Below, in pieces: positions 1-40,562 of a stretch of 40,562 bases of DNA. The notes beneath the pieces are model-generated. The model did not search any database, was not told where the DNA came from, and saw only the letters and a list, made by a program, of their open reading frames with translations. How positions within the stretch are numbered: position 1 is the stretch's first letter; the number at the start of each line of letters is the position of its first letter. A program made the position numbers and the translations under genes. The DNA is from Oscillospiraceae bacterium (GTDB lineage: Bacteria; Bacillota; Clostridia; Oscillospirales; Ruminococcaceae), in NCBI GenBank assembly GCA_018110825.1, contig JAGBCL010000001.1:1-40562 (forward strand), written 5' to 3'.

Positions 1-33
1 AAAAAATACCGAAAACATTTCTGTTCTCGGTAT
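1..33 (-). terminator. Rho-independent terminator of the packaging/portal operon
   Basis: Read on the minus strand, the hairpin ATACCGA...TCGGTAT (one inner mismatch, then TGTT/AACA, 4-nt loop) is followed by a run of at least six T. It starts six bases after the stop of the gene at 39-896. A second copy lies at 40421-40454 because of the terminal repeat. It separates the packaging operon from the IscB operon that begins at the promoter 40381-40409. Confidence 0.85.
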
Positions 34-141
34 CGTGGTTAAGTTTTAGATTTATATTTTATATTCATTTTGGACGGTTTAATTGTTGTGTCAACGTCAA
101 TCGCTGTCACGCCATCAAGCGTCGGAATTTTCGGCAGAGTT
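1..141. repeat. Direct terminal repeat closing the circular genome
   Basis: Bases 1-141 recur exactly as 40422-40562, so the sequence closes into a circle of 40,421 bp. The repeat holds the end of the gene at 39-896 and its terminator. The simplest reading is that a circular or circularly permuted genome was cut at an arbitrary point during assembly; a true 141-bp packaged end repeat is possible but would not normally fall inside a gene. Confidence 0.95.
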
Positions 142-896
142 ACGGATTCGGTTTCGGGTTTTGCGAGAACGTAGTAGACGGTGACGGGCGTGCCATTGTC
201 GTACTGTTCTTTGAGATATGCCCTAAAATCGTCGAGAGTAGAAAACGAGCGATCTTTTATATAAAAATCTTTCCACGTGTTGTTTGAATTAAAGTAAAAA
301 AACGCTCGTCTATCAGCTACCGCTGATACATCGTTCGTGTTTTTATCCGTTAAATAATGTGTTGTATAACAGATTAATTTATCGTTTTCTCTTAGATAAT
401 CAGTAATTGAGGATAAAATGAAATGTCCCGTTGATGGTCTTCTCCAATTTTCTTCACCCGTCAGCACAAGTTCCTTAACATCCCTCTCCGCTTTCTGTTC
501 TGCGTAATTAATGCTGTCGGCATAATCGCCGATTTTATAAAGCGGTTTGTCGAGATATAAGGTTGTTGTAATGCTTTCGCTACCGTCCTCGAATTCCGTC
601 GTTATCGGGATTTCGTATTTTCCTGTTGTTGTGTCGTAATCTCCCACCGCCTGTACTTCAACGGGATTATCGGGCGTAGGCGTGCCGTTCTGGACTGTGT
701 TGCCGTATATGGTATAATTTTTCAGCGGTTTTCCGATACCGTCAAGCTGTAAAGGCAGAGCACCACTTTTTTCACGTGGGAAGCCTTTTTCAAAGATGGC
801 GGTACCGTTTTTATCTTTGACAAACTCAACGTCGTTTCCGTCTGCATCCTTGATAAATCCTACCTGACTATATGTTCCGTCAGGATTCTTCGCCAT
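39..896 (-). CDS. Baseplate/tail-fibre-like structural protein
   Basis: A 285-residue protein (ATG start; an upstream TTG at 902 in the same frame is possible). The N-terminal part (NPDGTYSQVGF, DADGNDVEFV) consists of short glycine/aspartate turns as in phage tail fibres. Motifs such as GNTVQNGTPTPDNPVEVQ occur in many Firmicutes phage and prophage tail or receptor-binding proteins, and the rest looks beta-rich. It follows the 179-residue gene almost without a gap and is last in the portal operon, just before a strong terminator. I recognise the family style but no enzymatic domain. Likely an exposed virion protein; exact position in the particle is inference. Confidence 0.6.
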   Translation of the reverse strand: MAKNPDGTYSQVGFIKDADGNDVEFVKDKNGTAIFEKGFPREKSGALPLQLDGIGKPLKNYTIYGNTVQNGTPTPDNPVEVQAVGDYDTTTGKYEIPITTEFEDGSESITTTLYLDKPLYKIGDYADSINYAEQKAERDVKELVLTGEENWRRPSTGHFILSSITDYLRENDKLICYTTHYLTDKNTNDVSAVADRRAFFYFNSNNTWKDFYIKDRSFSTLDDFRAYLKEQYDNGTPVTVYYVLAKPETESVTLPKIPTLDGVTAIDVDTTIKPSKMNIKYKSKT

Positions 897-898
897 AA

Positions 899-1438
899 TC
901 AAACGTCATCACTCTCCTCCTTGATAAAATAAAAAGGAGCTGTTTTTTCCACCAACGCATCATATTCTGCTTGCGTAAGCGTTACAATGTCGGATTTATT
1001 CATTTTCGCGGCTATGTCTGCGGTATTCTTAAGGATAGCCGTGTTCATAGCCGCCGCACTGCTTTCATGCTCGGTCAGCCAATCTGACATTTCTTTGAGT
1101 GTGTCAAATTCTTCGGGAGCATCAGCAACAATTTCCGAGACCTTTTCCGTGATTAGTGCTTCGGTTTGGGCTTTTGTGTAAGTTGATGCATTAATCTGGG
1201 CTTGTGTTTGCTCTGCGATTTCCGCTTTGTCTTCCTCTGTCCAATAGTCAACGCCTTTTTCGGGTGTTTCGCCGTCCATAACGTCAAACGATTCTGTTCC
1301 CTGCTTGTCGGTGATAGTTACCCTGTGACCGCCGTTAATCGTGGTAACATCGACAATCGGGGAAAATCCGTCTTGACCGCTACCACTGCCCGAATCAAAT
1401 TTAACAGCAAAATTCTGATTAGTCTGCGAAAAATCCAT
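899..1438 (-). CDS. Collagen-like/coiled tail-fibre protein
   Basis: A 179-residue protein. After a short N-terminus come GSGSGQDGFSPIVDV and GHRVTITDKQGTESFDVMDG, the repeat style of phage tail-fibre or collar proteins, then a predicted long helix (about residues 65-150; EEDKAEIAEQTQAQINAS, TKAQTEALITEKV) that could form a trimeric coiled coil. The C-terminus is acidic. Its start overlaps the stop of the 104-residue gene (ATAATGG), so the two are translationally coupled. Probably a fibre stalk or adaptor. No enzymatic motif is visible. Confidence 0.6.
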   Translation of the reverse strand: MDFSQTNQNFAVKFDSGSGSGQDGFSPIVDVTTINGGHRVTITDKQGTESFDVMDGETPEKGVDYWTEEDKAEIAEQTQAQINASTYTKAQTEALITEKVSEIVADAPEEFDTLKEMSDWLTEHESSAAAMNTAILKNTADIAAKMNKSDIVTLTQAEYDALVEKTAPFYFIKEESDDV

Positions 1439-1752
1439 TATAATACCTCCTCATCAAGCACCTTTTGAACCGTAGTGGTTATGATGTTGCTTGCAATCAC
1501 GTCGCCGTCCTGTTCCTTGACTTTAATTTGGATTTGCACCGCATATTTATCCTCAAATTTGAGTGTATCTTCCTGTGACAGCCTTACTTTTATCAAGTTA
1601 TCCGCAATTTCGCACTCATTTTGCGTTTTCTTAACCACAATAGTTTTGATTTGCGTAACTGGATTAATCTGAGCATAGGTTACTGTAAACTCAAGCGATT
1701 CAGCCGAAAAAGGCAGTTCAAACGTGTGCTGTGGCGTTGTTCCTCTGGTCAT
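1438..1752 (-). CDS. Small beta-rich phage structural protein
   Basis: A 104-residue protein beginning MTRGTTPQHTFELPF, an opening I recognise from small proteins beside fibre genes in many Clostridia phages and prophages. The rest alternates hydrophobic and polar residues, consistent with a beta-sandwich. It starts two bases after the portal stop and overlaps the next gene. Probable virion or fibre-assembly protein; no specific function can be assigned from sequence. Confidence 0.6.
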   Translation of the reverse strand: MTRGTTPQHTFELPFSAESLEFTVTYAQINPVTQIKTIVVKKTQNECEIADNLIKVRLSQEDTLKFEDKYAVQIQIKVKEQDGDVIASNIITTTVQKVLDEEVL

Positions 1753-1754
1753 TT

Positions 1755-3101
1755 TTATGCACCTCCGCTAAGTATTTTTTTAAGAGCCATATCTGTATTG
1801 GTTTGGCTTTGCTCTGCAATTTTGCCTAACTTTTCTTCAATTTCTTCGGCTGTAAGATTCGGGAATAACCATTTCGTGAGGTCTTCCGTCTCAACTGCAC
1901 CTACACCGTGAGCTTCGACAAGTCGTGTCCACTGTGCGTCTGTATCCTCAAATGCGTCATAAAAATCAAAGGCAACATTCCACAAATCATCAGCGACATT
2001 TAAAAACACCGCATCAGCTCTCAGCGTCATTTCTACGCCGTTTTTAATTGATGTGTGTATCTTGTCTATTAAGGCAATTGTAGAGGCATTAGCGCGCCTG
2101 ATTTCCGTCGCTGTGACCGCCGTTCCGCTGTCGTAAGGCGTGAGAAATCCTCTGTCTGTTCCGACCTGTTGCTCATACTGTTGCATATCGTCAAGCAACT
2201 TGCCTTGATATTCGCTGTATCGAATAGCAGGCGAAAAAATATCAATACTTGCACCAGAATCCCCTGCACGGTGATTGATTGGGAACATTCCCTCGGGCAT
2301 TTGCCACTCATCACAGCCATCTTTTCCTTTACCCTTGCGCAAAATCAACGGGTCTGCAAAAATCTTGCTTTCGCCGTGCTTGAACTCGGTTTCAATCATC
2401 TCCAAGTCGTGAAATATCTTCTCCTCAATTTCCTCACAGCCGAAGTTGAGGGGAACACCATACACAGCGGAAAGTCCACGGCTTGAAACAGGCGACTTGA
2501 ATCGACCTATGCCGATGTGATTTGCGTTTGTGAATTGCCATGTGCCTTCAAAATCCACCCAATCATCAAGGGTTGCAGGCTCGTTTCTCTCGTTTGTTGT
2601 GTATGTTTCGACCGTCAATGTGTCACCGATGAGCGTGTGACGGCGGTTAAGGAAAAACAGCTTATTATCTTTATCGACATATTCGTCGATTATTCCGATA
2701 ATATCCGTGATGTTTTCGCCGTCCATGTCAATAATCCGCACTCGGTCTTGACTGACGTATCTGTGGAAAAGTTCCCCTGCATCCGTGTGAGACGGAAAAA
2801 CCCAATAATCACCAGTTCCAAGCATTTCCGCTGTGATGTCAAACCGCTTTGCTTCAAGGTCTTCGCATAACCTCTGCAACGGTTCAGCCTGTACGCTGTC
2901 ACTTTCGACCTCGTATGTGCTTTCGATATTCGCAAGATTGTTAAGCTTTGATACAAAAATAGCAAGGAAATTAATCCGCTTTGTATCTCTGTACTCCTGT
3001 GTGTTTTCCTTCGGGATTTCCTTAAATGCCTTGTTATACGCTGACTTCAAGGCATTCCAGAACGCCCTCCAGAATGTTGCTATTTTTTGAAACAACTTCA
3101 T
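1755..3101 (-). CDS. Portal protein (SPP1-type)
   Basis: A 448-residue protein starting at the ATG after AAGGGGGG; an in-frame upstream extension to 3137 lacks a ribosome site. Position directly after terminase and a small peptidase, size and features match SPP1 gp6-type portals: a helical N-terminus, central segment with IGIGRFKSP and GLSAVYGVPL, and the helical part DRGFLTPYDSGTAVTATEIRRAN, characteristic of portal clip/stem regions. Portal proteins form the dodecameric ring at one capsid vertex through which DNA enters and leaves. The C-terminus is acidic and helical. Confident family assignment; oligomeric state is family knowledge. Confidence 0.85.
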   Translation of the reverse strand: MKLFQKIATFWRAFWNALKSAYNKAFKEIPKENTQEYRDTKRINFLAIFVSKLNNLANIESTYEVESDSVQAEPLQRLCEDLEAKRFDITAEMLGTGDYWVFPSHTDAGELFHRYVSQDRVRIIDMDGENITDIIGIIDEYVDKDNKLFFLNRRHTLIGDTLTVETYTTNERNEPATLDDWVDFEGTWQFTNANHIGIGRFKSPVSSRGLSAVYGVPLNFGCEEIEEKIFHDLEMIETEFKHGESKIFADPLILRKGKGKDGCDEWQMPEGMFPINHRAGDSGASIDIFSPAIRYSEYQGKLLDDMQQYEQQVGTDRGFLTPYDSGTAVTATEIRRANASTIALIDKIHTSIKNGVEMTLRADAVFLNVADDLWNVAFDFYDAFEDTDAQWTRLVEAHGVGAVETEDLTKWLFPNLTAEEIEEKLGKIAEQSQTNTDMALKKILSGGA

Positions 3102-3108
3102 CCCCCCC

Positions 3109-3465
3109 TTAAATACAATCAGCCTGTCTCCAAGCATTATATATTTTTATGCCTTGTAAAGCAATCCAATCAACCATTTCTTCGTTTTTCGCCCAACCGC
3201 AATCAAATGTTGCAGAACTGTCAGCAAGTCCGCTTTCGCTTAAAAAGGCGTGTGTTATTTCGTGTCTTAATGTCTGCTTTTGACAAATAACCTTTGTTTC
3301 TTCGTCCTCGTGTTCCCAACCCTTGTATGTGTTCATATCACAAACAACGATTTCCTTTTTGTAACTGTCGCAATAGCCATCTATTGACCGCCTTGCAAAA
3401 GCCTCATCTTCATCATAATTTTTTACGATTATTTTGTACTGTGTTCCTAAAATATTTACTTCCAT
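3109..3465 (-). CDS. Small HExxH zinc metallopeptidase-like protein
   Basis: A 118-residue protein with RHEITHAFL at residues 67-75: an HExxH zinc-binding site (H68, E69, H72) followed about 24 residues later by a candidate third ligand in EEMVDW (E95/E96). This arrangement resembles the compact peptidase cores of ImmA/IrrE or SprT type. It lies between the large terminase and portal genes with tight spacing. In that position it could process a virion protein or be an accessory protein; the substrate is unknown. The zinc-site assignment is from the motif only. Confidence 0.7.
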   Translation of the reverse strand: MEVNILGTQYKIIVKNYDEDEAFARRSIDGYCDSYKKEIVVCDMNTYKGWEHEDEETKVICQKQTLRHEITHAFLSESGLADSSATFDCGWAKNEEMVDWIALQGIKIYNAWRQADCI

Positions 3466-3466
3466 A

Positions 3467-4708
3467 TCACACCTCTATATAATGCCAATAGCTGCTCTCA
3501 CTATAACAGGCACTATCGTATGTGTCAATCTGCATACTGCCATCATCAAGCGGAATAGGTCTGTCGCTTTTCTCATCAAATACAAGGTTTTGCATCTCAT
3601 CTATCAAATCATCGCACATACCGTCCACAAACTTGATTTTACCGCTTGCAAAAAGTTTAGAGTATAGAAATACCCTGTCCTCTAAAGGCGGCTTGTAGCA
3701 AAGCCCAGCCCTGTATTTCGTGTTGTCGTTTATGGTGTTGACAATCACGGCTACATGGTCGCAATTTATCATGTCAATGCGGACATTGTACTTTTCTTCG
3801 CACTCTCCGCAAAATTCATTGACAAACCGTTCAATATCTTCCATGTTCATTTCATCAGCTTGTCGTTTTTCTGCCTTCAAGCGGTATTGTATGCCGTCAT
3901 ACCCTTGCCCTGTGCAGGTCATGGCATAAGCAGAGCCGTTTCCACCGATATCCAGCCCTACTTCCACAGTTCGGAATGTTTTAGGCACGTCCTCAGCGTT
4001 GATGACCCACTTTTGCGGATTGTTTGCAAATTCAGGGAAGATTATGCCTTCTGCACGCACCCACCTCCCCAAAATGTACCGTTCGTAGAAAACACCTGTA
4101 AATAAGCTTTCTGCTCTCTGTATTTCCTTTTCGGTCAATATCGGGTTATCACGCATCAAGAAATGTAAGTGCTTGTATTTGCGTTCTTCGTTGGTTATCC
4201 ATTCCTTGTAAAACCAATGATTTGGGCTTTCAGGGTTGCAATTAAACCATATCTTAGCATTTGAGAACGACAAAGTTCTCGCTATCGCTTGGTCTACAAA
4301 TGATTGAGGCATCAATGCGACTTCATCAAATAGAACCCCTGCAAGTGTTAAACCTTGAATGAGTGCATAAGAGCTTTCATCTTTACCGCCAAACAAATAG
4401 AAATAGTTTTCTTTTTCACCGCATTTAACAGTCAGCATTCGGGTGCTGATTTTGTATTGCAAAGTGAATGGCATTCCCTCGATTTGCAAAAAAGGTCGAA
4501 GTATATTTCTTTCTGCGTTGCTTACGGTTTTGCCACATATCGCAAAGTTTGTGCGGTCAAAGTTTGTCATTGCCCACAACACAAACGCAAACGACATCAC
4601 GATAGTTTTACCGCTTCTTACCGCCCCGTCACAAATAAGCGTTTCATCGTCATTGTATGCAAATCTCAATATTTCGGCTTGCTTTGGTGAAAACGTTTTA
4701 ATTTCCAT
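3467..4708 (-). CDS. terL: Terminase large subunit
   Basis: A 413-residue packaging motor and nuclease. The ATPase half has Walker A GAVRSGKT (residues 28-35) and Walker B GVLFDEVALM (D128, E129); the RNase H-fold nuclease half begins around VGLDIGG (D253), with further acidic residues towards the C-terminus (MINCDH, DTYDSA). Terminase pumps phage DNA into the prohead through the portal and cuts it. Its start overlaps the small-subunit gene by 11 bases. Length matches PBSX-like (Terminase_3/6) families. Whether packaging is headful or cos cannot be read from the sequence. Confidence 0.93.
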   Translation of the reverse strand: MEIKTFSPKQAEILRFAYNDDETLICDGAVRSGKTIVMSFAFVLWAMTNFDRTNFAICGKTVSNAERNILRPFLQIEGMPFTLQYKISTRMLTVKCGEKENYFYLFGGKDESSYALIQGLTLAGVLFDEVALMPQSFVDQAIARTLSFSNAKIWFNCNPESPNHWFYKEWITNEERKYKHLHFLMRDNPILTEKEIQRAESLFTGVFYERYILGRWVRAEGIIFPEFANNPQKWVINAEDVPKTFRTVEVGLDIGGNGSAYAMTCTGQGYDGIQYRLKAEKRQADEMNMEDIERFVNEFCGECEEKYNVRIDMINCDHVAVIVNTINDNTKYRAGLCYKPPLEDRVFLYSKLFASGKIKFVDGMCDDLIDEMQNLVFDEKSDRPIPLDDGSMQIDTYDSACYSESSYWHYIEV

Positions 4709-5102
4709 TCTTCACCGCCTCTTGAATAGCCTTTAACAAATTAGCTTGCTTTTCTTGCTCTGATGATGATACATTGTTAATTGCATTGTAACGTTTCATA
4801 AGTGCGTCGCCTGCCTTTAGCCTATCTGACAAAGAAGCATCAAGTCCAAATTGGTCTTTTACCTCTCCACGCATAACCGCAGTATAAAACTCTATAACCT
4901 CGTTAGCGTCTGCCACTCGTTTTTGGCTTTGTTCGTCAAGCCGTTCTTTTATATAGGCTGAAATGTCAGGTTTTGTTAAGTTTTCCGAGCCAATAAACCT
5001 TGCCGTCTTTTCGCTATATCCTGCTTTAATTGCCGCCTCTGTTGCGTTTCCTGTTTGGATATAATAATCGGCAAATGCTTTCTGTCTTTCGTTCAACGCC
5101 AA
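4698..5102 (-). CDS. terS: Terminase small subunit
   Basis: A 134-residue protein of the Terminase_2 family. The N-terminal helix-turn-helix MALNERQKAFADYYIQTGNATEAAIKAGYS (given here only as the family signature at residues 1-30) is typical: LxxRQxxFxxxYxxxGNATxAAxxAGYS. The start is TTG, preceded by GAGGGTGAG. The small subunit recognises phage DNA and recruits the large subunit; the C-terminal helical part mediates ring formation. It overlaps terL, so the two are coupled. Confidence 0.9.
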   Translation of the reverse strand: MALNERQKAFADYYIQTGNATEAAIKAGYSEKTARFIGSENLTKPDISAYIKERLDEQSQKRVADANEVIEFYTAVMRGEVKDQFGLDASLSDRLKAGDALMKRYNAINNVSSSEQEKQANLLKAIQEAVKNGN

Positions 5103-5339
5103 TTACTCACCCTCTTTCAGAATGTCTGCAAGATAATTGACAACATCAATCAATCTAAATGTTTCAAGCAAAGTCTTGTATTTTGTTTTGCCTTTTTCCT
5201 CGACTTTCTCTTTCAAGATATATTTCGTTGACATCTTTTCCAACGCTTCTGAATAAAACTGATTTTGATTGATTGTAATATATCTGCCTTTGAATGTAAG
5301 AGCCTTTTGCAGTTTATATGCAATAGATTTCAAACTCAA
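5103..5339 (-). CDS. Small protein upstream of terminase, unknown function
   Basis: About 78 residues if started at the TTG preceded by GGGGTGAATGTA; alternative starts in the same frame are GTG 5348, GTG 5360 and TTG 5381. The sequence is basic with hydrophobic helices (SLKSIAYKLQKAL, FRLIDVVNYLADIL). The stop abuts the terminase small-subunit start, so it belongs to the packaging operon. I do not recognise the family. A hairpin GACACT/AGTGTC lies just upstream at about 5370-5386. Confidence 0.6.
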   Translation of the reverse strand: MSLKSIAYKLQKALTFKGRYITINQNQFYSEALEKMSTKYILKEKVEEKGKTKYKTLLETFRLIDVVNYLADILKEGE

Positions 5340-5425
5340 TACATTCACCCCATTATGCACAAAAGAGCCGACACTCCGCAAGTGTCAACTTTCTTGACTT
5401 TCGCATTGTATCAACTCTTTTCGTT

Positions 5426-5983
5426 TTATTTTTCTGTTATTGTTCCCTCGTAAGTCTTTCCGTCAATTATGAGGGTAATTTTCTTCGAAGATTTCTGAAC
5501 GCCGTACACGTCAGCCTTAGACAGCCCCCAATGCTTGTAAAAATCATCAGTTACGCTGTAAGCAGTGGTCTTTGTCTCATCACCGTACCATTTTAAGCTC
5601 ATGCGATTGTCAAGGTGTGTCGCTGTGTATGTGTGGTCAATGTTTGCGATACCGCAAAATCCAATGTCCTGAGCCGCACAGCAGACGATTTTCGAGGAAA
5701 TTACACGACCTTTGATGTCATAACACACAACATCAGCCGCCGTTCCTTTTGTGTGCTGCCCTGAGCCATTGCCACCGACGTTCTTGTCATGGGCTTCGCA
5801 CCGATAACCGCTATTGACAATAATTTTTGAACAATTCAGCGCTGTGAAAAGCTTTTCAAGCTTGCTGATAAGTTCATTGTCAAGCTTGGTATCATGATTT
5901 TTGCCACATTTGCAACGAAATTCCGAAACATTGAAATGCGGTGAAATCTGTGTGGTATCGGTGCTTTTAAATGTTTTTATCAT
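5426..5983 (-). CDS. Endolysin, peptidase M15 (D-Ala-D-Ala carboxypeptidase-like)
   Basis: A 185-residue protein starting at the ATG after AAGGAGGATAAAA. It has the M15_3 signature: HFNVSEFRCKCG near the N-terminus, SGYRCEAHDKNVGGNG, the zinc site SGQHTKGTAADV (H and D) and a later ATHLD (H). Enzymes of this family cleave the peptide part of peptidoglycan to release virions. A lysine-rich C-terminal tail of about 40 residues (VYGVQKSSKKITLIIDG) may bind the wall. It overlaps the end of the holin gene by 17 bases, the usual lysis cassette. Confidence 0.88.
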   Translation of the reverse strand: MIKTFKSTDTTQISPHFNVSEFRCKCGKNHDTKLDNELISKLEKLFTALNCSKIIVNSGYRCEAHDKNVGGNGSGQHTKGTAADVVCYDIKGRVISSKIVCCAAQDIGFCGIANIDHTYTATHLDNRMSLKWYGDETKTTAYSVTDDFYKHWGLSKADVYGVQKSSKKITLIIDGKTYEGTITEK

Positions 5984-6167
5984 TTTTATCCTCCTTAAGA
6001 TTCTTCTGCGCCTGCGTGCCAAAGTAGAACGCTATGACAGTGGTGAACACGGTTTGAAACTGCTCAGATGAGATTTTGCTCACTACGGAAAGATACGCGA
6101 AAACCGCCGTAAGCGTCAATGTAACAAGCGACTTTACGTCGATTAATTTTGAAATTTGTTTCCTCAT
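5967..6167 (-). CDS. Holin (phage r1t/phi LC3-like)
   Basis: A 66-residue protein starting at ATGAGGAAA after GGAGGGAAAAA. It has one or two hydrophobic segments (SLVTLTLTAVFAYLSVV and FQTVFTTVIAFYFGTQ) and ends in a charged tail (NLKEDKNDKNI). Size, topology, the FYFGTQA motif and the place just before the endolysin match small phage holins that permeabilise the membrane and let the endolysin out. It is the first gene after the late promoter 6278-6306, about 105 bases downstream. Confidence 0.85.
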   Translation of the reverse strand: MRKQISKLIDVKSLVTLTLTAVFAYLSVVSKISSEQFQTVFTTVIAFYFGTQAQKNLKEDKNDKNI

Positions 6168-6265
6168 TTTTTCCCTCCAACTCAAGCCGCACTGAGGAGC
6201 ATTTGCCCCTCAGCATTTCTCGTCTTTCCGAGCCGTCCAGTAAAAAAAGAAAGGAGGTGTGTCTT

Positions 6266-6370
6266 ATGCCCATTTATATTATAGCATATTTGTTTTTGTT
6301 TGTCAACACTTTTTATCGGCGATATTCCACGACATCCCATAAATGTGACGGCAAATTAGCATCAATATAA
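6266..6370 (+). CDS. Possible plus-strand 34-residue membrane peptide
   Basis: The only plus-strand frame with a convincing ribosome site: AGAAAGGAGGTG (6249-6260), complementary over 12 bases to the Firmicutes 16S 3' end, lies eight bases (counted from GGAGG) before ATG 6266. The peptide starts MPIYIIAYLFLFVN, a single hydrophobic segment, with a basic tail (YRRYSTTSHK). It lies antisense to the late promoter 6278-6306. No plus-strand promoter is evident. It could be a small toxin- or holin-like peptide, or the ribosome site could instead be an anti-Shine-Dalgarno stretch acting in the minus-strand leader. Confidence 0.35.
   Translation: MPIYIIAYLFLFVNTFYRRYSTTSHKCDGKLASI
6278..6306 (-). 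promoter_or_regulatory. Late promoter for lysis-packaging operon
   Basis: On the minus strand TTGACA (6301-6306), a 17-base spacer and TATAAT (6278-6283) with an extended ATATGC before the -10. All but one of its 29 bases match the promoter at 32826-32854. It is followed by a leader of about 100 bases before the holin start. Confidence 0.85.
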
Positions 6371-6393
6371 TTCTGTGCCTCTGCATGCGTCAT

Positions 6394-6413
6394 AAAAAAA
6401 CGGAATCACTCCG
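6394..6413 (-). terminator. Weak candidate terminator of the early operon
   Basis: On the minus strand the short hairpin CGGA-GTGAT-TCCG is followed by seven T. The stem is only four pairs, so efficiency is uncertain, but it lies just after the last early gene (stop 6417) and before the late promoter, where a terminator is expected. Confidence 0.4.
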
Positions 6414-6416
6414 AGG

Positions 6417-6563
6417 TTATTTCTTAAAAAAGTCTTTGTTATTGTGTTTTGTATTGCCCATATTTTCATGTTTTTTGCCCTCATTTACAATCATTTTCAT
6501 GGTGGCTATCCCCGAACACATCCCTGATATAAACCCTATCATGTATGGCATCAACACTTCCAT
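6417..6563 (-). CDS. Small membrane protein overlapping a zinc-ribbon gene
   Basis: A 48-residue frame (ATGGAAGTG after AAAGGAATGAAAAGA) with a hydrophobic segment MPYMIGFISGMCSGIATMK and a basic, asparagine-rich tail. It overlaps the zinc-ribbon gene 6481-6660 in another frame over 83 bases. The membrane segment and ribosome site favour a real gene, but the overlap lowers confidence. Function unknown. Confidence 0.5.
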   Translation of the reverse strand: MEVLMPYMIGFISGMCSGIATMKMIVNEGKKHENMGNTKHNNKDFFKK

Positions 6564-6660
6564 TCTTTTCATTCCTTTCTGCTTTTTTTCTGCACTTGTA
6601 ACAATCCCAATTCCCCTCGGGTATAATTTCGCCACAATGCACACAGCGTTCAACATCCAT
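6481..6660 (-). CDS. Small zinc-ribbon protein
   Basis: A 59-residue frame starting ATGGATGTT after AAAGGAGCGATGAAAA. It has two CxxC knuckles (RCVHCGE and WDCYKCRKK) as in small zinc ribbons common in phage early regions, followed by a charged tail. The second half overlaps the 48-residue membrane frame. The gene follows the HTH gene 6664-6891 by only three bases, so it belongs to the early operon. Function unknown; possibly nucleic-acid binding. Confidence 0.6.
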   Translation of the reverse strand: MDVERCVHCGEIIPEGNWDCYKCRKKAERNEKNGSVDAIHDRVYIRDVFGDSHHENDCK

Positions 6661-6663
6661 TTT

Positions 6664-6891
6664 TCATCGCTCCTTTAACGCCTTTTCAGCCAACATAGTA
6701 AATCTCTCAATTTGCCATTCCTCAGCAAAGTTATATACAAGCTTCGGTCTCACCCTTGATTTACCCTTCAATGCTCTGTACACTGTATTCTGACTGACAT
6801 ACAACGCTTCTGAGATTTCACCCTGCGTGTACCCCTCGCACCATTTCTTGTACGCCCATTCAATTTGCTTTGGTGTCATTGCTTTCTGCAT
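6664..6891 (-). CDS. Small HTH DNA-binding protein
   Basis: A 75-residue protein with a helix-turn-helix: TPKQIEWAYKKWCEGYTQ then GEISEALYVSQNTVYRALKG (around residues 27-46), the pattern of resolvase or sigma-like HTH domains (helix, GYTQGEIAxALxVSxxTVYRALKG). Its start overlaps the previous stop (TAATG). Probably a phage transcription regulator acting on the early-to-late switch; no effector domain. The target site is not known. Confidence 0.65.
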   Translation of the reverse strand: MQKAMTPKQIEWAYKKWCEGYTQGEISEALYVSQNTVYRALKGKSRVRPKLVYNFAEEWQIERFTMLAEKALKER

Positions 6892-7181
6892 TATGGTTCA
6901 CTCTCCTTTAATTCACCTTTAGCACACCAAAAATCAGGGCTATGATTGACAAATTGCAACGTCTGATTTTCTATATAAGCAATCGGACAAGTATGCAAGC
7001 CATTATATTTGCAGTCCTTGCAATGCACAACTTTTTCTCGATGTTCAAAATAGTATTCATAGCAGTTTATTTCTTCTTTAAGACGTACATTCAGATTAAC
7101 AACAAGTGTGCTGTATTTATAATTTTCTTCAAGTTCTTTTTTTAGCCTTTCGTTTTCGGCTTCAAGTTCTGATTTCGTCAA
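6891..7181 (-). CDS. Coiled-coil/cysteine-rich early protein
   Basis: A 96-residue protein starting at TTG in a TTGA overlap with the previous gene. The first 40 residues form a coiled coil (SELEAENERLKKELEEN), then a zinc-knuckle-like region (HCKDCKYNG, HTCPIAY, FWCAKGE) typical of small Firmicutes phage proteins of the 'CKDCKY' type. Function unknown; zinc binding is inferred from cysteine spacing. Confidence 0.6.
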   Translation of the reverse strand: MTKSELEAENERLKKELEENYKYSTLVVNLNVRLKEEINCYEYYFEHREKVVHCKDCKYNGLHTCPIAYIENQTLQFVNHSPDFWCAKGELKESEP

Positions 7182-7585
7182 TAGGTTTCACCGCCTGTCT
7201 TTCCTTTTACGAGGATGTCGATATCATCAACGGAAACCGCACGATAAGGAGAAGCATACACGCTTGGTGCTACAAGCTCTGATTTGCTTTTCAACGCATC
7301 CGCAAACTCTCTGACCGCTTTGGCTCTGATTTCGCTGTACATCTTGCCAATGTCAGCATATTGCTTTGATTCGTCATCATAGTGTGCAATCTGCATACAT
7401 TCTCCCCAGTGTTTTGCTTCAAGCTCTTCGATTTTCGCTTGCTGGCATTTAATAAGGTCAAGTACAGTATTTTCCAACTGCATAATGCAATCAGCTTTAT
7501 TAAGGAAACTACGATATGTGCAATCTATACAACCGCCTTCTCCACCGCACGCCTCAAGACTTTTAATGATTTCCGCATCAGTCAT
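7178..7585 (-). CDS. Small early phage protein, unknown function
   Basis: A 135-residue protein, overlapping its neighbours on both sides (ATGA at the start, TTGA at the end). It has cysteines near the N-terminus (LEACGGEGGCIDCTY), a helical middle with IRAKAVREFADALKSK, a motif often seen in phage early proteins, and an acidic C-terminus. I recognise the general style but no fold or function. Confidence 0.6.
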   Translation of the reverse strand: MTDAEIIKSLEACGGEGGCIDCTYRSFLNKADCIMQLENTVLDLIKCQQAKIEELEAKHWGECMQIAHYDDESKQYADIGKMYSEIRAKAVREFADALKSKSELVAPSVYASPYRAVSVDDIDILVKGKTGGETY

Positions 7586-7779
7586 GACATATTAACTCCT
7601 CTCAAATATTTTTCCATGTTACGTTCAAGGTTTTCAAGAGCACACTTGCTTAACACCGTTTCAGCCGTTATCGGCGTTTCATCGTGTCTCATGTCGTCCA
7701 GTCTCTCTATTAGTCGATTAGCCTTAAATATCAGCCTTGCACGCTCCTCCGACGTGCATCTTATAACAAAACAATCCAT
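7582..7779 (-). CDS. Small helical early protein
   Basis: A 65-residue protein starting at ATGGATTGT after AGGAGGTATAAC; a longer frame reading to 7932 lies inside the MazG-like gene and is not supported. Helical, basic, with SEERARLIFKANRLIERLDD. The stop overlaps the next gene's start (ATGTCATGACTG). Function unknown. Confidence 0.6.
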   Translation of the reverse strand: MDCFVIRCTSEERARLIFKANRLIERLDDMRHDETPITAETVLSKCALENLERNMEKYLRGVNMS

Positions 7780-7780
7780 G

Positions 7781-8074
7781 TTATACCTCCTCTTTGATTC
7801 TCTCGATTTGCCGTTCAAGCTTCGATTTGATGATTCCGTCCACCTTTTCCTCACCCAAGAAGTACCGCATCTGTTCAGCCATGATAAGCACGTCTGCAAC
7901 TTCTTCTCGTAGGTGGCTAATTGCTTTTTCATAATCTGCTGTACCGTTAGCTCTTTTCAGTTTCTGAGCCGCCTGTATAGCTTCCGCACATTTCTCGACA
8001 AATATTTCCCTCTGCTGACCAAAGGTGTAATTACTTACAATATACCACAGCAATTCACGTAATTCTTCGCTCAT
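7781..8074 (-). CDS. MazG-like nucleotide pyrophosphohydrolase
   Basis: A 97-residue all-helical protein. The segment AISHLREEVADVLIMAEQM (about residues 51-69) carries the E-EVADVL metal-binding pattern of MazG/dUTPase-like all-alpha pyrophosphohydrolases, which hydrolyse non-canonical or alarmone nucleotides; the earlier acidic residues (FVEKCAEAIQA) would complete the site. Short single-domain MazG proteins are common in Firmicutes phages. It overlaps its upstream neighbour. The substrate cannot be read from sequence. Confidence 0.65.
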   Translation of the reverse strand: MSEELRELLWYIVSNYTFGQQREIFVEKCAEAIQAAQKLKRANGTADYEKAISHLREEVADVLIMAEQMRYFLGEEKVDGIIKSKLERQIERIKEEV

Positions 8075-8445
8075 GTTAACACTCCTATCTGACGTTGTAA
8101 CGTCGGAAAAATTCTTTTTTTGATTCTTTTTTTTAATTTGATTCTCCCAAAATCAATGCCGTACTTTCTCGCAAGTTCGTCTTTTGTAGACTCGGAATGC
8201 AATTTTTCTTCGCCGAAAATATCAGGATAATCCAATACAAACAGCAAGTCTTCATAAAATTTCGCTATGTATTCGGGCGTCCTCTTTCTACGGTCAAATA
8301 CAGCTATCACGGCGGCAATTGTTGCCTTTGCCACATCGTCTGCAATCGCTCCAAATATTTCATATTGGCATTCCATGCATTGCTTTTCTTGTTCCTTGCT
8401 TATCAGCTTTCGGCACTGGTCGCAATTCTGCACACGTGCTTTCAC
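8071..8445 (-). CDS. Small zinc-finger-containing early protein
   Basis: A 124-residue protein starting at GTG (8445) after AAGGAGGGAGAAA, overlapping the stop of the gene before it (GTGA). The N-terminus has two cysteine pairs (NCDQCRKL and QCMECQYE), then a helical, basic part ending KKRIKKRIFPTLQRQ. The cysteine pairs suggest a zinc knuckle. Function unknown. Confidence 0.6.
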   Translation of the reverse strand: MKARVQNCDQCRKLISKEQEKQCMECQYEIFGAIADDVAKATIAAVIAVFDRRKRTPEYIAKFYEDLLFVLDYPDIFGEEKLHSESTKDELARKYGIDFGRIKLKKRIKKRIFPTLQRQIGVLT

Positions 8446-8702
8446 TTTCTCCCTCCTTCCATTTGTTCTAAAGCCCATTTATAGCCATAAAGCTTAGCCA
8501 TTCTATACGCCTTATTTTCAGGTTCTGTTTCTTCTTCCGATAATCTTGTATAGACTTTTATCAACATTCTGAGCTTCTTTTTCTGTTCTCTCCGTTCTTT
8601 CCGCTCGTCCGCAATCTGTATCAGCGTTATCGGTATAGCCGCAACTGTTGCGATTATTAACGCTAAGGGCAATATAAGCATTAATGCAATTAATGTGTTC
8701 AT
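8442..8702 (-). CDS. Small membrane protein with cytoplasmic coiled tail
   Basis: An 86-residue protein: a long hydrophobic N-terminal segment (LIALMLILPLALIIATVAAI, about residues 4-30) followed by a charged helix (DERKERREQKKKL). The membrane anchor with a basic cytoplasmic helix is common in phage early regions. It overlaps the next gene by GTGA. Function unknown. Confidence 0.6.
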   Translation of the reverse strand: MNTLIALMLILPLALIIATVAAIPITLIQIADERKERREQKKKLRMLIKVYTRLSEEETEPENKAYRMAKLYGYKWALEQMEGGRK

Positions 8703-8731
8703 AATTCCCTCACTTTCTGGTTTGCTACATA

Positions 8732-8920
8732 TTATTCATACCAATGTCTGAACATTGGATTGACTTCATCCAAATCCACCTCAACCTCTTTTTTCCTTTC
8801 TTTTTCAATTAAATATCTCAAATAATCGCTAATGTTCATCTTATGCTCATAAGCATCATTTTTTAACTGTTCAAATTCTTCCTTTGTTTGACGGAATACC
8901 GTCTGTCTTGTTTCGGTCAT
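8732..8920 (-). CDS. Ribbon-helix-helix-like small protein
   Basis: A 62-residue protein. A short beta strand (RQTVFRQTKEEFEQL) and two helices around NISDYLRYLIEKE match the Arc/MetJ ribbon-helix-helix pattern, followed by an acidic tail (VEVDLDEVNPMF). Probably DNA-binding, or the antitoxin half of a pair; no toxin gene is adjacent. Confidence 0.55.
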   Translation of the reverse strand: MTETRQTVFRQTKEEFEQLKNDAYEHKMNISDYLRYLIEKERKKEVEVDLDEVNPMFRHWYE

Positions 8921-9003
8921 TATTCTGTTTCTCCTTTTATTGGTTTTGCTAATTCCAGTATTTTTTGCAATTCATTTGTATTTCTTATAACTTACAAACA
9001 TTT

Positions 9004-9495
9004 TTACCTCCTAAACTTTGAAGGACAATAAGAATTATCTATAACCGTTTCTTTTGCATCTTCTTCCTTTTCTTGATTGATAATGATTTGCAAATCCGCA
9101 TCATTCAAAACAATATTTCCTACCGTCTCAATAGTCCAATCATCAAGATTGTTATATGCCGTTCTGTCCGTTCTCCTTCTTATCTTCCAAGACTTGTAAA
9201 ATTCATCCCACACAAGAAAACCATAGCAAGATGTTTTCATCCCGTGTGTTAATTTTAACAAATCATATTCATAAACATATACGCCATTTTTGTCTGTGAT
9301 ACAACTGTTTCGGCAAATCGTATAAGGATTTACAATAAAATTCTTTTTGGTTTTTGCATCTCTTACTGTATATTCTTCCGTTATATAAGACCAATCGCAA
9401 ACACCCATTACAATTTCTTTATGCCTTTCTTCCAAAGGAAGAGCCTTTACATACAACTTTGCTATATGCAAAGGCTTTTCAATTTTGAATTTCAT
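9004..9495 (-). CDS. YopX family protein
   Basis: A 163-residue protein matching the YopX family of phages and Bacillus SPbeta-like elements: a region with TDKNGVYVYEYDLLKL (the 'DKNGKEIYEGDIV' motif), VWDEFYKSWKI, and NIVLNDADL near the end ('VIGNIYENPEL' motif). YopX proteins are beta-rich and of unknown function. It is followed after 83 bases by the ribbon-helix-helix gene. Confidence 0.75.
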   Translation of the reverse strand: MKFKIEKPLHIAKLYVKALPLEERHKEIVMGVCDWSYITEEYTVRDAKTKKNFIVNPYTICRNSCITDKNGVYVYEYDLLKLTHGMKTSCYGFLVWDEFYKSWKIRRRTDRTAYNNLDDWTIETVGNIVLNDADLQIIINQEKEEDAKETVIDNSYCPSKFRR

Positions 9496-9496
9496 A

Positions 9497-9703
9497 TCAA
9501 AACTCCAATCTTATCTGTCTGTTGATTTCATAAGCAACGCCCTCATCGTATGCCTTAATCAAGGGGAGAAGATTGTTGCAAATTTCATTCATCAAATTGT
9601 TCATCGCCTTGCTCTTACAAGCAGGGACAATCGTTCTTTGCTTATTGGCTTCTTTAATACCGATTTCATACGCTCTCAATTCATTTGTTGTCATTGTTTC
9701 CAT
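9497..9703 (-). CDS. First gene of the early operon, unknown function
   Basis: A 68-residue helical protein starting ATGGAAACAATG after GATGAGGTAATAAAAA; it is the first gene downstream of the promoter 9755-9783. Helices such as ELRAYEIGIKEANKQR and NLMNEICNNLLPLIKAY. Function unknown. Confidence 0.55.
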   Translation of the reverse strand: METMTTNELRAYEIGIKEANKQRTIVPACKSKAMNNLMNEICNNLLPLIKAYDEGVAYEINRQIRLEF

Positions 9704-9739
9704 TTTTTATTACCTCATCTTTCTTTATTGGGTTGTTCC

Positions 9740-9783
9740 CTTTACTGTAATTATATTATAACACATCCCTTGTAAGTTGCCAA
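9740..9783 (-). promoter_or_regulatory. Early promoter with adjacent palindromic site
   Basis: Minus strand: TTGGCA (9778-9783), 17-base spacer, TATAAT (9755-9760) preceded by TGTGT. Just downstream, TTACAGTAA (9742-9750) followed by AGG is the same sequence found at the equivalent place after the promoter 16457-16485, and is a near palindrome that could be an operator. Confidence 0.8.
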
Positions 9784-9839
9784 TACATTTCTTTACATTT
9801 TCTTACATTCTACTAATTGCACAAAGTTTACGCTTATAT

Positions 9840-10085
9840 TTATACACTTTGCACAACATTTTCAAGCCGTGCGTATGTGACGGAGTTTTGATGCAGGTCG
9901 TGCAGAATGGCTGTGTTTACGACTTCCCCCTTATCGTTGAAACCGACCTGCAAAGCCTGCGGATAGTACTTGATTCCATTATGCTCCACAATGATTTCTG
10001 CAATAGGCTCAGCAGGCAATTTTGCAAAATTTGCCATGAAAACAGTTGCTTTCTGTGCCATTGTGAAAAATTCTTTTCTTTCCAT
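9840..10085 (-). CDS. Small protein next to the iteron array
   Basis: An 81-residue protein if started at ATGGAAAGAAAAG (10085) after GGAGAAAAATGTA; an extension to 10133 reads into the iteron array and is less likely. Contains QKATVFMANFAKLP and a beta-rich half. It sits between the iteron array and the early promoter. Function unknown; position suggests a replication accessory or regulatory role (inference). Confidence 0.55.
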   Translation of the reverse strand: MERKEFFTMAQKATVFMANFAKLPAEPIAEIIVEHNGIKYYPQALQVGFNDKGEVVNTAILHDLHQNSVTYARLENVVQSV

Positions 10086-10122
10086 TACATTTTTCTCCAT
10101 TTCTATACAGAATCTTGATTTT

Positions 10123-10362
10123 GTTACTAACATTTCGTTTTTTTAGTAACACCGATTTGCCCGATATATAGTGGTTTTTCTTGATTCTGTTACTAATGTT
10201 ACTAAGTTTCCTATAAATTACTTTTTATAAAAATAAATATGCAAATTTCACGCTGAAACTCTTAACCCTTAGTAACATAGTAACAACAACAACAAAATCA
10301 TCATTTATTAAGTAATATAGGGATTTTTCGGTGTTACTAACTTTGTTACTAACTGTTACTAA
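10123..10362. repeat. Iteron array 1 (GTTACTAA / TTAGTAAC), candidate replication origin
   Basis: About 240 bases between the VapE gene and the 9840-10085 gene with eight exact copies of the 8-mer GTTACTAA (10123, 10189, 10198, 10333, 10345, 10355) or its complement TTAGTAAC (10143, 10269), plus one near copy at 10278. They are arranged as single, inverted, direct pair, inverted pair, direct triple. The same order occurs in array 2 (35441-35695), and the spacer CTATAAATT is shared. A/T-rich spacers and position beside primase and helicase genes suggest an iteron origin; a clustered operator is the alternative. Confidence 0.7.
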
Positions 10363-10370
10363 CATTGTTT

Positions 10371-11849
10371 TTAAGGTAAGTCAGTAACATCTGGAGAAGG
10401 ACAACCTTCCATTTTTGACTCATTTGTCCTATGCCAAAATCTCTGTAATCCGTACTTGTCGGAACGGCTCGGTTTGTCATCACGCACCCACCCACTAAAC
10501 GTCTGCAAGATTAATGCAATCTCATTGCTTTCTTTTCTTGTCGGTTTTGTAAACGGATTATCAAGGGCATTTCTCCAAAGCTCCAAAATGCATACAGCAT
10601 CTTTGTTTTGGATATAATCTTCAATCATGCCTACACGGTAATCATCTTCGACGGCTTGTCCTTGCATTTTTCGTATATCTTCAAGCAAATTTCTGTCTGC
10701 ATAAGGCTGTAACTCGCCTTTATCGTAGAGATACTTAGCCTCAGCCCATGCTTGTATTATATCCGCTTTCACCTCGTCCTTGTGGTCGTGCAGGTCGTAT
10801 CCGCTTGAATTAACCTTGACTGGATACCAACGGCGATTTCCCGTCTTGTCGGTCAAAAACTGCTCTTTGTTGGTAGTTCCGATAAAAACGCACTGTCTTT
10901 TATGGTCTGTGGTTCTGCGGTCAAACGGTCTGCGGTAACGGTCAACGAGCTTTGTAATGTACGACTTTACAGCCTCGACCTCTTTTGACTTCGTAACCGC
11001 CAAAAGTTCGGCAATCTCACAAATCCACGCCCCCTCAATGGCTTCAATGCCCTTTTGCCCCTCGATTTCGGTGACCTCGGTAAAAAAATCATCTTGTATA
11101 GCCAACCATCTCGCAAAGGTTGATTTGCCCTCTCCCTGCTTTGTACCTATCAAAACACATACATCATCAAACTTGCATCCGGGGTTATAAAGTCTATGAA
11201 TACCGCCTGCAAATACAAGCCTTGTGACTTCACGGATATACGGCGTATCTTCACATTTTAGCCATTTAATAAATAATTCCTGTATTCTCGGTACGCCGTC
11301 CCACTGTACCGCCTCTATAGTTTGCTTAATAGGGTGATATTCACGCTCTGAAAATAATATTCTGAGTGCGTCGTCAAGCTTTTCACGGCTATGTATTTTA
11401 TATTTTTGCTCAATGTAAAATCTTGCTTTGCTGTCGTCTTTGTCCTGCCATCGCTCCAACTTGCCGTCAACAATATGTTCGGGTGAATATGATAATTGAT
11501 TAAACCTTAAGCTTTCAAAAACCTTATCGTTTCGCAAAATCATGAGAAAATTGTCAATTGTTGCCATTGGTTTCCCCTGACCGTCAAACGTCAGTGGAAT
11601 TTCTGCATTTTCCTTTGCATGCTGTCTTGTATACGCATCCGATAACTCTTTATCAGCCTTTTCAAACGCCCTGAACATCCGCTTGATTTGGTTTTTTAAG
11701 TCCTTGTCTGCGTTGAGTTGTGATAACCTTGCAAAGTACAATGCTTTCAAATGTTCCCTGATTTCTTCGGGTTCCGATTGTATCGCATAAATGTTTTCAG
11801 ACCGCAATAAATCGGGGATTTGCATCAATTCGATTGTTGATTCGTTCAT
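10371..11849 (-). CDS. VapE-type phage replication helicase/primase-associated ATPase
   Basis: A 492-residue protein of the virulence-associated E family. Walker A GTKQGEGKST lies near residue 235, followed by IEGAWICEIAEL (Walker B-like) and GTTNKEQFLTDKTGNRRW, a strong VapE signature (sensor/arginine region). The family are superfamily-3-like helicases that work with a separate primase in phage replication. Its start overlaps the primase stop (ATGA), so they are coupled. The C-terminal end runs into the edge of the iteron array. Confidence 0.85.
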   Translation of the reverse strand: MNESTIELMQIPDLLRSENIYAIQSEPEEIREHLKALYFARLSQLNADKDLKNQIKRMFRAFEKADKELSDAYTRQHAKENAEIPLTFDGQGKPMATIDNFLMILRNDKVFESLRFNQLSYSPEHIVDGKLERWQDKDDSKARFYIEQKYKIHSREKLDDALRILFSEREYHPIKQTIEAVQWDGVPRIQELFIKWLKCEDTPYIREVTRLVFAGGIHRLYNPGCKFDDVCVLIGTKQGEGKSTFARWLAIQDDFFTEVTEIEGQKGIEAIEGAWICEIAELLAVTKSKEVEAVKSYITKLVDRYRRPFDRRTTDHKRQCVFIGTTNKEQFLTDKTGNRRWYPVKVNSSGYDLHDHKDEVKADIIQAWAEAKYLYDKGELQPYADRNLLEDIRKMQGQAVEDDYRVGMIEDYIQNKDAVCILELWRNALDNPFTKPTRKESNEIALILQTFSGWVRDDKPSRSDKYGLQRFWHRTNESKMEGCPSPDVTDLP

Positions 11850-12379
11850 TTCCGCCTCCTTGCATTGGCTTCATCGACCAAATGTTCTTGATATGATAAT
11901 TTTTGCAATGCCTCTATAAACAGCGGATGCGGTTCTTCATCAGGGGATTTCGGAGCATATAAACGCTTGTTTTTGTCCAATTTCACCCACGTATCAAACT
12001 CCGACCAGTATTCATTATCAGCGTTTTGTTTTGCCTGATTCTCACGTTCTCGTTTCGCTTGCTCAGCACGTTGTCTATATTGCAGTCGTCTTAAATCCTC
12101 AAATGATTTATCGGCATATAATCCAAGGTTAAAATCAGTGTCTATTTTTTTTAGAGTATCAGCAAAAGACAGCCCGAAAAGTTTTTGCACAAAAGAAATA
12201 ACATCTCCTGAGCCGCACCGAGAATAACACCGCCAACTGTTGATTTTAATTTCAAAATTGTCATCATCCCCACAATGCAAAGGGCATGGAATACGACGTT
12301 TTATTGGATATCCATAATAATTCATGATATCGTGCATTGTCAAGCGTTCTTTTATTATTTGCACCTTGTTGATTTGCAT
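11846..12379 (-). CDS. DnaG-type primase, CHC2 zinc-finger domain
   Basis: A 177-residue protein starting at ATGCAAATC after AGAGGTGATATA. The N-terminus has the primase zinc ribbon: CPLHCGDDDNF (C32, C36) and RCYSRCGSGDVISF (C51, C55), matching the CHC2 domain of DnaG. A helical, charged C-terminus follows; no TOPRIM domain is present, so synthesis may need the VapE partner or a host enzyme. It lies directly upstream of VapE in one operon behind an attenuated leader. Confidence 0.8.
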   Translation of the reverse strand: MQINKVQIIKERLTMHDIMNYYGYPIKRRIPCPLHCGDDDNFEIKINSWRCYSRCGSGDVISFVQKLFGLSFADTLKKIDTDFNLGLYADKSFEDLRRLQYRQRAEQAKRERENQAKQNADNEYWSEFDTWVKLDKNKRLYAPKSPDEEPHPLFIEALQKLSYQEHLVDEANARRRK

Positions 12380-12501
12380 TATATCACCTCTGGGTAAAAA
12401 AAAACCTTCGCATATATAGTAGTGGTAGTACCATATACACAAAGGTTCTGCTTAATGTAGATGTAACTCAATGCAGAGCTACCACCTTCCACATCAAGCA
12501 T
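12379..12501 (-). CDS. Leaderless 40-residue leader frame ahead of the primase
   Basis: ATG at 12501-12499 sits at the expected transcription start of the promoter 12509-12537 with no 5' leader, and the frame stays open for 40 codons through the terminator hairpin 12396-12447, ending TAA in a TAATG overlap with the primase ATG. Translation of this frame would unfold the terminator. The chance of 40 open codons is not negligible (about 0.15), so this is suggestive only. The peptide (MLDVEGGSSALSYIYI...) resembles nothing I recognise. Confidence 0.35.
   Translation of the reverse strand: MLDVEGGSSALSYIYIKQNLCVYGTTTTIYAKVFFYPEVI
12396..12447 (-). terminator. Terminator hairpin inside the primase leader (attenuator)
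   Basis: Minus strand: arms of 15 bases (12433-12447 and 12403-12417), fully paired with three G-U pairs, a 15-base loop, then nine T. It lies between the promoter 12509-12537 and the primase ribosome site, so transcription must pass or be relieved to express the primase and helicase. Its loop contains GTACTACCACTAC. Confidence 0.8.
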
Positions 12502-12508
12502 TTTTATT

Positions 12509-12537
12509 ATTATAACACATTTATTCGGATTTGTCAA
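12509..12537 (-). promoter_or_regulatory. Promoter for the primase-helicase operon
   Basis: Minus strand TTGACA (12532-12537), 17-base spacer, TATAAT (12509-12514) with an upstream TGTGT. The -10 context ATGTGTTATAAT is shared with the promoters at 9755 and, in part, 16457 and 40381. Confidence 0.85.
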
Positions 12538-12540
12538 GGG

Positions 12541-12993
12541 TTATTCCTTACACGTCTCTAAAATTTCAATTATTTTCCGTGCGGTGCTCCGCTTATCACA
12601 GAACAAAAATTCTACTCCATAAGCAATGTGTACTCTGTAAATCTCATCCATTAAGGCTCTGCCACTCACACCGCTATATTTGTCCATCCATTTTGCGACA
12701 TCTTCAATGGATTTGATTTGTCCTCCGTGTTCAACAAGCACAAACAACTTGATTTTCTGCTCTCTTGCCCTGCGTACCTCTTTCCAAAAACGGCTGTGGT
12801 CTTTGGCGTTCATAAGGTTTTTTGATAACTCTTGCAGATTTCTTTTGCGGTCAACGCTGATTTGCGGTTTTTCCTCAATTTGATAATCTCCGACATCAAG
12901 TTTGCGTATTTCATATTCAATTCCGTGTTTGTCAAAATATGCTTTTATGTGTTCATTTTTCTTTTCTCGTGTATCAAAAACAAACTTACTCAT
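12541..12993 (-). CDS. ERCC4-family nuclease-like protein
   Basis: A 150-residue protein with the compact ERCC4 (XPF) nuclease fold: FDTREKK near residues 6-12, DVGDYQI around residues 33-39, ISVDRKRNLQEL (D48, R49, K50, the V/E-R-K motif) and a helical rest. Such phage proteins act as structure-specific nucleases, for example on branched or Holliday-type DNA. It is the last gene of the recombination operon, ten bases after SSB. Activity is inferred from the motif. Confidence 0.75.
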   Translation of the reverse strand: MSKFVFDTREKKNEHIKAYFDKHGIEYEIRKLDVGDYQIEEKPQISVDRKRNLQELSKNLMNAKDHSRFWKEVRRAREQKIKLFVLVEHGGQIKSIEDVAKWMDKYSGVSGRALMDEIYRVHIAYGVEFLFCDKRSTARKIIEILETCKE

Positions 12994-13002
12994 TTATTCA
13001 CC

Positions 13003-13407
13003 TTAAAACGGCACGTCGCCGTCGCCTAAGATTTCCTCAAAATCTGATAATTGAGTGTCGTTGTTATCACTTGTATTTGTTTTAATGTTACCGTTTTCAG
13101 ACTTTTTGCCGCAAAAATGCACTTTTTCTACATTACATATTGTTCTGCTTTGTGATTGTCCATCTTTTTCCCATTGTTCGGTAATCATCTTGCCTTCAAT
13201 AATGATTTCGCTACCTTTATCAAAATATTTGCCGACAAATTCAGCCGTTTGTCTCCACGCTTTGCAACGCAAAAAACATTTTGTTTCAATTTCTTTGTAT
13301 TTTTCGCTCCAAGCTACCGTGAATTCCAAGACAGCTACACCACTTTGTGTATGTTTTAATTCAGGGGATGCAGTGAGCCTCCCCTGAAATTGAACTTTGT
13401 TAAGCAT
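13003..13407 (-). CDS. ssb: Single-stranded DNA-binding protein
   Basis: A 134-residue SSB: OB-fold opening MLNKVQFQGRLTASPELK, the motif VLEFTVAWSEKYK, the strand EIIIEGKM and an acidic C-terminal tip ending GDGDVPF, typical of bacterial SSB tails that bind partner enzymes. It binds ssDNA during replication and recombination. It overlaps the annealing-protein gene by eight bases and precedes the ERCC4 nuclease, forming one recombination unit. Confidence 0.92.
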   Translation of the reverse strand: MLNKVQFQGRLTASPELKHTQSGVAVLEFTVAWSEKYKEIETKCFLRCKAWRQTAEFVGKYFDKGSEIIIEGKMITEQWEKDGQSQSRTICNVEKVHFCGKKSENGNIKTNTSDNNDTQLSDFEEILGDGDVPF

Positions 13408-14257
13408 TGTTCAAATCTCCTTTCAGTGCATCAGTTAAATCACTTGCTACCTTTTCGGCTTCAAACCATTCTGCGATTTTGCTTTCGCCCTGCTTGATAG
13501 CGTTGTAAATTCCGATATAATCAGTAAAATCATCAATTGTCATTGTGTCAACTTTACGACCGAGCCTCTTTTCGATTTGCTCCTGTGTAACACCGATTTT
13601 GCCAAAGGCAACAATCATTTTCTTTACACGGTCAATTAATGGTTCCGAATTGTTTCCTGCAAGCGTTTTTTTACATTCTGCAATAGCCATATCAACAAGG
13701 TCTGTTGGAAGGATTGCAAGAATACGGCTTCTCAAACGCCTTGCACCCATATTGGCATTGATTTCGTAAATATCACGCTGACTTGTCAAAATCTTTGCCT
13801 TGCCGCCGACCTCTCTAATGTGGGGATTGGTAAAGTTCTGCACGCTCTGTGCATTTGTTTCCAAATCCCACGCATAAGCCTGCATTTCGCTTTTGCCCTC
13901 ATCTTGTGAAAGTTCTTTGATACCATAGTCAATATTTCCCCAACATCTTGCAAGCTCCTCGGCAAAACGAATTGTCGGACCGCTGACAGTTCCACCGCCT
14001 CTATTGTAGGAATAAAACGCCTTTTCCGCTATGCCTTTACGCTGACAAGCCTGTGCTACACGATTATAAGCCTGTACCTCATCACGAGGGAAACGCTTTG
14101 CAATTACGAGCTTTCCTTGTGCCTCTGCTATTGCTCGGCTTGCTTCAATAGCGACTGTTCCTTGATTGATGTTGTCCAACTGTGCCATTACACCGCTATT
14201 CATAGTCGGCATATTCGGCATCTGCTGTTCCTGTACGATGATTTCGTTGTTTTCCAT
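13400..14257 (-). CDS. Putative single-strand annealing/recombination protein
   Basis: A 285-residue protein I recognise as a recurrent phage family lying between an exonuclease and SSB. Motifs include AIAEAQGKLVIAKRFPRDE, AFYSYNRGGGTVSGPTIRFA, ELARCWGNIDYGI and LTSQRDIYEINANMGARRL. It lacks a nucleotide-binding site. By context (PD-(D/E)XK nuclease upstream, SSB downstream) it probably acts as a recombinase or annealing factor, like RecT/Erf in other phages; this is inference from the operon, not from a proven domain. Confidence 0.65.
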   Translation of the reverse strand: MENNEIIVQEQQMPNMPTMNSGVMAQLDNINQGTVAIEASRAIAEAQGKLVIAKRFPRDEVQAYNRVAQACQRKGIAEKAFYSYNRGGGTVSGPTIRFAEELARCWGNIDYGIKELSQDEGKSEMQAYAWDLETNAQSVQNFTNPHIREVGGKAKILTSQRDIYEINANMGARRLRSRILAILPTDLVDMAIAECKKTLAGNNSEPLIDRVKKMIVAFGKIGVTQEQIEKRLGRKVDTMTIDDFTDYIGIYNAIKQGESKIAEWFEAEKVASDLTDALKGDLNNA

Positions 14258-14267
14258 TTTGCCCTCC

Positions 14268-15065
14268 TTATTCTACTTCCTTTGCAAGATATGCCGGAAG
14301 TGCTAAATTGTTGATTTGATTATACCGCCCCAAATATCCATACCAATTGTCCGTCTGTTTACAATCGTGATAGATTCCCAAATACTCACGGAAAAGGTCA
14401 TAACCTCTGCGGATAAGCAATTTATCAGCCTGTAAAATGTTAATTGCGTATGGCGGTTTTTTCTCGATAGCGATAAACACAAATAACGGTTCTCTGCCCG
14501 TATTGACTTTTACCCCCTCGGTATAATATGCGGATTGAAAATCATAGCCGTATTTTATGGCAGACCGCATAAACGCTTCTGTTTCTGCGTTGTCGGTTGA
14601 TTTAAGGTCAACGATTATAAGATTTTCGCCAATCTCGGTCAACGCATCTGTACGACATTTGCAATTTTCGCCCGTCATTTCATCCACCCAAAAGAACGGT
14701 TTTTCTTTTTCACCTTTGAGCAGTTTCTTGACAAACTCATTTTTGTTCAATGCCTCACACATAGCCGATGCTTGTTCTACCATATCAACCGATACAATGG
14801 TTTTTCCCTCTGCCTGTGCTTCAAACTCTGCAAACGCTTCTTTCCCCGCCTTTGTCCGCCTGTCAATATTTGGCAAAACTGCAAATTGTTCCCGAACTGT
14901 GTCAGGCGTTAAAGCCATAGCGTGAAACAACTGACCTAATACAAGTGCAGGTGTCGGCTCTTCGGGGTGTTCTCGGTAATACTTAAATTTTTCGGGGCTT
15001 TCTCTGATTTTGAAAAGCTCCGACCTGCTTATAGCAGGATGATTTCTGTATTCTTTTTCGGTCAT
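14268..15065 (-). CDS. PD-(D/E)XK exonuclease (RecE/YqaJ-like, DUF3799-type)
   Basis: A 265-residue protein beginning MTEKEYRNHPAISRSELFKI with ALVLGQLFHAMAL, the signature of the DUF3799/RecE-like exonucleases of phages. The nuclease core is CKCRTDALTE ... LIIVDLKSTDNAE (D and K of the PD-(D/E)XK site), then YDFQSAYYTEGV, whose Q also belongs to the fold. These enzymes make single-stranded ends for annealing recombination. It starts after AGGTGATATA and is followed ten bases later by the annealing-protein gene. Confidence 0.85.
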   Translation of the reverse strand: MTEKEYRNHPAISRSELFKIRESPEKFKYYREHPEEPTPALVLGQLFHAMALTPDTVREQFAVLPNIDRRTKAGKEAFAEFEAQAEGKTIVSVDMVEQASAMCEALNKNEFVKKLLKGEKEKPFFWVDEMTGENCKCRTDALTEIGENLIIVDLKSTDNAETEAFMRSAIKYGYDFQSAYYTEGVKVNTGREPLFVFIAIEKKPPYAINILQADKLLIRRGYDLFREYLGIYHDCKQTDNWYGYLGRYNQINNLALPAYLAKEVE

Positions 15066-15074
15066 TATATCACC

Positions 15075-15362
15075 TCAAATCGGCTCACAGTCATAAAGCT
15101 CATTCAACAGCGACCTTTCTTTGCGATTAAAATTAGCGTTTACAAGATTCATAAAACGCTCTTTTACAGTCTTTTTGCAATCCTCGCAATAGATTTCACC
15201 GTCACTGTAAACTCCGCAGATTTTACACGGTTCGATTTCTTTATATCCACTTTTGCATAAAGGGCATCCACTCATCGGCTCATTGTATTCCTTATGTGTT
15301 TCAATCCACGTAACTTCTTCACCTTCATCGAACAAATGTCCGCATTCTATGCATTTATACAT
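15075..15362 (-). CDS. Zinc-ribbon protein, unknown function
   Basis: A 95-residue protein (ATG 15362 overlapping the stop of the gene before; a GTG at 15365 is an alternative). Cysteine pairs: KCIECGH, GCPLCKSG, PCKICGV and YCEDCKK; four zinc knuckles, so a double zinc ribbon is likely. Similar small proteins lie next to recombination genes in many phages. Possibly nucleic-acid binding. Confidence 0.65.
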   Translation of the reverse strand: MYKCIECGHLFDEGEEVTWIETHKEYNEPMSGCPLCKSGYKEIEPCKICGVYSDGEIYCEDCKKTVKERFMNLVNANFNRKERSLLNELYDCEPI

Positions 15363-15543
15363 CACGGCACTCCTTTACTACTTCACAGATTTCCTCAACA
15401 AAACTCCTTCCGTTGCCATACCAGCAACCAGTATCAGGCTTATACAACCAATCTCCTGTTAGTTCAAACGGCTCTATTTCATTACTTTTGGGCTTAACCT
15501 TCATAACACCATGAAATGCCTTATAACCTTCAACTTTAATCAT
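15355..15543 (-). CDS. Small phage protein of 'YKAFxxxMKVxPxxxxIxxF' type
   Basis: A 62-residue protein starting in an ATGA-like overlap with the XRE gene. It resembles small proteins of Firmicutes phages that read GYKAFHGVMKVKP... and GDWLYKPDTGCWYGNGRSF, with aromatic-rich beta strands. Function unknown. The stop overlaps the zinc-ribbon gene. Confidence 0.6.
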   Translation of the reverse strand: MIKVEGYKAFHGVMKVKPKSNEIEPFELTGDWLYKPDTGCWYGNGRSFVEEICEVVKECRDV

Positions 15544-15743
15544 TTTTGACCTTCCTCCATTCTTTTTTCATAATCGTTCAGCAAATTCATGATTCTTAAA
15601 TCACGTGCTTTTCTGACTTCATGGCGTCCATTCTCTATTCGTGATATTTGAGACCCGGACTTCATTCCTAATGCTTCGCTAAGTTCTTGCTGTGACAAAT
15701 TGTACTTTGCCCTTACAGCAATGCATCTTTCCGCTAATGTCAT
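15540..15743 (-). CDS. XRE-family transcriptional regulator
   Basis: A 67-residue helix-turn-helix protein of the Cro/C1 type: ERCIAVRAKYNLSQQELSEA and SGSQISRIENGRHEVRKA (recognition helix region, about residues 29-46). It begins after AAGGAGGTGATTTA. A plausible repressor of early or late promoters; the shared palindrome TTACAGTAA at the promoters 9755 and 16457 is a candidate target. Its gene follows tRNA-Gln by about 24 bases in the same operon. Confidence 0.8.
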   Translation of the reverse strand: MTLAERCIAVRAKYNLSQQELSEALGMKSGSQISRIENGRHEVRKARDLRIMNLLNDYEKRMEEGQK

Positions 15744-15767
15744 TAAATCACCTCCTTGATTTAATTA

Positions 15768-15842
15768 TGGTTGCCCGAGTGGGAATCGAACCCACGATTC
15801 ACGGAGTCAAAGTCCGTTGCCTTACCGCTTGGCTATCGGGCA
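15768..15842 (-). tRNA. tRNA-Gln (anticodon TTG), CCA encoded
   Basis: Minus strand from 15842: acceptor TGCCCGA paired with TCGGGCA, then D-arm GCC/GGC, anticodon stem ACGGA/TCCGT with loop CTTTGAC (anticodon TTG), five-base variable loop, T-arm GTGGG-TTCGATT-CCCAC, discriminator A and encoded CCA (15768-15770). Complete canonical tRNA, reading CAA/CAG codons. It lies in the recombination operon between the 80-residue gene and XRE gene. Phage tRNAs usually supplement host pools. Confidence 0.95.
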
Positions 15843-15882
15843 ATATGTGGGCGGAGGTTAACCGCTCCGCTCGGATGAGGGT

Positions 15883-16113
15883 TCATTCTATGTCAATCCA
15901 TTTGCCGTGGACTGTCATGTCTGTATTCGCCCATGTGTATGCTGTTTTCTTTGCTTCTTCTTCTGTGTCAAAATATCTGATACTTTTACTGTTCAGCTCG
16001 CCCCAGTATTCTTCCCAGCCATTTTCAGCTAAACAAAGCACTGATACCATTGCTTCCATGTCGCAATTAATGTATGTTTTCGCTACAAACCATACAAGCT
16101 TTTGTTTTTTCAT
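15883..16113 (-). CDS. Small phage protein of unknown function
   Basis: A 76-residue protein starting at ATGAAAAAA (16113); an in-frame GTG at 16125 is an alternative. It has aromatic residues (LVWFVAKTYINCD, NGWEEYWGEL) and a YFDTEEEAKKTAY motif seen in small phage proteins. It is the first gene after the hammerhead. Function unknown. A small hairpin GCC-GAAA-GGC lies just before its ribosome site. Confidence 0.55.
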   Translation of the reverse strand: MKKQKLVWFVAKTYINCDMEAMVSVLCLAENGWEEYWGELNSKSIRYFDTEEEAKKTAYTWANTDMTVHGKWIDIE

Positions 16114-16155
16114 AACTTTTCTCACTTTCTGCCTTTCGGCTTTAAAATTAGGTTT

Positions 16156-16212
16156 AACCGTGACCGCCTTTCGGCGGTTTCGTCTTAATTTTCAAAGACT
16201 CGTCAGACGGTT
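16156..16212 (-). ncRNA. Type I hammerhead self-cleaving ribozyme
   Basis: Minus strand: stem I AACCGT/ACGGTT; core CTGACGA (C3-A9, the variable base 7 being C); stem II GTCTT/AAGAC with loop TGAAAATT; core GAA; stem III ACCGCC-GAAA-GGCGGT; then C17 with predicted cleavage between C (16162) and A (16161). Every invariant hammerhead core base is present. Stem I is the open helix, so type I. Outside stem I an internal loop and GGT/ACC could dock with loop II. It begins right after the stop of the 62-residue gene and precedes the 76-residue gene, so it lies in an intergenic mRNA segment. No other core matching all bases was found by eye. Confidence 0.92.
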
Positions 16213-16213
16213 T

Positions 16214-16402
16214 TTACCATTCTGTGATAATGCCTGTACATTCATCTTCGCCATCATTTGTGTACTCACAGATTATTGCTGTTTCTGTGGTATAACCGTT
16301 TGATGTGATGTACTCAACGCATTCTTCAAAAGTTCCGTCAAATACGTTTTCGCTGATAATTTCTGTTCCGTCTATAATGTCTACTGTATAAAACTTTTTC
16401 AT
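16214..16402 (-). CDS. First gene of the recombination operon, unknown function
   Basis: A 62-residue acidic protein (MKKFYTVDIIDGTEIISENV; 'GTFEECVEYITSNGY'), preceded by GGAG. The pattern of a small protein with alternating strands and an FEECVEYI helix is seen in many phage early genes. Its stop codon directly abuts the hammerhead stem I. Function unknown. Confidence 0.55.
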   Translation of the reverse strand: MKKFYTVDIIDGTEIISENVFDGTFEECVEYITSNGYTTETAIICEYTNDGEDECTGIITEW

Positions 16403-16456
16403 AATAATTCTCCATTCTGGTTTTTACGACTTTTCCGTGTCCTTTACTGTAACTAC

Positions 16457-16485
16457 ATTATAACACACAATATTACAAATGTCAA
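16457..16485 (-). promoter_or_regulatory. Promoter of the recombination operon
   Basis: Minus strand TTGACA (16480-16485), 17-base spacer, TATAAT (16457-16462). The -10 is followed after four bases by TTACAGTAA then AGG (about 16442-16452), identical to the site after the promoter 9755-9783 and a likely operator. Confidence 0.85.
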
Positions 16486-16541
16486 CACTTTTTGAAGAAA
16501 AAATTGCACAAACATTTATACATTTTTTGCACATTTTATAC

Positions 16542-16569
16542 AAAAAAGACCGCCTTATAAAAGACGGTC
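16542..16569 (-). terminator. Rho-independent terminator of the 16576-20221 gene block
   Basis: Minus strand: GACCGTC paired with GGCGGTC (one G-U), loop TTTTATAA, then six T. It lies directly after the last gene (stop 16576) and before the promoter 16457-16485, separating two transcription units. Confidence 0.85.
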
Positions 16570-16575
16570 AAATTC

Positions 16576-16806
16576 TTATGTTTTTAGTTTGTCAATCATT
16601 GCTCGGTATATCTTGCGTTCTTCGTCGTTTTTTGTGCTGGCATATATCGCACAGCAAAACTCGGAAATTTCAACGCATAATTTTTGCAGATTGGCTATAT
16701 TGTGGTCTGATTTGTACTTGTGCAATGCCGGGAAAATGTCAACTGCCTCCTTGTATTCATCATTTATTTGCTTAGGCGTGACTTTATCCTCAAATTTATC
16801 CAACAT
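16576..16806 (-). CDS. Small protein closing the accessory structural block
   Basis: A 76-residue helical protein starting in a TAATG overlap with the gene before. It reads MLDKFEDKVTPKQINDEYKEA with a hydrophobic middle (LQKLCVEISEFCCAIYAS). I recognise no domain. It ends just before a strong terminator. Function unknown. Confidence 0.55.
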   Translation of the reverse strand: MLDKFEDKVTPKQINDEYKEAVDIFPALHKYKSDHNIANLQKLCVEISEFCCAIYASTKNDEERKIYRAMIDKLKT

Positions 16807-17297
16807 TAAACACGTTCCAGCTTCCTCATGCAATCCTTGAGGATTTCTCGCTCGTTTGGGTCAGCGTCCTCCATCATTCCACCGAGTTTTGACATCATGT
16901 GGTCTTTGGCATCATTACGGCTGTAGCCTCTGCCGCCCTGACCGCCTCTGTATGACATCTCTTCGGAATAATCATCGTAAGATTCTCCTTCGCTCGAATA
17001 TCTGCCCATGCTGTCACGCTTTGCATTTGTGCCACGTCCTCTGCGTCCGCTGTACATCATTTCATCGTCGTAAGACATGCCGCCCTCATAAGATGAGCGA
17101 CCACCACGACCTCTACCGCCTCTCGCTTCGGAATAACTGCTTTCTTCTTCCTGCATTTCAATTACGCCGATGTTTTTGACTGCGCCTGTGAGGTCTTTAA
17201 TCATAGAAATATCCGCAGGAGTTTTTAATTTTCCCGATTCAGCAATTTCTTCAAGTTCTTTGCAGAGCATTTTTTTAATTTTTTTGATATATTCCAT
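16806..17297 (-). CDS. RG-rich protein of the gut-phage accessory block
   Basis: A 163-residue protein: helical N-terminus (YIKKIKKMLCKELEEIAE), a long middle rich in Arg, Gly, Ser, Tyr and Glu (ARGGRGRGGRSSYEGG, SYDDEMMYSGRRGRG), then MMSKLGGMMEDADPNERE. This arrangement, next to the TNF-like and Gly-rich genes, recurs in Firmicutes phages and prophages. The middle is probably disordered. Possibly a minor head or connector protein, but this is inference from company. Confidence 0.6.
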   Translation of the reverse strand: MEYIKKIKKMLCKELEEIAESGKLKTPADISMIKDLTGAVKNIGVIEMQEEESSYSEARGGRGRGGRSSYEGGMSYDDEMMYSGRRGRGTNAKRDSMGRYSSEGESYDDYSEEMSYRGGQGGRGYSRNDAKDHMMSKLGGMMEDADPNEREILKDCMRKLERV

Positions 17298-17314
17298 AAA
17301 TCAGCACTCCTTTC

Positions 17315-17755
17315 TTAGGCTACACGGTCAAAGATGATGTTTGCGTTTGTAACATCAATTGCCGATGTGGGGCTTGCATTCTCCACGGAAACTGTCACAC
17401 AGCAACCGCAGGGAATGTCAATGAATGTCGTGATAGACACGTTAAAGAAATCACCGATTGCCGCAGGAGTTACTGTGGCTGTCGCATTTCCAAGCGTTTC
17501 GCCATTGATTGTGATTGCTACGGAAATCGGTTCGAGTATTCCGCCATCGTCTGCCGCACTTACAGCGATATTGCCATTAAAAGTCACTCTGTAGACCGCT
17601 TTACAGCCGTTTGAAACACCTTTGAGGAAAAAGATACCGCTGTCATCACGATGAGAAATAAAACCTTTTCTGCATGCTCTGCAACCATTGGTGAAAATGG
17701 CATTTTCGTCAACGGCTACAGTCTGCACGTCAATTCTGCTATATTCAGCAGCCAT
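17315..17755 (-). CDS. Beta-rich (TNF-like/decoration-type) protein
   Basis: A 146-residue protein starting at ATGGCTGCT after AAAGGAGATGAAT. It contains CRACRKGFI, VYRVTFNGNIAVSA, PISVAITINGETLGNA, GDFFNVSITTFIDIPCGCCVTVSV: repeating beta strands of the type in phage head-decoration or jelly-roll proteins frequently found in gut-phage clusters. Cysteines (CGCC) may form a cluster. Function not proved; a surface protein is likely. Confidence 0.6.
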   Translation of the reverse strand: MAAEYSRIDVQTVAVDENAIFTNGCRACRKGFISHRDDSGIFFLKGVSNGCKAVYRVTFNGNIAVSAADDGGILEPISVAITINGETLGNATATVTPAAIGDFFNVSITTFIDIPCGCCVTVSVENASPTSAIDVTNANIIFDRVA

Positions 17756-17756
17756 A

Positions 17757-17987
17757 TTATTCATCTCCTTTCAGGTCGGAAAGCGTGATAGGTTTTTGTG
17801 AAAATCCTTTTTTAGACATTTCCAAAAAAGTTTGGGCGACATCAAAAGTGTTTTCGTTTATTCCAGATATAACACTTACTGTATCAGCCAAAGTTTTAAG
17901 GTCATATATAGTAATTTTGGAAACGTCAATAGAATCAACCGCTTCTATGAGTTTATCTTTTAAATCAGAAATTGTTTTTCTTGCCAT
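17757..17987 (-). CDS. Small helical protein of the accessory block
   Basis: A 76-residue protein starting ATGGCAAGA. Predicted helices (RKTISDLKDKLIEAVDSID, FDVAQTFLEMSKKGFS) and a C-terminal LSDLKGDE. It overlaps the ribosome-site region of the next gene. A hairpin lies upstream at 18011-18041. No domain recognised. Confidence 0.55.
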   Translation of the reverse strand: MARKTISDLKDKLIEAVDSIDVSKITIYDLKTLADTVSVISGINENTFDVAQTFLEMSKKGFSQKPITLSDLKGDE

Positions 17988-18010
17988 AATAAATACATCC
18001 TTTCAAACAA

Positions 18011-18041
18011 TTAAAGCGGCAAAGTGTGCACCTTACCGCTT
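18011..18041 (-). promoter_or_regulatory. Hairpin in the mRNA before the 17757-17987 gene
   Basis: Minus strand: AAAGCGG(T)AAGGTG against CACACTTTGCCGCTTT, about 13 pairs with two G-U pairs, ending just before the ribosome site of the 17757-17987 gene. No strong T-run follows, so it is more likely a processing, stability or translation-control hairpin than a terminator. Confidence 0.5.
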
Positions 18042-18124
18042 TTAAACATTATCAGTGGTATGTGCATTTTTTGCAACAACCACCGAACATTCGCAAGGTG
18101 CGAAAGTAGTTATTGATTATTCGA

Positions 18125-18925
18125 TTAGTAAGAACCGCAACCGCATCCGCCGCTTGCATAATTTACAGTTCCGCAACAATTGGTCGGGAATGTAACCTGC
18201 TGAGGGGGCTGTACGATGTATGCAGGTTCGGGGCACTTGTCACCGAGGCGAGCAATAAGGTACTCATTTTGCTTTGCCTGAGATGCAGCAAGACGGAGAG
18301 CCATATTCTCATCACGGAGAGTCTGTGTCTTTTCTGCCGCAAGGTAATCAATAATTCTATCGCCTACCTTGTCAATTGCCTGTAATGTATTGCAATTGTA
18401 TGCCTGAGCGTCAAAACGGTTCTGCATATTAGCCTTTTCAAGGTCACAGCAACAATCGGAAATCTGCTTGGAAATCGTCCAAGAATTTCTCTCATTGCCA
18501 TATGCAACGTCCTTGATTGCTCCCTTTGTTTCACAGCAACACTGTGCCTGCTGATAACCGAGGTTTGCAATAGAGCTGTTTATGCCGCTGAAGCCCTGAC
18601 AAAGTGTCTGCTGTACGCCTGCAAAGCCGTTAAGCATATTGGTATTCTGTGCATAAAATCCGTCACAAAGACCGTTGTTTACGCCGTCGAGCTTTCTTTC
18701 GATGGTTGCAAAGTCAGTTGCAAGAACATAATTCTCACCTACACCGCCAGAACCGTAACCGCCGAAGCCGCCACCGAAACCTCTGTTTCCGCCCCAGCCG
18801 AACAGAAGCAGAATTACAATCCAAGCCCAGTCATTGCCGAAAAGACCGTTATTGCCGTAACCGCCGCCGTTTGTGGAATCTCTACCAACTGCATAGCCAG
18901 TTGCGAAGCCGTCATTTTCCATCAT
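18125..18925 (-). CDS. Gly- and Cys-rich membrane-anchored protein
   Basis: A 266-residue protein: a glycine/asparagine-rich N-terminus with a hydrophobic segment (WAWIVILLLFGW, about residues 33-44), a glycine-rich linker (RGFGGGFGGYGSGG), then a helical part rich in cysteine (QAQCCCETKG, SDCCCDLEK) and a cysteine-rich tail (NCCGTV, GGCGCGSY). Proteins of this pattern recur in Clostridia phages together with the 17315 and 18985 genes. Cysteines may bind metal or cross-link. Function unknown. Confidence 0.6.
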   Translation of the reverse strand: MMENDGFATGYAVGRDSTNGGGYGNNGLFGNDWAWIVILLLFGWGGNRGFGGGFGGYGSGGVGENYVLATDFATIERKLDGVNNGLCDGFYAQNTNMLNGFAGVQQTLCQGFSGINSSIANLGYQQAQCCCETKGAIKDVAYGNERNSWTISKQISDCCCDLEKANMQNRFDAQAYNCNTLQAIDKVGDRIIDYLAAEKTQTLRDENMALRLAASQAKQNEYLIARLGDKCPEPAYIVQPPQQVTFPTNCCGTVNYASGGCGCGSY

Positions 18926-18984
18926 TGTTTTTATCTCCTTTGTAAAAATTTATGCCTAATCGGTGTGCACCCCGAATAAAGCCG

Positions 18985-19200
18985 TTAATTATCCCCCATA
19001 AACTGCACAACCTGCTGTGCAATTTGGGAAAATCTGTTAAAATCTGCTTGTGACATCTGTCCAGACTGCAAAAGCCTTTCCACCTCTTGCCGAGGATTTC
19101 CTGTAAAACTCTGTCGAAATTGTCTTGCTTGCTGTGCTATTTGTGCAAGTGGATTCATCTGCATACCGCCGCCCATTGCATTAAAAAGATTGTTAGCCAT
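18985..19200 (-). CDS. Small Gln-rich structural-block protein
   Basis: A 71-residue protein starting ATGGCTAACAATC (19200); two codons are shared with the preceding gene. Contains NPLAQIAQQARQFRQSF and RQEVERLLQSGQMSQADF, a pattern I recognise from the same gene block in many Firmicutes phages. Function unknown. Confidence 0.6.
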   Translation of the reverse strand: MANNLFNAMGGGMQMNPLAQIAQQARQFRQSFTGNPRQEVERLLQSGQMSQADFNRFSQIAQQVVQFMGDN

Positions 19201-19729
19201 CGTTTTCATCCTCCGTTTTTACAATTTTTGTGGTTTTTGCTTTTGGTTTTGCCTTTAATTCCTCTAATTCCTCACGCATAGCCTCAAATTCGCTCTGTAA
19301 GGCTTGAAAATCCTTTTTAAGTACAAACTTATCACCGCAAGTGCATTTGTGCTCTACGGGCGTTTTTGGGGCATTGTCGGCGGTGCGCTCTTTATAGTCA
19401 AGCACACGGAAAGAAGGAATATTTTGAGCATTTACAGATTTGATATAAACCACGTCATTGTTTTTGTCCCACAATATAACGCTATTATTCGGTGCGACGG
19501 GGTAAGAGGTTGCCTCTGCCTCGTTCAAGACGAAAATCATATCGTTTGAAGGTGCGGGCTGTGCCATTGTCTGTATTGGCATCTGCTGAACGGGCTGTTG
19601 CATCATCGGCTGTTGCATCGGAATTTGTTGGTACTGTGCCTTGTATTGATTTAACATATCGGGTGTCGCTCCATTATTATACTGCGGATAATAGCCGCCT
19701 TGATAATATTGAGGTTGCTGATAAGCCAT
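19193..19729 (-). CDS. Gln/Pro-rich virion-block protein
   Basis: A 178-residue protein: N-terminus rich in Gln, Tyr, Met and Pro (QQPQYYQGGYYPQYNNG, QQPMMQQPVQQMPIQ), a beta domain (MIFVLNEAEATSYPVAPNNS, VILWDKNNDVVYIK, 'ATSYPVAPN' being typical of this recurring phage family), and a coiled C-terminus. Likely a scaffold or decoration-type protein; the function is not established. It overlaps its neighbour. Confidence 0.6.
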   Translation of the reverse strand: MAYQQPQYYQGGYYPQYNNGATPDMLNQYKAQYQQIPMQQPMMQQPVQQMPIQTMAQPAPSNDMIFVLNEAEATSYPVAPNNSVILWDKNNDVVYIKSVNAQNIPSFRVLDYKERTADNAPKTPVEHKCTCGDKFVLKKDFQALQSEFEAMREELEELKAKPKAKTTKIVKTEDENDG

Positions 19730-19731
19730 TT

Positions 19732-20109
19732 TCAATCATCCTTCCTGTAAAAATATATCGGGGTTTCGTCACTGGAATCCCATGTATCATATAGCACTGA
19801 ATCAACAACACAAACTGCGTGTGTTCCTGTGCCTATTACATAAACGCCCTGCGGATATTCATTGCAAAAATCCTGTATGGTGTAACAATCAAGGCATTCG
19901 GCAGTTATCAGATGTCGTGTGAATCCTTGTGTTTTTAGATAGCTATCCCACACACGATTACTTGACGGCAAATCCCCCATAATGTAACCGAGTAAGCACA
20001 ATTCGATATATGTTTCTTCCCAAGATTTGCCAGTTGCCTTTGACAAAGCCCTCACGACGCAGTCGCCTACACGCTTTGAATGTGGGTGAGGGTTATAATA
20101 GCTATACAT
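19732..20109 (-). CDS. Papain-like cysteine-protease-type phage protein
   Basis: A 125-residue protein (ATG 20109, overlapping the stop of the small gene upstream). It carries the widely recurring phage signature YYNPHPHSKRVGDCVVRALS, CLLGYIMGDLPSSNRVW and GTHAVCVVDSVLYDTWDS. The conserved Cys (GDC), His (THAV) and Asp/Trp (YDTWDS) fit a Cys-His-Asp hydrolase of papain/NlpC type; catalytic activity is inference. It may process virion proteins or wall peptides. Confidence 0.65.
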   Translation of the reverse strand: MYSYYNPHPHSKRVGDCVVRALSKATGKSWEETYIELCLLGYIMGDLPSSNRVWDSYLKTQGFTRHLITAECLDCYTIQDFCNEYPQGVYVIGTGTHAVCVVDSVLYDTWDSSDETPIYFYRKDD

Positions 20110-20221
20110 CAAGGCTCACATACCCATCTTTTATGAGTTCCGTAATTGTGAGATAGACCGTCAGAAAGTCAAGAGTTTTAAGTTTTGGATTTGATTTAAT
20201 ATACTCCGATACATTACTCAT
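20102..20221 (-). CDS. 39-residue protein at the head of the accessory block
   Basis: Starts ATG 20221 after AGAGGTGATACT and ends TAG overlapping the next gene's ATG (GATGTATAG). Sequence is MSNVSEYIKSNPKLKT...; helical, no known domain. Perfect spacing and tight overlap argue that it is translated. It follows the terminator at 20249-20286. Confidence 0.6.
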   Translation of the reverse strand: MSNVSEYIKSNPKLKTLDFLTVYLTITELIKDGYVSLDV

Positions 20222-20248
20222 AGTATCACCTCTTGACTATAATATAAC

Positions 20249-20286
20249 AAAAAAACACCACCCCGGGAAGTGTCCCGAAGTGGTGT
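20249..20286 (-). terminator. Strong terminator of the late head-tail operon
   Basis: Minus strand: ACACCAC..., a GC-rich hairpin of about 14 pairs (ACACCACTTCGGGA against TCCCGGGGTGGTGT, with mismatches), then seven T. It lies 19 bases after the stop of the sigma-like gene and before the block 16576-20221. Confidence 0.9.
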
Positions 20287-20304
20287 AAATGTGTGCTTTT
20301 TATT

Positions 20305-20508
20305 TCACAAGTGCTTGAATAACTTGTTTTGTGATTTGTATACAATTCTTTTCAAACGGTCAATTGACAAATTAAACTCCGTTTCGAGTTCTTTGTAAGT
20401 CAATCCGTCTAATAATCTGCGTTTTAGGATGTTTCGGTCACGTTCCGAAAATATCCACTCGTCAATTAGGTTCGCCCATTCTGTTCGAGATCTCCCCGCA
20501 TCATCCAT
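20305..20508 (-). CDS. Small sigma-factor-region-4-like / HTH protein
   Basis: A 67-residue protein started at the ATG that gives nine-base spacing from AGGAGG; upstream in-frame TTG/ATG at 20517/20514 are too close. FSERDRNILKRRLLDGLTYKELETEFNLSIDRLKRIV matches sigma-70 region 4 or LuxR-type HTH (the strand given in parts: RDRNILKRRL, GLTYKELETEFNLS). Last gene before the terminator. Likely late-gene regulator. Confidence 0.65.
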   Translation of the reverse strand: MDDAGRSRTEWANLIDEWIFSERDRNILKRRLLDGLTYKELETEFNLSIDRLKRIVYKSQNKLFKHL

Positions 20509-20513
20509 AGGCA

Positions 20514-20630
20514 TCAACCTCCTACCTTGCCTGTGCCGTTACAAACACGGCAAGCTCTTTTCTTGCCACGCTTCTTTTTGCGCACATATCTAACGACTTT
20601 AGTCGTTGTTGTAATCCTCTGTTTCGCCAT
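20514..20630 (-). CDS. 38-residue basic zinc-knuckle protein
   Basis: Starts ATGGCGAAACAGAGG (20630), stops TGA (20514). Basic (VRKKKRGKKRAC) with CRVCNGTGKV, half of a DnaJ-like CxxCxGxG knuckle. Its tail overlaps the ribosome site of the next gene. It lies inside the last part of the membrane-protein gene 20599-20892 by 32 bases. Short but well spaced. Confidence 0.55.
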   Translation of the reverse strand: MAKQRITTTTKVVRYVRKKKRGKKRACRVCNGTGKVGG

Positions 20631-20892
20631 AGAAATCGCCTCCGATAAACTGATTGTATCCGTCCTCTACATCTTGCTCTGCAGTTTGAGTAGTGGTTAT
20701 TTCCGCTCGCTCGTACTGACGGGAATGCCAAAGCCAGAGGGCATTTGTCGCAACAAGCAAAACAATCAGCAAGATTATCACGCCCCAGAGACGCTTGAAA
20801 TGTCTCTCAGCTCTCGCCATATCGGATTCGTGGACGATATAAGGCACTGTTGCTGTTTGGTTTTGGTCGCATTTGTTACAGATTTTTGCCAT
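20599..20892 (-). CDS. Small membrane protein with N-terminal CxxC
   Basis: A 97-residue protein: N-terminal ICNKCDQNQT, a hydrophobic segment WGVIILLIVLLVATNALW (about residues 35-52) and an acidic C-terminus (DVEDGYNQFIGGDFYGETED). One membrane span with an acidic exterior tail. Small phage proteins of this design occur beside XhlA-type genes. Function unknown, possibly lysis-related. Confidence 0.55.
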   Translation of the reverse strand: MAKICNKCDQNQTATVPYIVHESDMARAERHFKRLWGVIILLIVLLVATNALWLWHSRQYERAEITTTQTAEQDVEDGYNQFIGGDFYGETEDYNND

Positions 20893-20896
20893 TTTA

Positions 20897-21133
20897 TCAC
20901 CTCAATATTAGTTCGAAAAGTGCTGTAATCAGTGAGCCGATGCTTGCTGTTGCAACAATTCCGACTAATTTTTTAATCACGGAAAAATCGTGCTGAATGA
21001 TTTCGATGCGTTTGTCATCCTTTGCAAAACTGCTATTGATTTTTGATTGCGTATTATCACAATCGCCTTTTAACACATATCTATCATCAAAAACCTCTTT
21101 TAATTCCTGCACATCTTCGTGTGATATTCCCAT
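20897..21133 (-). CDS. XhlA/hemolysin-like membrane-associated protein
   Basis: A 78-residue protein: helical N-terminus (EDVQELKEVFDDRYV) with a predicted coiled coil, then a C-terminal hydrophobic segment KKLVGIVATASIGSLITALFELIL. The design of a soluble coil plus C-terminal membrane anchor is that of XhlA-like (PBSX) cell-surface hemolysin/lysis proteins. Sits at the end of the tail genes, as usual for lysis modules. Assignment is by pattern. Confidence 0.6.
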   Translation of the reverse strand: MGISHEDVQELKEVFDDRYVLKGDCDNTQSKINSSFAKDDKRIEIIQHDFSVIKKLVGIVATASIGSLITALFELILR

Positions 21134-21134
21134 T

Positions 21135-22529
21135 TTATGCCTCCTCCGCTGTTACTTCATAAGTGATTTTCATTGTTTGTGCTTCTGTTTTTGTTACTGG
21201 TGTTGCAAGGTTGTTGATTGTTGATATGTTTCCAATAAAATCATAAATGGATAACTGTATACTATTTTGGTAGGTATAAAGAGACAACACAAAATTTTTG
21301 CAAATCTGCAAATACGTGGTCAGAAAACGCGATGATGTAGTTTTTCTTGTGTATTTTTTCAGCGTTTCAGCGTTTATAATGTCTACATAATTATAGCCAA
21401 TGAAAAAAACATCTTTACCAAACGGCACTATATCATAGTATTCTAATTTTATGCTCGTTTCTTCGCCCTGTCCGCCGCTTGCAGGGTATCGTGTTAAATT
21501 ACCGTTGCTATAAGACGACGCAAACCAATAACCGTCGCAATAACCAATTGAGTCTATTGTTTGCTGATAATTCGGGCTTACTGTCCTGCTCTGCCTTGCA
21601 GAAAAACTGTTTGTCACAGGGTCGAAAATCACGTATGAAAAATCGTTTTGATTTATAAGATTTACAATGTAACATTTATCGTCATATACAAAAACGGAAG
21701 TATATGTGGTCAAACCGTCGGGAATAGGATATACATCAATTTGTCTTGTAGTAGTGCTGTTTGATTTGTCAAATGCCAAATCAGGTTGACTTGACAATGT
21801 ATCCGACAAATTAAATAATAATTTATCGTGCGGAAGTCTTAACACTACCAAATCATTGCCCGAAGTATAACAAAAAGTATCTTCGCCGTTGATATTCCCT
21901 AAATATCGAGGATTTTTAATAGTATCATATGATTCTCCTGATATTTGTAATCCCATTCCATTCACAGAATTGTATAAAATGTCATTGTTGTTTTCTGTCA
22001 CATTGTAATCAACACCGCCGCCATAGCCACTGTTACCGCTGATTTTTGGCGTCAAACAAACGCAGGAAATCATTCCATTTGCCTTATCTGTGCCAAAATC
22101 AAATACATGACGATAGCCCTTCCACGGATTTGCCGAATCTATGTATCCGCTTTCGTTGGTGTTATAGCTTCCTCTTTTCGAGTTGTTTCCGCTGTAAGAC
22201 TCTCCAGCGTGCCCCACACAATCATTAGCGATTGACAGACGTGTGTTATCTGTTTTTTCCTCTACAGGGTCAGCATAAAGCAAAACGCCGCCAATTAATT
22301 TGTCATAAATCGGAACTTTGTTGCTTAAATTCACACTTAATTGCGTTGCGCTTCTGAAATTTAAAGGTAAATTCAATGATTCGGAAATATATTCTGTCAT
22401 CATATTGGTTTCAACAACCTCAGAGACTTTATTTCCATTTTCAAACAATTCAATTTTGGTTTTTCCCTTGATTTTAGGTAGATTTATTTTATCTCCGCTT
22501 ATGCCTTGGTTTTTTATTAAGTCATTCAT
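21135..22529 (-). CDS. Tail-tip/receptor-binding protein (putative)
   Basis: A 464-residue protein with beta-rich content and repeats such as GVLLYADPV, VFDFGTDKANGMISCVCLT, SYVIFDPVTNSF, YWFASSYSNGNLTRY, ETLKKYTR. The run of short beta blades with aromatic-aspartate turns suggests a beta-propeller or similar C-terminal host-binding domain. It follows the 645-residue tail protein and overlaps its end. Function inferred from position; no confirmed homolog is asserted. Confidence 0.55.
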   Translation of the reverse strand: MNDLIKNQGISGDKINLPKIKGKTKIELFENGNKVSEVVETNMMTEYISESLNLPLNFRSATQLSVNLSNKVPIYDKLIGGVLLYADPVEEKTDNTRLSIANDCVGHAGESYSGNNSKRGSYNTNESGYIDSANPWKGYRHVFDFGTDKANGMISCVCLTPKISGNSGYGGGVDYNVTENNNDILYNSVNGMGLQISGESYDTIKNPRYLGNINGEDTFCYTSGNDLVVLRLPHDKLLFNLSDTLSSQPDLAFDKSNSTTTRQIDVYPIPDGLTTYTSVFVYDDKCYIVNLINQNDFSYVIFDPVTNSFSARQSRTVSPNYQQTIDSIGYCDGYWFASSYSNGNLTRYPASGGQGEETSIKLEYYDIVPFGKDVFFIGYNYVDIINAETLKKYTRKTTSSRFLTTYLQICKNFVLSLYTYQNSIQLSIYDFIGNISTINNLATPVTKTEAQTMKITYEVTAEEA

Positions 22530-24463
22530 TCCGTGCCCCCATAAATTGTGCGATTAAACTCAATGTCATTAATCTCAATTTGATTTCCAGTAAAAGGATT
22601 CGCCGCATTAAGGTTTAAATCGCAAATTATTGTTGATTCAAACGTCGATAAATCTTCGGTTTCAATCCAGATTATATTTGACATATTAACAATTTCTTCG
22701 GATTCGAGCGATTCTAACGCCATGTTGTTTACTGTTATCGGAGTATCAACACCGCCGATTATCCCTGTCAATGTCGCTCCTGTTAATACCTCTGATTCCA
22801 GCACAGCAGGATTGCTCAGGACGATTTTAACCGCATTATTTGACGTGTTTGTGATGCTTGCCACATTATACGGCAGATTATCTGCAACCGCCTTAGAATC
22901 AATTCTACGGCTTAATACGACAGCGTTAGGTATTGTCTCATCAATTGCTCTTGTGATTGGCGTAATAAGATTAATATTAACATTGTCATTAATAGGCTCA
23001 GCACTAACGCTTTTGGCAATAACGATAGCATTTTCGATAATATCATTAAGGTCAATAAATCCGTCCCACCCAGAACGGGCAATCAGTCCCGAACCGGTAA
23101 CAATAGCATTTGCACCTCTCGGCTGTATCACCGCAGAACCGCCAGAAATAAGGACATCTAATTTCTGAGAACCGCCCATTAATTGTGTAAAGGCGGTCGA
23201 GAAATTAAAAAGATTATACCCGTCAGAAGCATTAACTCTGTATGTTGTAAAATTAGAGCCGTTAAGTCTGAGGATGACCGTCACAACTTCGGACGTTGTC
23301 TGTTCGAGTTGTATCGTTGCCACAACAAAAGGCAAGCTTTCCTGTTCCGTGGAAAAACTCAAAGAAACAACCTCTTTTAATGCAGTATCAACAATTATTT
23401 GTTCCTTGTTTTCCCCAAAAATAACAAGCGTATTATTTCTGTTGGTCGATTCTGTTTTTTTGCTTTGCATCTGTTGAGGTGACTGATATTCTTTGTCAAC
23501 CTCTGGACCCGTTGCTGTAAAATCAATGCTCACTCCGCCGTCGAAATTGAGGTCGTAAGACATTGGGATTGTTTTAAATGTCCCGTTTTTGGTCGTTACT
23601 ATGATAATGTCCGATACATCAATGCGGATGTCTCCGAGGATTTGTTTAAACTTGCATGGACGGTATTTAAAACCGCCCACGCTTTCAAAAACCTTGTTAA
23701 TTAGTATATCTGTTGCATACGGATTGTTTATGCTGATTCCTTGCTCTGCTGTTCTGTTGCCGCTGATGACTGTTATTCTGTCGGTGACATCAGCCTTTAA
23801 AAATTGCACCTTAAAATCTGCTTCATCGACGTCCGCATCCCCGATGTAGTCGCCGTTTGTGGAGTATCCAGAATCAGTGTACCAGTAAAATTCAAGGTTG
23901 CCTACACGGTCAAACCTTGCATTTTTGCCGCATAACGCCGCTATGTGTCCGATAACCTCACGCATGGTCATTGATACGGGATTAGTAAAAACAATCACAT
24001 TTTCCAGACCGCTGATGTTGTAGGAAAATCCCAGAATCCTGCTCATTTCCTCTATAACCTTATCTGCTGTTATCGGATATGTTAAAAATGTTTTGTACTC
24101 TTTATCGGCAAGATACATCATATCAGCCGCAGAAATTGTGGTCTTTTTGTCCTTGTTTACGGCAGAACGTACATAAAAATCACCGAATGGGATATATTCG
24201 ACGAAGTCCCCCAGAATTAAGCCGATTTCAAGCCTAAATTTGCGGTTTTTGATATTTTGCGGAATCTCTACTGCATCAATATCAACGGTTGTCGCTGTAG
24301 TTGTACCAATGCTTAACAACGTGTCAAGATTTGCACCGCCTTTGAGTTTGACCGAGTAAATACCGTTATCAACAATAAAATCCTCAAAAATCATCCTTGC
24401 ACGAAAAGAACGTGAATATTTAGTGATTTCTTGCTTGAAATCGTTTGAAACATTTGTAAACAA
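22526..24463 (-). CDS. Tail protein, Tal-like baseplate/tip component
   Basis: A 645-residue protein starting at TTG (24463) after GAGGTGATTAC. The first 300 residues resemble phage tail-tip hub proteins (RARMIFEDFIVDNGIYSVKL, LTYPITADKVIEEM, GYSTNGDYIGDADVDE); the second half (residues about 350-645) is beta-rich, likely a fibre or carbohydrate-binding region. It lies directly after the distal-tail-like gene. Role in tail-tip assembly is inferred from order. Confidence 0.6.
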   Translation of the reverse strand: MFTNVSNDFKQEITKYSRSFRARMIFEDFIVDNGIYSVKLKGGANLDTLLSIGTTTATTVDIDAVEIPQNIKNRKFRLEIGLILGDFVEYIPFGDFYVRSAVNKDKKTTISAADMMYLADKEYKTFLTYPITADKVIEEMSRILGFSYNISGLENVIVFTNPVSMTMREVIGHIAALCGKNARFDRVGNLEFYWYTDSGYSTNGDYIGDADVDEADFKVQFLKADVTDRITVISGNRTAEQGISINNPYATDILINKVFESVGGFKYRPCKFKQILGDIRIDVSDIIIVTTKNGTFKTIPMSYDLNFDGGVSIDFTATGPEVDKEYQSPQQMQSKKTESTNRNNTLVIFGENKEQIIVDTALKEVVSLSFSTEQESLPFVVATIQLEQTTSEVVTVILRLNGSNFTTYRVNASDGYNLFNFSTAFTQLMGGSQKLDVLISGGSAVIQPRGANAIVTGSGLIARSGWDGFIDLNDIIENAIVIAKSVSAEPINDNVNINLITPITRAIDETIPNAVVLSRRIDSKAVADNLPYNVASITNTSNNAVKIVLSNPAVLESEVLTGATLTGIIGGVDTPITVNNMALESLESEEIVNMSNIIWIETEDLSTFESTIICDLNLNAANPFTGNQIEINDIEFNRTIYGGTE

Positions 24464-24467
24464 GTAA

Positions 24468-24839
24468 TCACCTCTCTATACACTTAAGCGTAAACGAGTC
24501 AAAACTCGCTGAACCTTTGACAATCTTCTTAAATGGGTAACTTCTCGGCGGTTTATAGCATTGCATTGTGATTCGTTTTTGTGGCATAAATGGGTCAATA
24601 AAATCAATTGTGTAAAACGTGCTTAATTCTTTTTCAATCATTGATATCTCCTCGGAATTAAGCTGAGTAAACGTAAAAGTTACTACACGCTTTTCCGCTA
24701 CAATATCCCCCACAAACAAACCGCTTGCTGTTCTTCCTGCGTTACTGCTCCACAACGGTTCTTTGTCAAAAACAACATTCTCATCGGGAGTTGGCATATT
24801 TTTACCATTGATTTTTAAAAAATCTGATATTCTGCTCAT
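24468..24839 (-). CDS. Small tail protein (distal-tail/DUF6711-like)
   Basis: A 123-residue protein reading MSRISDFLKINGKNMPTPD with ISMIEKELSTFYTIDFIDP, TMQCYKPPRSYPFKK. Its size and place between tape measure and tail-tip protein match small conserved tail proteins of Firmicutes siphophages that connect tube and tip. Distal-tail assignment is inference; I recognise the 'FLKINGxxMPTP' opening. Confidence 0.6.
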   Translation of the reverse strand: MSRISDFLKINGKNMPTPDENVVFDKEPLWSSNAGRTASGLFVGDIVAEKRVVTFTFTQLNSEEISMIEKELSTFYTIDFIDPFMPQKRITMQCYKPPRSYPFKKIVKGSASFDSFTLKCIER

Positions 24840-24851
24840 ATGCCGTCCCCC

Positions 24852-27578
24852 TTAGTATGCAAGTGCATTTCTGCCTGTTCTGATAGTGTTGTCACGGTTT
24901 TTCTGTACAACCTTTTTATATATTATATCACCATCAAGTAAAACTGTCAACTCTATATTTTCAGAGTTTCCACCGCTTACACCCAGAACCTCAGCGACTG
25001 CTTGTTTGATAGTCTCCAACGGTGCTTCGATGTTCGTTCCGTGTTTTTGGTCACCCAAAACAGCCAAAAACTCTCGATTCGGCGGTATTACTGCACCTTG
25101 CGCAAGCCTTGGTATTGATACTCTTCCAAAACTTGCTTCGGGGATGTCAAATCCAAAACTTTTACCGCCTAATCCGGGAACCCAGTCAGGGATTTCGATT
25201 CTGATTTTGTTTAATCCATTGACTATCCAATTTATCATTTTCTCAAACATGGTGATTATTCCATTTATTGCTCCTTCGAAACCGCCAATTAAGCCATTTC
25301 CGCATTTTTTGGCAAGCTTTAACCACCATTCAGCGGTAAATACAGGTGCGATGTAAGAATTCCAGAAGTTTTTTACATTACCCCAGACTTCCCTTATTTT
25401 GTCAACAATAAAGCCCCAATTTGCCGTTACTGTTGATGCTAAAGCCACACCGCCTGCCAAAAGCAAGCCTAATCCGAGTGGAATGCCTACACCAGAGAAT
25501 AACAAGATAACACCAAGCACAACCAATGCAAGAGAAACTCCGACAATTAATCCTGCATTTTCTTGGAAAAATCTTGATATTTCTTTTTTTATTGCTCCGG
25601 GATTAAATTTTTCTTCTGTTGCCAAAACTGTTGCACCTGCTACAACCAATCCCAACGCAAGGGGAGTGACTTGACCAAATGCAAAAAGCACGATTCCAAT
25701 AACTAACAGTGCCAAAGCAACTCCAACAATTAACGCTTGATTTTTTTCCATAAACTTCTGAATTTTGGTGGTCACGCCGCTGTCTTGTAATTTTTGCTCT
25801 TGAATTCCAAGCAGTCCTTTTCCGACGATTATAAACCCAAATCCGAGAGGTATATGTCCAAAAAATATCAGTATTATTCCAATTCCGATTAAGGATACTG
25901 AGACAGTTTCCATAATTACAGCAAGCTTAGTTGTTACATCTGCGGTGTTGTATTCGCTTGTGCTCACTTCTTTAACCGCATATATTGCCGCACCTGCAAT
26001 AATAAAGCCAATTCCCCACGGTATTTGACCTAAAAACATTAAAATAATACCAATAGCGACAAGTATTTCTTCAATCCAGTTCGCAAGGTTTTTTAAATCC
26101 TTTTTTACAACATTAAAATCAAATTTGCCCTTTGACCGTTTCGTAACGCTGTAAAGGTAAGCACCTGCAACAATAAATCCAATTCCCCAAGGAATATTTC
26201 CCATTGCAAGTAAAATCAAACCTATTGCGACAAGTGCAAGCTCAATTGTTGGGAGTAAATATTCAAGGTCTTTCTTTATATCGTCTACAATTCCCGATAA
26301 AACGCCAGAACCTACACCGCCGCCAATGTCACCACCGATTCCACCGGCAGAAATGCCCGGGATGCCTATTCCAGACCCTGCACCACCTGCACCACCGCCA
26401 TCATCAGCAGGGATTTTGTTAACCTCATCAAATGCCGCTAAGTATCTTTTTGCTTTTTTTCCTGCCTTTTCAGCAGCATCTCCTAACGCATCCATTCCTG
26501 ACGTTGCGTTGTCGAGAGATGAGCTAAGACCGCCGACAGAAGATGATACGCCACCAACGCTTGACTTGATTTCGGCAGTAACGCTTCCAGACCCGCCAGA
26601 AAATAATGCTTTAATTCCTGACCATATTCCCTTTGCAAGTCCTACAATCATGTTAAATACCGCACTTACAAGACTTGGTATAGCCTGTATTAAGGCACTT
26701 GCAACGTTTTGCACAAGCAACGGTCCGACACGTTCTATCAATTGCCCGATTCCGATGAGTGAGCGTTGTACAACAGGTACAATATTTTCAAAATATTTTT
26801 GTATAGAATAAACAAGGTTGTTTATTGCCCTGTCTAAATCTCCACCACCTGCAACGGCAGACAATACATTTTGCCAAGCCGCTTTCATCATATTGGCAGA
26901 GCCTGTTATAGTTCTTTCAGCTTCCATTGCTGTAGCTCCAGCAATACCGAGTTCTTCTTGAATAACATGTATTGCCGTATACACATCAGAAAGATTTTTG
27001 ATGTCATATTTTACACCTGTGATTGCTTCTGCATCCACCAATAATCTTTCCATTTCTTGCTTCGTCCCTCCATATCCTAAACGAAGATTATCAAGAAGTA
27101 TGTATTGTTGTCTTGCAAAACTTTGATATGCTAATTGAACATATTCGATATTTGTTCCCATTTTTGCAACATTATCGCTTATATCAATCATTGCCATATT
27201 TGCAACATCAGCCGCTTTTTCTGTATCTCCTGCTGTACTTCTAATAAGTGCCGCTGAAAATTGTGTAACTTGTCGCATATAATTATTGGCTGAAACACCT
27301 GCGGTATAAAATGCGTCATTTGCGTAATCAATAATTTTCTTTGCCGATTTGCCCCAAAGCGCTTCAATACCACCAACCATTTGTTCATAATCAGCATAAG
27401 CACTAACCGCCATTTTTGTTATTGCAACAGTTGCCGCACCTGCTGCCGCACCTATCACGGCAAAGGATTTTCCAACTTTAGAGACAAAGCCACGCATGGA
27501 AGACAATCCCTTTTTAAGCCCAGAATTGTCAACTTTGGTAGTCAGTATAATACTACCGTCGCCGCCGCTTATTGCCAT
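24852..27578 (-). CDS. Tail tape measure protein
   Basis: A 908-residue protein of tape-measure type. N-terminal ILTTKVDNSGLKKGLSSM and long helical region with TKMAVSAYADYEQMVGGIEALWG, then a Gly-rich linker. From about residue 440 to 715 there are five tandem segments of about 60 residues, each a hydrophobic hairpin (e.g. LILLAMGNIPWGIGFI, IILMFLGQIPWGIGFI, ILIFFGHIPLGFGFI). The tape measure sets tail length and is ejected with the DNA; the hydrophobic hairpins may insert into the host membrane. The length would correspond to a tail of roughly 130-140 nm by the usual 1.5 angstrom per residue rule. Confidence 0.85.
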   Translation of the reverse strand: MAISGGDGSIILTTKVDNSGLKKGLSSMRGFVSKVGKSFAVIGAAAGAATVAITKMAVSAYADYEQMVGGIEALWGKSAKKIIDYANDAFYTAGVSANNYMRQVTQFSAALIRSTAGDTEKAADVANMAMIDISDNVAKMGTNIEYVQLAYQSFARQQYILLDNLRLGYGGTKQEMERLLVDAEAITGVKYDIKNLSDVYTAIHVIQEELGIAGATAMEAERTITGSANMMKAAWQNVLSAVAGGGDLDRAINNLVYSIQKYFENIVPVVQRSLIGIGQLIERVGPLLVQNVASALIQAIPSLVSAVFNMIVGLAKGIWSGIKALFSGGSGSVTAEIKSSVGGVSSSVGGLSSSLDNATSGMDALGDAAEKAGKKAKRYLAAFDEVNKIPADDGGGAGGAGSGIGIPGISAGGIGGDIGGGVGSGVLSGIVDDIKKDLEYLLPTIELALVAIGLILLAMGNIPWGIGFIVAGAYLYSVTKRSKGKFDFNVVKKDLKNLANWIEEILVAIGIILMFLGQIPWGIGFIIAGAAIYAVKEVSTSEYNTADVTTKLAVIMETVSVSLIGIGIILIFFGHIPLGFGFIIVGKGLLGIQEQKLQDSGVTTKIQKFMEKNQALIVGVALALLVIGIVLFAFGQVTPLALGLVVAGATVLATEEKFNPGAIKKEISRFFQENAGLIVGVSLALVVLGVILLFSGVGIPLGLGLLLAGGVALASTVTANWGFIVDKIREVWGNVKNFWNSYIAPVFTAEWWLKLAKKCGNGLIGGFEGAINGIITMFEKMINWIVNGLNKIRIEIPDWVPGLGGKSFGFDIPEASFGRVSIPRLAQGAVIPPNREFLAVLGDQKHGTNIEAPLETIKQAVAEVLGVSGGNSENIELTVLLDGDIIYKKVVQKNRDNTIRTGRNALAY

Positions 27579-27593
27579 ATTATCACCCCTTTA

Positions 27594-28148
27594 TCACCAA
27601 TCGGAGTCAAGCCATTCTTGTTCCTCTTCGGTAAGATTTTGCGGTAAATCTACCATTTTTTTATTTTCTCTGTAAAACTCTTGTTCCCATTCTTCAAGCT
27701 TTTTGCCTCTTGCCCGTTTGTTGCGAATAGAAACTATGTTCTGGAATGTGCATTCGCCGATTTCCATATATCCACCTAAAAACGTATACCAGTGTGTGTA
27801 TTTTTCGGGCATTCTCACGTCATAACCTAAAATACGACTAACAGGCGGTGCTATTTGTGGAAAATCATGTTCCCAATCCATTAGGCGTGGTTTGTTTTCA
27901 TTTTTGTCCTCATCTTCTTCGCCATAGGAGATTATTTTATACATTTCTTTTATGGCTTTTTCGATGTTATTACAATCGCTTAAATCTTCATAAAAAACAT
28001 ATAACGCCGTGCGGATTTTCTGCTCATCGTCTAACTCATTGTCATTCAATGCACAGATAACGTCAAGCACCATTCTGTAGTCGCATTTATTGGTGATTGC
28101 ATACTCTTTGCCGTCTATTTCGACGGCTGTCGGCAAATTCCACATCAT
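27594..28148 (-). CDS. Bacteriophage Gp15-family tail assembly protein
   Basis: A 184-residue protein of the Gp15 family: LPTAVEIDGKEYAITNKCDYRM at the start (given as the family signature), then ALYVFYEDL and TFLGGYMEIGECTFQNIVSIRNK, typical of Gp15 of Firmicutes phages. It overlaps the 171-residue gene by ATG-stop. In many phages this pair is the chaperone for the tape measure, with a frameshift; here they are two separate reading frames with an ATGATG start. Role by family knowledge. Confidence 0.8.
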   Translation of the reverse strand: MMWNLPTAVEIDGKEYAITNKCDYRMVLDVICALNDNELDDEQKIRTALYVFYEDLSDCNNIEKAIKEMYKIISYGEEDEDKNENKPRLMDWEHDFPQIAPPVSRILGYDVRMPEKYTHWYTFLGGYMEIGECTFQNIVSIRNKRARGKKLEEWEQEFYRENKKMVDLPQNLTEEEQEWLDSDW

Positions 28149-28660
28149 TTATTCTTAGGATATTTCAAGGTATATTTGTTTGTGGCATTGCTCATTTTGT
28201 TACCGTATTTCTGTATTTCAACCGCCAAAGCCTTTAACACAAGCAAAATATACAGCTCACATTCGCCGTTTTCGTCAGGAACCATTGCAAGCGGTGGGAC
28301 ATACTTAAACGCTTTACTTGATACATCGCTTTTAAAAATATTGTCAATTTCCTCGCAAAATTCTTTTTCAAGTTCCTTGTCAATTTCCGCAATTGTGTTG
28401 GTCTGACGTGTAAGCTTGTCGAGTTCTTCCTGCGGCATATCCATTATTTTTGTAAAATCAAGGCTACCAATATCAATACCGTCACCCAAAGAATCCTTGT
28501 ATTTGTCAAGTGTGATTTTTTGCAGTCTTTCAGTCATAGATTTTTCAAAGTTGTTAATTCTTTCCTGCAATCCTGCATCATGCGGATTTATAAAAATGTT
28601 CTCCACATCTCCATTATCAAACTGTAACGGAAAAGCAATTTTGCCTGTACTTAATTTCAT
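28145..28660 (-). CDS. Tail assembly chaperone (gpG-like)
   Basis: A 171-residue, largely helical, acidic protein starting MKLSTGKIAFPLQFDNGDVE. It follows the tail-tube gene and precedes Gp15 and the tape measure, the usual place of the tail assembly chaperone that coats the tape measure before tube polymerisation. Function by position and pattern; no frameshift site for the next frame was found. Confidence 0.65.
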   Translation of the reverse strand: MKLSTGKIAFPLQFDNGDVENIFINPHDAGLQERINNFEKSMTERLQKITLDKYKDSLGDGIDIGSLDFTKIMDMPQEELDKLTRQTNTIAEIDKELEKEFCEEIDNIFKSDVSSKAFKYVPPLAMVPDENGECELYILLVLKALAVEIQKYGNKMSNATNKYTLKYPKNK

Positions 28661-28684
28661 TGAAATTTACCTCCTAAATTAAAT

Positions 28685-28716
28685 ATACCGCCCTACCATA
28701 TAGGGCAAGGCGGTAT
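28685..28716 (-). terminator. Hairpin between tail-tube and chaperone genes
   Basis: Minus strand ATACCGCC...GGCGGTAT with an inner GCCCTA/TAGGGC stem. The following T-run is weak (ATTTAATTT), so it may be a partial terminator or an mRNA-stabilising hairpin that gives high tail-tube and lower chaperone expression. Confidence 0.55.
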
Positions 28717-28730
28717 GTGTGTCTGTGTTG

Positions 28731-29258
28731 TTATGCGGCACTGTCGGGCGTGAATGTGATGCTCTCACCGTCAACCTTTGGCATTGTGCCTGTTGTGGTC
28801 TTGTTGGCGTAGTGGATGTCTACCTCAAATCCAAGATAGCCGCCTGCTTCGCCTGTAAAGTTGTTAATAGCAATCATAACATCCTCTTCAAGTCGTGCAA
28901 GGCATGAGCCTTCTGTTGTACCGTCAACAAATTCAAATTTCTGTAAGATCTTCAGAGCATTAAGACTTGTGTAATCCCTCTTAAACCATGCATCAAAGAG
29001 CATCTGTCCAAGCTTTGAGCCTTTGCGGATTTTAATATTAACGCCGCTTTGTGTAGGTTGACCGACAGAGCGTTCCATGTCAATTGTACCGAGGACATCC
29101 GTCACCTTTTCAACATCGCTGTTTTCCTCAATCGTCCATGATTCTATGCCACGTCCCTGCAGTTCCCATTCTGGCGTTTTCTCTGTGCCAACGTCGAGAT
29201 AAATCTTAAATCTTTTTGTCTCTACTTTTGGATTGGCAAATGTATTAAATTCTGCCAT
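28731..29258 (-). CDS. Major tail (tube) protein
   Basis: A 175-residue protein with the tube-fold pattern: MAEFNTFANPKVETKRFKIY then SWTIEENSDVEKVTDVLG, VNIKIRKGSKLGQMLFDAW and a beta-rich C-terminus. Place between the completion protein and assembly chaperone fits, and the ribosome site is strong. It polymerises the tail tube around the tape measure. The C-terminal acidic/serine tail is short. Confidence 0.85.
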   Translation of the reverse strand: MAEFNTFANPKVETKRFKIYLDVGTEKTPEWELQGRGIESWTIEENSDVEKVTDVLGTIDMERSVGQPTQSGVNIKIRKGSKLGQMLFDAWFKRDYTSLNALKILQKFEFVDGTTEGSCLARLEEDVMIAINNFTGEAGGYLGFEVDIHYANKTTTGTMPKVDGESITFTPDSAA

Positions 29259-29276
29259 TAATTATCATTCCTTTCG

Positions 29277-29633
29277 TTAAATCCTTCCGCTTTGCAATGC
29301 ATTGTTTAAAATGCGATATAATTTGTCTTTCTGCCCTGCATCTTCTGCCGCAAAGTCCCAGTGGTCAGTTGCGGACGGGTTTCTTCCGACACCTTTGGTA
29401 ATAAATGTTACACCTCTGCGGTTATAATATACTGTTTCAGCGTATTCCGATTTATACCAAATTGCCCAAGGTTTCAATTCTACTTGATTTGTTAAACCCA
29501 TTAGCGTTCCTGTATCTCGTGGAGTGTATGGGTCAATCAACCTTTTCCACTCATTAGACACAAGCAATCCAAAACGGTCACTGTTTATTTTTTGTAAAAT
29601 ATGCGGCTCGTTTAAATCAATCCTCAGATGCAT
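29277..29633 (-). CDS. Minor capsid/tail-completion protein (Minor_capsid_2-like)
   Basis: A 118-residue protein starting MHLRIDLNEPHILQKINSD and with RLIDPYTPRDTGTLMGLTN, a motif of HK97 gp10-like and Minor_capsid_2 proteins that join head and tail. RNPSATDHWDFAAED near the C-terminus also fits. It overlaps the 167-residue gene by 17 bases. Role inferred from family and position. Confidence 0.75.
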   Translation of the reverse strand: MHLRIDLNEPHILQKINSDRFGLLVSNEWKRLIDPYTPRDTGTLMGLTNQVELKPWAIWYKSEYAETVYYNRRGVTFITKGVGRNPSATDHWDFAAEDAGQKDKLYRILNNALQSGRI

Positions 29634-30120
29634 ATTCCACCGTCTTTCTCGGTGTGCGGTTTACATATCGTAATCTTACTGTGATAAAATAACCGACCGT
29701 GTTTTCTTCGGGGTTGACGTATCGGATTTGTGGCACAAATGGATTGCACTCAATTGATACGATTTGTTCGCCGATTTCGGGGAAATTGTTTGCATCGTTC
29801 TGAGCTTTTACCCAGTCGCAAATACTTTGCACCGATTCCAACGATAAAACATTTTCGTTTCTCTCAGGTGGTGAGCCGTCCTTGACGTCGTACCATTCAT
29901 AGCAGTTTATCTGAAAATCCTCATAAACTGACGGGTAAGGCTCAATTGTGCATTCATAATTTCCTAACGTGTCAAATCGCTCTTGATACTGCACGGCAGG
30001 GCTTGCACCTTGTGGCAAAATAACGCGTCTGCCTACATCCTCAGTTGCGGCTATGCTCCACAGGTCGGCGAGTTCGGGGCATTGACGGAAATATTCAAAT
30101 ATTTTTGCGTATTTATTCAT
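29617..30120 (-). CDS. Head-tail connector/tail terminator-like (Minor_capsid_3-type)
   Basis: A 167-residue protein starting after GGGGTGATTAA. QYQERFDTLGNYECTIEPYPSV and YFITVRLRYVNRTP resemble minor structural proteins of Firmicutes siphophages at this position (Minor_capsid_3 or tail terminator). Beta-rich. Function by position. Confidence 0.6.
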   Translation of the reverse strand: MNKYAKIFEYFRQCPELADLWSIAATEDVGRRVILPQGASPAVQYQERFDTLGNYECTIEPYPSVYEDFQINCYEWYDVKDGSPPERNENVLSLESVQSICDWVKAQNDANNFPEIGEQIVSIECNPFVPQIRYVNPEENTVGYFITVRLRYVNRTPRKTVEYASED

Positions 30121-30124
30121 TTAA

Positions 30125-30547
30125 TCACCCCACATTCGACATTGATATATTATCGACGTTTACGCCGTAAATGTTATCAGAAACAGTTCGGACAACAAAT
30201 CCACGCTCATTGTATTTTTCTTGCAACGCCGCAAATTCACGGCTTGTCGTGACAACATCATCAACTTCGCCCTCAACAACAAAATCCCCTATTTGCACGG
30301 TGTAAAAACCCTTTGCAAGGTCAACAGGCATTTGCCTGTATTCATACGGCGGTTTATATCGTGTAACATCTTTTGTTTCAACGGTCTTGCCGTTGATAAG
30401 ATTCTCAATTGTTCCGTCTGCTCTCGGTACTCTGCCTTTGACTATATGGCATTTGTCAAGCACAAATCGGTCAAATCTTCTGGCATTGACTGCATCCGCT
30501 GAAATATCGTTGTAAATCGTGATTTTCTCTGTAAAAAAATCAATCAC
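30125..30547 (-). CDS. Minor capsid/connector protein (Minor_capsid_1-type)
   Basis: A 140-residue protein started at GTG 30547 overlapping the stop of the preceding gene (GTGA); a further GTG at 30556 is possible. FFTEKITIYNDISADAVNARRF is typical of small Minor_capsid_1-like proteins of Firmicutes phages. Probably a head-tail joining protein. Assignment by position and opening motif. Confidence 0.6.
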   Translation of the reverse strand: MIDFFTEKITIYNDISADAVNARRFDRFVLDKCHIVKGRVPRADGTIENLINGKTVETKDVTRYKPPYEYRQMPVDLAKGFYTVQIGDFVVEGEVDDVVTTSREFAALQEKYNERGFVVRTVSDNIYGVNVDNISMSNVG

Positions 30548-30921
30548 CGCATACACCCCCGATATAACAACGGCGTGCCATTATCATCGACCTCATTCAG
30601 CAAATAGTCTTTTATCATATCGTCAATTTCTCCTGCACGTTCTTCAATGGAGCGAATAACAAAGCTTTCGCTTTCGCTCACTCCGCCTGCTGATTGACTG
30701 TGATTTGATACTTGTTTGGAACTGCCGAAATCACTTGCAAAATACTCCAAAATATCACGGCAAAGCGGCTTGACTTTATCAGGTGCATTTTTCATACCCT
30801 TGATTCGGTTTTGTGTAGCGTTGTCAATAATTCCACATACCCTGTCAATATTACGGTTAAAGGCGGTCAAATCAAGCGTACCGCCTATTGTGATATATTC
30901 CTCATAGGTTAAGTAGACCAT
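30544..30921 (-). CDS. Head-tail connector (gp6-like)
   Basis: A 125-residue helical protein, MVYLTYEEYITIGGTLDLTAF, with DRVCGIIDNATQNRI and an acidic middle, resembling HK97 gp6-type connectors. It follows the 72-residue gene and precedes the Minor_capsid_1 gene. Such proteins form the ring on which the stopper sits. Function by family resemblance. Confidence 0.7.
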   Translation of the reverse strand: MVYLTYEEYITIGGTLDLTAFNRNIDRVCGIIDNATQNRIKGMKNAPDKVKPLCRDILEYFASDFGSSKQVSNHSQSAGGVSESESFVIRSIEERAGEIDDMIKDYLLNEVDDNGTPLLYRGCMR

Positions 30922-30940
30922 AATTCAACCGCCTTCTGCG

Positions 30941-31159
30941 TTATTCTTCATCAGCTTTCGCTGGCTTTTTTCTTTTAGGTGCTTCCGATTCATCGGGGAT
31001 TTCCTCAATCAGCGGACAGCCCTGTCTGTTTTTACTGCCTGCAAGTTCCCTAATTCTGCTCGGAAGAACGCTCATACCTTTTCTTGGGTATTCGTCGCCT
31101 ACCTGATAAGCAAAATTATTATCCTGCATATCGGTAAAATGCTTAATTACTCTAAACAT
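30941..31159 (-). CDS. Small head protein after the major capsid gene
   Basis: A 72-residue protein, MFRVIKHFTDMQDNNFAYQVGDEYPRKG, a recurring small Firmicutes phage gene just after the major capsid gene ('VIKxFxDLxDxxxxYxVGDxYPR' type), with a lysine-rich tail (PKRKKPAKAD). Possibly decoration or head protein. Family recognised, function not. Confidence 0.65.
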   Translation of the reverse strand: MFRVIKHFTDMQDNNFAYQVGDEYPRKGMSVLPSRIRELAGSKNRQGCPLIEEIPDESEAPKRKKPAKADEE

Positions 31160-31161
31160 TA

Positions 31162-32055
31162 TTAAGCACCTGCCCCGATTGTACCCTTAACAACGCCCTC
31201 TGCATATTCAACAAGGAACTGACCGCCATTCATAACAAGGCTTTCAATCTGTGCTCTTTCCTCGTTCTGATAACCTGACTTAATACCAATGTAACCAAGT
31301 TCATCAGTTGTAAGGTCAAATGCGTTTGCAACATCGCCATTCATTGTAAGGTAATAATAGATAAAGTTTTCTTTTGCAGTTGCAATAAATGTACCCTGTG
31401 CAATTCTTGAAGTCATAATCACAGTACCAAGACCGAGGAAGTTCTCAACATAATTCATACCGAATACAGTTGCAAGGCCTTCATCTTTGCCACCAAGATA
31501 TTCAGCGACATCAAGAGGGTTTACAAAATAAACTGCTTCTGCCGCATCATCTTCAAATTTAACCTGTAACTGTCCCCAAGCATTTGCAAGTGCGGATTTA
31601 AGGTTAGCACCCTCTGCGGTTGTGCTTCCTGTAATTTCGCCATTAAGGAAGCCAAAAAGGTCTGTTCTAATACCGCCCTGAACATCACGAAGTAACGCCT
31701 TGTCAGTATCATTAACTGCCACATTGTACCCTGACTTTTTAATTGCTTCTGCGGATACTGCTTTTCTCCACTTTTTAAGAGCGATTTCGCCCACAGGTGT
31801 TTTCTTTGTTTCATACTGTGAAAGCGGAATGATTTCACCTTCGGGAACTGCTCCGTCCTGTAATGTGCCTGTGGTGGAATATACATACATTGTTGTACCT
31901 TCCATCATAGGAATTTTTCTTGTTACGCCCAAAACTTCAATAAGTTTATTAAGCGAATTATGTGTAAACTGATTTACAAAATCAACCTCACGAACCTTTT
32001 TCATCTGTTCCTGTGTGATAAGGTTAGTTTCAGCACCTGTTAATACATTTGCCAT
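31162..32055 (-). CDS. Major capsid protein (HK97 fold, predicted)
   Basis: A 297-residue protein starting ATGGCAAATG after GGAGAAAACAAAT. EVDFVNQFTHNSLNKLIEVLGVTRK, PVGEIALKKWRKAVSAE and YLGGKDEGLATVFGMNYVENFLGLG are given in pieces: it has the N-arm, the E-loop-like strand and P-domain spine of HK97-type capsid proteins of Firmicutes phages. It follows the scaffold gene by 14 bases. Expected to form the icosahedral shell. Confidence 0.85.
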   Translation of the reverse strand: MANVLTGAETNLITQEQMKKVREVDFVNQFTHNSLNKLIEVLGVTRKIPMMEGTTMYVYSTTGTLQDGAVPEGEIIPLSQYETKKTPVGEIALKKWRKAVSAEAIKKSGYNVAVNDTDKALLRDVQGGIRTDLFGFLNGEITGSTTAEGANLKSALANAWGQLQVKFEDDAAEAVYFVNPLDVAEYLGGKDEGLATVFGMNYVENFLGLGTVIMTSRIAQGTFIATAKENFIYYYLTMNGDVANAFDLTTDELGYIGIKSGYQNEERAQIESLVMNGGQFLVEYAEGVVKGTIGAGA

Positions 32056-32069
32056 ATTTGTTTTCTCCT

Positions 32070-32699
32070 TTATACTTTTAATTCAGGGAATAAATGAGCG
32101 TGTGCAATCATTTCAGCCTGTCTTGTAGATGCGTCTTTGATTGCGTTTATTTCTTCTCTTGAAGAATACTTTTTACTACCCAAAGTTCCCTGCGGTGTAC
32201 CACCTGCCAACTTAACGGCAGTAACGCCTGTAAATGCGGTGGCATCGTCTTTTGTTAATGCGTGTAGAATATCGGCATCGCTCTGTCCCTCATATTCCTT
32301 GCTTTCAAGAGCATCGCCAAACTTTTTCAAATATGCTTCACGAATTGCATCGTGGTTAAACTTCTTATCGCCCAAAACGGCTTCAAATCGTTTGTTAATA
32401 CTTTCTGTCTTTTCGGCAAGTATGCGGTCTGCTTCTGCCTGTTTTTCCTTTGCAACATTTTCAGCCTGTAAAGCCTCAAACTTTGCTTTCCAATCCTCAC
32501 CGCTTGCGTTTGCGGTTTTCAATTCTTCGATTTCTTTGTTGAAATTGTCAATAGCCTCTTTTTTCTCTTTCAGTTCGGTTTCAAGTGCCGTGACTTTCGA
32601 CTTTGCTTTCTCAACATCAGCACCGTTCAAATCCATAACGGCTTTTAACTGTTCGTCTGTCGCATCGGCAAAAATTGCCTTGATTTCTTCACGCTTCAT
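32070..32699 (-). CDS. Scaffold protein (phage minor structural GP20-like)
   Basis: A 209-residue protein: a long coiled coil (residues about 25-115; EKAKSKVTALETELKEKKEAI, IEELKTANASGEDWKAKFEAL) and a helical C-terminus (TLGSKKYSSREEINAIKDA). This is the pattern of GP20-type scaffolds of Firmicutes siphophages. It is the first gene after the late promoter 32826-32854 and directly precedes the major capsid gene. Confidence 0.8.
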   Translation of the reverse strand: MKREEIKAIFADATDEQLKAVMDLNGADVEKAKSKVTALETELKEKKEAIDNFNKEIEELKTANASGEDWKAKFEALQAENVAKEKQAEADRILAEKTESINKRFEAVLGDKKFNHDAIREAYLKKFGDALESKEYEGQSDADILHALTKDDATAFTGVTAVKLAGGTPQGTLGSKKYSSREEINAIKDASTRQAEMIAHAHLFPELKV

Positions 32700-32795
32700 A
32701 ATCTCTTTATCTCCTTTATTGCTACGATTTTTTACGAGGTATCGCCTCTTGCTTTAATTGAGTTTTGCAACTTTACGAGTTGCCAACAAAAACAT

Positions 32796-32823
32796 AAGAG
32801 TAGAACATTACAATTCTACTCTT
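32796..32823 (-). terminator. Perfect 10-bp hairpin at the start of the late operon
   Basis: Minus strand AAGAGTAGAA and TTCTACTCTT separated by eight bases, followed three bases later by TTTTT. It lies at about +1 of the promoter 32826-32854. Transcripts from the upstream Ro60 operon would contain the full hairpin and could terminate; transcripts begun at the late promoter would hold only about seven pairs. A repressor site is another possibility. Confidence 0.6.
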
Positions 32824-32825
32824 AC

Positions 32826-32854
32826 ATTATAGCATATTTATTTTTGTTTGTCAA
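32826..32854 (-). promoter_or_regulatory. Late promoter for the head-tail operon
   Basis: Minus strand TTGACA (32849-32854), 17-base spacer, TATAAT (32826-32831) preceded by ATATGC. The spacer differs at one position from that of the promoter 6278-6306. The -35 lies within the end of the 127-residue gene. Confidence 0.88.
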
Positions 32855-33221
32855 GAGTTGGCGGTTTTAAGAATTTTGTATCACACCATGCAGTAGTCCA
32901 TATTTTGCCGTTCGTTCTTATATCTATCGGCATTTCAAGTTCATATCCTGCAAAATCGCAATAATGAGCATAATCCCAACCAACAAACCAACCTTTTTTA
33001 TCAACTGTATGCAGATATTCTCTTGAATAGGTCAAGCCACAATGACATTCAATGTCGATACTTCCATAATCTTTGCCGTTCAAGTCCGTATCTGTAACAT
33101 CTACATACGCACAAGGGTGTGTCCCTAAATTGAATACATAAAAGTGCAACCCCTTATATTCTCCATCTGCCAACATTTCAGGTGGGTTAAGTCTTTTAGC
33201 AGAATAAACCATTTCTTTCAT
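32838..33221 (-). CDS. Phage protein of unknown function, frequently conserved
   Basis: A 127-residue protein starting ATGAAAGAAATG after AAGGAGAGGGAGAA. It reads LADGEYKGLHFYVFNLGTHPCAYVDV, IDIECHCGLTYSREYL, KGWFVGWDYAHYCDF; a beta-rich small protein of a kind common in Firmicutes phages ('GYWIGWDYAHxxDY' motif). Function unknown. Its last codons overlap the -35 of the late promoter. Confidence 0.65.
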   Translation of the reverse strand: MKEMVYSAKRLNPPEMLADGEYKGLHFYVFNLGTHPCAYVDVTDTDLNGKDYGSIDIECHCGLTYSREYLHTVDKKGWFVGWDYAHYCDFAGYELEMPIDIRTNGKIWTTAWCDTKFLKPPTLDKQK

Positions 33222-33409
33222 TTCTCCCTCTCCTTCCTTTCCATTTCCACTAAATTAGCAAATCTGCATTGATATTGTGGCTGATAATCGCGCTTGAATA
33301 TCTTGAAAAATTCGTGTTTCAAATCTTCCCAAGCATTGTGTAACCTATCGCCATTACAACCCATTGTGTCCTTTATCTTTTTAGATGCAGGGCAATTATC
33401 ACACATCAT
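33218..33409 (-). CDS. Small cysteine-rich protein
   Basis: A 63-residue protein starting ATGATGTGT after AAGGAGAAAAGCA. CDNCPASKK, TMGCNG and YQCRF suggest a small metal-binding fold. It overlaps neighbouring genes by a few bases. Function unknown. Confidence 0.55.
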   Translation of the reverse strand: MMCDNCPASKKIKDTMGCNGDRLHNAWEDLKHEFFKIFKRDYQPQYQCRFANLVEMERKEREK

Positions 33410-33581
33410 TGCTTTTCTCCTTCCTTTCCTTTGCTACGAGGTAGTCTTTCAATATCATTCTAACAAAGGCAGACAAGGACAATTCGCTGTCCTTTGCCGT
33501 TTTCTTTGCCTTTGCCAATAAATCTTTTGATATTCTTATTTTCAAAATATCAGTATATGTACTGTTCGATTGATTTTTCAA
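33399..33581 (-). CDS. Ribbon-helix-helix small DNA-binding protein
   Basis: A 60-residue protein started at TTG 33581 after AAGGAGAGGGAACGC; an in-frame TTG at 33605 lacks spacing. DILKIRISKDLLAKAKKTAKDSELSLSAFVRMIL (in pieces: KIRISKDLL, ELSLSAFVRMI) is a ribbon-helix-helix. It overlaps the end of the Ro60 gene by 32 bases. May regulate the Ro60 operon. Confidence 0.6.
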   Translation of the reverse strand: MKNQSNSTYTDILKIRISKDLLAKAKKTAKDSELSLSAFVRMILKDYLVAKERKEKSNDV

Positions 33582-34987
33582 GCGTTCCCTCTCCTTGTTC
33601 TGCAATTTTTATAAAATCAAATACCTTTTCGCTCCAACCTGCAATTATGTTGGTTTTCGCTCCGTGAAATTGCTGTGTGCCGTAACCCTGCAAGTCAATA
33701 GCGTGCACCCATATATCATTGCCTGATGCTTTTCTGTATTCGTCTGCGATTGATTGAACAGGCTTTCTTGAATACCAACCACCGCAAGAATTACATTCAT
33801 TGTCGGAAAGAATAATAACACGGTCAGCATTTATATTATCATCAATCATTTTTTTGGAAAGGCAAAAACATATTTGTACCACCGCCACAATATGAATTTG
33901 TAACAGTTTCAAGTATTCCGTTTCTGTGTGATATAGCATATTTCTTTATATCGCTATTGAAAGTATAAAAAACACTATTTTCGCAAATTTTATTTGCTAT
34001 CAACCCAAGCAACATTGCTATTTCATAACAACGCACTTTTGATTTATCGCTTATATTATCGCCCATAGAGCCTGAAACATCAACCGCAATTACTGTTGTT
34101 CCCTTAAAAGTAGGCATATTCTCAATAGATGCTTCAACAGCATTTTCAAGAACATCAAACAATCTGCTACCGCCAATATCCGCAAGTTCTTTATATGCAG
34201 ACAAAAAACGGAAAGGTAACTGTTTAGATTTTTTAACTTTTTCAGTATTTTCAATATCTGCCATTACCTTTTCAATGTTTTTAGGATCGGCATTAACAAT
34301 GTTTCTTAAATTACGAAGCAATGCCATATAGCCGACTTTTTCGCTATCAATCAACTTTTCCCAAGTTTCAGCGTTGTTTCCGTTTGCAGATAACTCTGTT
34401 TCCCAAGTCATAGGAATTTCAAGTTTATCTTCAAGTAATCTTTTCCACATATCCGATTGTGCGTTTGTTTTGGGTGTAGGTCTGCAAAGGCAAAGTAAAT
34501 CACGCATTTTTACCGCTTTTCCGTTGCCTTTATATTTTGCAAGTGTATATTCGTCAAACCCCTGCAAAACATCATTTATCCCCTTTTTCAATGCGTTAGG
34601 AATAGGCTTACCAAACAGGCTTATATAACAAGCCATAATTTCTGTAACATCACCGCCACGCAATGAAACACCTTTTACTGTTTGTCTAACAAAAGGCTTT
34701 CCCTCAATTTCGTGTGCTAAATATGCTACAAGAATATGGGATATAGAACGCATATTAAACTCGCGCCTTGCAAATACCGCAAGATTGGAAACAAACTTTG
34801 CATCTTGCTTAATTACATTTTTGATTGTTTCTTGAATTTCCGCTGAATTATCGCCATAGAATTTCTTTTCATTAAAGAACGAAGTTAAAACCTGCGTAAT
34901 AAGTTTTGATTTTTCGCTCATTCCATAAGCAACTCTACCGCTTTTGTTTTCTGTTTTGGTTGTGTTGTTTGTGTTAAATTTGCTCAT
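33550..34987 (-). pseudogene. Ro60 (TROVE-vWA) RNA-binding protein, frameshifted at an A7 run
   Basis: Frame 1 (34987-33842) has the helical-repeat TROVE domain (SRVAYGMSEKSKLITQVL, FNMRSISHILVAYLAH, KGVSLRGGDVTEIMACYI) and the vWA start with MIDAS DVSGSMGDN near residue 300, GGGTNMFLPF. It ends at a stop after a run of seven A (33849-33855 on the plus strand). The continuation, MIDDNINADRVIILSDNEC, DIWVHAIDLQGYGTQQFHG and KVFDFIKIAE, follows in the +1 frame to 33550. Removing one A joins them into about 478 residues, the expected size. Ro60 binds misfolded RNA and Y RNA. Three Y-like RNAs lie directly upstream. The shift may be a sequence or assembly error, a real mutation or programmed. The start follows TAGGAGGTAAAAA. 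Confidence 0.85.
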
Positions 34988-35010
34988 TTTTTACCTCCTA
35001 AAATTAAATA

Positions 35011-35090
35011 AGCAAGCGTGATAAATTCATAATCAGGTCAATTTCATATTAACGGTACGAAGTATCTGATTATTGCAATGCACGCTTGCT
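35011..35090 (-). ncRNA. Y-RNA-like RNA A, adjacent to Ro60
   Basis: Minus strand: AGCAAGCGTG paired with CACGCTTGCT, an internal loop of CATTGCA / GAATTTAT, then ATAATCAG/CTGATTAT enclosing a loop that begins ATACTTCG. It is the same architecture as RNAs B and C with completely different but paired stems. It ends 23 bases before the Ro60 start. Y RNAs bind Ro60 through such a bulged stem. Confidence 0.75.
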
Positions 35091-35098
35091 ATGGTATA

Positions 35099-35241
35099 AA
35101 AAGCAGATAAAATCTATAACAGTATCTATTATCGTTGCTCTACCAACTGAGCTACCCACCGATATGGTCGGTGGGGCAGGACTTGAACCTGCGACACACG
35201 GCTCCCAAAGCGAAGTATCTGTTATATGCAATACTGCTTTT
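35099..35241 (-). ncRNA. Y-RNA-like RNA B with permuted tRNA-Pro module (YrlA-type)
   Basis: Minus strand: stem AAAAGCAG/CTGCTTTT, internal loop TATTGCA / GATTTTAT, stem TATAACAG/CTGTTATA, then ATACTTCG. The loop is a tRNA in permuted order: anticodon-loop TTTGGGA, GCCGT, T-arm GCAGG-TTCAAGT-CCTGC, CCCACCG, A, CCA, then TAT, CGGTGGG, TA, D-arm GCTC-AGTTGGTA-GAGC, A, ACGAT. Acceptor CGGTGGG/CCCACCG pairs fully with C1-G72 and A73 and the anticodon loop reads TGG: the marks of bacterial tRNA-Pro. The anticodon stem (ACGAT/GCCGT) has about three pairs and one G-U. Established YrlA RNAs carry a tRNA-like domain. Confidence 0.85.
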
Positions 35242-35252
35242 CATCAAATATA

Positions 35253-35323
35253 GAAAACGGATAAAATTTATAACTGTATATTTTCAACAGCGCGAAGTAA
35301 CAGTTATATGCAATGCCGTTTGT
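35253..35323 (-). ncRNA. Y-RNA-like RNA C
   Basis: Minus strand: AAACGG/CCGTTT, internal loop CATTGCA / AATTTTAT, stem TATAACTG/CAGTTATA, then TTACTTCG and a short loop. Same design as A and B but no tRNA module. It is the first of the three after the candidate promoter 35344-35372. A further hairpin GTGTG/CACAC lies just before it. Confidence 0.7.
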
Positions 35324-35343
35324 GTGCCTTTTGAACACACTTA

Positions 35344-35372
35344 TATTTAAACTATATTTTTGCATTTGTCAA
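35344..35372 (-). promoter_or_regulatory. Candidate promoter for the Y RNA-Ro60 unit
   Basis: Minus strand TTGACA (35367-35372), 17-base spacer, TAAATA (35344-35349). The -10 is only a partial match. The start would be a few bases before the GTGTG hairpin and RNA C, so the three RNAs and Ro60 could be one transcript. Confidence 0.55.
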
Positions 35373-35440
35373 CCCCTTTTCGCAAATTTCTCAAAAAATT
35401 TTTATTTTCGCTCCAAATCAGCCCGACAGAGCGTGGATTT

Positions 35441-35695
35441 GTTACTAAGTATCATTTTCTTAGTAACAGCCGAAAAGCCCTATTTTATGCGGTTTTTTGC
35501 CGTTTCTGTTACTAACGTTACCAAGATTACTATAAATTCCTTTTTGTATTATAACTTTTATGTTTTTTCGGGTTTAAAAGTTTTCCTATATTATTAGTAA
35601 CATTAGTAACAAAATCATAGTTTATATCTATATATAGGGGTTTTTCCGATGTTACTAACTTGTTACTAACATTGTTACTAACATTTGTTAGTTAC
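35441..35695. repeat. Iteron array 2, homologous to array 1
   Basis: About 255 bases with eight exact copies of GTTACTAA (35441, 35508, 35651, 35662, 35674) or TTAGTAAC (35460, 35594, 35603), a near copy GTTACCAA at 35517, and an end copy GTTAG. The order and spacers (CTATAAATTCC, ATAGGGG, TTTTTCCGATG) match array 1 at 10123-10362, so it is a diverged duplicate. It is gene-free; the stretch 35324-35728 holds only this array, the Y RNA promoter and the terminator. Confidence 0.7.
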
Positions 35696-35725
35696 AAAAA
35701 TCCCCTGATTTTTAGGGCAGGGGGA
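35695..35725 (-). terminator. Terminator after the minor capsid gene
   Basis: Minus strand CCCCTG / CAGGGG with loop CCCTAAAAAT, followed by A and five T. It sits four bases after the stop of the minor capsid gene and right before iteron array 2. Confidence 0.8.
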
Positions 35726-35728
35726 GTG

Positions 35729-36925
35729 TTATGTTTTTGGTTTGCGAGGCACGGACATTCGCTTGGTTTCTGGATATAGTCCTGTTGCGTCGGTAATCTC
35801 GGTGTATTTGTCTTTGTATGCTTTTATTCGTTCATTACAGCGCTTTACAAGGGCTTTATCGCCTGATGCCTGTGCAACTGCTTTGATGTCCTTTTGCTCT
35901 CTTATGGCACTTTCTAATGCCCTCATTTTTTGCGAGAAGAAATATTTATTTCCCTCTAAATTACCAACCTTGTATTGCTTTTGGTTATCCGCTTCAATCT
36001 GTGTCAACTGTTCTTTGCTAAATCTTGGCTCAGATATACCGCACAGAATAGGGGTCTTATAATGCAAGCACCCATACTCGCCCAATGCTTGACTTGCAGA
36101 TTTTCCGTCAGGGCTTGTCGGGTCTGTTTCTTCAAAACCAATAAACTTAACGCCATTTATTGTTCGTGATTTACCAATGCAATATTGCTTACCCTGTACA
36201 AACATATGACTTGGTCTTGGTGAACTGTGAGCATCCACCTCGTAGCCGTCACACCCAAGTTCTTCTCCGACAAGTTCATTATATTCTATGGACGCTTGTT
36301 TCGCCCCCCAAAGCAGATTTTGACGGACTACTGTGTCTAATCGCCTTGAAACGCCACTCGCATATTCGACTTGAACGCCACCGCCACCAAGTTGTATTAT
36401 GCTTTCTCTCATAGCAGTATGGAAGTCTGTCGCGCCCGATGTAACTTGCATTACGGCTCTGTCAAGGATTTCAACATAGCCCTTTTGCATATTCACAAAT
36501 CGCCCTTTTGCATTTCGTGTCCTCAACATAGATGTCTTTGCAAGGTTTATCATCGTTTCGCCTGTGGTCTTTGCGTAGGCTCTTGCTATTGCTTGTAGTT
36601 CCCTATTCTCCGCAAACGGCACAAACTTTTTGCCCCTGTAATCATACAAGGGTTGGTTTGCAAGGTGTTGTTCGGTCAATAAATCCGCATACATCTGCTC
36701 AATCTGTGATATGTTGTAACCTGTAACCTTTGCAAGTTCTTTTGTTATGGCATCCATATCTTGCTTGACTGTTGCGATGTTGTTTATGCTCTTAACATCA
36801 GCCAAAGAAAGTTTGCCGTACTTCTTTATTCTTTTACCTATTCGGGTGAGAACATTTTGCTCCCACCCCGACACATTATTCATCAATAGATTTGCCTGTT
36901 GTTCTAACTTTGAAATATCAGCCAT
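35729..36925 (-). CDS. Minor capsid protein (Phage_min_cap2 type)
   Basis: A 398-residue protein matching the phage minor capsid protein 2 family: EQMYADLLTEQHLANQPLY and REL(QAIARAYAKTTGETMINL), GYVEILDRAVMQVTSGATD, EYASGVSRRLDTVVRQN(LLWG), SSPRPSHMFVQGKQYC and GCLHYKTPILCG. These proteins join portal and capsid or are ejected. It starts by TAATG overlap with the small gene before it. The structural gene is in an operon with IscB and the methylase, away from the portal, because the accessory genes lie between. Confidence 0.8.
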   Translation of the reverse strand: MADISKLEQQANLLMNNVSGWEQNVLTRIGKRIKKYGKLSLADVKSINNIATVKQDMDAITKELAKVTGYNISQIEQMYADLLTEQHLANQPLYDYRGKKFVPFAENRELQAIARAYAKTTGETMINLAKTSMLRTRNAKGRFVNMQKGYVEILDRAVMQVTSGATDFHTAMRESIIQLGGGGVQVEYASGVSRRLDTVVRQNLLWGAKQASIEYNELVGEELGCDGYEVDAHSSPRPSHMFVQGKQYCIGKSRTINGVKFIGFEETDPTSPDGKSASQALGEYGCLHYKTPILCGISEPRFSKEQLTQIEADNQKQYKVGNLEGNKYFFSQKMRALESAIREQKDIKAVAQASGDKALVKRCNERIKAYKDKYTEITDATGLYPETKRMSVPRKPKT

Positions 36926-37143
36926 TATTCAGCCTCGCTTTCAAGCCAATTTTTGTAAAAATTAAAGGTTATTTCTTCCCATTCTTTGAATTTGCTTTCT
37001 TCGGGTTTTATTATATATTCTTTTATTTTATCTGTAATGGCTTCGTATGCCTGTTCCTGCGTTTCTTTATGCAATTCAGTAAGCCACCTTGCAAACTCGT
37101 CAACCGTTGCATTTTTTAATCTTTCAAAATTTGTATCAGCCAT
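36925..37143 (-). CDS. Small phage protein between methylase and minor capsid
   Basis: A 72-residue helical acidic protein starting ATGGCTGATACA (37143) overlapping the methylase end; the in-frame MVRMADT extension to 37152 is less well spaced. 'NFERLKNATVDEFARWLTEL' opens it, with KEWEEITFNFYKNWLESEAE at the end. It resembles small Clostridia phage proteins ('FERIKNMSVDELAEFL'). Function unknown. Confidence 0.6.
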   Translation of the reverse strand: MADTNFERLKNATVDEFARWLTELHKETQEQAYEAITDKIKEYIIKPEESKFKEWEEITFNFYKNWLESEAE

Positions 37144-37816
37144 TCGCACCACCCTTTATTGCTTCATCAATTCTTTGTTTTGCTATGTTGAAATATCCCT
37201 CGTCAAGTTCAATTCCTATAAATCGCCTATTTGTATTGACACAAGCTACTCCTGTACTGCCACTCCCCATAAATCCGTCAAAAACAACTGATTTTTTTTC
37301 TGTGGAATTATTTATAAATTGCTCGAGCAAGTCAATCGGCTTTTCTGTCGGGTGATTTTCGTTTTTTGTCTTATTGGCAAAAATAACATCTTCCATTCGT
37401 TTACCGTAAAATGTTCTTCTTCCTTTGTTGCCATATAAAATGAATTCGTGTTTAGGTGCATAGCTTGCTTTCAAATCACCACTTCCGTGATTATTCTTAA
37501 CCCAAACAATTATATTTTTCAACTTAAAATACTTTTCAAATGCTTTCTTGAATATATCCACATTATGCCACGAACAAAAGCAATAAATAGCCGTATCATC
37601 TTTCAAAATTCTGTTGCATTCTGCAAAATAGCCGTCAAGCCATTCAAGACTTGTATCATTCTTGATTTTGGCATATACTTCTTTTCTTCTATGACTTTGA
37701 AAGCCCATTCCATACGGCGGGTCAGTTAAAACAAGGTCAACACTTCCGCTTGGTATGTCTTTCATCAACTCCAAACAATCACCCTGCCACAATTCGCACT
37801 TCTCTATGTTCTCCAC
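37136..37816 (-). CDS. DNA adenine-N6 methyltransferase, orphan
   Basis: A 226-residue methyltransferase starting at GTG. Motif IV TDPPYG (D32, P33, P34, Y35) lies near the N-terminus and the SAM motif DGFMGSGSTGVAC near residue 180, the order of beta-class adenine methylases (with the target domain between). No restriction endonuclease lies next to it, so it is probably protective or epigenetic for the phage. Target sequence unknown. Confidence 0.9.
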   Translation of the reverse strand: MENIEKCELWQGDCLELMKDIPSGSVDLVLTDPPYGMGFQSHRRKEVYAKIKNDTSLEWLDGYFAECNRILKDDTAIYCFCSWHNVDIFKKAFEKYFKLKNIIVWVKNNHGSGDLKASYAPKHEFILYGNKGRRTFYGKRMEDVIFANKTKNENHPTEKPIDLLEQFINNSTEKKSVVFDGFMGSGSTGVACVNTNRRFIGIELDEGYFNIAKQRIDEAIKGGANG

Positions 37817-37828
37817 TCAATCACCGCC

Positions 37829-37951
37829 TTATCCATCAATAAAAATAAACAAAGGAATGAAGCCAAAAATCAAAAGCATTCTATATATTTTGCATTCTTC
37901 TTCAACGCCGAACACTCTTTTTACTTTTCTCCACTGTTTCCAAACTAACAC
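37829..37951 (-). CDS. 40-residue small membrane protein
   Basis: Starts GTG 37951 with GGTGGGGAG upstream, overlapping the stop of the zinc-ribbon gene (AAGTGTTAG), and stops TAA 37829. Basic N-terminus (WKQWRKVKRVFGV) then a hydrophobic stretch (MLLIFGFIPLFIFI). A single membrane span. Function unknown. Confidence 0.5.
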   Translation of the reverse strand: MLVWKQWRKVKRVFGVEEECKIYRMLLIFGFIPLFIFIDG

Positions 37952-38265
37952 TTCTCCCCACCTCTTTCTTTTGGTGAGCAATTCATAATTGCCCCACAAC
38001 GCCAACAATATTTGCCAAGTATTTGTGTATGGTCGCCATCTTTTGCTCCGCATAACGAACACTCATATATGATACCGCCAAAATATGACGGTGTTTTTGT
38101 TGGTAACCATTTTCCACATTTAATTTCTATATAGTCTTCTTTGTTTTTGAAGTCATCACAACCACATTCGGCATACATTTCGCCATCAAATTCCCCTTGT
38201 TCTTTTACTTCATAATAAGCTCCTTTGCACGCTTCGTAATGTAAACACTCTTTACATTCAGCCAT
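37945..38265 (-). CDS. Cysteine-rich zinc-ribbon protein
   Basis: A 106-residue protein started at ATGGCTGAA (38265). ECKECLHYEACKG is the widespread CKDCxHYxxCxG opening, then CGCDDF and CGKWLPTKTPS, IYECSLCGA, YCWRCGA, typical phage zinc ribbons. Probably binds zinc and nucleic acid. Function unknown. Confidence 0.65.
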   Translation of the reverse strand: MAECKECLHYEACKGAYYEVKEQGEFDGEMYAECGCDDFKNKEDYIEIKCGKWLPTKTPSYFGGIIYECSLCGAKDGDHTQILGKYCWRCGAIMNCSPKERGGEKC

Positions 38266-38271
38266 CACCCC

Positions 38272-38496
38272 TCACCGCCTTTCAAATAATTTACTTTCAA
38301 AACCGCCCTCATTGAATACATCAATAATTCTATAATCAGGACTATTCGGCAAATGCTTTTTTAACTCCTCAAAATCGCCCGAAACTGCAATATCTTTCCA
38401 ACGGTAAGTATGCACAGGCATTGAATGATTACCTAAAATATTCGGCATCGAATAAGGCTCTTTTCTTTGCAATCTATATCTACATTGTTCGCTCAT
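38272..38496 (-). CDS. Small phage protein of unknown function
   Basis: A 74-residue protein starting in a TAATG overlap with the 59-residue gene. It is basic at the start (SEQCRYRLQRKEPYSMPN) with AVSGDFEELKKHLPN. No domain recognised; it is a typical small gene of this operon. Confidence 0.55.
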   Translation of the reverse strand: MSEQCRYRLQRKEPYSMPNILGNHSMPVHTYRWKDIAVSGDFEELKKHLPNSPDYRIIDVFNEGGFESKLFERR

Positions 38497-38675
38497 TATT
38501 CGCCACCGCCTTTCTCGGTTGGGTGGTCGGCATCTTCAAATCCGATAACTTTCACAAGTCCGTCCATAACAGAATTAGCCATTATTCCGCTTACTTCTTT
38601 AGCATCAATAATTTTAGCGTTGTATCTTACGCCATCTTTTACTGCAAATATTTCAAAATAAATTCCGTCTTTCAT
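38496..38675 (-). CDS. 59-residue protein overlapping the IscB end
   Basis: Starts ATG 38675 after GAGGGGAA, stops TAA 38496. Reads MKDGIYFEIFAVKDGVRYNAK, then VSGIMANSVMDGLVK and FEDADHP. It overlaps the last 23 bases of IscB in another frame. Overlap TAATG with the next gene supports translation. Function unknown. Confidence 0.6.
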   Translation of the reverse strand: MKDGIYFEIFAVKDGVRYNAKIIDAKEVSGIMANSVMDGLVKVIGFEDADHPTEKGGGE

Positions 38676-39900
38676 TTCCCCTCATCTTCCTTTCTCTTAA
38701 TACTGTTGTATTGTGTCTTATTCTTTTTAATTGTTTATAACTGATAGAGTCGTTATTGACCTTATATCCGTCTAAACTTCTTACATTGAAATATCCCGAT
38801 TTTCTTCTGCCGAAAACAAAATATCTTTCGCCTTGATATTCAACGGTATCAAACAATCTAAAACCAAAAACCTCTCTCGGTGATTGATTATTTTTCTTTT
38901 TACCGCCTTTTATAAAATTATCCTTTGTTGCTTTTCTGTTTTGCCGTCTTACGCACTTCACAAACCAATAATATTGTAAAGGTTTTGCGTTTGTGTTTCC
39001 ACTTATACAGAAAGCATCAATATAATGTTCTTTCGGAAATTCGTTTTGTATTCTAACGCTTTTTGTGATATAACCATAAGTTTCAATGACATTCGGGTAT
39101 ATTTCTCTTAATCTTTTCAACAATTCTTTTCTCATAACACCCATAAAATGTGCGTGTCTAAAACTCCTACCTCTTTGAACATTTAATTTTATTTTGCCTT
39201 TGTGATAATCTTCGTGGCAAGTTTCACACAAACAAATCAAATTGTTTGGAGCATTACCGCCTGTTTTACGGCTTTCGATGTGATGAACATTCAGCCTGTT
39301 ATCTTTCGATTTCCCTTTGCAATGCTGACATTTGTGGTTATCTCTCCACAAAACATATTCCCTTACATTCCAAAAGCCTAATTGATTTCCCTGCTGATAT
39401 TCTTCTCCGATGATTTCGGGATTGTTGATTTTTTGAATATCAAATTGAGCAGTTTCAACAATGATTTTGCTAACAGGAATAATGGAACAAATACGCTTGA
39501 TTTCTTGTATATGCGAATTTATCTTTTGTTCAACGCTCGGAGCGTACTCCCTTGAACTTATCCTATTATCAAATCGTGGTTTTCTGTATCTCAATTTGTT
39601 TCTTCTTGACTTTCTCGCTTCTCGCCTTAACGATATTTTTTCAACAATATCATTACGCAATTCAACGACCGCAGAATATAACTCTTTATTTTCTGTTGTT
39701 GCCGATATTCCCATATACTTACTTCCTGCATCAACACCAAGATTTACACCCTGCACTTGATTTTCACATTCAAACAATAATTGAATAGTGAACGGCTCAT
39801 ATTTTGTTATTTTGGCTTTTCCTTGCTTCAATAACTTTCTTGCTTTTGCCTCATTACAAGGCATTAACGGTTGTTTTTGTAAATTTAACACATACACCAT
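38653..39900 (-). CDS. iscB: IscB RNA-guided nuclease (PLMP-RuvC-HNH)
   Basis: A 415-residue protein with all IscB parts: PLMP motif (P11-P14), RuvC-I with GVDAGSKY (D57), arginine-rich bridge (RREARKSRRNKLRYRKPRF), RuvC-II with IIVETA (E149), HNH with CQHC (191-194), NVHHIE (206-207) and CETCH (225-229), and RuvC-III EHYIDA (H292, D295). Catalytic residues are intact. IscB uses an omega RNA to cut DNA and is the ancestor of Cas9. A structured RNA region lies upstream (39901-40147). There is no TnpA transposase. Start follows AGGAGG. It overlaps the next gene at its end. Confidence 0.95.
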   Translation of the reverse strand: MVYVLNLQKQPLMPCNEAKARKLLKQGKAKITKYEPFTIQLLFECENQVQGVNLGVDAGSKYMGISATTENKELYSAVVELRNDIVEKISLRREARKSRRNKLRYRKPRFDNRISSREYAPSVEQKINSHIQEIKRICSIIPVSKIIVETAQFDIQKINNPEIIGEEYQQGNQLGFWNVREYVLWRDNHKCQHCKGKSKDNRLNVHHIESRKTGGNAPNNLICLCETCHEDYHKGKIKLNVQRGRSFRHAHFMGVMRKELLKRLREIYPNVIETYGYITKSVRIQNEFPKEHYIDAFCISGNTNAKPLQYYWFVKCVRRQNRKATKDNFIKGGKKKNNQSPREVFGFRLFDTVEYQGERYFVFGRRKSGYFNVRSLDGYKVNNDSISYKQLKRIRHNTTVLRERKMRGNERRNLF

Positions 39901-40147
39901 TGTTTATAAAACCTCCTGTATGTTAGAGTGGTTGCTCCACGACAATGTTATCCAAAGGTTTTTATACGCAACACTATTCCTACCCATTAGAATTGTTTAA
40001 TCACATACCGCAGAGCGTAGAACTGAAGCGTACATTCTACGGTGCCTATATATTCTTTGGTAACGGAGGGCATACGCCCAAAGTCTGATTAGCAAAAGAT
40101 ATAATCTTAACATTACTGTTTGGGTTGCTAACTTCTCTGCTTATCTA
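39901..40147 (-). ncRNA. Candidate omega RNA (HEARO) upstream of IscB
   Basis: About 247 bases from the RHH stop to the IscB start. Minus-strand hairpins: TTAGCAA/TTGCTAA, AACA/TGTT, AAGAT/ATCTT, a possible pseudoknot CCCAAA with TTTGGG, GGGC-GTAT-GCCC, GTAGAA/TTCTAC with ACCG/CGGT, and GTTGC/GCAAC before the ribosome site. Size, place and multi-stem structure fit the IscB omega RNA. The guide would be at its 5' end, close to the RHH gene end; exact boundaries need folding and RNA data. Confidence 0.7.
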
Positions 40148-40345
40148 TTATTTTACCATATTTACAACCGCTTCAATGTTTTTTAGATACGCTTCGTTTT
40201 TTTGCATATCCTTTTCGATAATGTCATTTACAAACTTTGTCATAGATACACCCTTGATTTTTGACATCAGCGTAATGTATCTGTAAACATCATCGGTAAA
40301 AGCCATATTGATACGCAATGCCTTTGTACCTTTTACACCTTGCAC
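40148..40345 (-). CDS. Ribbon-helix-helix regulator, first gene of IscB operon
   Basis: A 65-residue protein starting at GTG after AAGGAGG. ALRINMAFTDDVYRYITLMS, GVSMTKFVNDIIEKD is the strand-helix-helix pattern of Arc/CopG-type DNA-binding proteins. First gene after the promoter 40381-40409. It may repress the IscB operon. Confidence 0.65.
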   Translation of the reverse strand: MQGVKGTKALRINMAFTDDVYRYITLMSKIKGVSMTKFVNDIIEKDMQKNEAYLKNIEAVVNMVK

Positions 40346-40380
40346 AGTAAAATCCTCCTTTCTTTTCTTGTTCCTCTTAT

Positions 40381-40409
40381 ATTATAACACATAAAACACA
40401 AGAAGTCAA
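40381..40409 (-). promoter_or_regulatory. Promoter for the IscB operon
   Basis: Minus strand TTGACT (40404-40409), 17-base spacer, TATAAT (40381-40386) preceded by TGTGT, as in the promoters 9755, 12509 and 16457. About 36 bases before the GTG start of the RHH gene. Confidence 0.85.
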
Positions 40410-40459
40410 TACCCTTTCACAAAAAAATACCGAAAACATTTCTGTTCTCGGTATCGTGG

Positions 40460-40562
40460 TTAAGTTTTAGATTTATATTTTATATTCATTTTGGACGGTT
40501 TAATTGTTGTGTCAACGTCAATCGCTGTCACGCCATCAAGCGTCGGAATTTTCGGCAGAGTT
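40460..40562 (-). other. Repeated 3' end of the gene at 39-896
   Basis: Part of the terminal repeat: this is the same gene end as 39-141 and continues into the gene at 39-896 when the circle is closed. It is not a separate gene. Confidence 0.9.

Follow-up and report, generated by a model that had tools for sequence, protein, structure and literature searches.

Chen 2014 and Wang 2018 are reportedly studies of YrlA, a Y RNA with a tRNA-like domain. Circularly permuted superpositions of the bacterial Y RNA (6CU1) with tRNAs are given in the excerpts of PMC11472068 used here, by which a permuted order in a bacterial Y RNA is already known and is the YrlA architecture. According to the excerpts of PMC8394870, the YrlA domain is likened to the D, T and acceptor arms of a tRNA, is modified by DusA and TruB and is bound by PNPase. 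YrlA has been suggested to act as a competitive inhibitor of an anticodon nuclease, which does not accept the Salmonella YrlA domain as a substrate (excerpts of PMC7790460). Phage tRNAs, in turn, are proposed to counter anticodon nucleases (PMC10264068; also PMC11555353; both in part). Permuted tRNAs are further described for Thermofilum pendens, where they encode CCA and one has a linker of 1 nt; removal of short linkers is called open in the portion of PMC3978253 at hand.

The window, i.e., the whole analyzed stretch of 40,562 nucleotides, carries a Y RNA, here named RNA B, at 35098..35242 on the minus strand (5' end at 35242, both ends placed from the stem). It combines a base stem with a permuted tRNA-Pro(UGG) domain at 35217-35127 (-). 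The stem, which is long and has paired ends in the predicted fold, is formed by a 5' strand of about 25 bases (35218..35242) and a 3' strand of about 29 bases (35098..35126), predicted to pair with each other; these and all following parts lie on the minus strand. After the stem comes the motif TACTTC (35212..35217), which is common to Ro60-linked RNAs and presumably contacts Ro60. It is followed by GC-TTTGGGA-GC, comprising the anticodon loop TTTGGGA (tRNA positions 32-38; 35203..35209) with the anticodon TGG at 35205-35207, closed by pairing of GC (35210-35211) with GC (35201-35202). Then follow CGT (tRNA 41-43; 35198..35200), GTGTC, the T arm GCAGG-TTCAAGT-CCTGC (35176..35192) and the acceptor 3' half CCCACCG (66-72; 35169..35175). 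A73 with an encoded CCA (35165..35168), placed where N-CCA is enriched in the family, and the linker TAT (35162..35164) lead from there to base 1 of the acceptor 5' half CGGTGGG (1-7; 35155..35161), which forms seven base pairs with the 3' half. TA, the D arm GCTC-AGTTGGTA-GAGC (35137..35152), a single A and ACG (tRNA 27-29; 35133..35135), which pairs with CGT at 35198-35200, come last.

In this order, the opening of the tRNA falls between positions 29 and 30, such that ACG (27-29) and GC (30-31) pair with GCCGT (39-43), and the Y RNA stem occupies the opening. The tRNA is closed through A73-CCA-TAT-C1. As written in the gene, the CCA lies inside a closed acceptor loop, and there is no free 3' CCA end. 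The first-pass annotation had described a tRNA-Pro cut in the anticodon stem and rejoined through the CCA-to-base-1 end, with C1-G72, A73, the GG of the anticodon (here G35 and G36), an encoded CCA and a seven-base-pair acceptor; all of its named pieces were recovered on the minus strand, and both the cut and the join are borne out. Its coordinates, 35123..35210, do locate RNA B, but the extent is slightly wider, with the domain at 35217-35127 and the whole RNA at about 35242-35098 (-). The observation of a complete permuted tRNA-Pro(UGG) inside a Ro60-linked Y RNA holds.

In a search of 501 bases, the Rfam YrlA model matches 35113-35225 with 45.2 bits (E 5.9e-9). This score does not reach the gathering cut-off of RF02553 (69), at which threshold RNA B is not reported, and hence we class it as having the same architecture and do not file it under RF02553. 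We constructed two covariance models. R1 was built from 13 seeds, the window being one of them, which had been chosen with a search pattern that combined TACTT with letters of the T and D loops of tRNAs. R2 consists of 113 rows from other contigs and no window sequence, the rows themselves having been gathered with R1. Across the 40562 bases of the whole window, R2 matches RNA B at 88.2 bits (E 5.6e-19); its sole other match reaches 23.0 bits (E 0.0016) and overlaps a tRNA-Gln.

Folding of the 145-base RNA B yields a z of -4.4, with none of 200 shuffles as stable, and for the 91-base core alone z is -1.9, a stability that 12 of 200 shuffles also reach. Without constraints, the minimum-energy fold lies at -50.5 kcal/mol and has no anticodon arm; the forced tRNA form, at -46.5, is 4 kcal/mol worse. 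Since the minimum-energy fold pairs the anticodon-arm stretch otherwise, the tRNA form of RNA B rests on covariation and not on folding energy.

RNA B lies just upstream of a Ro60 gene; about 110 bases separate the 3' end of the RNA from position 34987, where the TROVE-containing frame starts. This frame (33842..34987, -) covers TROVE and the start of the vWA domain (PF05731, E 2.1e-32; PHROG 850, E 9.2e-41), and a PF25045 match (E 2.4e-5, 24.8 bits) stays under the curated 27.7. Near 33850, within the vWA domain (33842-33939), the reading frame is interrupted at a stretch of A and goes on in another frame. The remainder of the vWA domain at 33550..33939 (-) has no Pfam match on its own; its C-terminal residues resemble, by eye, the C-terminus of the intact Ro60 of a related locus (L005). 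The break may reflect an assembly error, decay or slippage, and thus the copy in the window may be decaying or misassembled. Two further Y RNAs with the motif TACTTCG and without a tRNA domain accompany RNA B, the hairpin Y RNA A at 35005..35095 (-; fold z -5.2) and the short hairpin Y RNA C at 35250..35330 (-), which folds weakly (z -1.4, 18 of 200 shuffles as good).

The Ro60/Y RNA cassette is flanked on one side by the gene of a minor head protein (35729-36925, -) and on the other by that of a head scaffolding protein (32070-32699, -), beyond which lies the major head protein (31162-32055, -). One small ORF is found in between, and all are encoded on the minus strand. By this position it resembles a cargo cassette within a cluster of phage head genes. 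No terminator-like sites were found, and the three promoter-like sites equal the shuffle level and are all on the opposite strand. In the same phage contig, a HEARO RNA (Rfam RF02033, 105.9 bits) at 39928-40132 (-) lies directly upstream of a protein with RRXRR and HNH domains (38653-39900, -), which we take to be IscB/IsrB-like. Among related loci, Ro60 and a permuted Y RNA are followed by RtcB in the viral contig L014 (1743-4292), and an RNA ligase precedes Ro60 and a permuted Y RNA in Streptomyces phage JustBecause (L010, 3221-5657).

Relatives were gathered by Ro60 searches of viral and genome contigs (best loci, at most 80 each) and by an RNA pattern. The searches yield a family of permuted tRNA-like RNAs adjoining Ro60. 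In the 13 seeds, 97.4% of the cells are paired, and 15 of 21 pairs are changed on both sides, including all seven acceptor pairs. A second sample of 102 distinct rows, which were fitted to the model and include tRNA-overlapping matches, is 94.9% paired, with a covariation score of 0.738 as against 0.184 when shuffled and at most 0.129 when slid. For the short stem ACG/CGT (27-29/41-43), 92.3% and 85.3% of the cells are paired in relatives, and all three pairs are changed on both sides.

Two filtered sets, both gathered with R1, underlie the counts given below. The search for set 1 covered the window plus 92 of the 99 loci L004-L102, leaving out L017, L018 and L022 (by eye, pattern matches without an RNA) as well as L026, L029, L034 and L069 (second copies of contigs already present). 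Its 296 aligned matches (146 plus the best 150 of 163) were reduced to 161 by dropping 36 from the sources L008-L022, which had been chosen by RNA similarity or pattern, 50 overlapping tRNAs, 34 that paired weakly and 15 duplicates; among those kept are the window and three further seed loci (L005, L006, L007). For set 2, 96 of the 139 new loci L218-L356 were taken; 42 were omitted because their contigs, compared by name, already occurred in set 1 or 2, and L260 because no DNA precedes its Ro60 match. From 113 matches, 17, 17 and 9 were dropped (17 for overlap with ARAGORN calls) to give 70, so that both sets together comprise 231 RNAs. TACTTC stands at the start of 187 of these 231 model matches, a frequency that is partly by construction, since the seeds were collected with a pattern beginning with TACTT. 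Within the same taxonomic order, the RNA model has matches in 2 of 295 genomes, including the source genome (E 1e-9, strict filters), a pattern as expected of mobile cargo. In two Enterococcus Schiekviruses, unannotated permuted tRNA-like RNAs (L008, 2989-3078 and 2813-2898; L009, 1989-2080 and 1813-1898) adjoin a protein that bears only the label hypothetical; in L008 this protein matches DUF2828 and DUF7788, weakly VWA_2, and not TROVE.

That RNA B is a chance arrangement or the remnant of two tandem tRNA-Pro genes has some footing in similarity searches. Among the 40 BLAST matches listed of 469 records, 7 have a tRNA-Pro annotated with a neighbouring tRNA, and the model also matches real tRNAs, with 50 of the 296 aligned matches of set 1 overlapping ARAGORN calls. 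Against this stand the perfect pairing and covariation of the acceptor halves, the position of the pieces inside a Y stem and the R2 match with its E of 5.6e-19. ARAGORN-overlapping matches were removed before counting (50 of 296 in set 1, 17 of 113 in set 2). The probability left to such an origin is practically nil, and tandem tRNA genes as the source of RNA B are ruled out by acceptor halves that pair and covary.

On the unaltered window, ARAGORN calls a tRNA-Gln only, the tRNA-Gln(TTG) gene of the phage contig at 15768-15842 (-), and misses RNA B, as expected from the permuted order. When the parts are put into linear order with CCA and neutral flanks, and only then, it calls a complete tRNA-Pro(tgg) cloverleaf with UGG, C1-G72 and A73. 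We compared the linearised RNA with 30 host tRNAs out of the 37 RF00005 matches in the genome. The nearest is tRNA-Pro, with 55 of 74 columns identical, and it remains the nearest with the anticodon loop masked (48 of 74 columns). Since the joined parts make up a complete tRNA-Pro, one may ask whether the locus is a true permuted tRNA gene, from which the Y stem is spliced out, e.g., by RtcB, to leave a normal tRNA-Pro; RtcB after the Ro60 of one relative and the RNA ligase before that of one phage would suit such a pathway. However, bacteria are not known to have a splicing endonuclease of archaeal or eukaryotic type, the host already has its own tRNA-Pro, and the acceptor hairpins of relatives covary although 209 of 231 are devoid of N-CCA. 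We regard this origin as highly improbable.

Members of the family often have a hairpin at the place of the anticodon arm, and its loop was studied across the two sets. In set 1, 104 of the 161 RNAs have a 7-base loop, closed by two pairs in 70; a closed 7-base loop is thus absent in 91 of 161. These 70 loops show T33 in 63, R37 in 68 and A38 in 57 cases, and 35 of them are identical to a loop of the reference tRNAs (n=230), against a mean of 1.2 and a maximum of 5 in within-loop shuffles. Set 2 has 34 closed 7-base loops among 70 RNAs, showing T33 in 32, R37 in 34 and A38 in 29, with 18 of 34 identical to reference loops (within-loop shuffle mean 0.46, max 4). Because shuffling within loops inflates the apparent excess of exact matches, the stricter column shuffle is the more trustworthy control: both sets together have 53 of 104 closed loops identical to the reference, as compared to a mean of 28.9 and a maximum of 42. 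A model-free count points the same way, since 72 of 244 sequences are identical to a reference loop exactly 2 bases after TACTTC, and only 0-13 at 11 other offsets.

Positions 36 and 37 follow the tRNA rule in the 104 closed loops: U36A37, the t6A type of anticodon loop, occurs 61 times and G36G37, the m1G type, 19 times, with U36G37 once and G36A37 five times (Fisher 1.4e-13). The two regular combinations account for 80 of 104 loops, and U36 or G36 for 88 of 104 versus 143 of the 230 reference tRNAs. Of these reference tRNAs, which are ARAGORN calls, 88 overlap R1 matches, so that the independence of some from the Y RNAs is doubtful; the loop test was therefore repeated with the other 142 (83 loops). 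With this cleaned reference, 32 of 70 loops in set 1 are identical (column mean 16.7, max 26); set 2 has 15 of 34 (column mean 8.8, max 17, p 0.005), and the anchor-only count is 59 versus 0-12 at other offsets. Restricting the reference to the 30 host tRNAs (28 loops) leaves 25 of 70 in set 1 (column mean 9.3, max 18) and no excess over the column shuffle in set 2 (7 of 34, mean 4.5, p 0.14). After clustering at 75% similarity, 31 loops are left, 27 of them with T33 and 12 identical to the reference. The loop of many Ro60-linked Y RNAs is of the anticodon type, with U33, R37 and the 36/37 rule.

In general, the remainder of the tRNA domain does not follow the isotype of its loop. Measured against the uncleaned reference, the body agrees in 6 of 53 cases (null 4.1, p 0.21), and the 1-72 pair shows no dependence either (p 0.50; with N73, p 0.14). 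Isotype-faithful mimicry as a family rule is thus unsupported (body p 0.21, 1-72 pair p 0.50). RNA B itself matches Pro in both body and 1-72 pair, and the RNAs with its loop TTTGGGA form a partial exception to the absent isotype fidelity. C1-G72 occurs in 8 of 10 TTTGGGA RNAs versus 48 of 252 others when tRNA overlaps are left in, a count that comprises related, phylogenetically non-independent sequences, 5 of the 10 having first been found by a pattern containing the loop. In the filtered sets the figures are 4 of 5 versus 42 of 215, and for the wider Pro-loop class of set 1 they are 3 of 9, with 27 of 152 overall. The first-pass annotation had named as the contrary case relatives that lack CCA and C1-G72 and show no covariation; what we find is C1-G72 in 8 of the 10 TTTGGGA RNAs and covariation of all seven acceptor pairs. 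As the isotype of the loops is matched by neither body nor 1-72 pair, the loops may be generic U-turn loops and not specific anticodons.

This bears on the idea that each Y RNA imitates the particular tRNA attacked by a nuclease of the host and so serves as a specific decoy. Family loops of the anticodon type that obey tRNA rules speak for it, as do the nuclease inhibition suggested for YrlA (PMC7790460, in part) and the phage tRNAs thought to be directed against anticodon nucleases (PMC10264068 and PMC11555353, in part). The body, however, does not match the loop isotype, and the Salmonella YrlA domain is not cut by the nuclease in the excerpts of PMC7790460, which fits a competitor and not a cleavable bait. 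A specific decoy is a real but clearly lesser possibility.

An N-CCA after the acceptor 3' half is present in 22 of the 231 RNAs and absent in 209. Of the 116 loops in set 1 with 4 bases or more, 17 have it at loop positions 2-4, where 5000 shuffles average 2.0 and never exceed 9; a CCA is placed otherwise in 2 further loops. In set 2, 5 of 51 loops of at least 4 bases carry it (shuffle mean 0.64, max 5, p 0.0004), with other placement in 2. A strict set requiring TACTTC and seven pairs has N-CCA in 19 of 101 (shuffle 1.9, max 8) and in 7 of 47 cluster representatives. Since it exceeds shuffles in two samples, N-CCA is not mere coincidence for the family; a minority of the RNAs shows it as a genuine, repeated feature, and it is not the family rule. 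Most acceptor loops are short, with at most 7 bases in 161 and at most 4 bases in 97 of 231, and caps include TTCG and GCAA. L005, the most similar TTTGGGA-type RNA among those seen, has AACAT where RNA B has ACCATAT. N-CCA loops (ACCAT and CCCATATG) do occur in L023 and L025, whose Ro60 proteins (71% and 70% identical) are among the nearest in the viral set, in RNAs without a TTTGGGA loop, i.e., of another RNA type. In a small sample, RNAs with CCA are not nearer to real tRNAs than the rest (12 vs 57, p 0.42 and 0.63).

The first-pass annotation had further proposed that RNase P nicks before C1 and that TAT is trimmed away, so that a tRNA-Pro with a free CCA could be charged while on Ro60. 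Put for the family, opening of the acceptor loop in vivo would be the reason why a subset of Y RNAs, RNA B among them, keeps the discriminator, CCA and a short linker, and the nicked but complete tRNA, held on Ro60 through a stem in its anticodon arm, would be bound or charged like tRNA-Pro. RNA B has C1-G72, A73, the anticodon GG and an encoded CCA; 22 of 231 RNAs share N-CCA, as do 7 of 47 cluster representatives, C1-G72 is present in 8 of 10 TTTGGGA RNAs (4 of 5 filtered), and the lack of closeness of CCA-bearing RNAs to real tRNAs (p 0.42, 0.63) argues against a mere recent relic. Thermofilum pendens offers a parallel, with CCA encoded in permuted tRNAs and one linker of 1 nt (PMC3978253, in part). 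On the other side, the closest TTTGGGA-type RNA seen reads AACAT, 209 of 231 loops are without N-CCA and 161 of 231 have at most 7 bases, and a closed loop of 5-7 bases may not fit RNase P. In particular, the acceptor forms a closed hairpin, and none of body (p 0.21), 1-72 pair (p 0.50) and N73 (p 0.14) follows the loop isotype, which disfavours a chargeable nicked acceptor. We consider both this form of the proposal and its extension to a Y RNA subset very unlikely.

Alternatively, the head may have descended from a tRNA by permutation, in which case the anticodon arm and CCA would be functionless leftovers and the elbow alone would matter. CCA is missing in 209 of 231 relatives, some loops (ACTAT, AACAT, ACCTT) resemble an altered CCA, and body and loop isotypes disagree, all of which this view would accommodate. 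Yet leftovers should decay, and the anticodon arm with its 36/37 rule is kept in two samples, in viral contigs as well as Clostridia and Bacteroidota records, with a covarying stem. A descent of this kind without retained function appears rather unlikely. A narrower version, in which CCA is a recent relic, was set aside in view of the small-sample comparison with real tRNAs.

The reading we favour, with a probability of roughly 0.6, is that RNA B is a YrlA-type Y RNA of a phage or prophage, a Ro60-tethered, non-chargeable mimic of a whole tRNA-Pro(UGG) on which tRNA-reading proteins dock. It starts from the observed sequence, the covarying permuted structure, the linkage to Ro60, tRNA-type loop rules and the recurrent N-CCA. 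We infer that RNA B is expressed and that its base stem and TACTTCG motif hold Ro60. Its head would present an elbow of D and T arms, a seven-base-pair acceptor hairpin over A-CCA-TAT and an anticodon arm made from GC/GC and ACG/CGT. Proteins that read tRNAs could dock on this head and be brought to, or kept busy by, the Ro60 particle. Candidate partners would be modification enzymes, a Ro60-associated RNase, e.g., PNPase, and, given that the anticodon arm is kept, anticodon-reading proteins; for the phage, the RNA would probably lure the anticodon nucleases of the host or compete for them. The docking and decoy steps lean on the modification of YrlA by DusA and TruB, the binding of PNPase, the suggested nuclease inhibition and the proposals made for phage tRNAs, each as given in the excerpts cited above. 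Counted against the whole-tRNA mimic are the minimum-energy fold, the core z of -1.9, the isotype mismatch, the host-only result of set 2 (p 0.14), the 91 of 161 RNAs without a closed loop and the broken Ro60 frame. If, in phages and gut bacteria, the head does reach down to an anticodon loop with the 36/37 rule, not just the elbow but also the anticodon region may be read by its partner, and the leads would then be modification enzymes, translation or the anticodon nucleases of the host. The recurring N-CCA raises a second and sharper question about the acceptor end.

How, then, does RNA B compare with known RNAs? tmRNA is a tRNA mimic that serves another purpose, as is proposed here for RNA B. 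With the host tRNA-Pro(UGG), RNA B shares the anticodon loop, C1-G72 and A73, whereas it is permuted and differs in acceptor and anticodon stems. Permuted tRNA genes of algae and Thermofilum, as described in the excerpts of PMC3978253, likewise place the 3' half before the 5' half and have a linker between the acceptor ends; one archaeal case, with an encoded CCA and a 1-nt linker, resembles the NCCAY loops of the Y RNA family. In contrast to them, the opening of RNA B holds a Y stem, the RNA is linked to Ro60, and 209 of its 231 relatives do without N-CCA. With YrlA (RF02553, 6CU1), RNA B has in common the Ro60 neighbour, the base stem and the order T arm, acceptor hairpin, D arm. Two features set it apart from YrlA as described, the complete anticodon arm with its TTTGGGA loop and the A-CCA encoded in the acceptor loop. 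In the open-library literature, the primary YrlA papers lying outside this search, no anticodon arm in Y RNAs was found. The anticodon arm together with the recurring CCA suggests a fuller mimicry of tRNA than is described for YrlA in the accessible literature.
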